A stretch of 64,000 nucleotides of DNA from NCBI GenBank assembly GCA_022592445.1, contig JABYQR010000156.1:37264-101263 (forward strand), given 5' to 3'. Shown here piece after piece: positions 1-64,000 of the stretch; position 1 is the first letter of the stretch, and the number at the start of each line of letters is the position of its first letter. Both the position numbers and the translations under genes were made by a program. The DNA comes from Cytidiella melzeri (taxonomy: Eukaryota > Basidiomycota > Agaricomycetes > Polyporales > Irpicaceae). Below the pieces are notes generated by a model, which did not search any database, was not told where the DNA came from, and saw only the letters and a program-made list of their open reading frames with translations.

Positions 1-1107
1 GATATGGTCAAAACGACGATCACAAATGTGGTCAACCAGATAATCAGCTTCCCTTGTCTCAAGGACAAGGAGGATCCTCGCGCCAGCCCAAGATTGGCGA
101 ACCCCCGGAGTTCAACGGTACCGATGGCAAGGTCAAGTTCAACGAGTGGTTGAACAAGATCTCTCTGTGGCTTGTCCACGAGAACGTTGCTACTGACAGG
201 CAACGTATTGCCGTCGCGATGAACCGGCTCTCAGGCGCGGCGGCTCAATACATGGAGCCGTGGATCAAGAAGCTGACGAAGGGTCAGACAATAGGAACGT
301 GGGAAGAGTTCGAAAACGAGCTCAAGTACAATACGGTCAACGGGACGACAAGGAGGGCGCTCGAAAGGAGCTTAACGCCTTGTTTAACAACACGGATCTA
401 GCACACAAGAACTTCGTCAAGTACGCGGAACGCTTCCGTACGCTTGGCAGGCTTTCTGGATACGAGGACGACTTGCTTATTCACAAGCTCAAGCACGTCA
501 TCGAGAAGGATATGAGGCTCGTCATGATTGGGAAAGATGAAAATCAAATCCCTACCACATGGCCTCAGTTCCTCGACCTCTTGCTCGACATCCACAAGAA
601 GGTCTATCCGGAGAAAGCACAGGGCCAGATCTTTGCGAAGGAAAAGGATACGTCCACTCCTATGGAGGTGGATGCTGCGGACAAAAAGAAGAAGAAGAAC
701 GAGAAGCGGAACAAGGGCAAAGGCAAAGAGGTGAACTCGACTGAAAAGTCGGAGAAGTTCTGTCACATTCACAAGTCCAAAGGACATAATACGGACGAAT
801 GTAACCTCAACGGCCTTAAGAAAAGCCCGATGACAAGAAGAAGGAGTGAAGAAGGATGGCAAGTCTTCGGCGCCGAAGAAGATTCGGGCAGCAGATGCCG
901 AGGACTCAGGATCGGACAGCGAGGCCGAAGCCCCTAAGGCTTCGTCGTCAAAACAAAAAACGTAAATACCGCGCGCCTAGAGTTGGCGGCTCACATAGAG
1001 GAGGTTCCAACGAAGATGATGAACCTTCGACTCCTCACCCGTCCCCTGACAAGGGTAAAGGGAAAAAGCCGACCAAGGGCAAGGATTTTTTCCGAAGCGT
1101 CATGTGA
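1..1107 (+). pseudogene. gag: Element A gag (5' truncated by window, frameshifted)
   Basis: Capsid-type Gag of a Ty3/gypsy element, which would form the particle that packages the element RNA. The matching region of element C (49740-51565) shows the same order: a capsid domain with a W-L-x-x-I-S-L-W-L motif, a lysine-rich stretch (about 675-730), and a C-x-x-H-K-S-K-G-H motif (about 760-790) in place of a standard zinc knuckle. A one-base loss near 330 splits the frame, and another shift occurs near 830. The last part reads in the frame that ends with TGA at 1105-1107. No ATG can be assigned because the start is outside the window. Confidence 0.82.
1086..1107 (+). promoter_or_regulatory. Candidate -1 frameshift site at gag-pol junction of element A
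   Basis: In the gag frame the codons are GAT TTT TTC, which contain the heptamer T_TTT_TTC (1086-1092), a standard X_XXY_YYZ form. The gag stop TGA follows at 1105-1107. The pol frame is -1 relative to gag and is open across the heptamer. No ATG opens pol at this point. This is the layout expected for -1 programmed frameshifting; I did not identify a convincing downstream structure. Confidence 0.5.
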
Positions 1108-4100
1108 CTCCCTGCGAACATGAACGCTTAGGCCCTGATACCCTCGATCTTTGTACCGTAGATACTGTCAAAAATGTAGCGCGTTCAAAGAATTCATTTT
1201 TTCTACCGGTTACAATTTGGGTATATGGAAAGAAAGTGCAGGTCGAAGCTCTGGTAGATTCAGGAGCCACAACCACGTTCATCAGTAAGTCAGTGGTTGA
1301 AAGTAACAATCTGGTAACAAATCAACTGGCATCACCGTTTAACGTCATCAACGTCGACGGTACTCCCAATAAAGATGGTCAAATCACTCACTCAGTACGT
1401 GCATACCTAGAAATAGGTTCGCACCGAGCAAGACAACACATGCTCGTCACTGATCTCGGTAGTAAACAAATGATTATCGGGATGACCTTCTTACGCCGCC
1501 ACAATCCGGAGATAGATTGGGCAAATGGCGAGTGGAGATTTACCAGATGTCCTGAACTCTGTGCCCCAAGAGCTCGTAAAAACATCACTGTAACTCAAGA
1601 AGAGATCGATGAACTTGAGTTACCTAAGGGACGTTCGGTGTCAGACAACCTGGACGGAATAGGAAGTGTCGACCCGGACAACCCTCACATCCACTGGATC
1701 GACTTAGACGATCCAGAAGACCAAGAAATAGCAGAAATAATCGCTGAACTTTCTGGAAAGGAAGATGAGGGCTTTGAAGACGGCTTTGACGAACAAGAAT
1801 CCGTCAATTGGAAGCCATTAGTACCAAATATCTTTGGGAATTTGGTGACGTCTTTTCAAAGAAAAAATCAGAGCGCATGCCGTTACGCAAACCGTACGAT
1901 CACGCGATCGAATTTGAGGAAGGTGCCTCCCTTCCCAAAGCGGCTAAACTATACCCGCTGTCTCCAATGGAAAAGAATTCTCTAGATCAATGGATCGAAG
2001 AGGAACTCCGAAAAGGTTACATCCGCAAATCGAAAAGTCCGATTGCAGCACCTGTGTTCTTCGTCAAGAAGAAAGATGGCTCGTTGCGCCTTGTGCAAGA
2101 CTACCGAAAACTGAACGACATCACGGTGAAAAACCGGTACCCCATACCTCGCATCAACGATTTAATCAATTCGTTAAGCAAGGCTAAGGTCTTCTCAAAG
2201 ATTGATCTTAGATGGGGATACAATAACGTTCGCATCCGAAAGGGTGACGAATGGAAGACGGCGTTCATCACACACCGTGGCCTTTTCGAAGCCAAGGTGA
2301 TGTATTTCGGTTTCAGCAACGCACCTGCAACGTTCCAAGCCATGATGAATGAAATTCTGAGTGATTTGATCTTAGAAGGACATGTCATGGTGTATCTCGA
2401 CGACATCCTCATCTTCACTGAAGACAAGAAGGAAAACCGTCGTATCACACAGGAAGTGCTCAAGCGTCTACGCGAGAACGATCTATTTGCCAAACCGGAA
2501 AAATGCTTTTTTGAAAAAGATCGCATTGAGTACCTAGGCATGATCATTTCTCACGGACACATCGAGATGGATCCAGCCAAACTCACCGGAGTTACTGAGT
2601 GGCCGCGACCTGAAAAGGTTAAGCAAGTCCAAGCCTTCTTAGGCTTGCCAATTTCTATCGGCGTTTCATCAAGGACTTTGCTAAACATGCGAAACCGCTC
2701 ACTATTCTTACAAAGAAGGACCAACCCTGGATCTGGAAAGATGCTCAGGAACAGGCCTTCCAAAGTCTGAAACAGGCTTTTACGTCAGCACCCATTCTGA
2801 GGATACCAGATGACGAAAACCCTTTCCGTCTGGAAACAGACGCTAGCGACTTTGCTACAGGAGCGGTACTATCACAACTGGACCCAGCTGACAAGCTGTG
2901 GCATCCAGTAGCCTTCTACTCTAAATCACTCAACGTCCATGAACGTAATTATGAGATATACGATAAAGAGTTGTTGGCTATTATCCGCGCCCTGGAAGAG
3001 TATCGTCAACATCTGGAGGGACATCCGATTACCGTAGAAATATGGTCGGATCACCAAAACCTGACATATTTCAGGAATGCCCAGAAGCTGACTCGGAGAC
3101 AAGCGCGATGGGCGTTATACCTCACGCGATTTAATTTCGTGCTCCGGCACAAACCCGGAAAGACCATGCTTACCGCAGATCCTCTGTCCAGGAGGCCAGA
3201 TCATGAAGAGGGGGTAAATTCCGATAACGAGGACAAAATTCTCCTTAAACCCGAGTTTTTTGCCATCTCTGCTATCGAAAACTCTCATGACTCGCCTATC
3301 AACGATGATGAAATCCTAAGACGGGTCAAGGAAGCACTCATGAACGACGAAGTTACCAAGGACTATCAGCAGTTACTTAACTCTGGTCCTAGGGAGTTCA
3401 AGAAATCACTAGAGGAATGGAATTTTGAGAACGGATTACTCCTATACCGTGGAAAAGTCTACATCCCCAAAGATCAGAAATTAGATCTGAGACGCCAAAT
3501 CATCCAGATGCATCACGATCTACCTTCTGCCGGACATCCTGGCAGATGGAAAACGTACGAACTGATCTCGAGAAACTACTGGTGGCCAGGTTTAACCACT
3601 GATGTCAAGAAATACGTGACAGGCTGTGACACATGTCAGCGGATGAAGACTCGTCCGCAACAGCCTTATGGACCACTCATCCCTAATCCGGTTCCGGCCG
3701 AACCATGGGATATCATGACTGTCGACTTGATTACTCAGTTACCGGAGTCTGATGGCTTCAATGCTATCTGCGTAGTCGTAGACCGCCTCACTAAAAGGGC
3801 GCACTTCTTCCCTATTGTAAACGAGTTCTCGGCAAAAGATCTTGCAGCTCTACTCTATGAGAGAGTCTGGACCCTTCACGGGTTACCTTTGCAAATCATT
3901 TCCGACCGAGGTCCACAATTCGCAGCAGATTTATTCCAGGAATGGTGTAAAATGCTAGGGATAGAATCTACAATGACTACTGCATATCATCCGCAGACTG
4001 ATGGTCAAACTGAACGAGTTAATCAAACGCTCGAACAGTACCTGCGTTGTTACGTTGATCAACTACATGACGACTGGGCTAGACTGCTCAGTTCGGCTGA

Positions 4101-4826
4101 GTTCGCATACAACAATGCAGCGCACGAGGGAACTAAGCACTCGCCTTTCTACCTCGAATACGGCAGACACCCTAGAGCTGGTCCAACGCTCACTAAGGAC
4201 CTGAAAAGGTCTGACATGAATGACATCATGTGGAACCGCTTGCAAGCTCAAGAGCATGCTAAGCGGCGTTACAACTTGCGGCTGAACGCATGAAGTGGTA
4301 CTATGACAAGCACGTCCAGAAGGTCCCCTTCAACGAAGGCGATCAGGTCATGCTAGATCTGAGAGACTACCAAAAATCTGGACATAAGCTGTCAGCCAAG
4401 TACTATGGCCCATTCAAGATTGCTGAAAAGCTCTCGCCGGTCACATTCAGACTGGAATGGCCCGAACGTTCACCAAGGATACACCCTGTATTCCATGCAA
4501 GCAAGTTGGTACCGTACAACGAACCTGAATTCGAAGGCCAAAAGCTGGAGATGCCTCCGCCAGATATCATCGACGGAGAAGAAGAATACGAAGTCGAGAA
4601 GATTCTCAAGTCAAGACGTACAGGTCGTGCCAAAAAGCTTCAGTATTACATACGCTGGAAAGGCTACGGACCAAACGACGACACGTGGGAACCTGTAGAA
4701 AACATCACGCACGCTCAAGAAGCGATCAAGAAATTCTACGACGATCATCCCCGAGCTATCGCTCAGCTACGATTTACTGTGTATAAGTCACGAACAACAC
4801 ACCAAGGATCATCCACGATCCAATGA
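1104..4826 (+). pseudogene. pol: Element A pol: protease, RT, RNase H, integrase, chromodomain
   Basis: Domains in order: aspartic protease with a D-S-G-A-T motif (about 1258-1272); reverse transcriptase with V-Y-L-D-D (YLDD codons at 2393-2404); RNase H with T-D-A-S and Y-D-K-E-L (about 2835-2980); integrase with H-H-C-C zinc finger (about 3510-3640) and a D-D-E core including S-D-R-G-P-Q; and a C-terminal chromodomain (about 4576-4750) with aromatic cage residues, in W-K-G-Y and W-E-P. Compared with element C, single-base losses near 1828, 2645 and 4262 break the frame, so no full polyprotein is made. The catalytic residues themselves are intact here, unlike in C. Chromodomains of this class direct integration to methylated H3K9 chromatin in related elements, which fits the nesting seen here. 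Confidence 0.9.
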
Positions 4827-5022
4827 CGCAACCGAGGAGGGTACGGACTAGACTACCATCAGCCAATGAGGTGTGAACCCCGTCAGGGGCGTCGGTAGAA
4901 GCCGCTAGAGTCACTCGGAACTGCTTAGGCACCCTCTTGACAATGGTGAAAAAGTGGACTCAATGACCAAGGTGTTCGTTCAAAACTCTTTGCACGGAGT
5001 TCAAAGCAAGAAGGGGGGGTAA
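4827..5022 (+). other. Element A 3' untranslated region with polypurine tract
   Basis: Noncoding DNA between the chromodomain stop and the 3' LTR. It ends with a purine run (about 5006-5019) two to three bases before the LTR, which is the expected primer site for plus-strand DNA synthesis. The same tract precedes the LTR at 56105. Confidence 0.8.
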
Positions 5023-5747
5023 TGTCACAGATTTTCAATGTTTCTACAAGACTTGCCTTACCAGGCAACGGTATTATTGGGAATATTTAAGCGCTTGTCA
5101 AGCGCTTATCCAGCGCTTATCCGGCGTCTATTTAGGCGCTTATCCAGCGCTTATCTGGCGCTTATCAGGCGCCTATTCCGGCGCTTATTCTCAGTGCCTA
5201 TCAATTGATGCGCTGATGCGCCTCCTGTCTCTGATGCGCTGATGCGCTCCTTTCCTTATCTGTGTATCACATGATAGAACTCTCTGGAACATTGTGGAAC
5301 TTGCTGGAACTATGATGTCATAGCATAGAACATTCCATTAGATGATGTCATAGTTCTTAGAACCTTCTGGAAAAGTCTAGCCTTGTCTTAGAACAAGCTA
5401 GAACAAGTCTAGCCTTGGAGCTGGGTCATGGGGTCAGGTCATGGGGACAATTGCTATTGGTTGATTATTGAAGTGGCACCACTAGGGCATAGGGCATGCT
5501 TAGTAAGGTAGATTACTTCGCTTACTCATGTAGGTATTAGGGGTCTTAGGGTAGTACCTGGGGTCCTCCCCTTCATGTATATATAGAGGCACTCCTGAGG
5601 GCATATCCCCTCAGTCTTATCCACTCTGTTGATCAAGGACTACTTCGTACTCCCCAGTACTCACTCTCACCAACACTCTACTCTCTATCTCACTATCTCC
5701 CCTTCAAGTTTAACAACTATCTGGTGAGTGTAACCTTAACTGTTACA
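5023..5747 (+). repeat. Element A 3' LTR (725 bp)
   Basis: Starts TGTCACAG and ends TGTTACA. It aligns along its length with the LTRs at 47233-47856 and 56105-56783. A TATA box lies at 5578-5585, and the predicted transcript start with self-primer sequence AGTCTTATCCA is at 5613-5623. Near its 5' end (about 5088-5192) it holds a run of short GCGCTTAT-type repeats whose number differs among the three LTRs. Immediately outside is element B integrase. Confidence 0.92.
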
Positions 5748-8521
5748 GCAGCTTGACGATAAAGTCTGTGGTGACGCTTTCCCATGGAGCATTGGGCGGC
5801 TCTAGTGGGTTGAGTGGACCGCGTGGTGGAGCGGGGTATGTCTTCGTTCTTTGACAGGTGTCACATGTGTCTACATAATCATTGACAAAGCGTGTCATGC
5901 TGGGCCACCAGTAGTTCCGAGATAGCAGTTCCAGTGTCTTGTACCTGCCTGGATGTCCGGCGGCGGGTAAGTCATGATGTCTCCGAACCAGTTCCTTTCG
6001 GATTTCGTCATCTTTAGGGACATAAACTTTTCCCCGGAACAATAACAGCCCGTTCTCCACGTTCCACTCTTTGAGTCCCCGACTAAGAAGACGAGGTCCG
6101 AGTTTCTTGACTTTGGCAAGTGCTTCTGCCACTTCAGTCTCTCGCAGAGAACATTCACGGATACGTTTTAACAGGTCTCTGTCTGGTTGTACGCTAGCTT
6201 GCCCCCGTTGAGAAGCAGCGGCTCGGAAGACCTCTGGTCCTAGGACTATTCGTGATAGATTATCTTCTTCGTCCTTGACCTCGTGTTGGCCTAGCCTGGA
6301 CATAGAATCCGACTTTCCCATTGATTTTCCGGGCTTCGGAATGATTTCAAAGTTAAAACGTGAGAGGAACAACGACCAACGTGCTTGACGGCGTGTCAAG
6401 TTACGAGCTGTCTTCCAGTACTCGAGGTTCTTGTGGTCAGAGAAGATAGGGAATTTCTCTGGTAGCCCTTCCAAGTAATGACGCCAGTCTTCAAGGGCTC
6501 GTACAATTGCCATGAGTTCTCGGTCGTAGATCTCATAGTTTCGTTCAGTCTCAGTCATGCCTTCAGACCGATAGGCTACTGGATGCCACGTGCCGTCTTC
6601 GGCTTGTTGTTCCAATACCCCTCCCATTGCATACCCGGATGCATCCGTTTCCAAACGTGTGGGTCTATCAAAACTCCACATTGCCAACACCGGCGCTTCC
6701 ACAAATTGTCGGCGGAGTTCATCAAACGCTGACTGTTCTTCAGGGCCCCATTTCCAAGGAACCTTGCCCGTGAGACGGTCTAAGGGTTTACATATTTTTC
6801 CGAAGTCTTTGATGAATCTCCGGTAGAAGTTTGCAAACCCACGGAATCGGCGAATATCGGAGACATTCTGCGGTACAGGCCACTCAGCCACTGCCTTTAC
6901 TTTGACAGGGTCCATGCGTAACTGATTGTGACCAATGATAACACCAAGATATTCTGTCTCTGAACGCTCAAATTCGCATTTCTCCGGTTTAAGAAACAGA
7001 TCATGTTGTCTGAGCCGTCTCAGAACTTCATGTACCACCTCGCGGTGTTCGGAGATCTCCTTGGAATAGATGAGGATATCATCTAGGTAGACGGTGACCT
7101 TGCCTTCAGCAATAAGATCAGCAAAGATGTCGTTCATCATGTTCTGGAATGTGGCCGGGGAATTGGTAAGACCAAAGAACATGACCGTAGGTTCAAACAG
7201 TCCTCGGTTGGTGACAAATGCAGCTTTGTGTTCATCGCCTTCCTTGATGCGGACGTTATTGTACCCCCATCTGACGTCCAGCTTAGTGAAGAACTTAGCA
7301 CCGCGCAATCTATCCATGAGTTCGGAGATTAACGGCAGTGGATACCTGTTTTTGATAGTGACTTCGTTCAACTTCCGGTAATCCTGCACTGGGCGTAACT
7401 TTCCATCCTTTTTCTTGACAAAGAAGAAGGGTGACGCCATTGGGGATTTCGACGGTCGAATGTACCCTTTCTCTAGGTTCTCTCGGATAAACTTATCAAG
7501 CTCTTCTTGCTCAGGGTGTGACAGCGGGTAAACCTTTGCATGGAATCCTTTTGCCTCCGGAACTAACTCAATTGCATGGTCGTACGACTTGTGTTCTGGC
7601 AGTCGTTGAGATTCCGTTTCAGAGAAAATGTGAGCATGTTGACGATATTGTTCAGGTACCATCTCCTCAAAGGTTTTGACTGGTTTAACCCGGTTCTCGA
7701 CCTCAGCTAGTTCACTAGAGTATGTGTATCCCGCTAGAGTGAACAGGCGTTCGCCTTCCTGTATCATAGGTGTCGGACGTGTACGTACAATGCGTCGGGG
7801 AGTTCCTTTTCCACCGAGCTGAGTAGTGGCCTGTGCCTGTAACTTCGGCAATTCGGCCCCATCCAAACTTCCTGAACCTTCCGTGGTTTCCTCGATGTCT
7901 TCTTCGGCCTCCTCCGTATCCACCGGCAAGTACGGAAGCTGTTCCACAACTTTCCGTAATCCCGGAGTTCTCTTCTTCCGTTTAGGCTCAGCGTTCTCTT
8001 AGCTGCAACCTCTCTCGCTTCATCAACCCGTTGCCTGGGTTTACATGCATCAGGACATCCATCCATCCTGATGATGCCTTCGTACCAATCAATGGTGGGG
8101 TTATGATACCGCAACCAATCGATTCCTATAATTACGTCTTCGGGTCCAATATCAGTGACCGTGAAGATGGTCCTCTCCTCGTGGTCCCCTATCCTCATAT
8201 TGAGAATGGCAACTTCGTCAATAGCCCCGTCTCGATTTGGGGTTCCGTCTATGTTGTACACCGGAATGGGTTGTTTCAACTTCCGGGTTCTGATACGATG
8301 CTCTCGAACAAACCGTTTATGAATGAATAGCGTCGAGGCTCCACTATCAATCATTGCTGCGACTTCTTTAGATCTCCGCACTCCTGAAACTGTGATGGGT
8401 ACGTGAAAATGTTCCGATTCAGAACCAGTCTCTAATACATCAGACGCGAGTACGGAAAATCTATTGTTACATGGTATACGCGGGGCACGTGCTTGCGCAG
8501 CTCGAATCACGGCCCGAATCA
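5748..8521 (-). pseudogene. pol: Element B pol: protease, RT, RNase H, integrase start
   Basis: The protease part (about 8450-8020) has M-I-D-S-G-A-S and the downstream I-I-G-I-D-W-L motif. A frameshift lies between about 8000 and 7947. The remaining frame carries RT with F-V-K-K-K-D-G-K-L-R and V-Y-L-D-D, RNase H with T-D-A-S, E and S-D-H residues, and the integrase H-H-C-C finger (H-H-D-L-P...C-D-T-C). It stops in the first part of the integrase core, right after the first catalytic Asp region, where element A is inserted at 5748. Pol has no ATG of its own at the gag junction and lies in the -1 frame relative to gag. Confidence 0.9.
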
Positions 8522-8528
8522 AAAACCC
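8481..8528 (-). promoter_or_regulatory. Candidate -1 frameshift signal at gag-pol junction of element B
   Basis: On the minus strand the gag codons GAG GGT TTT TGA contain the heptamer G_GGT_TTT (8528 to 8522), with the gag stop (8521-8519) as the next codon. Pol continues in the -1 frame. Five to six nucleotides downstream, GGGC and CGTG (8515-8508) can pair with CACG and GCCC (8491-8483, one bulged base), giving an 8-bp stem. Heptamer, short spacer and stem is the standard layout of a -1 frameshift signal. Confidence 0.6.
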
Positions 8529-9976
8529 TCCTCAAGTCTCTTCTTGAGGTCGGCGTTCTCCGCCCTTAACTTCTCCAGTTCTCCTAGCACGGCTTTGAGT
8601 GTTACTTCCGACACTCCCGACGAGTTCGACGCTTCTTCCTTCTCAGGCTTCTTTTCTTCGGCCCGAGAAGAAGATGCCTCCCCATTGGTAGCAGCTACAC
8701 GTGGTCCACGAGGAGGTGGACGAGGAACTGCAGGCTTGGTGCACGTGCGTGCGATGTGACTGGGATCCGTTGTAAGTTCCTGGCAGTTATAACACCGCCG
8801 ACCTTGTTGCATCTTGGAGGCGTCAACCTCCATAGGGACCGGACCGTTGGAAGCGCGAGGAACCGGAGTAAACCGGGGCTGGGACTGAGTAGGTCTCGAC
8901 GTGGTCGACGAGGGAACAGACGGAATTTTCTTCTCCGTTGTTTCTCTGATGCGGGCATACGCAGCCGCCATTTTCAGAGACCTATCAATCCACCCCTGAT
9001 AGTTCGTTGGCGGAGCTTCGGCAGTTGCCAATCTACCATAGATGTACTCTGGAAGGCCCTTGATGAAGCGGATCTCCTTGTCCTTGTCGCTTAATCCGGA
9101 GATGCGACCCACGTAGGATTGGAAGTCTGTGACATATGTTCCTACGTCACGCGCGTTCTTCTCCTTCTTCTCAGCTCCACAGAGCTTCTCCAACTCACGG
9201 ATAGCAGTATCTTCGGGCGTTGCATCGCCGAAGTACTTCTTGAGCTCAGTTTTAAACTTGGCCCAGGTATCGAGGTTGGCCGGCAAGTTACCGTTGTGGT
9301 CAGCCATATGATCCGTGACCGGTATTGCCCATTGGGCGGCCTTTTCTGACAACCGGTAGATTGCTGTCAGGACCTTGGTTCTTTCATCGGCAATACTGGC
9401 GGTCACCCAGTAAGCCTCGCATTGTGACAAGAACCGTTCTAAGTCACGGCCATGTTCGCCCTTGTATCTATCGGGCTTGGTGTCGTTATTGTTGACCGTG
9501 ACTTGCGGTCTTGGCATTGCTTGTGTAACTGCAGCTACAATGGCTGCAATCAAGGCAGGATCGACTGCGGGTGTTGTCATCGTGACAGGTGCGGAATTTA
9601 TGGGGACGACGGTGGGCGCTTCAGGAGTTACCGGTGGGATTTCCGGTATGGTTTCGGGAATGATGGGATCAGGAATAATGAGGGTATCGTCTGGTGGAGC
9701 CGGTGGGTTTTCCGGTACAACTAAACTGGTATTGACCTCGACTTCTTCAGGAACTCCAACAATCAACGGTATTTGACTGTTATCGCAAGCTACGTATCCA
9801 CGGTATCGTTGTCCTTCTCTGAAATGACGGGATACTACAAACTTTTGATTTCGATTTGGACACGGCTGTTGTTCGCAGATTTCAATATATGCGTGGTCCT
9901 CTTCGTTATCGTAACAGTCCTGAAGATCGTCGGGATCAAAGACGTGGAAATGATTATCGCACTCAATGATTGCTAT
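8519..9976 (-). CDS. gag: Element B gag, no ATG, in frame with ORF0
   Basis: An open frame of 485 codons. The N-terminal part has a C-Y-D...P-C-P-N-R motif shared with element D gag, then a proline- and threonine-rich linker, a capsid region (about 9480-9000) with F-L-S-Q-C-E-A-Y-W, and a zinc-knuckle-like motif C-x2-C-x8-H-x4-C (about 8800-8745), longer than the usual C-x2-C-x4-H-x4-C. The end is a short coiled coil. The frame is continuous back to the tandem stops TAG TAA (9982-9977) that end ORF0, and it holds no ATG near its beginning. Gag may therefore be made by readthrough from ORF0, by another splice, or by non-ATG initiation. Confidence 0.8.
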   Translation of the reverse strand: MAIIECDNHFHVFDPDDLQDCYDNEEDHAYIEICEQQPCPNRNQKFVVSRHFREGQRYRGYVACDNSQIPLIVGVPEEVEVNTSLVVPENPPAPPDDTLIIPDPIIPETIPEIPPVTPEAPTVVPINSAPVTMTTPAVDPALIAAIVAAVTQAMPRPQVTVNNNDTKPDRYKGEHGRDLERFLSQCEAYWVTASIADERTKVLTAIYRLSEKAAQWAIPVTDHMADHNGNLPANLDTWAKFKTELKKYFGDATPEDTAIRELEKLCGAEKKEKNARDVGTYVTDFQSYVGRISGLSDKDKEIRFIKGLPEYIYGRLATAEAPPTNYQGWIDRSLKMAAAYARIRETTEKKIPSVPSSTTSRPTQSQPRFTPVPRASNGPVPMEVDASKMQQGRRCYNCQELTTDPSHIARTCTKPAVPRPPPRGPRVAATNGEASSSRAEEKKPEKEEASNSSGVSEVTLKAVLGELEKLRAENADLKKRLEEGF

Positions 9977-9979
9977 TTA

Positions 9980-10710
9980 CTACAAAGGAAGTTTCTCAAA
10001 GTATCCTCCGTCCGCTACAAAAGCAACTCGACTCGTAACCTCCGTCAACCTCTTGCGCAATTGCGTGAAGTTGATCTGTCCCACTGATTGCAAGCCCCAG
10101 TTCAGTGCTTTGAGCTGGGCAGGCGTGCGCGTGGAGAGTACTTCCTCCGTGTGTTCTGTGAGGTACAGAAGTTTGTCGTTGAGTAACAGGACTGATCTAA
10201 CCTGTGAGTCGTTGCGGTCGCGAGTGAGTTCGATCAGGATCTTGAGGCGTCTGGTAGTGGCCTCGATCTTTGGCTTGAGAATGCCGACTTGGTCCTTGAT
10301 GGAAAACTTGTGGAAATCGAGCGTCACAGGTTTTTGTGCGTCTGGGCGAGGTGGCGGGGGTGCCTGGGAGACGCGGTCCTTGAGAGACGGTTTCTCAATT
10401 CGTTCCGCGAGGGTTTGCGCGCGTTCTGTGCGTGCACGTTCCTTGATGGACTCGTTGTCACGAGCAAACTTTTCGTGGTCGAAAGCAGGAAGCCTGGTGC
10501 CCAGGGGATGGTAGTGAGGGCGGCGTGAGACGTAGGATACGATGGCTTCAAGATCCTTTTCTGTGTAGAGACGAGGACGTCCTTGCTCGCGTAGTTCTCG
10601 ACGAGCCTCAAAGAAGGACTCGGGTATGCGGCGACGAATGCGTACGTCCTTGGGCACTATAACCACGAAATGAGATGTAGGATCAAAGGTTCGGGCCAAT
10701 ACAACGTACT
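9980..10710 (-). CDS. Element B ORF0, conserved protein upstream of gag
   Basis: Predicted as two exons. The leader exon ends with A at 10710 and the second exon begins with TG at 10656, so splicing of 10657-10709 makes the ATG. The protein begins M-P-K-D and is about 225 residues. It shares with element D ORF0 an S-Y-V-x-R-R motif preceded by Y-T-E-K, a K-P-S-L block, a D-F-x-K block, and the C-terminal W-G-L-x-x-x-G-x-x-x-F-T-x-L-R motif. Element C ORF0 shares the last two blocks more weakly. No zinc finger, enzyme motif or membrane segment is visible; it is charged and mostly helical in appearance. Function unknown. It ends at TAG TAA, in frame with gag. Confidence 0.68.
10657..10709 (-). 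other. Intron splitting the ORF0 start codon in element B (53 bp)
   Basis: The donor is GTACGT (from 10709), the acceptor TATAG (to 10657), and a TTGAT branch-like motif lies inside. Before splicing the codon ahead of CCC AAG reads GTG; after splicing it reads ATG. The same arrangement occurs in element D at 60647-60715. Confidence 0.6.
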
Positions 10711-10711
10711 G

Positions 10712-10746
10712 GTAAACCGGGGGGACTAAACTTTTATAAACTTTGG
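10712..10746 (-). promoter_or_regulatory. Conserved leader block of element B
   Basis: On the minus strand this holds GTTTATAAAAGTTTAG followed by a run of C, about 10 nt before the intron donor. A very similar block precedes the intron of element D (about 60609-60641). It lies between the LTR and ORF0, where packaging or dimerisation signals usually sit; role unproven. Confidence 0.4.
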
Positions 10747-10792
10747 GGAAAGGGAATTTATGCGGTTGCGCGACGTCCAGGCGAGCGTACGG

Positions 10793-10803
10793 AGATTCTA
10801 CCT
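10793..10803 (-). promoter_or_regulatory. Element B self-primer binding site
   Basis: On the minus strand AGGTAGAATCT begins 2 nt after the LTR. It is the exact reverse complement of AGATTCTACCT (11034 to 11024) in the same LTR, which starts 35 nt from the first T of the TATA box (11069-11062). This matches self-priming as known for Tf1 rather than tRNA priming. Confidence 0.72.
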
Positions 10804-10805
10804 AA

Positions 10806-11304
10806 TGTCAGGAACACAACCCAACTCTATGAAGAGCGAGGGAGTGACGACAAGGGGGGGAGGAACGACGAGCGAACTCGCGTGGACGATGACGACAGGA
10901 GTATAAGTGATGAGGAGGAGTGGAGACACGACGACGAGGGATCAGCTGACAATGAGCTAAAGACCAGGATATATTAGTACAGTGGTGAGACTAGTACAAG
11001 GTGAACGTCACCTAAAGACCAGGAGGTAGAATCTGAGGTCTTTAGGGAGCTACAGGGTGGGTTTATATACATCTCAGACAAGGACCCCTGGTACCGGGTC
11101 TGTACTCCTAACACTGCCGTGGGAACGTATGGTGTGCTATGGTGCGATGTTCTACAATGTTCCACAATGTTCCAGCACCTTCTATGATCATGTGACCAGT
11201 CTGTCACATGCACTTGATCACATGCAGTAGCCATGTACCATCGATAAGATAAGATAAAGAAATTAAAAGGAAAAGAAAGGGAAAAAGTGTGCATGTTCGT
11301 GACA
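10806..11304 (-). repeat. Element B 5' LTR (499 bp)
   Basis: Read on the minus strand it begins TGTCACGA and ends CCTGACA. It closely matches the LTR at 57525-58037. It has a TATA box at 11062-11069 and a predicted start at 11034. Its outer edge abuts the copia integrase region at 11305, so B inserted into copia. Confidence 0.9.
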
Positions 11305-13688
11305 TGGCTGTAATGAGAGCGTGGTAGGAATAGAATGGTCAAGAATGATTGTGGTAGATGGTGGTGTGGGGTTCACGGTAGGTTGACTCGAGGGTTGGAG
11401 AGTTTCAGGACGATGAGGAAAACTGTCTTGTCGAATACCACATCAGTACTCGTGACAATCTTTCAGCTACAACTGTCCCATAAGCAATAACCCTTTGAAT
11501 TTGCTTCGTAGCCAACAAAGGTGAGCTTGTGAGCGTTTTGGTCCCACTTGCCACGCTTGTCCTTGTGTATGTGGGTATAGGCTAGGCATCCGAAAGTCCG
11601 GAAGTGGGACACATCCGGTACAGTGCCAGTGAGAACCTCATAGGAAGTCCGCCATGAAAGACCACGCTTTGGAGCGCGATTGCGGACATGTACTGCTGTG
11701 AGGAGAGCTTCTTCCCAGAAACCTTGCGATAGACCTGCTGCCAGCTGCATGGATTTGGCTGACTCAACGAGAGTGCGATTCATGCATTCAGCTTTACCGT
11801 TCTGCTGAGGCGTGTTGGCAACTGTGCGCCTGTGAACGATTCCTTCGTCGCGGAGATACTGCTGAAAAGCATTGGACATGTATTCTCCACCTCGATCTGA
11901 TTGCAAGACCTTGATGTTGGCGTTGAACTGTGTACAAACCATAGCCTGGAATTCCTTGAACTTCTGCTCCTGGTGATCCTTACTTGGAATAGGGAAGCAC
12001 CAGACAGTGTTGGTTGCATCGTCAATGTAGTTAATGAATTAGGAATTTCCGTGAAGAGACTTAGTTCGCATCGGTCCAGCAAGGTCTGAATGGATGAGGC
12101 CGAAGGGTTTGGATGCGCGGTCGTAGTGAGAAGGTGGGAATGAACGCCTGTGTAGCTTGCCCAAGATGCATCCCTCGCAAGGATGAGGAGAGCGAGGTGC
12201 TTTGGAGAGCGTGAGACCTTTGACTGTTGAAGAATTGGTCTTGAGATGCTGTAAAGCTTCCCAGTTAAGGTGTCCGAAGCGATGATGTGCGATGTCGAGG
12301 GTAGTACCAGCAGGTTGTATGGAAACGGCATTGACTGAAGGACTAGGAGAGATCCCAATCCAGTACTGCGCATTTTTGAGGATACCTATACCGTAGGTGC
12401 GTTTTGCGTCGGAAATACGAGCTTGGTTCTTGGCGAACGTCACTGTAAATCCTTTCGAGTCCAGACAGGTGACAGAGAGGAGTCTGTGTGTAAGATTGGG
12501 ACAGTACAGAACATCGTCGAGTTGAATGACTAGTTCTTCTCCATCAACTGTGGTAGTTCCTTTGACGCGACCGGATCCGACAACTTGCATGGTTTTAGAC
12601 TTATCTGCCAAAGTGGCGTGTGACGGAGTCTTATACGCAGTGTAGGTCTTGAATTCGTTGTGGTCGTTTGTGAAGTGCCGTGTGCAGCCTGAGTCGATCA
12701 TCCAGTGTGTTACACCCGAACCATACCAACAAGTGACAACGTTGGAAGACTCTGCCTCAGACGAATCTTTGGTGTTGACTACATGTACAGTAGCGGAACC
12801 GGTAGACGACGGATTACTGTTCTTATTCTTCTCCTTCTTGTCCTTTCCCTTAGATTTGCCCTTGGCTTGCTCAGCCGCGGCCTTCTTCTTCCGACATTCG
12901 CTCTCCTTGTGCCCCTTATAGCCGCAGAAGTTGCATTTCTTCTTGTTGGCGTTTGAGGTCTGGGGGCGGTTACCAGCGTGCACAGCCGAGACGTTCGGAG
13001 AGTCCCTACGAGCAGCCTCGTCAATGAGGCGCGCTCAGACATCATCGTACTTGATGTCAACTGGCTTGGTGACGGCGAGGATGGGATTGACAATAGTATC
13101 ATATGTATCCAGCAGCGAGGAGATCAAGCCAAACGTCTTCAGGAGTTCCAGGTTTGCAAGGGTGCCTGAATCCTGAATCTCTTTCCAGAGATGACCTCGT
13201 TCCTCAAGTTGTTCCGCGAGAGGGCACGTACCGTTGATGTGGTTACCAAAGTACTGACGGAACTTGGTGAAGGATGCGAGGGTAGAGGTGGACGAGTAGT
13301 TGGCGATGAGTGTATCCATGATCTGCTTGGACGTCTGAGTGTTGGGATCGATGAGATGGTGAAGAGAGGGGTCGACCGTGGTGAGGAGGATAAGCGATGC
13401 GCTGGCGTCAGCTTGAATCCATTCGTTGTAACCGGCGTCGCCGGCTGCAGGGGAGACAATGGTGCCGTTTACAACTCCAAGAGTCTGGGTAGCCTTGAGG
13501 TACTGCTTAATGATGACGTACCAGGTCTTCCAGTTGGAGGCACCAGTGAGCTTATTGAGTTGATCAAGTTTGATCAAGGGGGCGTGTTTGGCCTGTGCGA
13601 AAGCAGAGTTCGCGGCGGATGCGAAGGGCGTTGAGGGACCTGTGGAGATTGAAGTGGGTGGCTGTGAAGCCGGCTGGGAGGATCCCAT
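11305..13688 (-). pseudogene. gag-pol: Copia gag-pol polyprotein (gag, protease, integrase), three in-frame stops
   Basis: A single frame starts with ATG at 13688. It holds the UBN2-type Gag (K-L-T-G-A-S-N-W-x-x-W), a zinc knuckle C-x2-C-x4-H-x4-C (about 12930-12890), protease with W-M-I-D-S-G-C-T (about 12700), a pre-integrase H-H-C-C region (about 12290-12165), and an integrase core with Y-I-D-D and L-Q-S-D-R-G-G-E-Y. In-frame stops occur at about 13035, 12039 and 11463. The first reads TGA where CGA would give the expected Arg, a change typical of CpG decay. The frame remains recognisable after the third stop down to 11305. Confidence 0.88.
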
Positions 13689-13762
13689 GTTGGACTAAGG
13701 ACGCTTGGTCGATGTGAGGCGCAAGGGAAGCAAGAGGTGAACAGCGGTTGAAGTCAGAGACT

Positions 13763-13778
13763 GGCGGGGCTCATAACC
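13763..13778 (-). promoter_or_regulatory. Copia primer site matching initiator-Met tRNA anticodon arm
   Basis: On the minus strand GGTTATGAGCCC follows the LTR. It is complementary to the anticodon stem-loop of initiator methionine tRNA (GGGCTCATAACC), not to the tRNA 3' end. Drosophila copia uses a closely similar site primed by a half-tRNA. Confidence 0.6.
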
Positions 13779-14155
13779 TAACAACGGATATGTCGAAAGG
13801 GCAGGGTTGTGTGCGCTGCTAAGACCTAACAACGCTGTCAGACCTCTGAGTACCTAAGACACAAGCGTCGAGCAAGTGAGCTAAGTACAGGATCAGCATA
13901 TGTACATACTGCAAGTGCAAGAGAGACAAGCTTACCCCAAGGTGCGAAGGAAGAGAGCACAATGGGGGAAAAGAGAGGAATGAGTGAACTCTTATAGTAC
14001 AACGAGAGACGGCTCGATAAGGAAATGATAATCAACAAAGCTGTGTCCGCGGGAATGAAGCTACGCTACCATGTGATTCATATAGAAAAAAAAAACAATG
14101 AAAAGAACAAGGTAACCTTGTCCGTGAGCGAGAGCTGGAAATATCAATAATAACA
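13779..14155 (-). repeat. Copia 5' LTR (about 377 bp)
   Basis: Read on the minus strand it begins TGTTATTATTGATA and ends GTTGTTA directly before the primer site. Only one copy is in the window, so the outer edge at 14155 is inferred from the TG start. The inner end does not finish in CA, which may reflect decay. Confidence 0.55.
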
Positions 14156-14253
14156 TCACGTGAGACTTTGCAATTTTGGCAGGGATCCCTCTACCAAAAC
14201 AGAACCTCAGACTCTAAGACCTGGTATGGGCTGAGACAATACTCAAGCAAACC

Positions 14254-14766
14254 ATGTTTGGTGCCCATACTAGATGGAAACCAATTGATTACAGCCCCAA
14301 ATCCCACCGGCAATTCATGTGCGAGGTGTGGAAGTCAGGCCTTGAGTGGACTATGAGAACACTCATACACAAAGGGGAAGCTTCTGAGGAGCAGAGGCAT
14401 GATTCAATATTGAAGGTGAAGACACCAACGGAAAAGCATATTCCAGTGTATGATCACCATGCCAAGGCAGAAGCTGAGGCCAAAGCTAGGTCAGAGGAAG
14501 GCCGAGCAAAGTTTGTTGAATGGATCTTCAAAAATATAACACTCCACATGGAGGTTAAATCTCCATACTCCAGATGGTGGGGGCCACAGAGGGAGCAACA
14601 ATACCTTGCTAACAGAAGGCCAGCAGATGCACTGGATTTTGAAGAGTATGAGTTTTGCCTTTCTGGAGCAAGCTGTGATTCCAATTTGAGTCACAATGGT
14701 CATCATGGGGAAGGTGGCGAGGTTGACCCCTTGTGGTCAGAATCTAATCTATGCAGTGGCGAGTGA
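14254..14766 (+). CDS. Hypothetical protein, 170 codons
   Basis: Open frame with ATG at 14254; the frame is also open upstream to about 14168. It contains an alanine/glutamate-rich helical stretch (residues about 70-85) and an aromatic region with R-W-W-G. I recognise no domain. It lies between the copia LTR and the RasGEF gene, in DNA that could be a transposon remnant or a captured gene piece. No intron or clear promoter is visible. It may not be a real gene. Confidence 0.3.
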   Translation: MFGAHTRWKPIDYSPKSHRQFMCEVWKSGLEWTMRTLIHKGEASEEQRHDSILKVKTPTEKHIPVYDHHAKAEAEAKARSEEGRAKFVEWIFKNITLHMEVKSPYSRWWGPQREQQYLANRRPADALDFEEYEFCLSGASCDSNLSHNGHHGEGGEVDPLWSESNLCSGE

Positions 14767-15492
14767 ACCCCAGTCAGGCAGGAAACTTGATTTGGGGGGA
14801 GCTCACAGACACAGGATGGGGCACACTCTACCCTGCGTCTGGCAAAGAAACCCCCAATAATGAAGAGTGAGAGGGCTGCCAAGTGCTATGACCTGGCACA
14901 TTGGAGAAAGTGTGTTTTGCAAATAGAGAAGGGTTATTTTCTTCTTCTGTGTAGTAGCAACAACGCGCTTAGACAGGGCTAAGTCATCAGGCCTAGGACA
15001 TACCACATTCATCTGTCTCTGAAAAAAACTGCCAGGAAGTAGCAGTTGCAGCGGGCACTTGCAGCTGCAGGCCACGATGGGGCTGGGGGTCTATGTCTCC
15101 CTTTCTATCTCTGCCAAATATAGGTTGTGGCACTTGGGCAGTGCTTGAACACCACTGCCTCACTGTCCGGTCCACACCACTCATTCGAGGACTGTATAAA
15201 ACAACCCACACTCGGGGCAGGCGCTGGCAGCTGCTTCATAGTTACGTAACAATGTTACGCACGAACCTTTTCAATTTTAGATAAAAATAAAAATAGAATA
15301 AAACAAAATTTCGATGAGACCGTACTCTTCGATGCATTTTCACTGCAAGGTAGGATGCGCTACTCGTTTCTACTGACTACCGTGACGTCCCCTTCAGCAT
15401 TACTCTGACGCCATAACTATGCAAACTATAAAAAAGCAAGTAAATACAGCAACCAATCCACCAACGACTTCATTAAGAGGGTATCTTGTAGG
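14767..15492. other. Unassigned intergenic DNA
   Basis: No supportable gene. It holds a CAGTTGCAG-type repetitive patch near 15040-15070 and an isolated TATAAAA near 15195. It includes the 3' flank of the RasGEF gene. Confidence 0.5.
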
Positions 15493-18400
15493 TTAAAGGA
15501 ATCCACTTTCCTGCAACAGACGCGCCATCTTCTCATCTTCTCTCTCGCGAGGCTCTCTCTCCAAGCTCGTATTCCAAAATTGATCGCCATAATCAACACC
15601 GTCGACGTACTTTTCGAAGGAATCCTCCAGAAAGGCGAGGATGGCACTCACAGTCGTGAAATTGTAAGGTATGGTTTGCCACTGTTTTATGTCCCTGATC
15701 ACTTCTGCAGCCTTCTGACGTTTACGGAAGTTGATCATGTGTCCGGCGACCTTATCCTCCGCACCATCGTTGATGAAGGTAAGGGTGGTCAAGTATGTGC
15801 CTGCAAAACCAATCAGCAATAGTAAGAGCGGCGCAGCACTGCGAACGAACCAATGAATGGCACGCAAGGCGGGGCTATTCTTGCCAACAATGAACGGTAA
15901 TTGTTGAAGTTCTTGTTGGAATCAATAGTAGACTCGCAAATATGCAGCTGCGACATGAACCGCTGATTCACTTGCTCCCATGTACGCTTCAACCGCCGGA
16001 TAGGAGGGGTGTTCAAGCCTGAAGTGATAGCCACCATCGTTGAGAAGTTTTGGATGTTTCGACACCTCTGCCAGGGACATTCAGAGGTAGATGCTGGGAT
16101 AGGACGGAAGAACTTACATCTGCCACACTGATGAAATGCTTGACCACCGCAGCACGCTTCCTCGAGTCTTCTTTCTGCAAGACGCTTTCAGCCACCCAGT
16201 TCGCAATCTGTCTGATGGAGTCAGCACAAGCGTGTATGATACGGGAGCCGACCTCTGACCCTGTTGCTTAGCTGAATGATAGAAGCAATGTTGTCATTAT
16301 TCTTTCCTACCCGTTGCTCCCGCGAACGCTGGAGGCACTCAATTGGGCGGATCGTCTTGTACAACTTAGCCTCCAATAGCGTGAGCTGCCTGGCCAATTC
16401 CAAAGGATCGATGTCAAGAAGCTTCAGCTTCTTGCTCGATTTCGGTAGAATCGATGGCGGAGGGGGTACTGGGTTGCTGAGCACGGCCTTGAGAGCATTT
16501 TCACCGCCACGTTGCTAATGCAACGTAAAATCAGGTTGAGGAACAGGCGACTAACACCAGTGGACGCACCACACGGTCAATCAAGACACCTAGTTGTTTA
16601 GCAGCAGCCACGCTAGCGGTGGACTCCGCCTTCACACAGAACTCTCGTATCTTGTCCAAAATATACACATCTTCCTTTTCTAGTATATCATCGTCATTGA
16701 CCATGGTCCGGAACGTATTGAGAACACTTAACACAGGTCCATTCAGCTCAAATGTGAAATTGATTGTGTGTGAATACTCACCGTAGCCTGATCGATGTCT
16801 GCTTCTGTTTTGTCCAATCTTCAAGCTCTTCGGGAGTTAGATTTTCTGGAGGTTCTATCCAGAAACGCTGGACAAGAAGATCGAATAGCTCATCCAATGT
16901 CATGAAGGACTTGAAAGTGATCAAAAAGTTCTTGCCGAATTGAGCATCTGAGGTTTGAGAGTCAGCGATAGTGATTTGCATGAGTGGCGAGTCTACTCAC
17001 CAGCGGTCTCGTGCGGAGTGAGACGTTCAACTAATGCCTGCTTAGAACCTGCTCGCACGCTGCCATCCGGATCCATGAGAATCTCGGACTGGTCGTAGTT
17101 CGGTCGCAGATACCACGGCTGCGAATCGGCATGGACTTTATTGATGTAGTGCTGTGGAGCTTCGCCAAGCAGCTTGATCAGCTTATTTGTACGAGCAGGA
17201 GACTTGCTACTCGAGGCTATATCCAAGTGTCAAAACACGTCTGGCATCGAGTCAAACTATACTCACGGCCTTGCTCATCGTAGATCTCCTCGTCCTCGAG
17301 AAGATCCCCATCTAAGTCGGGAAGTGATCCAGACGCTACCAGTGTACCTGTTTCGGAAGGCTCGTGTGCGGGCCAAGTTGGGGTAACAGGCTCGCCAATA
17401 CCTTCGGAACGAGACCTGTCGGACATTTCCAGCGATGTCTCGCTTGGATTTCTAGGGCCGTTGCGGTACATTCCAGCCGCTGTTGAGCCTGAGTCTAATG
17501 AGGACATCGTCCTAAAACCTCCCTGTCTTGAAAACGCTAATTCCATGTCCACCACATCCTCCTCCGCGCGCGAAGCACCTTCAACTGCGGGTGGTGCGTC
17601 CGTGGACTGGAAGAACACACTACCTCGAGACTGCCGCCATTCTATAGAGCTGCTATAAACAGTCTCGGCAAGCTCAGCTTGGTTCTGACCCAGCAACCAC
17701 AAGGAGTCAAGGGTTGAGACGACGGATTCAAGGTTCGTCGAGATGGTACGGGCCAAAGCATCGACGTAGTCGTAACGAGCAGATGGTGAATCGCTAATAA
17801 CATCAGTTGAGAGAGGGGCTTGGACGGCGGCAAGCAGGGTTGCTGCATCATCGTACAGGGCCTGGACAACAAGCTCCAATGTGCGTTGCATTCGTCGTGC
17901 CTTTTCCACGGCTTGAAGATATGGAGGGAAGTAACCAGTGTCAGTACGAACACCATCAATATCAACATGCTTCGCGATATTGATATCGCATACGTATACC
18001 AGTATCGCAGAGAGATGAGCAACCACAGTACGACCGTCCGCTTGCAGGCGATCTGTTACATGATCAATAAATACGAATTCACAACCGAGTCTCTTGCGCA
18101 AATTAGATACGTACCATTCTCCGCGGACCGCCATAGAGAGGCAAGGTCGCTCAGCTGAGTATTCATCGTCTCAACCGACGTCTTCAACTCCTTCATGACT
18201 TCTGGCCTCAGCACCCGATGTGGCGCCTTGCGCCCTTGCGCAATCGGAGAATACCCAAAGCCTTTCCAGTCCCCTCCCAAGCCTGCACCAGGCAAACCAG
18301 GGCCAATGTTGTTCGGCGCCAAGACACCCTGGAGCCTCCTACCTTCAGAAGGTAAGAGTGACGGGTTGTCCCGCTGGAAACGCTGCAATTCCGCCACGAA

Positions 18401-20114
18401 CGCGACCACGGAGCGCTCTAATTCGGCAGCGTCGGACTCCATGCGATTGGGCTTGTCGTTAGTAGATAACGCGGGATCGTACTGCATGGCTAGGGCAGAC
18501 AGAACTAGCTTTGACAAAGTACCGGCAACTTTGCGATGCGCCGCTTTGAGGTGCGATTGAAGTGCCTGGGAGTTGGATTGATATTTCGTGTCAGCAGATG
18601 AGGCGCGGGGGTAAAGGTTACTAGGGATGTGGCCACTAGGTGTTGCAGTCACGTAAAGCAAGTTGCGGACCGCGGCAACGACACCTAGCACACGACTGTT
18701 CACAGCTTGGACGTGATCTGGCCGTCGAGCAGTAGTGCTGGACTGCAAAAAATCGACGACAGCAGATATGGCGTCCCGAACGTGATCCGATAACTCAGTC
18801 GGTGACTCTGGAGCGTTAGGGGATAATGTGCGCTGCAAAACCTTAGCAAGCTGTTCGGCGGGAGTCATATCGGAGATGGGAGCCAGCTCAGGCTGCGCTT
18901 GAATACTCTTGCCATTTCGATGCGCGCCAGTTGTGGGCTTGGCTGAGCTCGCTGAGGACTCCGTGCGACTGCGACGACCTGGCTGAACGAGCTCTTCGTC
19001 TGAGTAGAGACTGGCACGATCTGTAGAGCTATAAGCTCTTTGTCGCATTCCTTGCATACCGGAGACCGATGACTCGGACCTCAACCGTGCGGCGACTGAA
19101 GGAGCGACAGCTGCAGAAGGCCCCGCTTGAGGCTGGGCATACGCGTGGCCATTCAATGGTGTGCCAGATACACTTGCTTGTGGTATGGTCCATGATACGG
19201 TACCGTCCAGACGATTGACGTAGTAGTAGGACAAACCATCATCTGCGAGTCGCCGAACCCAGGGTTCGGGTGTTCTTGACCGTGCAGGTACACCGAAGCC
19301 GGCATCCTGAGCAGGTCGGTTAGCTCCTAGTCGCGAACTAGACTGACGGGAGTGGAGAGCAAGGTCCGTATCGGAGTCGTCTGCAGCTTCCTGTGGCAAG
19401 TCGTTGGATCGCTCGCCTGTCTGTGTATTGATGTAGAAAATCTGCCGAGCATCAGACCTTGAGCAATTTATGCTAAATAATCACGACAGACAACGAGCTT
19501 ACTCTGCCATTATCCGATACTCGTGGCACCCAGAAATCATGAGTCTGAGTCGGGTCCCTCTGCTGTCCTGCGAGTAATGCTTCGGAGTAGTAATCCTCCG
19601 CATCACTCGCCTGTTGTGTATAGCTAGGAGGGGCATAGTCTGGGTCGCGGTCCAGCCAGTCGCCTTCGCGGTCGGACTGGGAGAGAGCCCTAGATATATT
19701 GGACATTGATGCGCTCGAGACACTGGAAGCCATGCTGCGTGCCATATCAACCGCTGAATCATCCTGCAACGCAGCGGGAGGGGTATCCGTATCCGAGGCT
19801 GAGAGCGCAGCCTCCGCTTCCTGGTCTGTGATAATGGTCACATAGTTGGAGGGGAACCAGCCACGATCGTCGGGACCTAAAAGACCGTCCCACCACCCAG
19901 AGTCCAAGCGGGTCAGAACTTCAATGATGTCGCCTCTTCTAAACGACAGCGATGAGGCATCGTTGGTTTGGTAGTCGTACAGAGCTCGGCAAAAGAATGT
20001 GGTAATGTACTGCTCCTCTGCTGGTGGGTCGACTGGCTGGGCCTGCTGCGTTATGTGGCTACCTGAGAATGCGTTGGGGAGTCCGTTATGCTGCGAGGTG
20101 TAGACAGCAGCCAT
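15493..20114 (-). CDS. CDC25: Ras guanine-nucleotide exchange factor (Cdc25-type) with SH3 and WW domains
   Basis: Activates Ras by exchanging GDP for GTP, upstream of cAMP and growth signalling at membranes. The start ATG is at 20114. Domains in order: SH3 (about 19995-19840; A-L-Y-D-Y, G-W-W-D-G-L and P-S-N-Y-V), WW (about 19262-19170; E-P-W-V-R-R and Y-Y-V-N-R), a long linker with helical regions (18900-17300), RasGEF-N (about 17190-16770), and the catalytic RasGEF domain (about 16500-15550) ending with P-C-V-P-F-I-G, Y-L-T-T-L-T-F-I-N-D-G and I-N-F-R-K-R-Q-K. Several short GT-AG introns interrupt the C-terminal half. The stop is TAA at 15493-15495. The layout matches fungal Cdc25 proteins. 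Exact exon borders were only partly checked. Confidence 0.9.
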
Positions 20115-20325
20115 ATGAGTCGTCTAAGGTGGTATCAGGGACGAGAAACGAGCGAAATGAGGGAGCGGGGAGGACGAGGTGACGAAGGCAAAAGTGAGAG
20201 CGGGCTCAGCTCAGGCTGCTGCAGCTAATCTCCCACGTGCTGACAGCGTCTACTGCCAATCCCCCACACGAAACACATTAATGCTGCCGACGATAGTTAC
20301 TCGGGGCAACTACAACAAGTATATT

Positions 20326-23300
20326 TTATCTCTTCAGTGTCCTCTGCTTCTCCGCAAACTCGACAATCTTTTTGTCTACAAATAGCCCTTTTCGCTCGCG
20401 GACAGCATCCATGTACGCTTTCGCGACGTTCGATCGGTCTGCTTTCTCCCCCAAGTCCTCTAACTCTTCCTCCGTCGTTGGGACCCAGAACGGATCCTGG
20501 TCAAGCAGTTCGTATCTTCAGGGGATGGTTAGCTCCATGACGGTCAATCAAGCCTCGAAGGAAAGCATTACCCGCTGAAGATCAACTGAGGACTGGCAGC
20601 CCCTGACGTGCGTTTCCTGATGTCTGGACGGAAATCAGTCAAAACACTCAACCCATCATGCATGAGCACCTACCATCCGAGAACCCGAAACTCTCAACAA
20701 CAGGCAGCAGTGCGCTGACTGTAAAGAAACTGGTGCCTTCTTTCATTTCCTCCGCCACGATCCGACCTCTTCTTCGAGCTACTACGCCGTATGTCTTGCC
20801 CAGCACATCAGCTGTCAAGTCATCGAGTCAGCACATATCGCTGAATGAAGTTCGCAGTACATACTAGACGCTTGAATGTCACACTCATACATGGCCAGCA
20901 TCAGCCGTGGAGACCAGTCAAGTAAACCGTTTCGACAAGCATCTCTGACGGCGGAAATGAATGACCCAGTGATGTGCTGCATGCGATTGTGTTCTACATT
21001 TGCCACTAAGTGCCGAAACCATTCTCTACAGGTGGAAGACATACCTCGTTCCACCTTGAGACCTGCCTGATCAATATCCAGGCTTTCGACGAAGTAGGCT
21101 AAGCCTTCCACAGGCTCAGAACAGAGTGGACCCTGAAACGTGGCTAGTTGGAATCCGTGTTCAACATGATTGTCAAACTCGCCAGTAGCAAGCTCCGTCT
21201 CTTCACCCATCCGATTCAAACGCCGCTTCAGCCTTCACTGGAGGCATCAGTACCGTAGTTTGGGGCTGTTTATGTCGAAACTCACGAGTTGGGCTGTTCG
21301 CCTGTTCTTGTGTCAACCAGGACACATGTACCCGCTTGCTGCGGCCCAAAAGCCCAAACCTTGTCAGCGAAATCGGCCCAGTCCCCACCAATCCTAATAC
21401 AAACTTCTCCTAAAACCTTCCAAAAGTCCTCGAGTTGAATGCTCGGCCGTTTGATGACATCGCCATGAAGGTCTACTTCATCACTATCGTCGGCATCTTC
21501 CTCCTCCGCCAAACTGTCCCCTTCCTGAAATTTGCGTTCTTCTTGCAACCGCCGTAGTAACGCCAAATTATCTTTCAGGAACTTCCATAATTCTTTCGGC
21601 AAGGGCGCTGCACGGATGGTGCATTTTACGACGTTTCCGGCGCTTGCTCCTTGCATCGTTCCTCGCCTCACGTTCCCTGACTTCGGCGGAGGCATATCGA
21701 CACCCTTGACAGCGGTTTCACGGAAAGGGACGATGGGCTTCGAAGCGTGAATGTCAATCTGAGCGAAGCGTTCGCGAAGGTCTCTCAAGCATCTCTGCCA
21801 GAAGCTGTCAGTTTGATTTCCATCTGGCATTCTCGTTTCACTTACTTCCAGGTGCAACTCTCCAGCGGTGAGGATGACATGCTCCCCGGTCTGTTGTTGA
21901 AACGTTTCGACACACGGATCAGCCTGTGCAAGCAGTTTAAGGCCATTGATCAGTTTAGGCATGTCAGCCGAATGCGCAGGTTCTAAAGCGACCCTGACGA
22001 TTGGAGCAGCCTGTGTGTTGTGTCAGGTCAAGGATTGAAGTAAGTCGTTGTGGCGCACCATACGATGGATGCCTCCTAGGTTTATCAGTGAACTCTGCAG
22101 CTGTGTGAGATCCGGCGCTTCACCAACCCCGTCTTCATTCGGCGCACATATTGTAGCGTTTCGCCACACTTTTCCTTCTAGACCTTTGATGGCAAAGACA
22201 TTCCCAGCACGCACGGTGTCCATCGGCACAAGTTCCCGACCCATCATCACATACAATCCCTCTACTTTGGCAATCACGACGTGTTTCCCGTTCTTGGGAT
22301 GCGTTGGACCTAGAGCATTGTTGTACTTTGGCAGGACGCAAGCGATAGAGGTCCCTTTCCTGATCGTCCCAGAGTATATCCTCGCAAAACCAACCAGAAC
22401 TTCACCCTCGGGCATTTCGTCATTGGCAGCATCAGCATCTTTCACGCGCATCTTGTCCAGAGCCTCCTCAAGGAGGGTTCCATCAGTTTGCGAACTCTCA
22501 TTCGCCGCCTCTTCTACAGCCTTGCGAGCTTCACGGAAGGCTTTAGCTCTAGCTCGAAGCTCATCCGCTGTCGCAGGCTTCTGCTTGTTCTCTGGTAGGT
22601 CTTGCTGTGCAACAGCAAACATCTTGCTGATAAGTGCCGTGACCGAGCCTGAACCGTCTGCGTTGCACGAGTACAAATCCTCTTCAAGCTTGTTCTTAGG
22701 TTCCACGACTGATTCATACAGGTCGGGATACAGCATTTTGGGTATGCGAGTTCGCTGAGCGGTCGACGGAGGAGGGACGACGTCGACGATGGATTGAATG
22801 ACACACGTTGAGAGAGGTAGCCACTGAGTGAAGATGAGAGACAACAGCTGCCGCGTTTCCTTCGTTTTCAGGTCTCTAGGAGCGATCTTGAGGTTGAGTG
22901 CAGTCACAATCTTCGCGACCTTCTCTGGATTGCTAGGAATGAACGGTCATTCGTGGTTGTTTCACGAGGAAACTTTTTAGACATACGGGTTCAGCACCAC
23001 AGCATCATATGCAGCCCAGATATTCTCGAGGACAAATTGAACGAACAGAGGCTTCAGTGTGCGGCCTCGTAAGTTCTTATGGCTGATTACTCTCTTAGTC
23101 TTTGGGTCCAGGTAGAAGTCGCCCCAGAGCACGATGCGCAAGTTAGTCTCGTTCATTCCGAGCTTGACTGCGTACAAGTGCGCAAACTTGCCCACGCGGA
23201 ATCCCCAGCCGTCAACTGCAGAAGCGAATATGACGTTACCCTTCTCTGGAGAAAAGTATATGTCCTCGTCGTCCCTCTCCTGAAACTCGTGGTCATCGTT

Positions 23301-24048
23301 CACGACAGCGTCCACTTCATCCGCATGAGACTCCTTCTTCTCGACCAAACGGCGCTCACGCTCTTCGCGCCACCGGAGATCGTCCTCCATGCGTTCTCCG
23401 GCAAAGAAGTCTCCCATGACTGCGTTAACCTGTTGAATGAGCTGCGAAAGATGATGATACGCCTCTATGGGAGCCAGCTTGAGCTCAGTGATGAGACGGT
23501 CGAATTTGTTGATGACTAGAATTGGTTTCAGACGATCTTGCCACGCCTGCCTCAAGACGGTGATTGTCTGAGGGATTAATGTCAATGATTTGAGTGTGCG
23601 AATATGTGTTTGTAGACGCACCTGAGTGCAGACACCTTCGACTACGTCGACCAAAACAAGAGCACCGTCGCACAGACGCGATGCAGTGGAAACCTCACTG
23701 GAGAAGTCTACGTGACCGGGAGTGTCTATCATGTTTACGACATAGGTCTTCGGGGGACTTTCTAGTAGAGTCTGTCATGTTTTCTTGGACGACACACTAC
23801 TGGTGATACGTACCTCCACTGGCGGACTTGTCCATGACTTTGAATCGCAGAGAGACAGCACTACTCTCCATTGTTATCCCGCGCTCCTGCTCGTCCTCCC
23901 GGCTATCCAAGTATCTAATCTTGCCTGCCATGCGCGAAGAGATAATGTTGTTTGCAGCTAGTAGTGCGTCCATGAGTGTAGTTTTGCCGTGATCAACGTG
24001 TCCTATCGTGGTCACATTGCGAATGTAGACGGCATCGGGTGAAGCCAT
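20326..24048 (-). CDS. RIA1: Elongation factor-like GTPase 1 (60S ribosome maturation)
   Basis: EF-2-related GTPase that, with the SBDS/Sdo1 protein, releases Tif6/eIF6 from late 60S subunits in the cytoplasm. The start ATG (24048) gives a protein opening with the P-loop G-H-V-D-H-G-K-T-T. Switch I R-G-I-T-M and Switch [10 protein letters not shown] follow (about 23730), then N-K-F-D (about 23495). A large insertion in the G domain (about 23450-23260) is typical of EFL1 and absent from EF-2. EF-2-like domains II-V follow (22907-20330), ending before TAA at 20326-20328. About seven exons with short introns are visible. An earlier in-frame ATG at 24129 exists, but 24048 fits the family. Confidence 0.93.
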
Positions 24049-24252
24049 GTCGAGAACGGTGGTGGTGGTCGCGGAAACAGCGAGTAAAGTGGCTGGGATG
24101 AGTCGCAACGGGTAAATCTCCAATGCCAATCTTCGATCGGGACCGGGGAGCGTGTTCCCACGCCTCAGCCGCGGCGTCAGTGATTATTACTTACTTTCTA
24201 GCTTGCTTTTTCGACTTGAGCCACTCAAGACAGCAGTCGCAGTTGAACACAG
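24049..24252. promoter_or_regulatory. Shared divergent promoter, RIA1 and CWF19
   Basis: 204 bp separate two divergent start codons, so both promoters must overlap here. Pyrimidine-rich stretches are present near 24190-24215. No TATA box is obvious. Confidence 0.5.
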
Positions 24253-27078
24253 ATGGCAGACAGTGACCACAAACACTCCTCCAAGCACAAGCGAGCGCAA
24301 GACTCTGGCGACCAGGACACGCAGAAGAGCAAGAAGCGTCACAAGTCGCACAGGGATGAAACAAGCAAGCACAGGGAGAAGAAGAAGAAGACCAGAGACG
24401 CACCGCGCATTGTCGACGACGACACTGTAGACGACGACATGTGGGTAGAAAAGAACATAGATATGGATGGAGAATATGTAAGTACGACACCATTCATAGT
24501 GCTGTGCTCATGTGCTCATTACGCTCGCAGGCTCTTGTGACCAATATACCCACAGCAGATAGCTTGAAGCTCACTTCACGAGCCACGGTCACAGTGAATG
24601 TCCCACCCCTTCCGAAAGCCGTCGTGACAGAGTCAACTCTCAAGCGAGATGACTGGATGCTCGAGCCGCCAACTGCCTCTACTATGTCAAATCCCATAAC
24701 TCAGAAACGGCCGTCAGTCCTTGGTGACCAGTCGCTGACGGAGGGCTATGGAGAATCATCACGCGACGCCCGCTCATCTACAGGAGGTGTTGATTTCTTC
24801 TCGTCACTTGGGACTGAGCGGCAGAATAAACCCAGAGTGGATCCAACGGAGGTAAGCCTCTTGCGCAGGTGCAGTGTGCTGTGCGGCTTAGCAAATTGTG
24901 TGCACTTAGCCAAAGATTAGTCATAGGGAACTTAACACTGGCTTGCGAGAAGGCAAAACGCTGGACGAGTACGAAACCCCAGCACACAAGCTGGCTACTC
25001 CGGGTGGTCCAGGTTCGCAATGGCGTATGATGAAGCTTCGGCGGGTATATGAAACGGCGGAGGAGGAACGCAAGCCTGTTGAAGAGGTTGCTCTCGATCG
25101 TTTCGGCTCCCTGGAAGAATTCGAAGCAGCTAAGGAGGAGAAACGTGTACTGGACGAACGAGAAGGAAGGCGGTCGACGAAGGAAAGCGCGGGCAAAGGG
25201 AATGGAAAAGAACGAGAAAGTGAAACACGCTTGATGTTCACCGACGTCAGCGCGAGTGGCGCATCGAGCCGCAGTTCTTCATTCCGGCGTCCAGGGCTAG
25301 GCGATAGCACACCTTCCACGCCGTCTCCTGCAGTTGACGCACTGAAGAAAACTCAATACGACTCACTTCGACTATCGTTCAAGGGCAACACGGGTAGCCC
25401 TTTAGCCCATTTTTCTCATACGCCAGTGCCGTCGGTGATGACACCCTCAGGCAGACAAAGAGCGATGTCTCCGTCCTCACTTAACAAGCTCCAAGCAAAG
25501 GTTTTGCGCGCCAAGCTAATGGACGCACCAAATGCCGCTGTTTTAGAAAAGGAGTATGACGAAGAGGTTCGCAGAGTCAACGGAGCCGGAGACGAATACC
25601 ACGAGTCTGTGCAAACGCAAGTGGAGGTTCTCCCCACTCTCGATGCTCAAGGACGACTGTATGATGTCGGACAAGGAAAAGAGGATGGTGCATCACTACC
25701 GGGCAACCGGAAGAAGAAAGAGCAGGTGAGACACATATGGTAGCTCTAGTGGGAAAAGGCTAACTCCACGCAGGTTGAAATGCGAGATCCCAAGACCGGA
25801 GAACTGGTTCGAATTAATGCTGATGACGACACGATTACTCTCGGAGAGATGCTGCGACAAGAGCGGTTTGGTGCAGGTGCTGCTGACCAGAAGAATCTAG
25901 ATGCGCAGTTTGCTCGTGCCATCGCTACCGACGGTGGCTTCGCCGTATGCCCGTTTTTTTCTTATCCGATTAATGTTTGTGACTGACCGTTACATCACAA
26001 GGCGAATTTGGAATACATGGACGACAACGCTGAGAGGCTGGGCAGGCAGAAGATGCGTTCAGATGCCATGAAGCGACAGTTCGCTATCAACGGTGTGTTG
26101 CAATTGCTGTTCTGTAAGCACTTGTCTGACATGCTACGTCTTAGATTACAAAAAGACGCAGAAAGTTCTCGCAACTTGTCCTTTCTGCTACGGCGAAGAC
26201 GATTCACTGCCGAAAGCGCCGGTTGTTGCAATGGGCACCAGGGCGTACCTTTCGTGCACTCAATTCGAGGAGCTCGTTCCCGGCCACTGTCTCATTATCC
26301 CTATCCAACATCATCTATCCATGCTAGAAGGTGATGATGATGTATGGGATGAAATTCGGGTACGATTGTGTTGTTCTTTATCTGAATAATCCGAGCTAAC
26401 ATTAATGGTCATGCAGAATTTCATGAAGTGTCTAATGCGCATGTTTGCTGCTGAAGACAAGGGGGTGGTGTTCTACGAGACTGTCTTGTCCATCAAACAA
26501 CAGAAGCATACCTTCGTTGAATGCGTGCCCTTGCCCTGGGCCCAATTCGAGGAAATTCCGGGATATTTCAAGGTCGGTGACAACATTATGTCCTAGGAGA
26601 GCAGATTCAAAAATCTCGATGCAGGAATCTATCATGATGTCTGAGACGGAATGGTCGCAACACAAAAAGCTCATCGATTTCTCTGCGCGACCTGGGGGTT
26701 TCAGGCGAGCCATGGTACCCAACCTACCTTACTTCATGGTCCAGTTTGATTACAAAGGAGAGAAAGGTTACGGGCATGTCATTGAAGGTACGGACGAGGC
26801 GACCGAAGTAGGCAACGAAGAAGGTACGATCGACGAGGGTGCAAAAGGAGGGGGCGAGTTTCCTCGGTAGGCGCTAGCTTCACCTGTTCTCTGATTCGCA
26901 ACTGACTTGTGTATCCAGCTATTTCGCTGCCGAGATCATTGGCAATGTCATGGAGGTAGAACCGCGAAGATGGAGACATCCTCGTAAGATAGAGCTCCGT
27001 TACAGCAAAGACCGAGTCGCGAAATTCAAGAAGCAGTATGATCAGTACGACTGGACGAGTATGCTTGAGAAAGCGTGA
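24253..27078 (+). CDS. CWF19: CwfJ/Cwf19-family spliceosome-associated protein
   Basis: The family acts in pre-mRNA splicing and in handling of lariat introns; this member is nuclear by homology. ATG at 24253 opens a Lys/Ser/His-rich region typical of Cwf19. A middle region follows with R-E-L-N-T-G-L-R-E-G-K and W-R-M-M-K-L-R-R (about 24920-25050). The C-terminal CwfJ domains contain C-P-F-C-Y (about 26185), H-C-L-I-I-P-I-Q-H-H (HIT-like, about 26285) and F-P-R-Y-F-A-A-E (about 26860-26940). There is no metallophosphatase domain at the N terminus, which favours the Cwf19/CWF19L2 branch over Drn1/CWF19L1. Introns are short GT-AG (first about 24479-24530). The stop is TGA at 27076-27078. Confidence 0.9.
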
Positions 27079-27361
27079 TCATGTATTTTACTTGCATATC
27101 TGCATAACGCCTCGTAATCAATCGGTCGGGCTTGAAGCTGGAGAGTTGCGTGGTACCAATTTACTGTTTTTCTCTGACCGCGATTTTAGCGTAGAGTATG
27201 ATGTGGACGACTCGTACTGGCTGGTGAGCTCGACGGGCCAGTTTAGAATTGACCACGCCTAGTAGTAGTTGTTGGTGGGCATGTTTGATATGTGCACTTT
27301 ACTGTGCTATTGATCTCGCGTTTTCTCATCGCAACTACCAGGAGCAACAGAAGGAGCAAAC

Positions 27362-28958
27362 ATGCTGAGCTTGCGAATATCGTTGACTGCAACGTTTTCT
27401 GCAAAAAACTCTTACTATCGTCTTGTCAAGGAGCAGCTGTACGCCAGGAGATACAGTGTCTCCCCAGCAGTCGCACCAGCACCGTCTTCCGCTCTCAGGC
27501 GATCATGGCTCTATGGTAAATGCTCGTCACTCAGAAAGTCTGGCGTCGTTGTTGCTCACGCTCTATATACCCTCTCAGTACCGTCATCTTCGGACAAAAT
27601 GCTGCGAAAGTCGCTTGGTAACGACTCTGATCTCATCATCTACGACCTGGAGGACAGTGTTCCTCCATCCGCGTCGGATAAACACAGCGCACGACGTCGA
27701 CTTGTGGATTTCCTCGGGGTGAGCAAGCTTACGAATAGAGCACGAAGATATTCACTCCTTGCCAGTCCAAAGCCGCAGACGAGCTACCGCATCCTGACAG
27801 GCTCTCTGTACGGGTGAATTCCGTGACCACGCCGTTCTTCTCCGAAGACATCTCGCAGGCAGTAAGCGTTGATTCCCATATATTGCATGATTCAAGACGC
27901 TAGCATCAACTTGAATAACGTCCCTACAGGTTCAACTCCAGCCGATCCATACGCTCGTCTTGCCAAAGATCCATTCCGCCAAGGACTTGGATGCTGTTTC
28001 TTTGGAGATCTATTCCACTTTACGGAGCGGGGCCGTCAGCCAAGATCGACACAAACCTATAAAGCTGGTTGCGAGCATAGAAAGTGCAAAAGCTTTGTAC
28101 AACATTGGCGAGATCGCTGCTTGGCAATCTTCCTTTGGGTCTATGTTTGGTGGCCAACTGGCTGCATTGTTGGTGCGTGTCGGCACTAGCTGTGAGGGTA
28201 TGCAGCTTGAATCTACTCACACGAGCTCTAGTTCGCCGCAGAGGACTGTGCGCAGAAGTCTACCTATCAATATGAATATAGCTGATACACGACAGATTGT
28301 GCGGACACGTCCATCATCCGTACACCGTCACGGCAAGAACTGCTGTACACCAGATCGAAAATTGCGGTGGTAGCCAAAGTATTTAAGTTGGATGCAATTG
28401 ATATGGTTGAATCCCACTCAAATTCTCGAGGACTTATACTGACCCTTCGCGATACAGGTTTGCGTGAACTACCGAGACCTCGAATATCTCAAGGATGAGT
28501 GCGCAGATGGTCGAAGGCTAGGTTATACCGGGAAGGTAGGCCATCAACCTGGTTATCAGGTGTTGCGCACTGTAACCGCTACAATATTCAGCAAGCTATA
28601 CACCCTAACCAAGTCGACGTGATTCAGTCAACATTCGTGCCTTCGCCGCAAGGTGCGTCTGGGTTACCGCCTTCTTCGATGTCCGAACTCGGGTACATTA
28701 TACTCGCTAGAAATTCTTCGCGCTGCACGGATACTGCGACAAATGGAGAAGGCCTACGGGGAACAGAAGGGCGCATTCGGTCTCGCCGCCGACGGAGGTG
28801 GAACAGAGATGATAGATGCTCCCATGCTAAAGCAGGTGCGCTAGTGCTTTTGAGCGTGGGAACCACGTCGTAGTGACTGGTTCTACACACTTTGTTAGGC
28901 TGAGAACATCATTCGACTTGCTATGGCCGCAAACCTCGAGATACCGAAGGTGGATTGA
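27362..28958 (+). CDS. HpcH/HpaI aldolase family, citrate-lyase-beta-like protein, probably mitochondrial
   Basis: Related to CLYBL and bacterial CitE; these lyases act on short acyl-CoA substrates such as citramalyl- or malyl-CoA. The N terminus is rich in Arg, Ser and Ala, as expected for a mitochondrial presequence. Core blocks: V-P-S-S-S-D-K-M (after an intron at 27516-27578), D-L-E-D-S-V-P-P (metal and substrate loop, about 27650), I-E-S-A-K (about 28075), F-A-A-E-D (about 28230) and K-Q-A-I-H-P-N-Q (about 28590). The gene ends with TGA at 28956-28958 and has at least six exons. The exact substrate cannot be told from sequence. Confidence 0.87.
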
Positions 28959-29271
28959 CGCCGCTATTCTAATCTGAAGAGAGAGTGTGTTCCAAACAAT
29001 GTATAAGAATACTAGTGTCCAAGGCCCATGTCAGATTAGGAATGGTGGTGATGGGCCGCCGAAGTTAAGCGGTGTGTCAAAGTAATAAGAGGAGACACAT
29101 GAGAAAGAGATGTAACGTGAAGAGCTTGTGCTCAGCGGAACGTGAAGAAAGTTTGCACAGATTGGACAATGGAGAGCTGACTAAGGCCTGCAACGAAACT
29201 GTCGTCTTCCGTACGCTGTGGGGCAAAGTAAAACCCAGAGATGAGAACGAGATAGCTACAATGAGGCCATG
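28959..29271. other. Intergenic region between convergent genes
   Basis: About 310 bp between the stops of two genes on opposite strands, probably both 3' untranslated regions. A few short open frames occur; none is convincing. Confidence 0.6.
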
Positions 29272-32200
29272 TTAGTGAAGATCGACTTTCAACAGATGAT
29301 CGGCGCACCTCAAGATCAAGATGCTTCCACGATGATAGTTGCTCTTTGCCTCAATATAAGTGTAAGTCATCAAGAACACGGAAAGGATAATAGTGATCAC
29401 ATCCCAACGGGGAAAAATGAGGCTACATAGGAAGGTATCAGTTCTATAGAGCTTTTTGTCGACGAGATGCAACATACGTGAATGTGTCTGAAACAGAGCC
29501 CATTTGGTTCGGAGCATACCAGGCTGAGAAAGCAACCATAGCCGGAATTTGCAAGAGACAAACTTGTAGTGCATATGCTGAACCAATCTCCATGCTGTGG
29601 CATATGAGTACAAGTACGTACTCTATGTTCATTAGCATTGCTCACCTTAAGGCAATATTGCCATTCAACGCGAAGGAGATGGCGTTCATGAACTCCGTCG
29701 TATTAGGCACTAGCGCAAAGAGGGTCACTCCAAGGAATTTCTCATCGATTCCTGATCCCTCCAAGACAACGTCGACCACGTCAACCAAGATCTCTGAGTT
29801 TAACGAATCAGTACGATAAAAGCACTATTACTTGGTTTTACTTACCGGCAATGGCGGCATATAGCGCCGTACATAGAAGCAAGACACTAGCACTCGTCGT
29901 TCTGCTCCAGGAAGGGCCCTCGTGACCACCATGCCCACCTGAGACTGCTTCAATTTCAGTTGAGGTACGAACTCGGGCAGGAGAGTGAGCTTGAGTCTGC
30001 TGGTGTCTGAGCGCACTGACAGTGGCGACAGCGACAGCCCTTGTGAAGTCATCTGGAGAGATTGTCGGTCCTAGGTTGAGCGGGTGTATGCCGGTATCTT
30101 TGATAGCGTGATCAACACTCTCGAGCAGCGGATTAAGGACCGCTTGATTTGCGACAGGCGGGTCGGCGTAAGAGATTTTTCGTCCGCTTTGAGAAGGTGT
30201 GGAGGCCGCCTGGCTAGTAGATGCGTGCGACGGGGTTAAGACGTTCACTGTAGGGATGTTATCGTACGGTCTTGGCACTGGTGTCTGACTGCGAGAATTA
30301 TAAATGCTCTCTGAGGTGTTGAGAATGCTTGGCTTGCGAGTGATGGAAGGGCGAATGTGCAAAGTATTTGGAATTAATCGTTGGTATAATGAGACACGAT
30401 GTTGTTGGGCGGGATCCAGAGGTACATCCATGGGATGCATGAGTTGTTGCGGGTTTTGCCAGATCTGGGACGCGTGAGTTCGGAGGGAGAACCACAGTCC
30501 AATGAGGTACGACTGAGACAATGAATTCAATGAATAGTACCAGACTCATCAGAAGCAAGACGTACGAGTAGCAAAACAGCCGCACAGAAGAACATAAGCT
30601 GTTTGACGGTGGATTGATAGAACGGATCCCCAACGGGGTCGGGATGCTCATAGTAACAGTGTTTGCAGATCCATGGGACACCATCGAGAGATCCTAGCGT
30701 CGTTTGATCGGGACAGCCTTCACAGACCAGTTGAAACTGAGTGCGGGTGTCAGTCACTGCACTTGGTAGCTAAAACTGATTTTGACATACGCTTCCATAT
30801 GTCTGGTAGAACAAGGTGGGCGTAATTGTACCAATGAATGCCATGATCAATAGCATACTCGTTACGCCAGCACTCTTCGCATTGAATTTCATCTCCTTCT
30901 TCTTGAGTGCGCCGCTGCACATGCTCATGCCAGGCATAAGCAGTACCCCGGCGAGTAGACTGCCCACGATAGAGCCTTCTACCAGATGTCCTCTTTGCTC
31001 CGTTAATGCAATACCGTAGAGGATAATCTCGATTATAGAGCCAAATGTCGCATTGATTACAGCGCCCATGCCGATGGATGATTGAGCAGAGATAGATGCG
31101 ACAGCCATGCCGATGAAGTAGGACAGGGGAATGACACTCGCTAGGCTCATGACAAAAAGGAGAGGACGAGCCGCGATGAAAGCCAGGACAGCCGGTACAT
31201 GCCTTCCGGTGCGCTCGAGCTTATCGGCGTAGGGCAACAAGATGAAACCGTCGAGGATAACGAGGAACACAACCGGAAGGAGGTTCACGAACATTATGTT
31301 CACACCCCCGACAGTGTACTTGTAGAATTTCCACCCGAAGGCGCGGTAAGTGCAGAGTAGGACAGTGGATCGCGGCGCGCCAGAAGGAGCAGCTTGGCCC
31401 GCGGAGAGGCGAGGGTGTTTGAAGGCGATAGACGGTTCTGAGGTTGCGCGCTCTTCCGTTCCATTCTGCGAGGCTGTCTCAGGCAATGGTACGGACACGG
31501 CTACGACTGGAGCAGCGCAAAAGCGTATGTGTGAGGAGTGCTGGTAGAGATATTGGATCAGTGCCCAGTTCAGCTTAGCCATCGGGACTGTGAATACAAG
31601 TCCCCAGCATATTATACAAACAAGAAACATCAGCGGAGCAATGAAGAGGGTAAGGGCAATCCAAAAGCAAATCTTGCCCAGCCAACTAGCCGAGGGCTTC
31701 TTGCCATTGTCCGAGTAGATATAAGACGGCCTGGTCGCACCATACGATTTTGAAGGTTCCAGCGGAGAAGGTCTCTGTAATAGCGAGGTGCTTTCTGTGG
31801 AAGGTAGGGCGGGATCCCAAGATACCGTTGTGGAATGCTGCACAGTCCGAGGCGTAACTGTGGACAAGTCGGCTTGAAGATTGTGTGCAGGCATTGGAGT
31901 ATCCGTAGATCCTCCCCCGCTCGTGTGCTCGACTGTCCCATTAACAGTTTCTTCATCTTCCGGTACAGGGCCGAAGTCTCCTTCGACATACTTTCCGAAT
32001 GGCCAGGCGATATACCACCCAAGTCCGTAGACAAGGTTAGAGTACTGCCTCCCACCTAGCGGGATGAAGTGTAGGACAGCAGCGACCACGAGACACACCA
32101 ACGCCAGCCACCAGCCAAACGCGACCGTCCAAAATATATTGCCCGGGAGCAAGTGCCGCTCTGCCTGAGCAGAGGGAACGGAATGCAAGGCCTGATCAGC

Positions 32201-32773
32201 ATATCGGGTCACCGAACGCGACTTTTTGTACAACGCCGGCTTCCAGATAGGCAAACCGAAAGGATGCTCGACGTTGATCAACGACTGACGCTCTTTAACG
32301 GTGATAGGGTCCTCATCCCTCTGTGAGCTTGAGTCGTCGTCGAGGTCAGGGTCTGGATCTCCTGGATCTCTAGAGTAACCCTCTCGTCCCCCTTCCTCTA
32401 TATCGTCCTCCTCTTCGCGCAGCAAACGCCCTTCGTCTCTATAGGCTCTACCTGCAGCTCTGGAGCTTGCCACGCTTGTACTTCTAGTGCGAGGCCGCTT
32501 TATTGATGTAGTGGACATGGCATGCGAAAGCTGAGGGTAGTGGCTTCGTCGCGGTGGTGGAGACGCTGCGCGTCCTTGTTGCGGAAAGTAAGAGGTGCCC
32601 TGGTGGTGGTGAGAGGGTGTCTCGACTGCTGACCACTGTGAGGTATGGCTGAAGGTTCGATGGGGTACTTGGCGACCTTGAGCATACGAAGTGTGAGTGG
32701 GAGTGGTTGAAGCAGTCGTGTTGGGGGATGGATCCTCCGGCACGTCGTCGAACGGCGTGGCAGGGTTCGACAT
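29272..32773 (-). CDS. VNX1: Vacuolar cation/H+ antiporter, Vnx1-type CAX family
   Basis: Exchanges protons for monovalent cations or calcium across the vacuole or endomembrane. The start ATG is at 32773. A Ser/Pro/His-rich cytosolic N terminus (about 150 residues) precedes an acidic patch and the Vnx1-specific block I-T-V-K-E-R-Q-S-L followed by H-P-F-G-L-P-I-W-K-P (about 32310-32245). Transmembrane segments begin about 32140. The first CAX repeat has G-A-V-I-N-A-T-F-G-S-I-I-E (about 31060) and the second has L-V-P-N-T-T-E-F-M-N-A (about 29710-29680). The linker (30500-29900) is long and Ser/Thr-rich. The last exons end with TAA at 29272-29274. The N-terminal length and W-K-P block separate it from the shorter Vcx1 antiporters. 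Confidence 0.88.
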
Positions 32774-33103
32774 GGCCTGTGAAGCGTGCTGTCGTGCGCG
32801 TTTGTCGTGGCAGAGAGATGAGTGAGCTGCGACTTGGAGGGGCAGGAAGAGGTCGCTGCGACGGTTGCTGGACCATTTGGACGAGCATGACGCCCCCACA
32901 ACCTGGCTGATTGCCGGCGGCACCTAACACTTGTCGGGTTCCCTCTCCCCTCCTGCCACAAAGCGATTGTCAACTATTATAAATCCACTATAAGACATTA
33001 TAAGGCGGGGTATGCTACGCTACCGTGTGTCGTGACTAGACAACTCTCATAGGGTATATCCAAGCCCTCCAATATTCGCACACTCTCAAGTCGTATATCC
33101 ATT
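32774..33103. other. Intergenic region upstream of VNX1
   Basis: About 330 bp holding the VNX1 promoter and the 3' flank of the next minus-strand gene. An imperfect TATAA-like repeat lies at about 32976-33005. No gene is supported. Confidence 0.5.
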
Positions 33104-35053
33104 CTACAGCTTCAGCAGTTTCTCCCGCAACTCTGCTCCCTTCAGCCGCGCACGTAGGTACTCAATTCGTGCCTCGTATCGTGCAGTCACCTCCGAGCGT
33201 CGTTTCCGAATATCTGCCATCTCCACTTCCAGCGCGAGAATATCTTCGTCGTCCCCGACATTCTTGACCGACTCGCTGTACTGCGACTCATCTGCAGAAA
33301 ACGGCATACGTGAGAGCTTGGTCAAAGTCGAGCTCTTCAGGGGTGAAGGCACATAGGACGCTCCGGTTTCGGATACTGTCGGCAAATGCAAATGACTGGA
33401 GCTACCCCGCAAGTTGAGACTGGACGTGCTGCCGAGGCCCAACCTCCCAAGAGATTGCGCGCTATTCTTATGTCGAGACGATATGGAGGATATCGAAGTC
33501 TTCCTGCTGAGTGTGATTGGCTGAAATACCGGCGCACTATTACTTGTGTTCAGCTGTCGTGGACGACTGCGGACCGTGGGGGACAGTTTTTGGGACAAGG
33601 CTGTTCGCCCAGAGCTAGCGGAAACGATGGACATGGCATCAGCGTCCTTGCCTGTTCTCACCGATGCCGGCTTAGACGACGGCAGAGGAAATGTTTTCCA
33701 CGGCGCATCGCTGTCCGAGGGCGAGGTTATCAGAGACGCGGAGGCTAGTGGGACATTGCCTGGCCGTCTCTGCTGACGCACAAGCGTGCTCAGCTCTAGG
33801 CCATTGAATGCGTCCAGCAATCGTCGACCTTCAGCTTCCATATGTTCAATCTCCTGCCTGATTTCCGCCGATGTCTGGAGGCGTTCGTCGTCCTCTTCTA
33901 GAGAGTCGATGAGACTCATATGAGCGTTCTTAATCTCTGGGCTTAGATGCCCACCGGGAAACGAGGACGGAGGAACAGAGGGTAAGCGACGAACCGCCTT
34001 TTCGGGCGTTCGGGGCGTTCGAAAGACCTGTGATGCCGTTGTACGGTCGTACATAGTATGCCGAGAAGAGTGCGTGTCTCCATCATAAATGCTGCGTGCG
34101 TGCTCCGCACGGAGTGAGCTCACGCTATGTTGCTTGGACATGGGGACCGCGAAGGTAAATCTATCTGGTGTCCGTGGTGTCGACATGAGGCTTCCAGCGT
34201 CGCTTGTTTTTGAGTCGATAACAATAGATGTCCTCCGTTTGCCTGATGGCCGTCGTAGGAAACCAGAGACAGTGGAGGTGAACGACCGCTTTGATGATAG
34301 AGAGGGCGTTCGAGTTTCGCTCGGAGCTACTGATGACGGATATCTTTGGTGGGTAGAGGACCCTAAGACAATCAAGCTGTTGGAAGAAGGCTGGAGGGCG
34401 AGACACGAGGCCGTACCTGCCAAATCACTGTGATCGCGCGATGCCGCAGCTACTGGCACAACTGGAGTCTCTGCAGGCACGGTCGATCCTGCGGCAAGTC
34501 TTTCGAACAAGCTCTGACGTAGAAGGCGATACTCATCATCGCTGTGATTATTCTATCAATCCAGTTGCCATCTCTCCATGAGAATAAAACGAACACCCAC
34601 TCTAGAAGACCCTGGGAGTTGGCCAGAGCAAGTTCATTCAGGCGCTGTGCCAGAGTAATCCTATCAAGCCCTTGAGTTATACGACCTGGAAGCATACTCG
34701 AGAACTCACGTTACAACGTCAGTGGATATTCGGGTCGTCTCTGAGGGTACTTTAAGGGAAGGCGGTCTCGGGCGTAGTGCAGACGAGGCGGATGGCTTGT
34801 GAGAGCTGCCCGAGCCATGAGTAGCGAGTGTGTCTTGTGGGGAATGAGAGAGAGATATGGCTTGAGAAGTGGACGAAGGGGACGAGCTTTGGGTTTTCTG
34901 CTTGCCGTACTGTAGGTGGCCGATTGTGAGTGTCTGTAGCGGTGAAAAGCATAGAACACGCACGAATCGTGAACGAATGACGCGAATGACAGGGCCGTCG
35001 TTGGTAAGTGGCTGTTCTGGTTGCTCTGGCCGTCTTGAGGAGAAGAAACCCAT
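33104..35053 (-). CDS. Hypothetical fungal protein with C-terminal coiled coil
   Basis: ATG at 35053 opens M-G-F-F-S-S-R-R, which looks like a myristoylation or membrane-targeting start but is unproven. After introns come an L-x-L-A-x-x-N-S-Q-G-L-L-E block, the block D-E-Y-R-L-L-R-Q-S-L-F-E-R-L (about 34545-34500), and a long Ser/Thr/Pro-rich disordered region. The last 60 residues (about 33280-33104) form a heptad-rich coiled coil. I recognise no characterised family, although the first blocks look like conserved fungal proteins of unknown role. It is divergent from ERG24 across 211 bp. Confidence 0.72.
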
Positions 35054-35264
35054 CTCTAAAGCTTTATGCTAGCTTCATACTTGGCCGCAAGCAACAGCAG
35101 CCAAGTCGGGATCGCGCGCCATTATCGCCTCTATTTATGTGATATGCTCCCAATATGTCAAGAATAAGTCCGGCGCTCAATTAATTGCTCGTACGACGCG
35201 CTGCGCCAATCACACGCATGAAGGAGGTGGCCTTCTCTCTCACCAACATTCACCATCTCCTGCG

Positions 35265-36885
35265 ATGGCCGTCTCAGCAAAAGCAAGCCTGAACCCCAGC
35301 ACACAGCACTACGAATTTTTTGGTCCACCAGGCGCGCTCTTTATTACCCTCAGCGTACCCGCATTTACGTATGCGCTGTTCTTTGGTTGCTCGGAAACGT
35401 CTGGCGGCTGTCCGCCTCCCCTGCCTTCCATCCTGCCCAGCATCGCGTCGGCGCTGTCGAATAGCGCGTGGTGGAAGTCTCTTTGGGACCCTCATGCGTT
35501 TGCCGCGTATCTGGCATGGTATGCGTACTGTGTAGTTGCTTGGGCACTCTTGCCAGGAGACTGGATTCAAGGGACTCTCATACGCGATGGGACAAGAAAG
35601 TCATACAAGATTAACGGTACGACACACTCACCACGTACATGCTTACTGGAGCTGACACGTTATAGCCTTCTCAACGCTTTTGTTGACCTTGGGTCTCGTA
35701 TTCGGTCTCACTCTTCGTTTCGGGGCTCAGTCCTTCACGTTCTTCTACGAGCGATGGGTCGGCTTTGTTACAGCATCTCTGATAATGTCTGCATTGCAAG
35801 GTCTATACTGCTACTTGACCTCCTTTGGAAGTAACAAGCTATTGGCGTTGGGAGGTAACTCAGGCAATCCCATTTACGATGTATGCCCTTTTCTTCTGCC
35901 CACGGTCATCGTTACTGAGTAGGCCGTATTTGTAGTTCTTCATCGGCAGGGAGCTCAACCCTTCTATCGGATCCTTCGACATAAAGTCTTTCAACGAGAT
36001 TCGTCCTGGCCTCATATTGTGGGCGTTAATCGACATCAGCATGGCATGTGAACAATATGTCCGCCGTGGTGGAAGTATCACGGACTCCATGGTCCTGGTC
36101 CTCCTTTTTCAAGGCCTTTATATTGGCGATGCACTGTACAACGAGGTGCGTCGCATGCTCCTATGTGAAACATCCAGCACGAATAATGTGGTATTAGCCT
36201 GCGATCTTCACAACCATGGACATCACTACCGACGGATTCGGTTTCATGCTCGCTGTTGGAGATCTTACATGGGTTCCTTTTGTTTACTCATTGCAAGCGC
36301 GCTACCTAGTGTTCAACCAAGTCGAGCTTGGATCAGTGTGGACGACAATCATTCTGCTTGTCAACTTTACTGGGTACTATATCTTCCGCGCTTCAAATGG
36401 AGAGAAGAACGACTTCCGCAATGGGAAGAACCCTAAGGGTAGGCGTTGCATCACCTGTCTCAGCGCTCACTTGTCAATTCACCATCGTCAATAGGCCTAA
36501 AATCCATCGACACTGCTCGTGGCACTAAATTGCTGGTTTCCGGCTGGTGGGGCCTTTGCCGCCATCCAAACTACCTGTGAGTCGCATGCGTGCGATGCGT
36601 TGCTGATTTCTCACCTTTTAATCCCCAGCGGCGACTTGCTAATGGCGTTCGCATGGTCCTTGCCAACCAAATTTGACACGCCTATCACCTACTTCTATGT
36701 TTTCTACTTTTTGGTGCTGTTGATGCACAGACAGCTTCGCGACGATGAAAACTGCGAGAAAAAGTACGTCTACATCGTTATTTTATTTCTCAAGAACAAT
36801 AAACTTATGGGGCTGTAGGTATGGCGCTGACTGGCACAGGTACACGAAGCTTGTGCCGTATCGTATCTTCCCATATGTCTATTAA
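35265..36885 (+). CDS. ERG24: C-14 sterol reductase
   Basis: Reduces the C14-C15 double bond left after lanosterol demethylation in ergosterol synthesis, in the ER membrane with NADPH. ATG at 35265 was chosen because the protein then opens like family members and conservation begins at once. Multiple membrane segments are visible. Conserved ERG4/ERG24 motifs include F-F-I-G-R-E-L-N-P (about 35935), [15 protein letters not shown] (about 36530) and the end H-R-x-x-R-D-D-E-x-C-x-x-K-Y-G-x-D-W (about 36730-36830). Six or seven exons; stop TAA at 36883-36885. It converges on ORC2 with 84 bp between stops. Confidence 0.93.
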
Positions 36886-36969
36886 TGCACGAATAAGCTG
36901 ATCCTGTTCTATCTACGAATCCTGCATAGTCGAGTATAGGTATTTGGTTGTTGACTCACAAAATGTCAA

Positions 36970-38286
36970 TTATCGTCCCTCATCCTTGCTCAAGTCAGCT
37001 ATGACCTTTGTCAGAGCCTCTTTCCGGAGAGGTATCCATACCGCCTCCGCCCCTGTGGTTGCCTGCGTGAGCGACACCATGAGACCGTGGTCCTTGAATT
37101 CCCCCATCAGGGCACGCAGCGCGGTGTCGTTTGTGGCCACGAAGTCGTCCCTTGCGATGTTGAACAGTAGGCTGAAATCGTATGCGAGTTGCTTCGGGTC
37201 AATATTAGCCGCGTCCAGATCCCCCATCGCCTCTAGCTGTTTTGTGCCCAGGAGTCCGAAAAGTTTCTTAGCTTTTTGGGTAACAGAAAGCAGAATGTGG
37301 CGAGCAGCGTCCTCTGTCATTACGACTGTGGCTGATGCTCCCGGTACGTCCTTCTGCGCCCGTGACGGTCTGGAAGCCTGAGAGCCACCGCTGATAGACG
37401 AGCGATCTGCATATGTGGTCTCGAAGTCGTAGGGAGCGAGCGTAGTGAGGTCGTGGAAGAGCCAGGCATATCCTGGTGAGGGTACTCCGTGTGCGCTTGC
37501 GGTAGCAGAGCGATCGGACTTACGCGTGAAGATGTCGTTAAGAGTCCACAGAGTGGGAAAGGCGATGTTGTCTACGGACGCTAGAAGGTGAATTCGAGGG
37601 CTGGAGGCCAAATCGGCGAGACATGACTTGGCTTTGCTACTGCGAAGAGACGGCGCGTCGATGTTGTGTATGATTAAAAAGAGGTCAAAGTCTGCGTCCG
37701 GAGAACGAAGAAACTTTTGCACTCTCTTCAATTGACCATCAACGCTGAATCCAGCGGACAAAAGATAGTCTTGCATGGCAGGCATGTTCTCGATGGACGT
37801 GAGTAGATCCTTGATAGTAAACGAGGGATTGAACGCGTTTACAGCTAGCACATCGTGCTCCATGTCGTACAAATGAGCCGCGAGGTTGTTCAGCACGTTT
37901 CTCTTTGAGCCAGCTCCATAGAAGAGCAAGTTGAAGCCCTGTTCGAGCTCGAACAGCAAGCGAGTGAACAGTTTGACGCGACTGCTGTTCTCTAGCCAAG
38001 GAACCTGGGAGGATCGTGCCTGGGTAGACGAAGAGATCGACGACGAGAATCCCTGCGCAGTCAAGGGAGTTGAAATGTCCGTGAAAACATTGTTGGACGT
38101 GCGAGAGGGTTTGTGGTTGAGTGCGAAATACGCGTCGAACGCGGTATTTGCGAAGGTGTGCTGCCCTGCGTCGTCTTGGATGGGAGCAAAGTCTACGCCT
38201 GCTGCCAGGTCTTCCGAGGCTTCATCGTTGAGAAAGTCGTCTCCCTCGCTGGTATCCATCGTCGTCGGCAAGCTGAGCGCAGACAT
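36970..38286 (-). CDS. ORC2: Origin recognition complex subunit 2
   Basis: A core ORC subunit that marks replication origins and loads MCM with the other subunits. It is a single uninterrupted frame of 438 codons, unusual among its intron-rich neighbours. Family motifs: Y-F-A-L-N-H-K-P-S-R-T-S-N-N, then L-L-F-Y-G-A-G-S-K-R (the degenerate Walker A region of ORC2), I-H-N-I-D-A-P and L-L-A-S-V-D. The C-terminal winged-helix region is present. The length is near that of shorter fungal ORC2 proteins. The start at 38286 lies 19 bp from a CACGTG palindrome. Confidence 0.93.
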   Translation of the reverse strand: MSALSLPTTMDTSEGDDFLNDEASEDLAAGVDFAPIQDDAGQHTFANTAFDAYFALNHKPSRTSNNVFTDISTPLTAQGFSSSISSSTQARSSQVPWLENSSRVKLFTRLLFELEQGFNLLFYGAGSKRNVLNNLAAHLYDMEHDVLAVNAFNPSFTIKDLLTSIENMPAMQDYLLSAGFSVDGQLKRVQKFLRSPDADFDLFLIIHNIDAPSLRSSKAKSCLADLASSPRIHLLASVDNIAFPTLWTLNDIFTRKSDRSATASAHGVPSPGYAWLFHDLTTLAPYDFETTYADRSSISGGSQASRPSRAQKDVPGASATVVMTEDAARHILLSVTQKAKKLFGLLGTKQLEAMGDLDAANIDPKQLAYDFSLLFNIARDDFVATNDTALRALMGEFKDHGLMVSLTQATTGAEAVWIPLRKEALTKVIADLSKDEGR

Positions 38287-38474
38287 CTCAGATGAGGCTT
38301 AGCGTCACGTGAGCTTGGGTGTGAGTACGGCGTCAGATTCTGTCCCTACGCCCACCACCACCAACCTCACCAACAACGCTTGTTCTTTTCTAGCTTGCAG
38401 TCGACGCAATACAGCCAGATCGCTTCTTTCAGGGCCAGCTTGAACCTCCTCACTCCCCCGCCCTACCGGCCAAG
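38287..38474. promoter_or_regulatory. Shared divergent promoter of ORC2 and endosulfine, with TCACGTGA
   Basis: 188 bp between divergent starts. It contains the palindrome TCACGTGA at 38305-38312, an E-box-type site bound by bHLH factors in fungi. The role here is inferred. Confidence 0.5.
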
Positions 38475-39093
38475 ATGCTCCCAGCTAAACGCAACAAAGT
38501 TGATCTGAGCGTAGGTTTCTCTACGAGATGATCTTGATACCTCACACTCATACACATTTTGCTAGTCAATGACCGAAGAAGAACAAAAGCTGTTCAGGCT
38601 ATACGGAAAGCTACCCACGCATAAGAATGTACTCACGAAAATGCAAAAGGTGTGTCACGAAAGCGTCTGAGGGCAACCTTAACACACTAAGACTGGTGTT
38701 CAGGATCGGAAGTATTTCGACTCGGGAGACTATGCTCTCTCCAAAGCCGGAAAGGCTCCTCAGAACACGGTCGGTACAACGATTCCAAGCCCTGAGAAGT
38801 GAGTTCGCCTTGCATGTCAGCCGTGCAATGGTCTGATGGCTCGCAGTATTCCCCATGCCGTGTCTCCGATTGTTACTCATGCAACCTCGGTCTCACCGAC
38901 AAACAATAACAACACAGTTTCGAGCCCCATTAAAGAGAGCCCTCTTGCGGAGCCTACCATAGTGACCGCACTCGCGACTGATGCACCAGTGTCATCAGAG
39001 GAAAAGCCAGCTTCTGAAGCTGAGACGACAAAGGAGATGCAGGAAGATGCGACGGATCAGCAAGCCGAAGAAGTGAAAGTGATGGTAGAGTGA
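38475..39093 (+). CDS. IGO1: Endosulfine (ENSA/ARPP19/Igo family), PP2A-B55 inhibitor
   Basis: When phosphorylated by a Greatwall/Rim15-type kinase, this small protein inhibits PP2A-B55 and controls mitotic entry or quiescence. The central conserved motif F-D-S-G-D-Y, with the target Ser, lies just after 38704, preceded by L-x-G-K-L-P. Exons 38475-38510, 38566-38649, 38704-38798 and 38847-39093 sum to 462 nt, giving 153 residues, with GT-AG borders at each intron. The C-terminal tail is Ser/Thr/Glu-rich and disordered, longer than in yeast Igo1. Confidence 0.93.
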
Positions 39094-39585
39094 AGACTTA
39101 CCGGTCGTAGGCTATCAAGTGCAGTCCACAACATCCAAGAGAACATTACGATATCACGCCGTCCACGTTTGGCATTGTAATAGTATCCCCAAGCCGCGTT
39201 GTGCCGCTATCCCTCTCTTCCCTCTGTTGCGATTGTTATGAAACAAACACCACACATTCTCGGATCTTGCGTTGCATCATTATCGTCGCTGTATATTCAT
39301 TTTGTAATAGTACAAGGCCCCAATGAACGAATATGCGTTGAGGGAAGGCAGCCAGTCGCTTTTGGCTACAGAGACTATCGAGTGAGTTTTTGCGATCAAC
39401 TAGGACCAAGCCATATATATTGGGCACGATGTCCGTCGATGAAACGTATATACGTATGTACATGGTCGCAATCGCAGAGAGCTGGGCGTGCAGAGGCGTG
39501 ACCGTGACGAGACCGTGACGACTCGCGTCCTCGAGTTCCTCTCACCTCGCTGCACTCCAGCTCTTTTCTTACTACAGCTGCTGTC
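39094..39585. other. Intergenic region, 3' flank of endosulfine and POL12 promoter
   Basis: About 490 bp with no supportable gene. A TATA-like AT stretch (about 39412-39420 and 39448-39455) lies before the POL12 start. Confidence 0.5.
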
Positions 39586-41783
39586 ATGGAGAACGACAGG
39601 CTCGAAAAAGCACGACAACAACTACGAGCAACCTTTGGAGCTTCGTTGGAAGATGATCTATTGGAACAATGTAAGTATGCCTGTTGGGCTCGTTTCCCAA
39701 CCATCCTCATCAAGTCAACGCAAATCAGGTGCAGAAATCTGCAAGAACAATAATATCACCGGAGAAGATGTCTACTACAAGTGGCAAGCTATCAGCTACA
39801 ATACCAAGCAGCTGGTGTTGAACAAGGACTCTGTTCGTGCGATCAAGGAAGAGCTCGAGCGTGATGCGGCGAAGGTCAAGGCACAGAGAGCCCAACTGAA
39901 GAGCAATCTCGGTGGTACATTGAAAAGAAATCTAGGAGCCCTTGGGCGAGTAGGGGCAAAGGTTGATCCATTTTCGAACAAGACGGCGAGCAAGACGGCC
40001 GCCCCGACCAAGACAGAGAGCAGGACGGTGGCAGGCCCTAGCAAGGTCAGAATAACGAGAGGAAAGGAACCAATACCGAGGACATGTGAGTACACCAGCT
40101 ATGCGCGCTGTCGCTTCTCTGACAAGAGCTCCACTAGATCGCTACATGTATGAGAAAATATCGGACCGTAGCGAAGGTGAGTTTGTACAGCAGTGGGAAA
40201 AATGAAATTTAGTCCATAACTCCTTGTGCCAGCCCTGGACGACCGTATAGATGAGTTCGCGGAATTGGTACAAAAGCACTATCAAATCCCTGACCTTGGA
40301 GACCCAGGCGCGTCGACGGAGGTATGAGTGCTTGTATAACCCCGGCATGTATATGTTGTGATTATGATGCAGGAGGAAGTCACCGTGGTTGGGCGCATAA
40401 CCTTCGACTCCGACTCGTCTTCATCTGGAGCCATGAAACTGAACGAGGCAACGCTGACCCTCGAGTCGTCTCGTGCGATGGGATCTGGCGTGAGGGTCCC
40501 TTTGCGCTTCGATCCCAATGTCAAAGTACGAGAGGCAGTAAAAGGTCGAGTAGGGATAGGTCTCTTTCCTGGCGCTATCGTGGCTCTACGAGGCAAGAAC
40601 GGGGGTGGAGGATGGTTCCTTGTGTCGGAGGTCCTCACGGTAAGCTCGTCGAGTTCTGTTGCGAGTTCGTAGCTAATTGTGTGACTAGCTTCCACCTATG
40701 ATCACAGATACGCCGGACCTCGACGGCGAACCCTTCTCAGCATGTATTGCGAGTGGTCCCTTTACATCCGACATAGATTTGGCGTATCACCCGTGGCAAA
40801 CTGCGCTCAAGAGGATTACATCAGAAAAGCCGGATGTAATTTTACTGGTACGAATCCCAGACGAGTGCTCGTATATTGTGCCCCATTCCTTGATGCTAAC
40901 CGCGAGGTTTCAGATTGGGCCTTTCATCGATAGTACTCATACATGTTTCAAGAACGGCGAGATAAACGATACTCCTGCTGCCTTATTCCGCAAGACCTTC
41001 CTAGATCCCTTGAGCGAGGTTCTTGACAAAATGCCGGGCGCCGTAGCACTGCTCGTGCCGAGTGTAAAGGATGCTCTAAACAATCACGCGGTATTTCCCC
41101 AAAGTGAGCTTGACGCAGCACTCACTGAGGATTTGGTATGCCACTCTTTTTCAACGTGATATCGGATCTGATCACATTGCGTAGCGTATTCATTTCCTGC
41201 CGAACCCGTGTCATTTCATGCTCAATGATGTTCCCTTCGCTGTGTCAAGTGTGGATGTTCTCTTTCATCTGCGGAAGGAGGAGTTCTTTCGGCGCATGTC
41301 CGAGATACAATGCACCTTTCCGAAAGAGCAGGACGCTCCAGCATCTGACACTATGGCTAACTTATGTCGCCATATCCTAGAACAGAGAAGGTGCTCTATC
41401 AACTCTGTACCAGGCTATATTATGCTCATGAGCTCGTACTCTCTAGTTTTTATCCAATCTTTCCTGTCCCACATGACGTGTTGCATGACGTGAATTTGGA
41501 CGTGTCTCATTCTGAGGCCCTGAAGCTCGGTGGCAATTCCATTGACAATAGGCAATTGTCTGTGCTGGTCTTGCCAAGCAAACTAAAGCACTTCACTAAG
41601 GTAGGATTTTATTGTGGTTTTGATGTTCATTTTATAACAACCACTCAGACGATCAATAACACCACCATACTAAATCCGTCTTTTACTGCCAAAGGCACTA
41701 TTGCTAGCTTAACATATGAAAAAGGAACAGGAGGACAGAGAGTATCTGATCAGTTTGTAGTACAGATAATTCATTGTGACTAA
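39586..41783 (+). CDS. POL12: DNA polymerase alpha subunit B
   Basis: Regulatory B subunit of the polymerase alpha-primase complex, needed for replication initiation and telomere capping. ATG at 39586. The N-terminal helical domain ends near 39800, followed by a Lys/Thr-rich linker. An OB-fold region has V-V-G-R-I and P-L-R-F-D-x-N (about 40390-40520). The calcineurin-like fold with inactive metal site has G-P-F-I-D (about 40918), F-L-P-N-P-C and L-N-D-V-P-F-A-V (about 41190-41235) and F-Y-P-I-F-P-V-P (about 41450). The last exon (after the intron at about 41601-41649) encodes N-P-S-F-T-A-K-G-T. About nine exons; stop TAA at 41781-41783. Confidence 0.92.
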
Positions 41784-41809
41784 CTGGTATGTTATCTGAT
41801 GTATCCTTA

Positions 41810-41970
41810 GGGCCTGATTGGCACCACATTTTGTAGTCAACTTCAAAATAATACCCTGCCAAATAATGAATGATTTGCTGTTGAAATAAAGGCAAAATAA
41901 GTGCTGAATCATTCTATTTGGCTGGGGATTATGAAATAATGCACCTACATAATGTGTCACCAATCAAGCC
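41810..41970. mobile_element. MITE-like inverted-repeat element (about 160 bp)
   Basis: The left end GGCCTGATTGGCACCACATT matches the inverted right end GGCTTGATTGGTGACACATT with few mismatches, and the match extends to about 25 bp. The inside is AT-rich and noncoding. The left flank TTA would suit a PIF/Harbinger Tourist type, but no clean target duplication is visible on the right. It lies 26 bp after the POL12 stop. Confidence 0.6.
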
Positions 41971-42014
41971 AGAAGTTTGAAATTGGGAACAAGATGGCTC
42001 TGTACTCTCAATAT

Positions 42015-42092
42015 TTCAGGTAGCACTGCATAGGCACCAGAATTCAATCCTGATTTCAGGTAGCACTGCAAAGGCACAAGAATTTGATTCTG
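42015..42092. repeat. Two tandem copies of a 39-bp repeat
   Basis: Units at 42015-42053 and 42054-42092, both starting TTCAGGTAGCACTGCA and differing at several positions. They lie shortly after the MITE. No function seen. Confidence 0.75.
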
Positions 42093-43989
42093 AAAAAGGC
42101 ACGGAATAGTGCACATATTTTCACACGTTGATACGCCCAGAAAACGGCTAGGTGCGGAGGCATGGCAGCATCCAGCCATTTGCGCGGCCCGCGTCCTCCT
42201 GAGCGGCAAATCCCTCCACTTTCCCAGTGCTGCGGGCATGAGAGGTTCACCGAGGTCACGAGGAGTCCGCCGAGGATCCGAGGACTTGTCAAAGGGCAGC
42301 GACCCGCCGGAAACATCCGAGGCCGGAAACTCGCACTGGACTCTAACTCGCAGACATGCACTCTTCGCATCGGAGTATGGGCCGGCCAGCCACCAAGTGT
42401 TTCGGACTCAGGTTGGACCAACGTTAGAAGAAAATTGACTTGCGGACCACGTTTCATGAAGGCTCCTATCATGCCACGCTGTGCAACTCTTGGACAGCAC
42501 CGCATCACCTGCTCGCGACGGTTGGCGCCCCTTCAGTTGTAAGGGCACGCGCCGTTTCTCTACCTCAACCAACACTGTGTCCTGCCGGGCATTGATTTGC
42601 TGGTCACTTTGCCTCTGTGGGCGGAAGTACTCTGACACAGTATTTTCTTGCTCTCGCGTTTGGGCTTAGGACAAAGAAGGAAAGGTTTAGGAGAGGGGCT
42701 TAGATATATAAAAGGTGTTGTCTGTACTGCATAGAAAATCAATCAATTCCCACCCCAGTTCCCAGAGTTTTCTTTACACTTTGCGCTCGCGTTGAGGGAG
42801 TCTCTTTGTGTCAAAAAGCTGTAGCATCTCCTGCGTTGCTCCATTGCGTTCTCTTCCACGTTTATGTCTGCTGCACCTAACATTCACAACCCGCCTCGTG
42901 TTTGCCGCTATTGTCCAACCGTTCCACACTTACCAGACGGTTGCTGCCCATACCGCCCGCGCCGCGAAGTCCTTCGCTGCTACCCTATCATTCCTGCGCT
43001 CACGCCGCCGCCTGAACCCTCAGTAGCGCCTACTGTTTCCCCCGAGAGATCCACTCCTAAATCCCCTTTGCCAGCGTCGTCTGTCACCTCGGTTGCACTC
43101 GCTTGACAATTGCTCTTATTGCGACACTCAGAGCGACCACCCAATTCCCCCGTGCTCCGGACCTTTTGTTTCGCTCAACTGCGACCGCCCGCGCATGCCG
43201 CATCCAGATTGTTGGCTTTCAGCAGACTTTGAAGGCGATAACCAGGAGTGCAAACTTATCCAGTTCAATCTCACAAGCTCCGCCAACGTTGTCGTCGGCC
43301 ATGCATTTGCTTGTAAAACACATCGCCGCTTGGGAGGAGTTGTCCTTCACTATTGCTCCCGCGACCAGTCAATCGAGTCAAATTGACTGCAGTCTTGCAT
43401 AGCCTTATGCAGAGTTTCATGCCCCAATAGTTCATCTTTTGTTTGCGACTCTTTTGGTTTCATTGCATTGCGTCTATTTCTTAACTGCGTTATTTTGCTG
43501 CGTTATCGTGTCTGTGTTTCATCTTCACTGCGTCGAGCTTACTGTGTTTACTTTCACTGCGACCGCGCTTTACAGCGACCACTTTCGTCTTCATTAGCAA
43601 CCGTGTTTTGTGTTTGATATTTGTACTGCGTTCGCGTTTACTACTCGCAACTTTCCGCGCGCCGTCTTTACTTTGAGACTCGGCGTCTCGCATGCGTCTT
43701 CTTTGAGTTCGCACTAAAAACTCTTTTACTTTCACCGCGTTGCCCACCCCTTTTACCCGCGTTATGCGTGGTATTTTGCCCCCCTAGCTCAAGTTCTACA
43801 AAGCCTTTATATCACAAACCTCGTCGCTCCTTACAGCACAGGTAAACTAGGACTCTAAAGACCACCTCGCACACTTTTGCACTAGCGCACTCCCACGCCC
43901 TTACACTCCTATTGCCACTTTGTGGTTGTAATTAGTTTTGGAGCGTACCTCAGTATTTCAACGTAACCTTTCATGTGATCATATTTAGT
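42093..43989. other. Unassigned intergenic DNA with weak coding potential
   Basis: A TATA box (about 42705-42715) is followed by a possible 80-codon frame (42864-43106) rich in Cys and Pro, with C-R-Y-C and C-C-P-Y near its start. I recognise no family and the frame may be chance. From 43480 to 43760 the sequence is pyrimidine-rich with repeated CTGCG and CTTT words. This may be a decayed repeat. Confidence 0.35.
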
Positions 43990-44255
43990 AGACATGTTGG
44001 TGTTTACAATCTCTTCAATGGTTTAAAGAGTGAGATAAACACATGAAGCATTTGTATAGCATATACTTTGTATTTCTTTTTACAGAAATTGTTAGGGCTT
44101 GGTATATGTGCGCAAGCACCACTTGATACGCAAGCATCCTGAGGCCAGATCAGTAGATCTGAGTAGATCTGGCCATTACTTGTATTGCTTAGATAGTGGG
44201 CCAGTGCCCATTGTGGGAAAAATAGCATACTATATATAGTAGTACTACGCAGTAG

Positions 44256-44284
44256 CAGATCTCAGTATTTAGGACTGAGATCTG
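44256..44284 (+). other. Perfect 11-bp hairpin in element E leader
   Basis: CAGATCTCAGT (44256-44266), a 7-nt loop, then ACTGAGATCTG (44274-44284). It lies 25-50 nt after the TATA box, so it would form close to the RNA 5' end. Confidence 0.7.
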
Positions 44285-44524
44285 GTAGATTTAGAGAGTA
44301 TATTTTTATCTTGTACACACGTAGGTTCCAAATACATATTGGTCATACTTACCTTCTGTGCGCTTGAAAAGAACACCCTTACACTTTTTTAAGTACCCAA
44401 ATTCTACCTACATTCTACTTCAATCCCACTCTACTATACAACACTCTACATCACCAAGAAAATTATCTACGCGCCCTACAAATCCCAGATCCCAACACCC
44501 CCAGACACATCCAGAAGATCCCAG

Positions 44525-47210
44525 ATGTCGGATGCGAAGAAAAACCCAAAATCGGGCAAAACGTTCAATTTGCGGCAAACGGCCCACGGACAATCTACAT
44601 CAGCTGTCAGTCGCGCAACCAGTGATGCCAACGCCAAAAACGTGGCCATCATGCTCAAGAGCGAGCACGAGGCCAAAGAAGATCCATTGCAGGCCCAAAA
44701 GGGCGAGCCTGACAAACCCAAATTGGTGGGTTGGACATTCACCAAAGTCCGAGATGGGCGGCGAGTCGAAAAAGCGCCTGCCCAATCTTCTTCGACCAAG
44801 ACCACCGCCTCGAAGGTGACTGCACACGAGGGAAAACCCTCAGCAGTCACCGGAGTCCTCACGGATGCAATGGAGGCACAGCAACAGCTGAAAGCCCCAC
44901 GCGTGCAAGCGCAGGAACCTCCCAGTGAGGACGAGGCAACTCACCCTCCACTGAAGAGCCCATTCAGTAGCACCGTAGACAGACGTAGGGACGTTGTAAC
45001 ACCGAAAGGTGACCCATTAAAATCAGCAAAAAGCCAAATTGAACCAGTTTGAGAAGAACAAAGGGCTGAAGGCCTGTTAGACCCAGAGCTCGCTAACACA
45101 ACGCTGCAAACCTACAAAGGTCTGAAGAAGAGCAGGACCACATACAGAGAGTTGAGGCACGAGCGAAGAGAACAGGAGGAAAGGTTCTAGCGGGTTGAGG
45201 ACTGGAACCACAACCTAACACGCAGTCTCCACGACATCTTCGAAGCGTTTGACATGGACGCGCTCGACAACAAGGTAAGCCGCCGCAAGGCGGCCAAAGA
45301 ACATGTTGGGCAACCAACACCAGTAGAGGTACCCTCGAATGGCCCAACTACGAATCCAGACGGAAACCCAGAGACAATGGGTGCCAAAGTAATTGCCACT
45401 AGCGACGAAGAGGCATGGTACACCGACCTAGATGAATATGCTCGTCAAATGATGACTGAGGAGAAGGCAATACCTGCTCGCGCAGGGAAGGACCAAGCCA
45501 CACGGCTTAGAGAGGCTGGCCTAGCAGCAAACGGGAACGCAACCGTGGCAAGCAGCCCTGCACCAAGGGAAAGGTTGCCCCACACCAATCCTAATTGCCG
45601 TCACACTTGCTCAACAAGGAGTCAGCGGCGAACCGGTGTGTCTGAGTTCCCAAAAGGTGGAGACAACGGTAGCGAAAGCTACAACTTGTACCCGCACACA
45701 GGGATCCCAAGGGTCCTCCCCCCGACCCCACGTCACAAAGGGGAAGGGCGAGGAATCTCCCTCCCAGCATACCAACTAGAGGGGTCAACCCTCAATACTT
45801 TGTTTCCGCTCCAGCAGCGCAAAACATGGCACAGCTGGTAACGGCGCACTCTGTATCTGCATACAGAGCAGTACCTACCGCGACAGCAAGGCTGAACAAC
45901 AACAGCACAGAGTATATCCTCCAACAGCTGAAACAGATCATGGAGGTCGAGCCGGAGGACCTGCCTCAGTTAAGCATACAATTTAAGGCAACAGCCCCAG
46001 CTGCGTATGGCGGGGAAGACGACGTTGAAATCTTCCATCAATGGCTGAAGAACCTGGTGAGATACTTTTGGATTACCAGGCTCGTGTGTTGCGAAGCAAC
46101 TGCTGTTATGCTGCTAAACCCTAAACAAGGGTGGAATGGATGATGGTGGAAGAGGAAAGGGATCTCCAACGACGACAACAAGGTCAGAGTCAATGATAAG
46201 CAGGCAAGCAGGCAAGCAGGCACACAGGCTGGATACTAGCAGTGCAAATGACAGAGTTAATATGTATGATACTAAGTTACATGCAGTAACTCACCTAGCA
46301 GTGCAAATGACAGAGAGGTCAAGATGCAGAGCTAGGGAGGGTAAGGTCTACTATATATACTGTGGCTGGGTGGTCTGTGCGCAAGTTCCCACACTAGGAA
46401 CTGGAGTAACTGTGGGGCTGGAGTAACAATAGAACAATAAGGGACCAGGGTAACTGTCAAGGACCTGAGTAACTGTCAAGGACCTGAGTAACTGTCAAGG
46501 ACCAGGGTACGTAGAACAATAGAGCTAGAACAATAGAACAATAGGACAATAGGATAAAACAATAGAACAATAGAAACTGGGGGAATCCCTGGGGAATCCC
46601 TAACAATAGACAGAAGACAATAGTTGAAAGAAAATAGAACAATAAGAACTGGGGAAATCCCTGGGAATCCCTAACAATGGAAGAGGAACAATAGAACAAT
46701 AGCCTAGGTTGATCTGGAACCGCTCCAGATTGAGTCTAGGGTTTGGGTCTGGACTATTGATAAATAAGGCAGGATGTCACATGACCCGGGTTAGGGTTAG
46801 GTCCGGTAACACTCCTAGCCGGAAAATAAGCGCTCTAGATAGGCGCCTAAGGCTGTAAACTTGTGACAATGTTGGAAAAATCCGGTCTCTGTTGGACTAT
46901 CCATGTTATCGTGGGCCTATCCAACCACTACGCAAGAATCATGATACTAGGGGAATCCCTCAAGGGAAACATCCTCACCTGGTACAACTCCGAAATAATG
47001 GACCTGTTCAGTAATTGTGACAACTGGACATTCACAGAAGTCATTATAGAACTACATACACGCTTTGTACACCAAGCGGCTATACAACTTGCGACCGAAA
47101 GGTACAAGCGAGTACAGTACCGAGCTGGGAACGGCGTGTCCGGACTGTACTCAGACATGCTCAAGTACGCCAAACAGATGGTGGAGCACCCTAGCAATTA
47201 CAAGTTCTGA
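44525..47210 (+). pseudogene. gag: Element E gag, interrupted by stops and a solo LTR
   Basis: ATG at 44525 opens a Lys/Ser-rich region. The same frame continues through in-frame stops at 45050 (TGA) and 45188 (TAG) to about 45840, then shifts. The capsid part (about 45826-46086 and 46914-47210) has Y-I-L-Q-Q-L-K-Q-I, F-H-Q-W-L-K and, after the solo LTR, L-G-E-S-L-K-G and the typical W-Y motif. The two capsid parts are in the same frame if the insert at 46087-46908 plus one copy of its 5-bp duplication is disregarded. Confidence 0.8.
46087..46908 (-). repeat. Solo LTR of family D inside element E gag
   Basis: Flanked by the exact 5-bp duplication TCGTG (46082-46086 and 46909-46913). Read on the minus strand it aligns with the element D LTR (59821-60542), including the self-primer word ATCTTGACCT. 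It is longer (822 bp) because of expanded short repeats such as AGGCAAGC and ACAATAGA. Confidence 0.88.
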
Positions 47211-47232
47211 CGCAAGTTCCTTAGGGAATTAC

Positions 47233-47856
47233 TGTCACAGATTTTCAATGTTTCTACAAGACTTGCCTTACCAGGCAACGGTATGATTGGGAATATTTAA
47301 GCGCTTATCTGGCGCTTATCAGGTGCTTATTCCGGCGCTTATTCTCAGTGCCTATCAATTGATGCGCTGATGCGCCACCTGGCTCTGATGCACTGATGCG
47401 CTCCTTTCCTTATCTGTGTATCACATGATAGAACTCTCTGGAACCTTGTGGAACATGCTGGAACTATGATGTCATAGTATAGAACATTCCATTAGATGAT
47501 GTCATAGTTCTTAGAACCTTCTGGAAAAGTCTAGCCTTGGAACTGGGTCATGGGGTCAATTGCTATTGGTTGATTATTGAAGTGGCACCACTAGGGCATA
47601 GGGCATGCTTAGTAAGGTAGATTACTTTGCTTACTCATGTAGGTATTAGGGGTTTTAGGGTAGTACCTGGGGTCTTCCCCTTCATGTATATATAGAGGCA
47701 CTCCTGAGGGCATATTCCCTCAGTCTTATCCACTCTGTTGAACTAGGACTACTCAGTACCCACCAGTACTTTGCTCACCACCACTCTTACTCTCTATCTC
47801 ACACTATCTCCCCAAGTTTATCAACTTACCTGGTGAGTAGTAACCTAACTGTTACA
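47233..47856 (+). repeat. Element C 5' LTR (624 bp)
   Basis: TGTCACAG to TGTTACA. It is shorter than its partners because of fewer GCGCTTAT repeats and two missing segments near 47535-47570. TATA box 47687-47694, predicted start 47722. Confidence 0.9.
47722..47732 (+). promoter_or_regulatory. Predicted transcript start and self-primer of element C
   Basis: AGTCTTATCCA begins 35 nt from the first T of the TATA box. It is the exact complement of the site at 47859-47869. Confidence 0.7.
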
Positions 47857-47858
47857 TT

Positions 47859-47869
47859 TGGATAAGACT
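47859..47869 (+). promoter_or_regulatory. Element C self-primer binding site
   Basis: TGGATAAGACT begins 2 nt after the LTR and pairs over all 11 nt with 47722-47732. The same pairing is kept in C' (56649-56659 with 56786-56796). Confidence 0.72.
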
Positions 47870-48434
47870 GCCCCTACTCCCTCACGTCTCTGGATGTGCT
47901 GGAGGTTTTCTTTTCCTTTCTTCTAGGTCTTATGCCTGTGCGTGGGCCCCTTTACAAATCCTCTAGAAGTAGAGGTAGCCGGACCATAGGCTCTAAGTGG
48001 TAGTCATGTCTAGGCTTTGCCTTGATGTGCACAACTTGAATCCCCCTCTCGCCCGACGCTCCTAGAGCCGATCAGAGCAGGGGTTGGCATTATGCCAACA
48101 TGATGAAAGTGTGCCTCCCCACAGGCGATAGTGGAGTCTGGTGTCAGACGCTTGTTATAAGAGCTAGACAACAGGATGAGAAGCCCATGAGTGCCTATGC
48201 ACAAAGACGGGTAACTTGTTCTGGCCGGACTTAGGGTCAGTGTAATACTGATCCACCAACCATTTGCCGCACGGGTTGAACCGTGACAGAGATCCTATTC
48301 ACCACCGGACCTGGAGAGAGAGTCCAGGCCGACGCCGGCACTACCCCACGCACACACAGGACCTCTCCTATATGGAGATTTGTTTTGCACACCACTGAGC
48401 TGACAAACTCATCACACATTGTCACACAGCCACC
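47870..48434 (+). other. Element C untranslated leader
   Basis: About 565 bp between primer site and ORF0, repeated almost unchanged at 56797-57360. It contains a short hairpin CCTCTA/TAGAGG (47960-47975). It probably holds packaging signals; none can be assigned. Confidence 0.6.
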
Positions 48435-49214
48435 ATGCCGCTTTCCCGCTACGTCGCTGTTAGGTCTGGTTGCAAGACCCCTTACTCCATCCCCATCCGC
48501 AATGAAGTCACTGGACTTCAAGAACGCCTCACAGTCTCCAAGGAGAGTCTCGACAAGTTCAAGGATGCTGGCAAGCCTCGCCGGCTCAAATACCCCAATA
48601 ACAAGCCTCTCATCAAGAGGATCGACCTCAAGGAACAGCCCCGCACCACCATCGAGCATGAGGAGGACCAGGACCGTATGAGAAAGGTCTTACACCTCAT
48701 GTCTCAGCTTAGCCTTCTCAATTGTATTGAGAAGCAAGAGAAGAGAGAAGCTGAAAAGCTTTCTCTTCTCCAGCGTATCGAGGAGCGCAACCAACGCGCT
48801 TACATTCCCACTCCCACTCTGCTCCCCACTTCTCTCCACTTCCGTAAAACAAAGCTTATGCTTTGTCAACAGGAGTTCAAACCATTGGTCACAGCAGCCT
48901 GTCAAAGGCTTGAGCCTGTGCTCAAGAAGTTGGACGCCTCCTTCTCGAGTGGTGGGCAATTGTCTAATCATCAGCTCAACACTCGTTGGGAGAAAGCCCA
49001 GCTGCTGATTGGTTGTGTCTTCATGATTGAACAGTGGTTCAAGGAGAATCACACGGACAAGATGTTGAATAGGGAATGGAGGATGTTAAAAAAGGACTTA
49101 AAGAGTTTAGGCAGGATTAGCTTTGTAGAGATACATCAGAGATGGGGTTACATCCTAGAGTTACTGGAAGGGCTGTTCGACATGAACACCTTTGTATATG
49201 CGGAAATGGAATAA
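48435..49214 (+). CDS. Element C ORF0, conserved protein upstream of gag
   Basis: 259 residues from an ATG in good context (CACCATGCC). It is rich in Lys, Glu and Leu and mostly helical in appearance. The C-terminal third has H-F-R-K, then R-E-W-x-x-L-x-x-x-L-K-S-L-G-R-I-S-F, which lines up with ORF0 of element D (R-E-W...G-L-K-A-I-G-G-V-S-F) and of B. No known domain is recognised. It is in a different frame from the gag ATG at 49385, unlike in B and D. Its start is repeated in C' at 57361. Confidence 0.72.
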   Translation: MPLSRYVAVRSGCKTPYSIPIRNEVTGLQERLTVSKESLDKFKDAGKPRRLKYPNNKPLIKRIDLKEQPRTTIEHEEDQDRMRKVLHLMSQLSLLNCIEKQEKREAEKLSLLQRIEERNQRAYIPTPTLLPTSLHFRKTKLMLCQQEFKPLVTAACQRLEPVLKKLDASFSSGGQLSNHQLNTRWEKAQLLIGCVFMIEQWFKENHTDKMLNREWRMLKKDLKSLGRISFVEIHQRWGYILELLEGLFDMNTFVYAEME

Positions 49215-49384
49215 AATGTATGGGCTGACAAGCCTCATTTTACTCGGTGACAACTTCCTGAAAAGGATTTAATGTGTGAAAACAACTCTGACAAGAGTTC
49301 AATGTGTGAAAAGTGGTGTTTCTCTTCTTCTTATACTAGAAATAGTATTTCGCTTATCCTTTGCTAACTAAGAAATTAGAAGCA

Positions 49385-51565
49385 ATGGCCACTCAATCTA
49401 ACGCCAGATCCAGCACTGCCCCCGCTGCTAATGCCAACCTCACCCACTCGGTTCCTTTCGGCAAAATCACACCGATTGTCTACAACCCTTCAGTCGAGAA
49501 CTTTGAGCAGCACATTTTCCATAACCCCAACATGGCTCAAAGGGCTTTCACTCGCACAGTTGAAGGTGAAGCAACTACTACCATTGTCCACAACATGATG
49601 GATCAGATGGTTCTCATTTGAAACAATCAGCTGTCGTTGCTGGAGGATAACCTCCAGGAATATGTTGATAAGGTCGCTCAAGACCTCTATCCGCAGTCCG
49701 CCGCGGACACACAAGTTCAGCGGATGGACACTGATCTTGACATGGTCAAAACAACGATCACTAACGTGGTCAATCAGATCAACCAGCTTCCCCTGTCTCA
49801 AGGACAAGGAGGATCCTCGCGCCAGCCTAAGATTGGCAAACCCCCAGAGTTCAACGGCACCGATGGCAAGGTCAAGTTCAACAAGTGGTTGAACAAGATC
49901 TCTCTGTGGCTTGTCCACGAGAACATTGCTACAGACAGGCAACGTATTGCCGTCGCGATGAACCGGCTCTCAGGCGCGGCGGCTCAATACATGGAGCCGT
50001 GGATCAAGAAGCTGACAAAGTCAGACAATTGGAACATGGGAAGAGTTCGAAAACGAGCTCAAGGTACAGTACGGACAAAGGGACGACAAGGAAGGTGCTC
50101 GAAACGAGCTCAATGCCTTGTTCAACAATACGGATCTGGCGCACAAGAACTTTGTCAAGTATGCGGAATGCTTCTGTACGCTTGGCAGGCTTTCTGGATA
50201 CGAGGACAACTTGCTCATCCACAAGCTCAAGCACATCATCGAGAAGGACATGTGGCTTGTCATGATTGGGAAAGATGAAAATCAAATTCCGACAACTTGG
50301 CCGCAGTTCCTCGACCTCTTGCTCGACATCCACCAGAAGGTCTATCCGGAGAAAGCGCAGGGCCAGATCTTTGCAAAAGAAAAGGATATGTCCACTCCTA
50401 TGGAGGTGGACGCTGCAGATAAGAAAAAGAAGAAGAACGAGAAGCGGAACAAGGGCAAGGGCAAAGAGGTGAACTCAACTGAAAGGTCAGAAAAGTTCTG
50501 CCACCTCCACAAGTCAAAAGGACACAATACAGATGAGTGCAACCTCAATGGCCTGAAGAAGAAGCCCGATGAGAAGAAGAAGGAAGGGAAGAAGGATGGC
50601 AAGTCTTCGGCGCCAAAGAAGATTCGGGCAGCAGATGCCGAGGACTCTGGGACAGACAGCGAGGCTGAAGCCCTTTGTTAAGACCGACTATTGTCAATGG
50701 ACAAGTTGTCAAGTCAGAACCCTTGGTGTAGCTACACACAAGGTCGGATGATGGTCTAGGCCGCGCGGTTGCTGTCAAGCACAGTGGCAGACAGATGATG
50801 GTTCGATAGAAGGAATATTGACACAAAGTGGATAGACTGAGGTTCTAGCCCCATGTCTAGCGGCTATTTATACATGTTGACCTAACTACTTTTGGACCAG
50901 TCCGAAATAGTGGTAGCGAATCGGAGGAATAGAAAGGAAGAACAATACACAGAGAACATCTACTGCTTTGGAAAGCCAATGAGAGAAAAGACCGTGAAGG
51001 TGCAGAAACAAGGGACAATAGAAAGGTGAAACATGAGGCAAAGATCAATAGAGAAGGGGTTGAACCCGAAACAGAGGATAGACGGGGTTGGACCCAAAAC
51101 AGGGGATAGCCGGGGTTGGACCCAATGGAGTGGTAACGGAGGTATGGAGAGGCTGAGGGTTGAACCAAGGCAATGGTAACCAATCGGAGTTAGGTCCGAG
51201 GTTTAAATGGACACAAGGAAACAACTAATGACATAATAGTCTGTGTTGAACGGAGGCAATGTGGATCAGGGAATAATGGAGGAAGGACGAGTTGGATCGT
51301 CAAGGCAATTGTAAAGAAGATAACTAGTTATCAAGATAATCAAAGAAGTAAAGAAAAATAATAGGGTGTGAAGACTGTTTGTAACACCCCTAAGGCTTCG
51401 TCGTCTAAAACAAAAAACCTAAATACCGTGCACCTAGAATTGGCGGCTCATATTGAGGAGGTTCTAACTGAAGATGATGAACCTTTGACTTCTCACCCAT
51501 CCCTTGACAAGGGTAAAGGGAAAAAGCCGACCAAGGGCAAGGAATTTTTCCGAAGCATCATGTGA
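49385..51565 (+). pseudogene. gag: Element C gag, broken by stop, indel and inserted solo LTR
   Basis: ATG at 49385. An in-frame TGA at about 49619 stands where a CGA would be expected. A two-base loss near 50028 relative to element A shifts the frame. The capsid core (49800-50350), Lys-rich region and K-S-K-G-H motif (about 50510) match element A. The gag tail is split by the solo LTR 50676-51386 and resumes at about 51392, ending with TGA at 51563-51565. The frameshift heptamer seen in A is changed here to A_TTT_TTC. Confidence 0.85.
50676..51386. repeat. Solo LTR of an unrelated family between gag and pol of element C
   Basis: Begins TGTTAAGACC and ends GTTTGTAACA, with TGTTA/TAACA termini. 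Flanks are CCCTT (50671-50675) and CCCCT (51387-51391), a 5-bp duplication with one change. The uninterrupted site is visible in element A at about 930-936. It contains no coding frame of note. Confidence 0.83.
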
Positions 51566-54500
51566 CTCCATGCAAACATGCATGCTTAGGCCCTGATACC
51601 CTCGATCTTTGTACCGTAGATACTGTCAAAAATGTAGCGCGTTCAAAGAATTTATTTTTTCTACCGGTCACAATTTGGGTATATGGAAAGAAAGTGCAGG
51701 TCAAAGCTCTGGTAGATTCAGGAGCCACAACCATGTTCATCAGTAAGTCAGTGGTTGAAAGTAACAATCTGATAACAAATCAACTGGCATTACCGTGTAA
51801 CGTCATCAACGTCGACGGTACTACCAATAAAGATGGTCAAATCACTCACTCAGTACGTGCATACCTAGAAATAGGTTCGCACCGAGCAAGACAACACATG
51901 CTCGTTACTGATCTTGGTAGTAAACAGATGATTATCGGGATGACCTTCTTACGCCGCCACAATCCGGAGATAGATTGGGCAAATGGCAAGTGGAGATTTA
52001 CCAGATGTCCTGAACTCTGTGCCCCAAGAGCTTGTAAAAACATCACTGTGACTCAAGAAGAGATCGATAAGCTTGAGTTACCTAAGGGACGTTCAATGTC
52101 AAACAACCTGGACAGAATAGGAAATGTCGACCCGGACAACCCTCACATCCACTGGATCGATTTAGACGATCCAGAAGACCAAGAAATAGCAGAAATAATT
52201 GCTGAAATTTCTGGAAAGGAAGATGAGGGCTTTGAGGACGGCTTTGACAAACAAGAATCTGTCAATTGGAAGCCATTAGTACCAAAATATCTATGGGAAT
52301 TTGGTGACGTCTTTTCAAAGAAAAAGTCAGAACGCATGCCGTTATGCAAACCGTACGATCACGCGATCGAATTTGAGGAAGGTGCCTCCCTTCCCAAAGC
52401 GGCTAAACTATACCGACTGTCTCCAATGGAAAAGAATTCTCTAGATCAATGGATCGAAGAGGAACTCCAAAAAGGTTACATCTGCAAATTGAAAAGTCCA
52501 ATTGCAGCACCTGTGTTCTTCGTCAAGAAGAAAGATGGCTCGTTGCGCCTTGTGCAAGACTACCAAAAACTGAACGACATCATGGTGAAAAACAGATACC
52601 CCATACCTCGCATCAACAATTTAATCAATTCGTTAAGCAAGGCTAAGGTCTTCTCAAAGATTAATCTTAGATGGGGATACAATAACGTTCACATCCAAAA
52701 GGGTGACAAATGGAAAACGGCGTTCATCACACACTGTGGCCTTTTTGAAGCCAAGGTGATGTATTTCAGTTTCAGCAACGCGCCTGCGACGTTCCAAGCC
52801 ATGATGAATGAAATTCTGAGTGATCTGATCTTAGAAGGACATGTCATGGTGTATCTCGACGACATCCTCATCTTCACTGAAGACAAGAAGGAAAACCGTC
52901 ACATCACACAGGAAGTGCTCAAGCGTCTACGGGAGAACGATCTATTTGCCAAACCGGAAAAATGCTTTTTTGAAAAAGATCGCATTGAGTACCTAGGCAT
53001 GATCACTTCTCACGGACACATCGAGATGGATCCAGCCAAACTCACCGGAGTTACTGAGTAGCCGCGACCTGAAAAGGTTAAGCAAGTTCAAGCCTTCTTA
53101 GGCTTTGCCAACTTCTATTGGCGTTTCATTAAGGACTTTGCTAAACATGCGAAACCGCTCACTATTCTGACAAAGAAGGACCAATTCTGGATCTGGAAAG
53201 ATGCTCAGGAACAGGCCTTCCAAAGTCTGAAACAGGCTTTTACGTCAGCACCCATTCTGAGGATACCAGATGACAAAAACCCTTTCTGTCTGGAAACAGA
53301 CGCTAGCGACTTTGCTACAGGAGCGGTACTATCACAACTGGATCCAGCTAACAAGCTGTGGCATCCAGTAGCCTTCTACCTCAAATCACTCAACATCCAT
53401 CAACGTACCTATGAGATATACAATAAAAAGTTGTTGGCTATTATCCGCGCCCTGGAAGAGTATCGTCAACATCTGGAGGGACATCCGATTACTATAGAAA
53501 TATGGTCGGATCACCAGAACCTGACATATTTCAGGAATGCCCAGAAGCTGACTCGGAGACAAGTGCAATGGGCGTTATACCTCACGCGATTCAATTTCGT
53601 GCTCCGGCACAAACCCGGAAAGACCATGCTTACCGCAGATCATCTGTCCAGGAGGCCAGATCATGAAGAGGGGGTAAATTCCGATAACGAGGACAAAATT
53701 CTCCTTGAACCCGAGTTTTTTGCTATCTCTGCTATTGAAAACTCTCATGACTCGCCTATCAACGATGATGAAATCCTAAGACGGGTCAAGGAAGCACTCA
53801 TGAACAACAAAGTTACCAAGGACTATCAGCAGTTACTTAACTCTAGTCCTAGGGAGTTCAAGAAATCACTAGAGGAATGGAATTTTGAGAACGGATTACT
53901 CCTATACCGTGGAAAAGTCTACATCCCCAAAGATCAGAAATTAGATCTGAGATGCCAAATCATCCGGATGCATCACAATCTACCTTCTGCTGGACATCCT
54001 GGCAGATGGAAAACGGACAAACTGATCCCGAGAAACTACTGGTGGCCAGGTTTAACCACCGATGTCAAGAAATACGTGACAGGCTGTGACACATGTCAGT
54101 GGATGAAGACTTGTCCGCAACAGCCTTATGGACCACTCATCCCTAATCCAGTTCCGGCCGAACCATGGGATATCATGACTGTCGACTTGATTACTCAGTT
54201 ACCAGAGTCTGATGACTTCAATGCTATCTGCGTAGTCGTAGACCGCCTCACTAAAAGGGCGCACTTCTTCCCTATTGTAAACGAGTTCTCGGCAAAAGAT
54301 CTTGCAGCTCTACTCTACGAGAGAGTCTGGACCCTTCATGGGTTACCTTTGCAAATCATTTCCAACCAAGGTCCACAATTCGCAGCAGATTTATTCCAGG
54401 AATGGTGTAAAATGCTAGGGATAGAATCTACGATGACTACCGCATATCATCCGCCAACTGATGGTAAAACTGAATGGGTTAATCAAACACTCGAACAGTA

Positions 54501-55868
54501 CCTGCGTTGTTACATCGATCAACTACATGACGACTGGGCTAGATTGCTCAGCTCGGCTGAGTTTGCATACAACAATGCAGCGCACGAGGGAACTAAGCAT
54601 TCACCTTTCTACCTTGAATACGGCAGACACCCTAGAGCTGGTCCAACGCTCACTAAGGACCTGAAAAGGTCTGACATAAATGACATCATGTGGAACCGCT
54701 TGCAAGCTCAAGAGCATGCTAAAGTGGTGTTACAACTTGCGGCTGAACACATGAAGTGGTACTATGACAAGCAAGGGGGGGCACAGTGGTGTAGTGGGCC
54801 ACCGCGCTGTGGGTGAGGAGACGCGTCAGCGTTCGAATCCCCTTGCCCCCCTTTGATTTCTCCACTGCTGACGGATTTTTGCGTTATCCTTCTCATGTCT
54901 TGCACTCGTTATGTGCGCTTGAAGCTGCGTGTTCCCCCGGGATCACCCTTGGACATCACCGAGTGACAGCCCCGTCCCTGCATACTCGGCGTAGTCTGGC
55001 CATCACGTCTGAGCGTGGAGTGGTGCCCATGCTAGCGTTGCCCCCCAGCCGGGATTGGTCCCCCCGGTTGGCCCGGCGTGGCAGATGTAACCGAGATGGG
55101 ACATTATGGGGCGCTCGGGTCTGAGCCTGGTCCGCGGGAATATCTCCGTTTCGACATCCCATACAGATTAACCGTCCCTGATATCAATCCATATTTCCCA
55201 TCTATCACTCTTAATTAATTGGAAAAACTCTCCCCCCCCAGTACTTAGGTACACGATGACATAGTTAGCTTTAAGACAGATGGATTACCCGCTAAAAATA
55301 GCCTACGAAGTGTATATGTCTACCATAGGGCTACGCCCTCAAGGACAATAAACAAGGAGGTTAAAAAAAAAAAAAAAAAAAAAATGACAAGCAAGTCCAG
55401 AAGGTCCCCTTCAACGAAGGCGATCAGGTGATGTTGGATCTGAGAGACTACCAAAAATCTGGACATAAGCTGTCAGCAAAGTACTATGGCCCATTCAAGA
55501 TTGCTGAAAAGCTCTCGCCGGTCACATTCAGACTGGAATGGTCTGAATGTTCACCAAGGATACATCCTGTATTACATGCATGCAAGTTGGTATCATACAA
55601 CAAACCTGAATTTGAAGGCCAAAAGCTGGAGATGCCTCCGCCAGACATCATCGACAAAGAAGAAGAATACGAAGTCAAGAAGATTTTCAAGTCAAGACGT
55701 ACAGGTTGTGCCAAAAAGCTTCAGTATTACATACGCTGGAAAGGCTATGGACCGAACGACAACACGTGTGAACCTGTAGAAAACATCACACACGCTCAAG
55801 AAGCGATCAAGAAATTCTACGACAATCATCCCCAAGCTATCCGCTCAGCTACAATCTACTGTGTATAA
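51562..55868 (+). pseudogene. pol: Element C pol with stop codon, lost catalytic residues and SINE insertion
   Basis: Same domain order as element A. The frame stays open from protease through RT, including V-Y-L-D-D, to a TAG at 53059-53061 where element A has TGG. RNase H has Lys where the catalytic Glu is expected (Y-N-K-K-L-L for Y-D-K-E-L-L). The integrase has S-N-Q-G-P-Q where A has S-D-R-G-P-Q, losing the second catalytic Asp. The SINE at 54776-55383 splits the end of the integrase from the chromodomain (55428-55868). This copy cannot encode active enzymes. Confidence 0.9.
54776..55383 (+). mobile_element. tRNA-derived SINE with poly(A) tail and 12-bp target duplication
   Basis: Flanked by ATGACAAGCAAG at 54764-54775 and 55384-55395. 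The head (54777-54851) is tRNA-like: A box TGGTGTAGTGG (54787-54797), B box GTTCGAATCC (54831-54840), and complementary ends GGGGGCA and TGCCCCC. The body is about 510 bp without a coding frame, ending in about 21 A residues (55363-55383). Element A shows the empty site at about 4303-4320. Mobilisation would need a LINE supplied elsewhere. Confidence 0.9.
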
Positions 55869-56104
55869 GTTACGAACAACACACCAAGGATCATCCACGA
55901 TCCAATGACGCAACCGAGGAGGGTACGGACTAGACTACCATCAGCCAATGAGGTGATAACCCCGTCAGGGACGTCGGTAGAAGCCGCTAGAGTCACTCGG
56001 AACTGCTTAGGCACCCTCTTGACAATGGTGAAAAAGTGGACTCAATGACCAAGGTGTTCGTTCAAAACTCTTTGCACGGAGTTCAAAGCAAGAAGGGGGG
56101 GTAA

Positions 56105-56783
56105 TGTCACAGATTTTCAATGTTTCTACAAGACTTGCCTTACCAGGCAACGGTATTATTGGGAATATTTAAGCGCTTGTCAAGCGCTTATCCAGCGCTT
56201 ATCTGGTGCTTATCAGGCGCTTATTCTCAGTGCCTATCAATTGATGCGCTGATGCGCCATCTGTCTCTGATGCGCTGATGCGCTCCTTTCCTTATCTGTG
56301 TATCACATGATAGAACTCTCTGGAACCTTGTGAAACATGCTGGAACTATGATGTCATAGTATAGAACATTCCATTAGATGATGTCATAGTTCTTAGAACC
56401 TTCTGGAAAAGTCTAGCCTTGTCTTAGAACAAGCTAGAACAAGTCTAGCCTTGGAGCTGGGTCATGGGGTCAGGTCATGGGGACAATTGCTATTGGTTAA
56501 TTATTGAAGTGGCACCACTAGGGCATAGGGCATGCTTAGTAAGGTAGATTACTTCGCTTACTCATGTAGGTATTAGGGGTCTTAGGGTAGTACCTGGGGT
56601 CCTCCCCTTCATGTATATATAGAGGCACTCCTGAGGGTATATCCCCTCAGTCTTATCCACTCTGTTGATAAAGGACTACTCTGTACTCTCCAGTACTTTG
56701 CTCACCACACCTCTTACTCTCTATATCACTATCTCCCCCTCAAGTCTAACACTTATCTGGTGAGTGTAACCTTAACTGTTGCA
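56105..56783 (+). repeat. LTR shared by element C (3') and C' (5') (679 bp)
   Basis: TGTCACAG to TGTTGCA, preceded by the polypurine tract of C and followed by the primer site and leader of C'. It carries the two segments missing from the 47233 LTR and in that respect matches the element A LTR. Confidence 0.9.
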
Positions 56784-57524
56784 TTTGGATAAGACTGCCC
56801 CTACTCTCTCACGTCTCTGGATGTGCTGGAGGTTTTCTTTTCCTTTCTTCTAGGTCTTGTGCCTGTGCGTGGGCCCCTTTACAAATCCTCTAGAAGTAGA
56901 GGTAGCCGGACCATAGGCTCTAAGTGGTAGTCATGTCTAGGCTTTGCCTTGATATGCATAACTTGAATCACCCTCTCGCCCGACGCTCTAGAGCTGATCA
57001 GAGCAGGGGTTGGCACTATGCTAACATGATGAAAGTGTGCCTTCCCACAGGCAATAGTGGAGTCTGGTGTCAGACGCTCGTTATAAGAGCTAGACAACAG
57101 GACTAGAAGCCCATGAGTGCCTAGGCACGAAGACGGGTAACTTGTTCTGGCCGGACTTAGGGTCAGTGTAATACTGATCCGCCAACCATTTGCCGCACGG
57201 GTGGAACCGTGACGGAGATCCTATTCACCACCAGACCTGGAGAGAGAGTCCAGGCCGATGCCGGCACTACCCCACGCACACACAGGACCTCTCTTTTATG
57301 GAGATTTGTTTCGCACGCCACTGAGCTGTCAAGCTCATCACACATTGTCACACAGTCACCATGCCGCTTTCCCGCTTTATTGCTGCTAGGTCTGGTTGCA
57401 AGACCCCTTACTCTATCCCCGTCCGCAACGAAGTCACTGAACTTCAAGAACGTCTCACCATCTCAAAAGAGACACTCGACAAGTTCAAGGATGCTGGCAA
57501 GCCTCGCCGGCTCAAGTATCCCGA
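56784..57524 (+). mobile_element. C': leader and start of a second family A element, truncated
   Basis: Primer site (56786-56796), leader and the first 55 codons of ORF0 (57361-57524) follow the shared LTR. ORF0 is cut at 57525 by the LTR of fragment F. The arrangement LTR-internal-LTR-internal suggests recombination between elements rather than separate insertions. Confidence 0.85.
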
Positions 57525-58037
57525 TGTCAAGAGCACAACCAAACTCTATAAAGAGTGAGGAAGTGAGGACAGGGATGGAGGAACAACAAGCAAACTCGCG
57601 TGGACGATGACGACAAGGGAAAGGATGATGAGTGAGGACCCAACGACGAGGGATTAGCCAACAATGAGCTAAAGACCAGGTTATATTAGTATAGTGAGGG
57701 ACTAGGTACCAGGTGGACGTCACCTAAAGACCAGGAGGTAAAATCTGGAGTCTTTAGGGAGCTACAGTGTGGGTTTATATACATCTCAGACAAGGACCCC
57801 TGGTACCGGGTCTGTACTCCTAACACTGCCGTGAGAACGTATGGTGTGCTATGATGCGATGTTCTACAATGTTCCACAATGTTCCAGCACCTTCTATGAT
57901 CATGTGACCAGTCTGTCACATGCACCTGATCACATGCAGTAGTCATGTGCCATCAATAAGATAAGATAAGGAAATCGATAAGATAAGATAAGGAAAATAA
58001 AAGGAAAAGAAAGGAAAAAGTGTGCATGCTCGTGACA
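57525..58037 (-). repeat. Fragment F 3' LTR (513 bp)
   Basis: On the minus strand it begins TGTCACGAGC and ends TTGACA. Near-identical in layout to the element B LTR. The self-primer word is AGATTTTACCT, one transition from that of B. Confidence 0.88.
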
Positions 58038-58156
58038 TTACCCCCCTCCTAAAGGCCTTTTCTCCGGAAGGCAGGAGTTGAGTCTTTTCCGTCTTCCCAC
58101 AAGGATACGCGTCGTAGAGTTTCTGAGGGTAGTTTCTCAAAATTCTCGTTGATTGG

Positions 58157-58800
58157 TCAGAAATTCATCGCCAAGAATAGAGATGCAGCGATTGGTCGTG
58201 GAGCTCCTGGGTGCCATCTGTGGAAATCTTTAACAGCTTCATCAGCATGAGTAACGTTGGTTGCGGGTTCCCAGGGGTTTTCTGATTCTGGGTATCCTTT
58301 CCACTTGACGCGATACTGGAACTCCTTCTTTCGCCCAAAGATCCTTGAATCAAGAATCTGTTCTACCTCATACTCCTCTTCTTTGTCTACCACAATCGGC
58401 TCAGGTTCAGGAAATTCCCGGTTAGGGACCAAACTTGCCGTCTTGGCTGGCCGTAAACTATCCACATGGAATACCGGGTGTCGCTTATCTCGAATAGTGA
58501 GTTTGACCCAATAATTCAGGTCCCCAATCTTTTCCAAGACTTCATAAGGGCCATCTTGTTTTGGTGCTAGTTTTGCCACTGGCTGTTCCTTTGGATGTTT
58601 TTCACGTTCCACGTAAACTTTATCACCAACTTGAAACTGCGGGGCCCTCATAACTCCGTGATCGTAGAATTGTTTCATGCGTTCTGCCGTGAGCTGCAGT
58701 GCAGCTTTAGCGTCTTCTTGTGCTTCTTGTAAAGTTCAAAGACGTTCGTCAGCAGCAGGAACATTCGATACTGGGTTCAGAGGTACTTGGAACTCTGGTA
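58157..58800 (-). pseudogene. pol: Fragment F integrase end and chromodomain
   Basis: The frame (58678-58157) contains the integrase-tail block V-G-D-K-V-Y-V and K-R-H-P-V-F-H-V, then a chromodomain with E-E-E-Y-E-V-E-Q-I-L, R-V-K-W-K-G-Y and W-E-P. An in-frame TGA at 58736-58738 separates it from an upstream piece with P-A-A-D-E-R-L, the usual integrase end of this class. Confidence 0.82.
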
Positions 58801-59820
58801 AACTAGCGTTAGCAAGGCCGGCAAGCGGCAAGTACAATTCCTGAAGATTGAATGAAATATTACTTTTTGAGCCAGATTTGTGAGTAAACTTGGTGCTGGT
58901 AGCAGGCTGGACAAGTAATGTTTTTGGGAATAGCTTCTTCAATGAGTAATGTTTAGTAAGTTGGTGGTTTGTCTTCACTGGAGCACACAATCATTCATGA
59001 AAGAAGAGGGAATGTGCTGTATTGTTTGAAGTGCTACAATGGCTGTGAGCACAGAATTAAAACAAGTTTGTGGAGTAGAGCATGGAGACAAAGATTGTTT
59101 GACATGCGGCTTCTTCTTAATGGTGTTGAACTATGTTAAATAATATAGATACAATTTCGTAAACTGCAGGAGCAGGGTTACAAGTGATTATGTTATTGAT
59201 AGCAAATTGAATAAATCATATAGCATGAAATAGTCAATTGCACCTGTGACTTTGTTACCAAACAGAACCTCAGTAAACAACTCTGTTCCTGGTAAGGATC
59301 TTGCCAAGTACTCTGGTCATGAATATTGACTGTATTACAGGCATTTGCTACTGGTGACACCTTTGATAGGCAACTTGATCTGGGATAAAGTGACTGTACT
59401 ACAATTGATAAGTTTGTTTGCAGGAAAAAGAGCCATACATTGATGAAGGTAGTCACTAATGGTAGCAAGGGGCTTCATCCATCTTGTCATTGATATTGTG
59501 CAGTGTTCACTGCTGATTCTACAAAATTACTTGCTTCAAGAATGAAGGGCTGGAGGGTGTCTCATGAGATCAATTGGTAGAACATGTTACATGTGTCCTG
59601 TTGATGTCTGCACTGCCTCACCCCCACTAGAGCTGCCACAGGCTGTGTTCTGATTGTAACTCCTGCTTATAGAGCAACTGGTGGTTGTGAAACTGTATGG
59701 AAGAATCAAAGGCAGTGCTTTATGCTGATGCAACCACATCCTGTTGATGTCTGAACTGCTTCAGCCACATTAGAACTGCCACACGCTATGTTCTGATTTT
59801 AATTCCTCCTTAGAGAGCAA
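58801..59820. other. Unassigned DNA with an 82-bp duplicated unit
   Basis: AT-richer than its neighbours and without a supportable gene. Two related 82-bp units (59596-59677 and 59739-59820), both from TCCTGTTGATGTCTG to AGAGCAA, lie about 60 bp apart. Element D begins right at the end of the second unit. Confidence 0.6.
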
Positions 59821-60542
59821 TGACATGGATAGTCCAACAGACCGGATTTTTCCAACATTATCACAAGTTTACAGCCTTAGGCGCCTATCTAGAGCGCTTA
59901 TTTTCCGGCTAGGAGTGTTACCAGACCTAACCCTAACCCGGGTCACGTGACATCCTGCCTTATTTATCACTAGTCCAGACCCAAACCCTAGACTCAGTCT
60001 GGAGCGGTTCCAGATCAACCTAGGCTATTGTTCTATTGTTCTTCTTCCATTGATAGGGATTCCCCAGGGATTCCCCCAGGTTTTATTGTTCTATTGTTCT
60101 ATTGTTATAACTCTATTGTTCTCTGTACTCAGGTCCTTGACAGTTACTCAGGTCCTTGACAGTTACTCAGGTCCTTGACAGTTACCCTGGTCCCTTATTG
60201 TTCTATTGTTACTCCAGCCCCACAGTTACTCCAGTCCCTAGTGTGGGAACTTGTGCACAGACCACCCAGCCGCAGTATATATAGTAGCCCTTACCCTCCC
60301 TAGCTCTGCATCTTGACCTCTCTGTCATTTGCACTGCTAGGTGAGTTACTGCATGTAACTTAGTAATATACCTTATTAACTCTGTCATTTGCACTGCTAG
60401 TATCCGGCCTTTGTGCCTGCTTGCCTGCTTATCATCGACTTTGACCTCGCTGTCGTCGTTGGAGATCCCTTTCCACTTCCCCCTCACATCTACTTCACCC
60501 TTGTTTAGGGTTTATCAGTCTATCAGCAGTCGCTCCGCGACA
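59821..60542 (+). repeat. Element D 5' LTR (722 bp)
   Basis: TGACATGG to GCGACA. It matches the solo LTR at 46087-46908. It contains three tandem copies of CAGGTCCTTGACAGTTACT (about 60130-60190), runs of TTCTATTG, a TATA box at 60276-60283 and a predicted start at 60310. Confidence 0.88.
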
Positions 60543-60544
60543 TT

Positions 60545-60554
60545 AGGTCAAGAT
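60545..60554 (+). promoter_or_regulatory. Element D self-primer binding site
   Basis: AGGTCAAGAT begins 2 nt after the LTR and is the exact complement of ATCTTGACCT (60310-60319), which begins 34 nt from the first T of the TATA box. Confidence 0.7.
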
Positions 60555-60645
60555 ACCACACAGCTACCGGCACGACTGCCCTTAGCTTGGATCAAGTCCT
60601 CCTGTCCCCCCAGTTTTAAAAAGTTTATTCCCCCCTACGTTTGAG

Positions 60646-61473
60646 AGTAAGCCATTGCCGTCCGTCTTGACGTGCTTGATCACTGACTCGTTCACTTTCC
60701 GTGGTTGATTCTTAGTGCCGAAAGAATCCCACTCCCGTTTCACCGCTCGCCCAGATCCTTTGCATAAGGATCTGAATCAAGCGCGTCGAGAAGTCCAGAT
60801 CCACCGTGCCCTACCTCAGGTCGTGTTTGATCAACTTGACGCAGAGCACGCACGTGGCAAGAGTCACAAATACACGGAGAAGGAGCTTAAGGCTATTGCC
60901 TCCTACGTCGGTCGCCGTAAACCCAAGGGTTCCGCCCTTACCCACAGATTCCCTACAGCAGAGGAGTTTGAAAAACTCCGTGCTGAGTCCAAAGAGTTTG
61001 CCGCCCGTACCGCACGCGAACGAGCCCAAGCTTTAGCAAGTCTCCCAAGGAAGCCTTCATTAGCAGAACGATTCCCAGCCAGGCCCGCTACCAACCCTAG
61101 CGCAGCCCTCATAGCAGCGAAGCCAACTCTCATTGACTTCCGCAAACACACTGTTGAAAACCTTCAAGGTATCTTCACCCCAAAGCTCACCGCTACGCTC
61201 CAACGCTTGTCGATCCTCCCCACCATCGACAAATACCAACAGCTTCACAAAGACACAAAGCGTGATTTTGAGCAGGAGAAACAGAAGTTGGGAAAACTTC
61301 TGGAAGAGTTACCAACCCGAGCCCCTGTCATCACTCATCGTGAGTGGCAGCTGTTGGATTGGGGTTTAAAAGCAATAGGAGGAGTCAGCTTCACGGGTCT
61401 AAGGAGGAACTACGAACAGGTGTTCAAAGCGTTAGACAAAGTTTGGGCGGACGAGTACTTCATCTCGTTCTGA
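60646..61473 (+). CDS. Element D ORF0, conserved protein upstream of gag
   Basis: Splicing of 60647-60715 joins A (60646) to TG (60716), giving ATG CCG AAA. The second exon encodes about 252 residues, ending with TGA at 61471-61473. Blocks shared with element B: Y-T-E-K-E-L-K-A-I, S-Y-V-G-R-R, K-P-S-L-A-E-R, I-D-F-R-K, P-K-L-T-A-T-L-Q-R-L and the C-terminal W-G-L-K-A-I-G-G-V-S-F-T-G-L-R. Basic and helical in appearance, with no known domain. The unspliced frame has no ATG before this region: a TGA lies three codons upstream of the GTG at 60715. Confidence 0.7.
60647..60715 (+). other. Intron splitting the ORF0 start codon in element D (69 bp)
   Basis: Donor GTAAGC (60647), branch motif CTGAC inside, acceptor TTCTTAG (to 60715). 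The exon junction A|TG creates the start codon, as in element B. Confidence 0.65.
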
Positions 61474-63058
61474 GTAGAATACAGTGTGGCTTCCCAAAGT
61501 CCCAATAGTAGCATTTGGTCCAGAGATCATCTTCCTTGCGAAAACTATCCGCACGCCTTCAACAACCAGACCGTCAGAGACGAGTGCTACGACTCAGACG
61601 AAGGACATCAAATTTGTGAAGTACAACCGTGTCCCAACCGCTACAACAGAGTAGAATATCCTGGTCGTTACGCAAATCAGTATCGACCCATTCATCACTG
61701 GCAGGAAGATCGCATTCTTGAGTCACTCCCACCCCTGCCTGAACCTGAAGAAGACTTTGATCGAACCTTCACGCAGGAACAATACCAGATGGATTCTACC
61801 AATGTCTCCCAGCATGCTTCGAGGGTAGCAACCCCGGCCCCCACACAAGAACCGTCTCCACCTCCCACAGCAGAACAGCTTCTGCATGCACTACTCCTTG
61901 GTCAGCAACAGTTGACACAAGCTATCACAGCACTGGTTCAGAACCAGCAACAACCGGTCAATAACAGGTCACGGGAAAGGGTTGTAGAAAAACCCGCCAG
62001 CTTCAAGGGCAATGCTAGTAGTGACGCGCGTCGCTTTTTAGCTGCCTTTTCAATGTACGCACAGTTTAATGAGAAGCTGTCTCCGTACAATACCCAAGGT
62101 GGCCAGACCCGGTTAGATCATCTCTGGATTTTGTCGGCCCTGTCCTTTATGACCGAAGATGCGGCTGTTTGGGCTACTCCCCACATGGATTTGATTGCCA
62201 GCCATCAAATGGCATTCAATGGTGACTGGGACGACTTCAGGACGGCATTCAAGGCACAATTTGAACCAGTTGACGAAATGGTGGATGCTAAGGCCAAGCT
62301 CAGGGAGCTGTGGCAAGGCAAAAAGACGGTTCCCAAGTACACGGCCAGATTCCGGGAAATCATGGACAGGACAGGTTACTCGACACAGGATCTACGGGAC
62401 CGTTATTACAAACATCTGAGCACCACAATTAAGGATGAACTGGTCCACACTGCACGCCCCATGTCACCCTCGTCGATCTCATCAATATGGCCACTGACAT
62501 TGACAATCGTCTTTGGGTAGAGCTCAAGAAAAAGCTCGTGAACAAGGTCGAACAGTTGCCAACGTGTTCAAACCTACCCCGGTCTTCACCTCGTCCCCGG
62601 CTCCTTTCGTCCAACCATCTCGTGACTCCAATGCTATGGAGATTGACGCAACAAAAGTTGGACCAAATGGAAAGACACGCGCCACTTCATGAAGGCCATG
62701 AATGGTAGATGTTACGGATGTGGATCCAAGGAACATCAGAAGAAGGACGGCAAACATGATCGAGAACTGTGCGGACATTGTGGTGGCAACCACCAGACGC
62801 AAGTTTGCCAAAGCCGGTTCCTTGGGTACCCACCGAGGCAACAAAAGGTGGCTGCTAATACCTTGTTTGATCCGTCAACTCCGGTTCCTTCGTCGTCCTC
62901 GTCTGCGAGGCCCTTACCTACCCGCCCGCCGCAACTGTTGCCAGCTCTTCGTCTTCAACTCGTTTGATTACGATGCCATCATGAACAGATGTCATCACTC
63001 ACGGACCAAGTCAAGCAGCTCGGAAATCAAAGGGATTTTTAGAACGGACTCCAGGTGA
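61474..63058 (+). pseudogene. gag: Element D gag, no ATG, in frame with ORF0, frameshifted later
   Basis: The frame follows directly after the ORF0 TGA (GTA GAA TAC...). Its N terminus has E-C-Y-D-S-D-E and P-C-P-N-R, as in element B. A Pro/Gln-rich region is followed by the capsid core (about 61990-62450). Frameshifts near 62465 and 62570 break it. Further on, a zinc region has C-Y-G-C and C-G-H-C-G-G-N-H-x4-C (about 62705-62815). No ATG lies near the beginning. Confidence 0.78.
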
Positions 63059-63208
63059 AACCGCACCCTCGAGTCCCTCTAGAAAGACCTACATAGAAGA
63101 AGTGGAGGACAATGATGATTCCCCACGGACACAGTTTTTAGCTCCCCTGTAGTAAATACCCGCCCCGCGCAGCAGCCCGATTCGCAGTCTTCAGTCTTAT
63201 TTAACAAC

Positions 63209-64000
63209 ATGTATAACTACTTTGAAACCTTGTCGTCCTCCATAGTACCTGAAATAGACCCGCTTAGTATGCACTTCCGAGTTCCTATCACGCTCAAAGG
63301 AGTATTTAGAGAACAAGGCATCAAAGCCATGATTGACTCAGGAGCCACCGCTTTATTCCTGAGTCAAGACTTTGTCAATCGGCACCGAGTACGTACGGTC
63401 CCCTTAGAAAGACAGATCCCACTCTATAACATCGATGGGACTCTAAATCAAGGAGGACGTATCACACACAGAGCAGAGCTCGAACTACAAGTTGGGGCTA
63501 TCAAGGAAAATGCAACCTTTTTGGTCACAGACATTGGTCCAGAAGATTGTATTCTAGGCCTACCCTGGCTTCGCAAAGCAAACCCCAAGATCAATTGGGC
63601 TACCGGAGAAATGGAACTGGAAGCCGAAGAAGACTTGAGCCCTTCCAGTCTATACAGCCAATCGGAAGCAGAGGCGAGCCTGGCTCAGAGCCGGTATCAT
63701 TCAGGACACCAAGGAAGAGCTTTGGTCTTGTGCTAGCTATACGTACTCTACAGACATCGCGGCTAAGGCCCATCAATCCAAAGAGCAACAGACGTTTGAA
63801 CAGATGGTTCCAGAAGAATACCGCAGACACCAGAAAGTCTTCTCCGAAGAAGCATCACAGCGCCTCCCAGAGCACCAACCCTGGGATCACACGATTGATC
63901 TAACAGAGAACCCGAAGATGTTCAGATCCAAGGTCTACCCCATGTCTCCGAATGAACAAGCGGAGTTAGACAAGTTTATTGAGGAAAACCTAGCGAAGGA
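63209..64000 (+). pseudogene. pol: Element D pol start: protease and N-terminal RT region
   Basis: The protease has M-I-D-S-G-A-T and C-I-L-G-L-P-W-L (about 63330-63570). A frameshift near 63690 separates it from the region that precedes the RT palm (Q-M-V-P-E-E-Y, V-Y-P-M-S-P-N-E-Q-A-E-L-D), which runs off the window at 64000. Confidence 0.85.

Follow-up and report, generated by a model that had tools for sequence, protein, structure and literature searches.

A leader gene whose start codon is interrupted by an intron in three families of LTR retrotransposons of Cytidiella melzeri

Introduction

An LTR element depends on a single RNA that must act both as messenger and as genome. A stretch of 64,000 nucleotides from the genome of Cytidiella melzeri (contig JABYQR010000156.1; hereafter the window, whose coordinates are used throughout) raises the question of whether the start codon of a gene in such an element can be made by splicing as a working part of the element, or whether an intron found inside that codon is an accident. 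A start codon made by splicing would mark the messenger and genome fates in the sequence itself. To our knowledge, no LTR retrotransposon with a split start codon has been described, and none was recognisable by title or opening lines of the abstract among the papers listed in searches of open-licence full texts. Judged from its sequence, element D of the window belongs to a family of self-primed Ty3/gypsy-type LTR retrotransposons with a leader gene, ORF1, whose start codon is interrupted by a small spliceosomal intron.

Layout of elements D, B and E

Element D lies on the forward strand and is cut by the contig end, with its 3′ LTR beyond it; Retrotrans_gag and a protease are present before the contig ends. 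Element B, on the reverse strand, encodes Gag, aspartic protease, RVT_1, RT_RNaseH and Integrase_H2C2 before it is truncated, which is the domain order of Ty3/gypsy elements. A third family, E, was revealed by a search of the genome with homologue P0001 of the ORF1 protein. All genome searches ran on the 49.7 Mb assembly. The features of D and B are as follows, L061 denoting the genomic D copy that lacks the start-codon intron.

59821..60542, forward strand: 5′ LTR of element D; homology to L061 stops exactly at 59821 (TGACATGG), and a CA end precedes the TT-PBS
60310..60319, forward strand: inferred mRNA 5′ end and self-primer ATCTTGACCT of D, the reverse complement of the PBS, about 34 nt past the start of TATATA, by eye
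60320..60340, forward strand: repeat1 of D, the exon segment from the primer end to the R donor, identical to repeat2 in 25 of 28 R-intron-bearing copies whose 5′ end is covered
60341..60400, forward strand: putative R intron of D (GTGAGT...CTGCTAG), which ends in repeat2 (60380-60400)
60545..60554, forward strand: PBS AGGTCAAGAT of D, able to pair with the inferred mRNA 5′ end of the element itself
60618..60630, forward strand: leader motif A(n)GTTTA(T/G)TC in D, common to families D, B and E
60647..60715, forward strand: start-codon intron of D, 69 nt, at A/TG; precisely missing in L061
60646..61473, forward strand: ORF1 of D, formed by A 60646 and 60716-61473; 252 amino acids including the start Met, with TGA at 61471-61473
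61474..61788, forward strand: AUG-free extension of D from the ORF1 stop to the Gag ATG, in frame with both and constrained at the protein level
61789..62520, forward strand: Gag frame of D from its first ATG (Retrotrans_gag, PF03732)
10657..10709, reverse strand: start-codon intron of B, 53 nt, at A/TG (A at 10710, TG at 10656-10655)
9980..10710, reverse strand: ORF1 of B, formed by A 10710 and 10656-9980; 225 amino acids including the start Met, ending in TAG followed by a second in-frame stop
10957..11011, reverse strand: putative R intron of B (GTGACG...CTTTAG), whose 3′ end copies the preceding 12 nt
11024..11034, reverse strand: inferred mRNA 5′ end and self-primer AGATTCTACCT of B, with the PBS at 10803-10793
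9578..9580, reverse strand: Gag ATG of B, with no ATG in any frame in the 1454 nt that separate it from the inferred transcription start

Element B ends abruptly in the integrase region at about 5743 (reverse strand), with other sequence beyond. On its other side, at about 14000-11300 (reverse strand), it is adjoined by what by eye looks like another, Ty1/copia-like element with zinc-knuckle and integrase-like protein stretches.

A start codon split by an intron in three families

The intron of D is built as an earlier note on this DNA had described it. It runs from the donor GTAAGC, beginning at 60647, to the acceptor TTCTTAG, ending at 60715, and the joining of A 60646 to TG 60716-60717 gives an ATG that is followed by CCG AAA and opens a frame of 251 further codons and a stop. 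The branch motif CTGAC that the note had named is present, starting 33 nt from the 3′ end of the intron; among the 33 intron-bearing D copies examined it reads CTGAC in 20 and CTAAC in 13, a variation confined to the degenerate R of YTRAY. Element B splits its start codon at the same A/TG place, also as claimed, with an intron of 53 nt against 69 nt in D. Family E shares the split, with introns of 72-75 nt. The ORF1 proteins of B and E are 32-44% identical to that of D.

We examined 87 loci (34 D, 31 B and 22 E), composed of the 30 best ORF1 matches of each of D and B, a sample of E, four lower-scoring copies (L064-L067) and the intronless D copy. Intact GT...AG sites at A/TG are found in 84 of them (33/34 D, 30/31 B, 21/22 E), the D and B sets being skewed to intact copies since the best ORF1 matches were chosen. 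The three exceptions are L061 (D) and L074 (E), which are intronless, and L067 (B), which is decayed at both sites. YTRAY stands at a fixed position in 33/33 D and 30/30 B introns and in 0/21 E introns. The leader motif begins 23-30 nt upstream of the donor in 32/33 D, 30/30 B and 21/21 E introns, and a purine (A or G) occupies position −3 of the spliced AUG in all 84.

The families are larger than these samples. With the best 150 of 873 candidates scored for D and of 734 for B, the ORF1 searches of the genome gave at least 150 and at least 151 matches, respectively. Donor junctions followed by the intron, counted genome-wide from the donor side with up to 3 mismatches, number 152 for D, 293 for E and 138 for B. 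No fourth family was apparent in the best 150 of 721-744 candidates scored for the queries P0001 and P0009, the matches being D- and E-like by size. We regard the split start codon and its splicing as close to certain.

Genomic copies that lack the start-codon intron

Retrotransposons copy RNA back into DNA, and spliced RNA can in this way give rise to copies without the intron. Eight genomic copies lack the start-codon intron exactly, one in D and seven in E. The spliced junction of D (25 bases, up to 3 mismatches) has one genomic match, with 0 mismatches, and its reversed control has none; L061 aligns with D on both flanks at 86-87%, with the break exactly at 60646/60716. The spliced junction of E (up to 3 mismatches) has seven matches, four with 0, two with 1 and one with 2 mismatches, and its reversed control again has none. 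The genome search with the spliced junction of B yielded no intronless copy. Such precise copies argue that the predicted junction is really used in D and in E.

The intronless copies differ among themselves. The seven of E carry several different leaders. For L089, L093, L094 and L095 the nearest neighbour is an intron-bearing E copy (21 sampled), L091 and L096 are nearest to each other, and L092 is nearest to L095, which is also intronless; L061 shares 96% identity with a D copy that has the intron. Leader types and nearest sampled neighbours together point to several separate losses, and the losses look derived, by our reading at least four of them. The finding that the earlier note had said would count against it, related elements with a plain ATG and no intron, thus exists in eight copies, most of which, by their nearest neighbours, look derived and not ancestral. 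In L088 (C27), an intronless E copy, ORF1 is interrupted by what by eye appears to be an inverted D LTR, one family inside another.

ORF1 and its relatives

ORF1 has a pN/pS of 0.096 across 30 D copies and 0.074 across 30 B copies, lower in both families than the first ~240 codons of Gag (0.179 in D, 0.112 in B). By this measure, ORF1 is a real gene under strong purifying selection. After the start codon there is no Met in the 251 (D), 224 (B) and 241 (E) codons of the reference copies, and nine homologues from outside, three of them nearly the same, contain a single Met in 2063 internal residues.

The protein has few recognisable relatives. No significant Pfam family matched ORF1, no NCBIfam family matched in 12 members, and no significant sequence relative was found in the PDB. 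A single-sequence search of 5.8 billion proteins returned one ORF1 relative; a profile search of the same 5.8 billion proteins, with 7997 candidates scored, returned the nine homologues, one of them from Irpex lacteus. In seven of the nine an MP(K/A) start stands at the same place, which alone is no proof of an ATG because bacterial gene callers would take the acceptor-spanning GTG as the start. Gene finders may overlook ORFs with a split start or give them a wrong GTG start. An AlphaFold model of ORF1 (mean pLDDT 72.9, pTM 0.43) is all-helical with a confident C-terminal helical part, which suggests an all-helical protein.

The argument of the earlier note, that start-by-splicing is functional and not an accident, is strengthened by the third family, by the purifying selection on ORF1, by the precise intronless copies and by the absence of any other AUG from ORF1 in the reference copies.

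The near absence of AUG ahead of Gag

Between the inferred start of transcription and the Gag ATG there is one ATG in 1479 nt of D, none in 1454 nt of B and none in 1277 nt of the E copy L062, which is without the R intron, the E figure resting on few copies. The sole ATG of D, at 60353, reads ATG TAA and lies within the R intron. An ATG at this position occurs in 28 of 30 aligned D copies; in RNA that retained the R intron it would come before every other start.

Base composition predicts 15-19 ATGs in these stretches. Approximate dinucleotide shuffles (200 per family) gave means of 8.8, 8.2 and 5.2 and minima of 3, 2 and 1 for D, B and E, and never reached the observed number; in each family, ATG is the rarest trinucleotide of the stretch. 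Counted at the positions present in the reference copy, 22 of 30 aligned D copies have no ATG apart from two R-intron sites and 23 of 30 B copies have none at all, and every position of an ATG in the remaining eight D and seven B copies is single-copy. From the Gag ATG onward, 700 nt contain 17 (D), 12 (B) and 3 (E) ATGs. The absence of out-of-frame ATGs within ORF1 alone is not significant, as 12-41% of synonymous shuffles also have none. What is unusual is the absence of methionine together with the AUG-free remainder. These nearly AUG-free 1.3-1.5 kb make a switch at the start codon testable by a simple reporter.

In D, 16 of the 17 matched copies carry C at −3 of the Gag ATG. Ten E loci were read beyond ORF1; in nine of them no ATG intervenes between the ORF1 stop and the Gag ATG, and L098 has one earlier ATG.

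The extension between ORF1 and Gag

The segment between the ORF1 stop and the Gag ATG (9976-9581 on the reverse strand in B) is also constrained, with a pN/pS of 0.166 in D and, more weakly, 0.382 in B. A motif around QPCPNR is common to D, B and E, and the extension of the reference copies contains no AUG. It is absent or broken in several E subfamilies and shortened in eight of the ten E loci read past ORF1; in L106 and L107 the Gag ATG lies only ~42 nt past the ORF1 stop. Conservation as protein in the absence of an AUG implies that some Gag may start in another way, and translation of the extension may begin at a non-AUG codon or follow that of ORF1.

Readthrough of the ORF1 stop into Gag was considered and rejected as a general rule. 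The stop of D is TGA in 12, TAG in 5 and TAA in 13 of 30 copies, 29 of 30 B copies end ORF1 with tandem in-frame stops, and the extension of E lies in differing frames. In D alone, readthrough may still occur. By eye, there were no common splice sites near the ORF1 stop for a further intron joining ORF1 to Gag, and no second A/TG acceptor in frame upstream of Gag. Just past the ORF1 stop of D, at 61478-61503, the sequence AATACAGTGTGGCTTC(C/T)CAAAGTCCC is nearly invariant at the nucleotide level across 30 copies.

A probable switch between ORF1 and Gag

As the best explanation of this arrangement, we propose that splicing probably serves as a switch between ORF1 and Gag. RNA that retains the start intron would have no AUG before Gag, provided that the R intron is spliced or free of ATG. 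Scanning ribosomes would pass the AUG-free leader and ORF1 on this unspliced RNA and initiate at Gag, and the same RNA would also serve as the genome. Spliced RNA would gain an AUG whose −3 position is A or G, and would yield ORF1 instead. Intronless copies would be dead ends because their Gag would be blocked; the intron would be kept in three families because an intronless element would always start at ORF1. Several points speak against the switch. Gag could also arise on spliced RNA, through ribosomes that reinitiate once ORF1 has been translated or that scan past the ORF1 AUG, and in D a retained R intron would put ATG TAA ahead of everything. We also count against it the C at −3 of the Gag ATG of D, the constraint on the extension, the lack of an intronless B copy and the E introns without YTRAY.

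The start intron might instead be an ordinary 5′ intron that fell by chance in the start codon and is spliced constitutively for export or expression, Gag being made by reinitiation or leaky scanning and the intron surviving since some RNA escapes splicing before packaging. The intron is short and otherwise a normal GT-AG intron, with a branch motif in D and B, and the ~42 nt from ORF1 stop to Gag ATG in L106 and L107 suit reinitiation. This account nevertheless seems unlikely to us, as it leaves unexplained both the lack of internal AUG in ORF1 and the retention of the intron in three families even though spliced RNA is evidently copied back, and the context of the spliced AUG, with a purine at −3 in every one of the 84 introns examined, is not obviously leaky. 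It is highly improbable that the eight intronless copies arose by chance deletion and that degenerate motifs merely happen to form a split ATG: any one deletion could be accidentally precise, but there are eight junctions in two families with 0-2 mismatches to the predicted splice product, and 84 of the 87 loci examined have both splice sites intact.

It is also conceivable, if rather unlikely, that the intron is retained because of what its sequence does, for example as part of a packaging or dimerisation signal across leader and intron, so that spliced RNA is left unpackaged and the split codon, as a consequence, keeps translation and genome apart. The start intron does vary less than the fourfold sites of ORF1 (0.029 against 0.198 in D, 0.057 against 0.210 in B), the leader is low too, and the leader motif is common to the three families. 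U3, however, is also low (0.053 in D, 0.017 in B), so that low divergence is not specific to the intron; moreover, spliced RNA has evidently been reverse-transcribed several times, and the introns of D, B and E are unlike in length and sequence. A role for the intron sequence and the proposed switch are compatible and do not exclude each other.

Comparison with known systems

An AUG that exists only after splicing, as in D, B and E, has a counterpart in EBNA-LP of Epstein-Barr virus. The other transcripts of that set serve a downstream protein, and the splicing-made AUG was reportedly described around 1990. The herpesvirus uses alternative acceptors, whereas here the choice would be intron retention and the unspliced RNA of the retrotransposon is presumably the genome. 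The AUG of EBNA-LP arises only through one splicing choice, according to passages of a published account (PMC12451641). Splicing also separates RNA pools in BARE of barley, where, in the text excerpted from its description, spliced RNA encodes Gag only and uncapped unspliced RNA is packaged (PMC3735527); the BARE splice lies just beyond gag and its start codon is not made by splicing. Integrated copies of spliced retrotransposon RNA are known as SpIREs, genomic copies of spliced L1 RNA that excerpts of their description call generally dead ends (PMC5860796). By the same excerpts, splicing of L1 inhibits retrotransposition, whereas here three families keep the intron. Of the plant Ty3/gypsy elements Ogre and Diaspora, Ogre resembles D, B and E in having an ORF before gag, in the place of ORF1, a comparison by position only; sections of a 2005 paper describe the ORF ahead of gag in Ogre as of unknown function and state that no intron upstream of gag had been reported for any LTR element (PMC1142308).

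Apparent self-priming and a putative R intron

In each of D, B and E the PBS is the reverse complement of 10-11 nt in the element's own LTR, each family having its own matching pair, and this self-primer segment lies by eye ~34-35 nt past the start of the TATA box. In the passages on Tf1 that bear on priming (PMC7175516), the PBS is bound by the first 11 bases of the RNA, which RNase H then cleaves between positions 11 and 12. By analogy with Tf1, the start of the self-primer would be the RNA 5′ end. In D, B and E the RNA would then pair through its first 10-11 nt with its own PBS, as in Tf1/sushi elements, and the three families look self-primed in a Tf1-like manner. The passages on Tf1 and Tj1 differ in mentioning neither a split-start leader gene nor an R intron, though a cryptic intron is mentioned in Tf2.

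The R region has the same anatomy in all three families. Repeat1 begins exactly at the primer end and is followed by GT... and an intron-like segment of 55-68 nt that ends in repeat2 with AG (60320-60400 in D; 11023-10957, reverse strand, in B; loci L074 and L089-L096 in E). Among 69 loci readable in R, which represent 67 distinct copies since L074/L089 and L090/L096 are the same copies, 59 distinct copies have the segment and eight are precisely without it (two D, four B, two E). Recombination between repeat1 and repeat2 yields the same product, and exact loss was for this reason not taken to prove splicing.

Repeat1 and repeat2 have the same sequence in 25 of 28 copies of D, in 25 of 26 of B and in 4 of 5 distinct copies of E. 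Two repeat variants, three positions apart, occur in D: four copies carry one of them in both repeats and 21 the other, while in the remaining three the repeats differ at one or two positions and none mixes both full variants. Variation in B is 0.000 and 0.006 in the repeats against 0.170 in the intron body; the contrast is weaker in D, with 0.045 and 0.054 against 0.095.

If the RNA is cut right behind the primer, as in Tf1, a strong-stop cDNA templated by a spliced 5′ end would carry the complement of the repeat at its terminus. Such a cDNA could anneal to repeat2 of the unspliced 3′ R and so restore the R intron in each round. The R intron is kept in six of the eight copies that lack the start intron (L061, L089, L091, L093, L094 and L096); L092 is without it and L095 is cut off. 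This would be in keeping with restoration, and an unspliced R would predict the same. We tentatively suggest, as a possibility somewhat short of even, a programme of two introns, in which the start intron sets the ORF1 messenger apart from the Gag messenger and genome and the R intron is re-installed by reverse transcription. If this is true, the repeat of the R intron is a way for an intron to persist through a self-primed reverse-transcription cycle.
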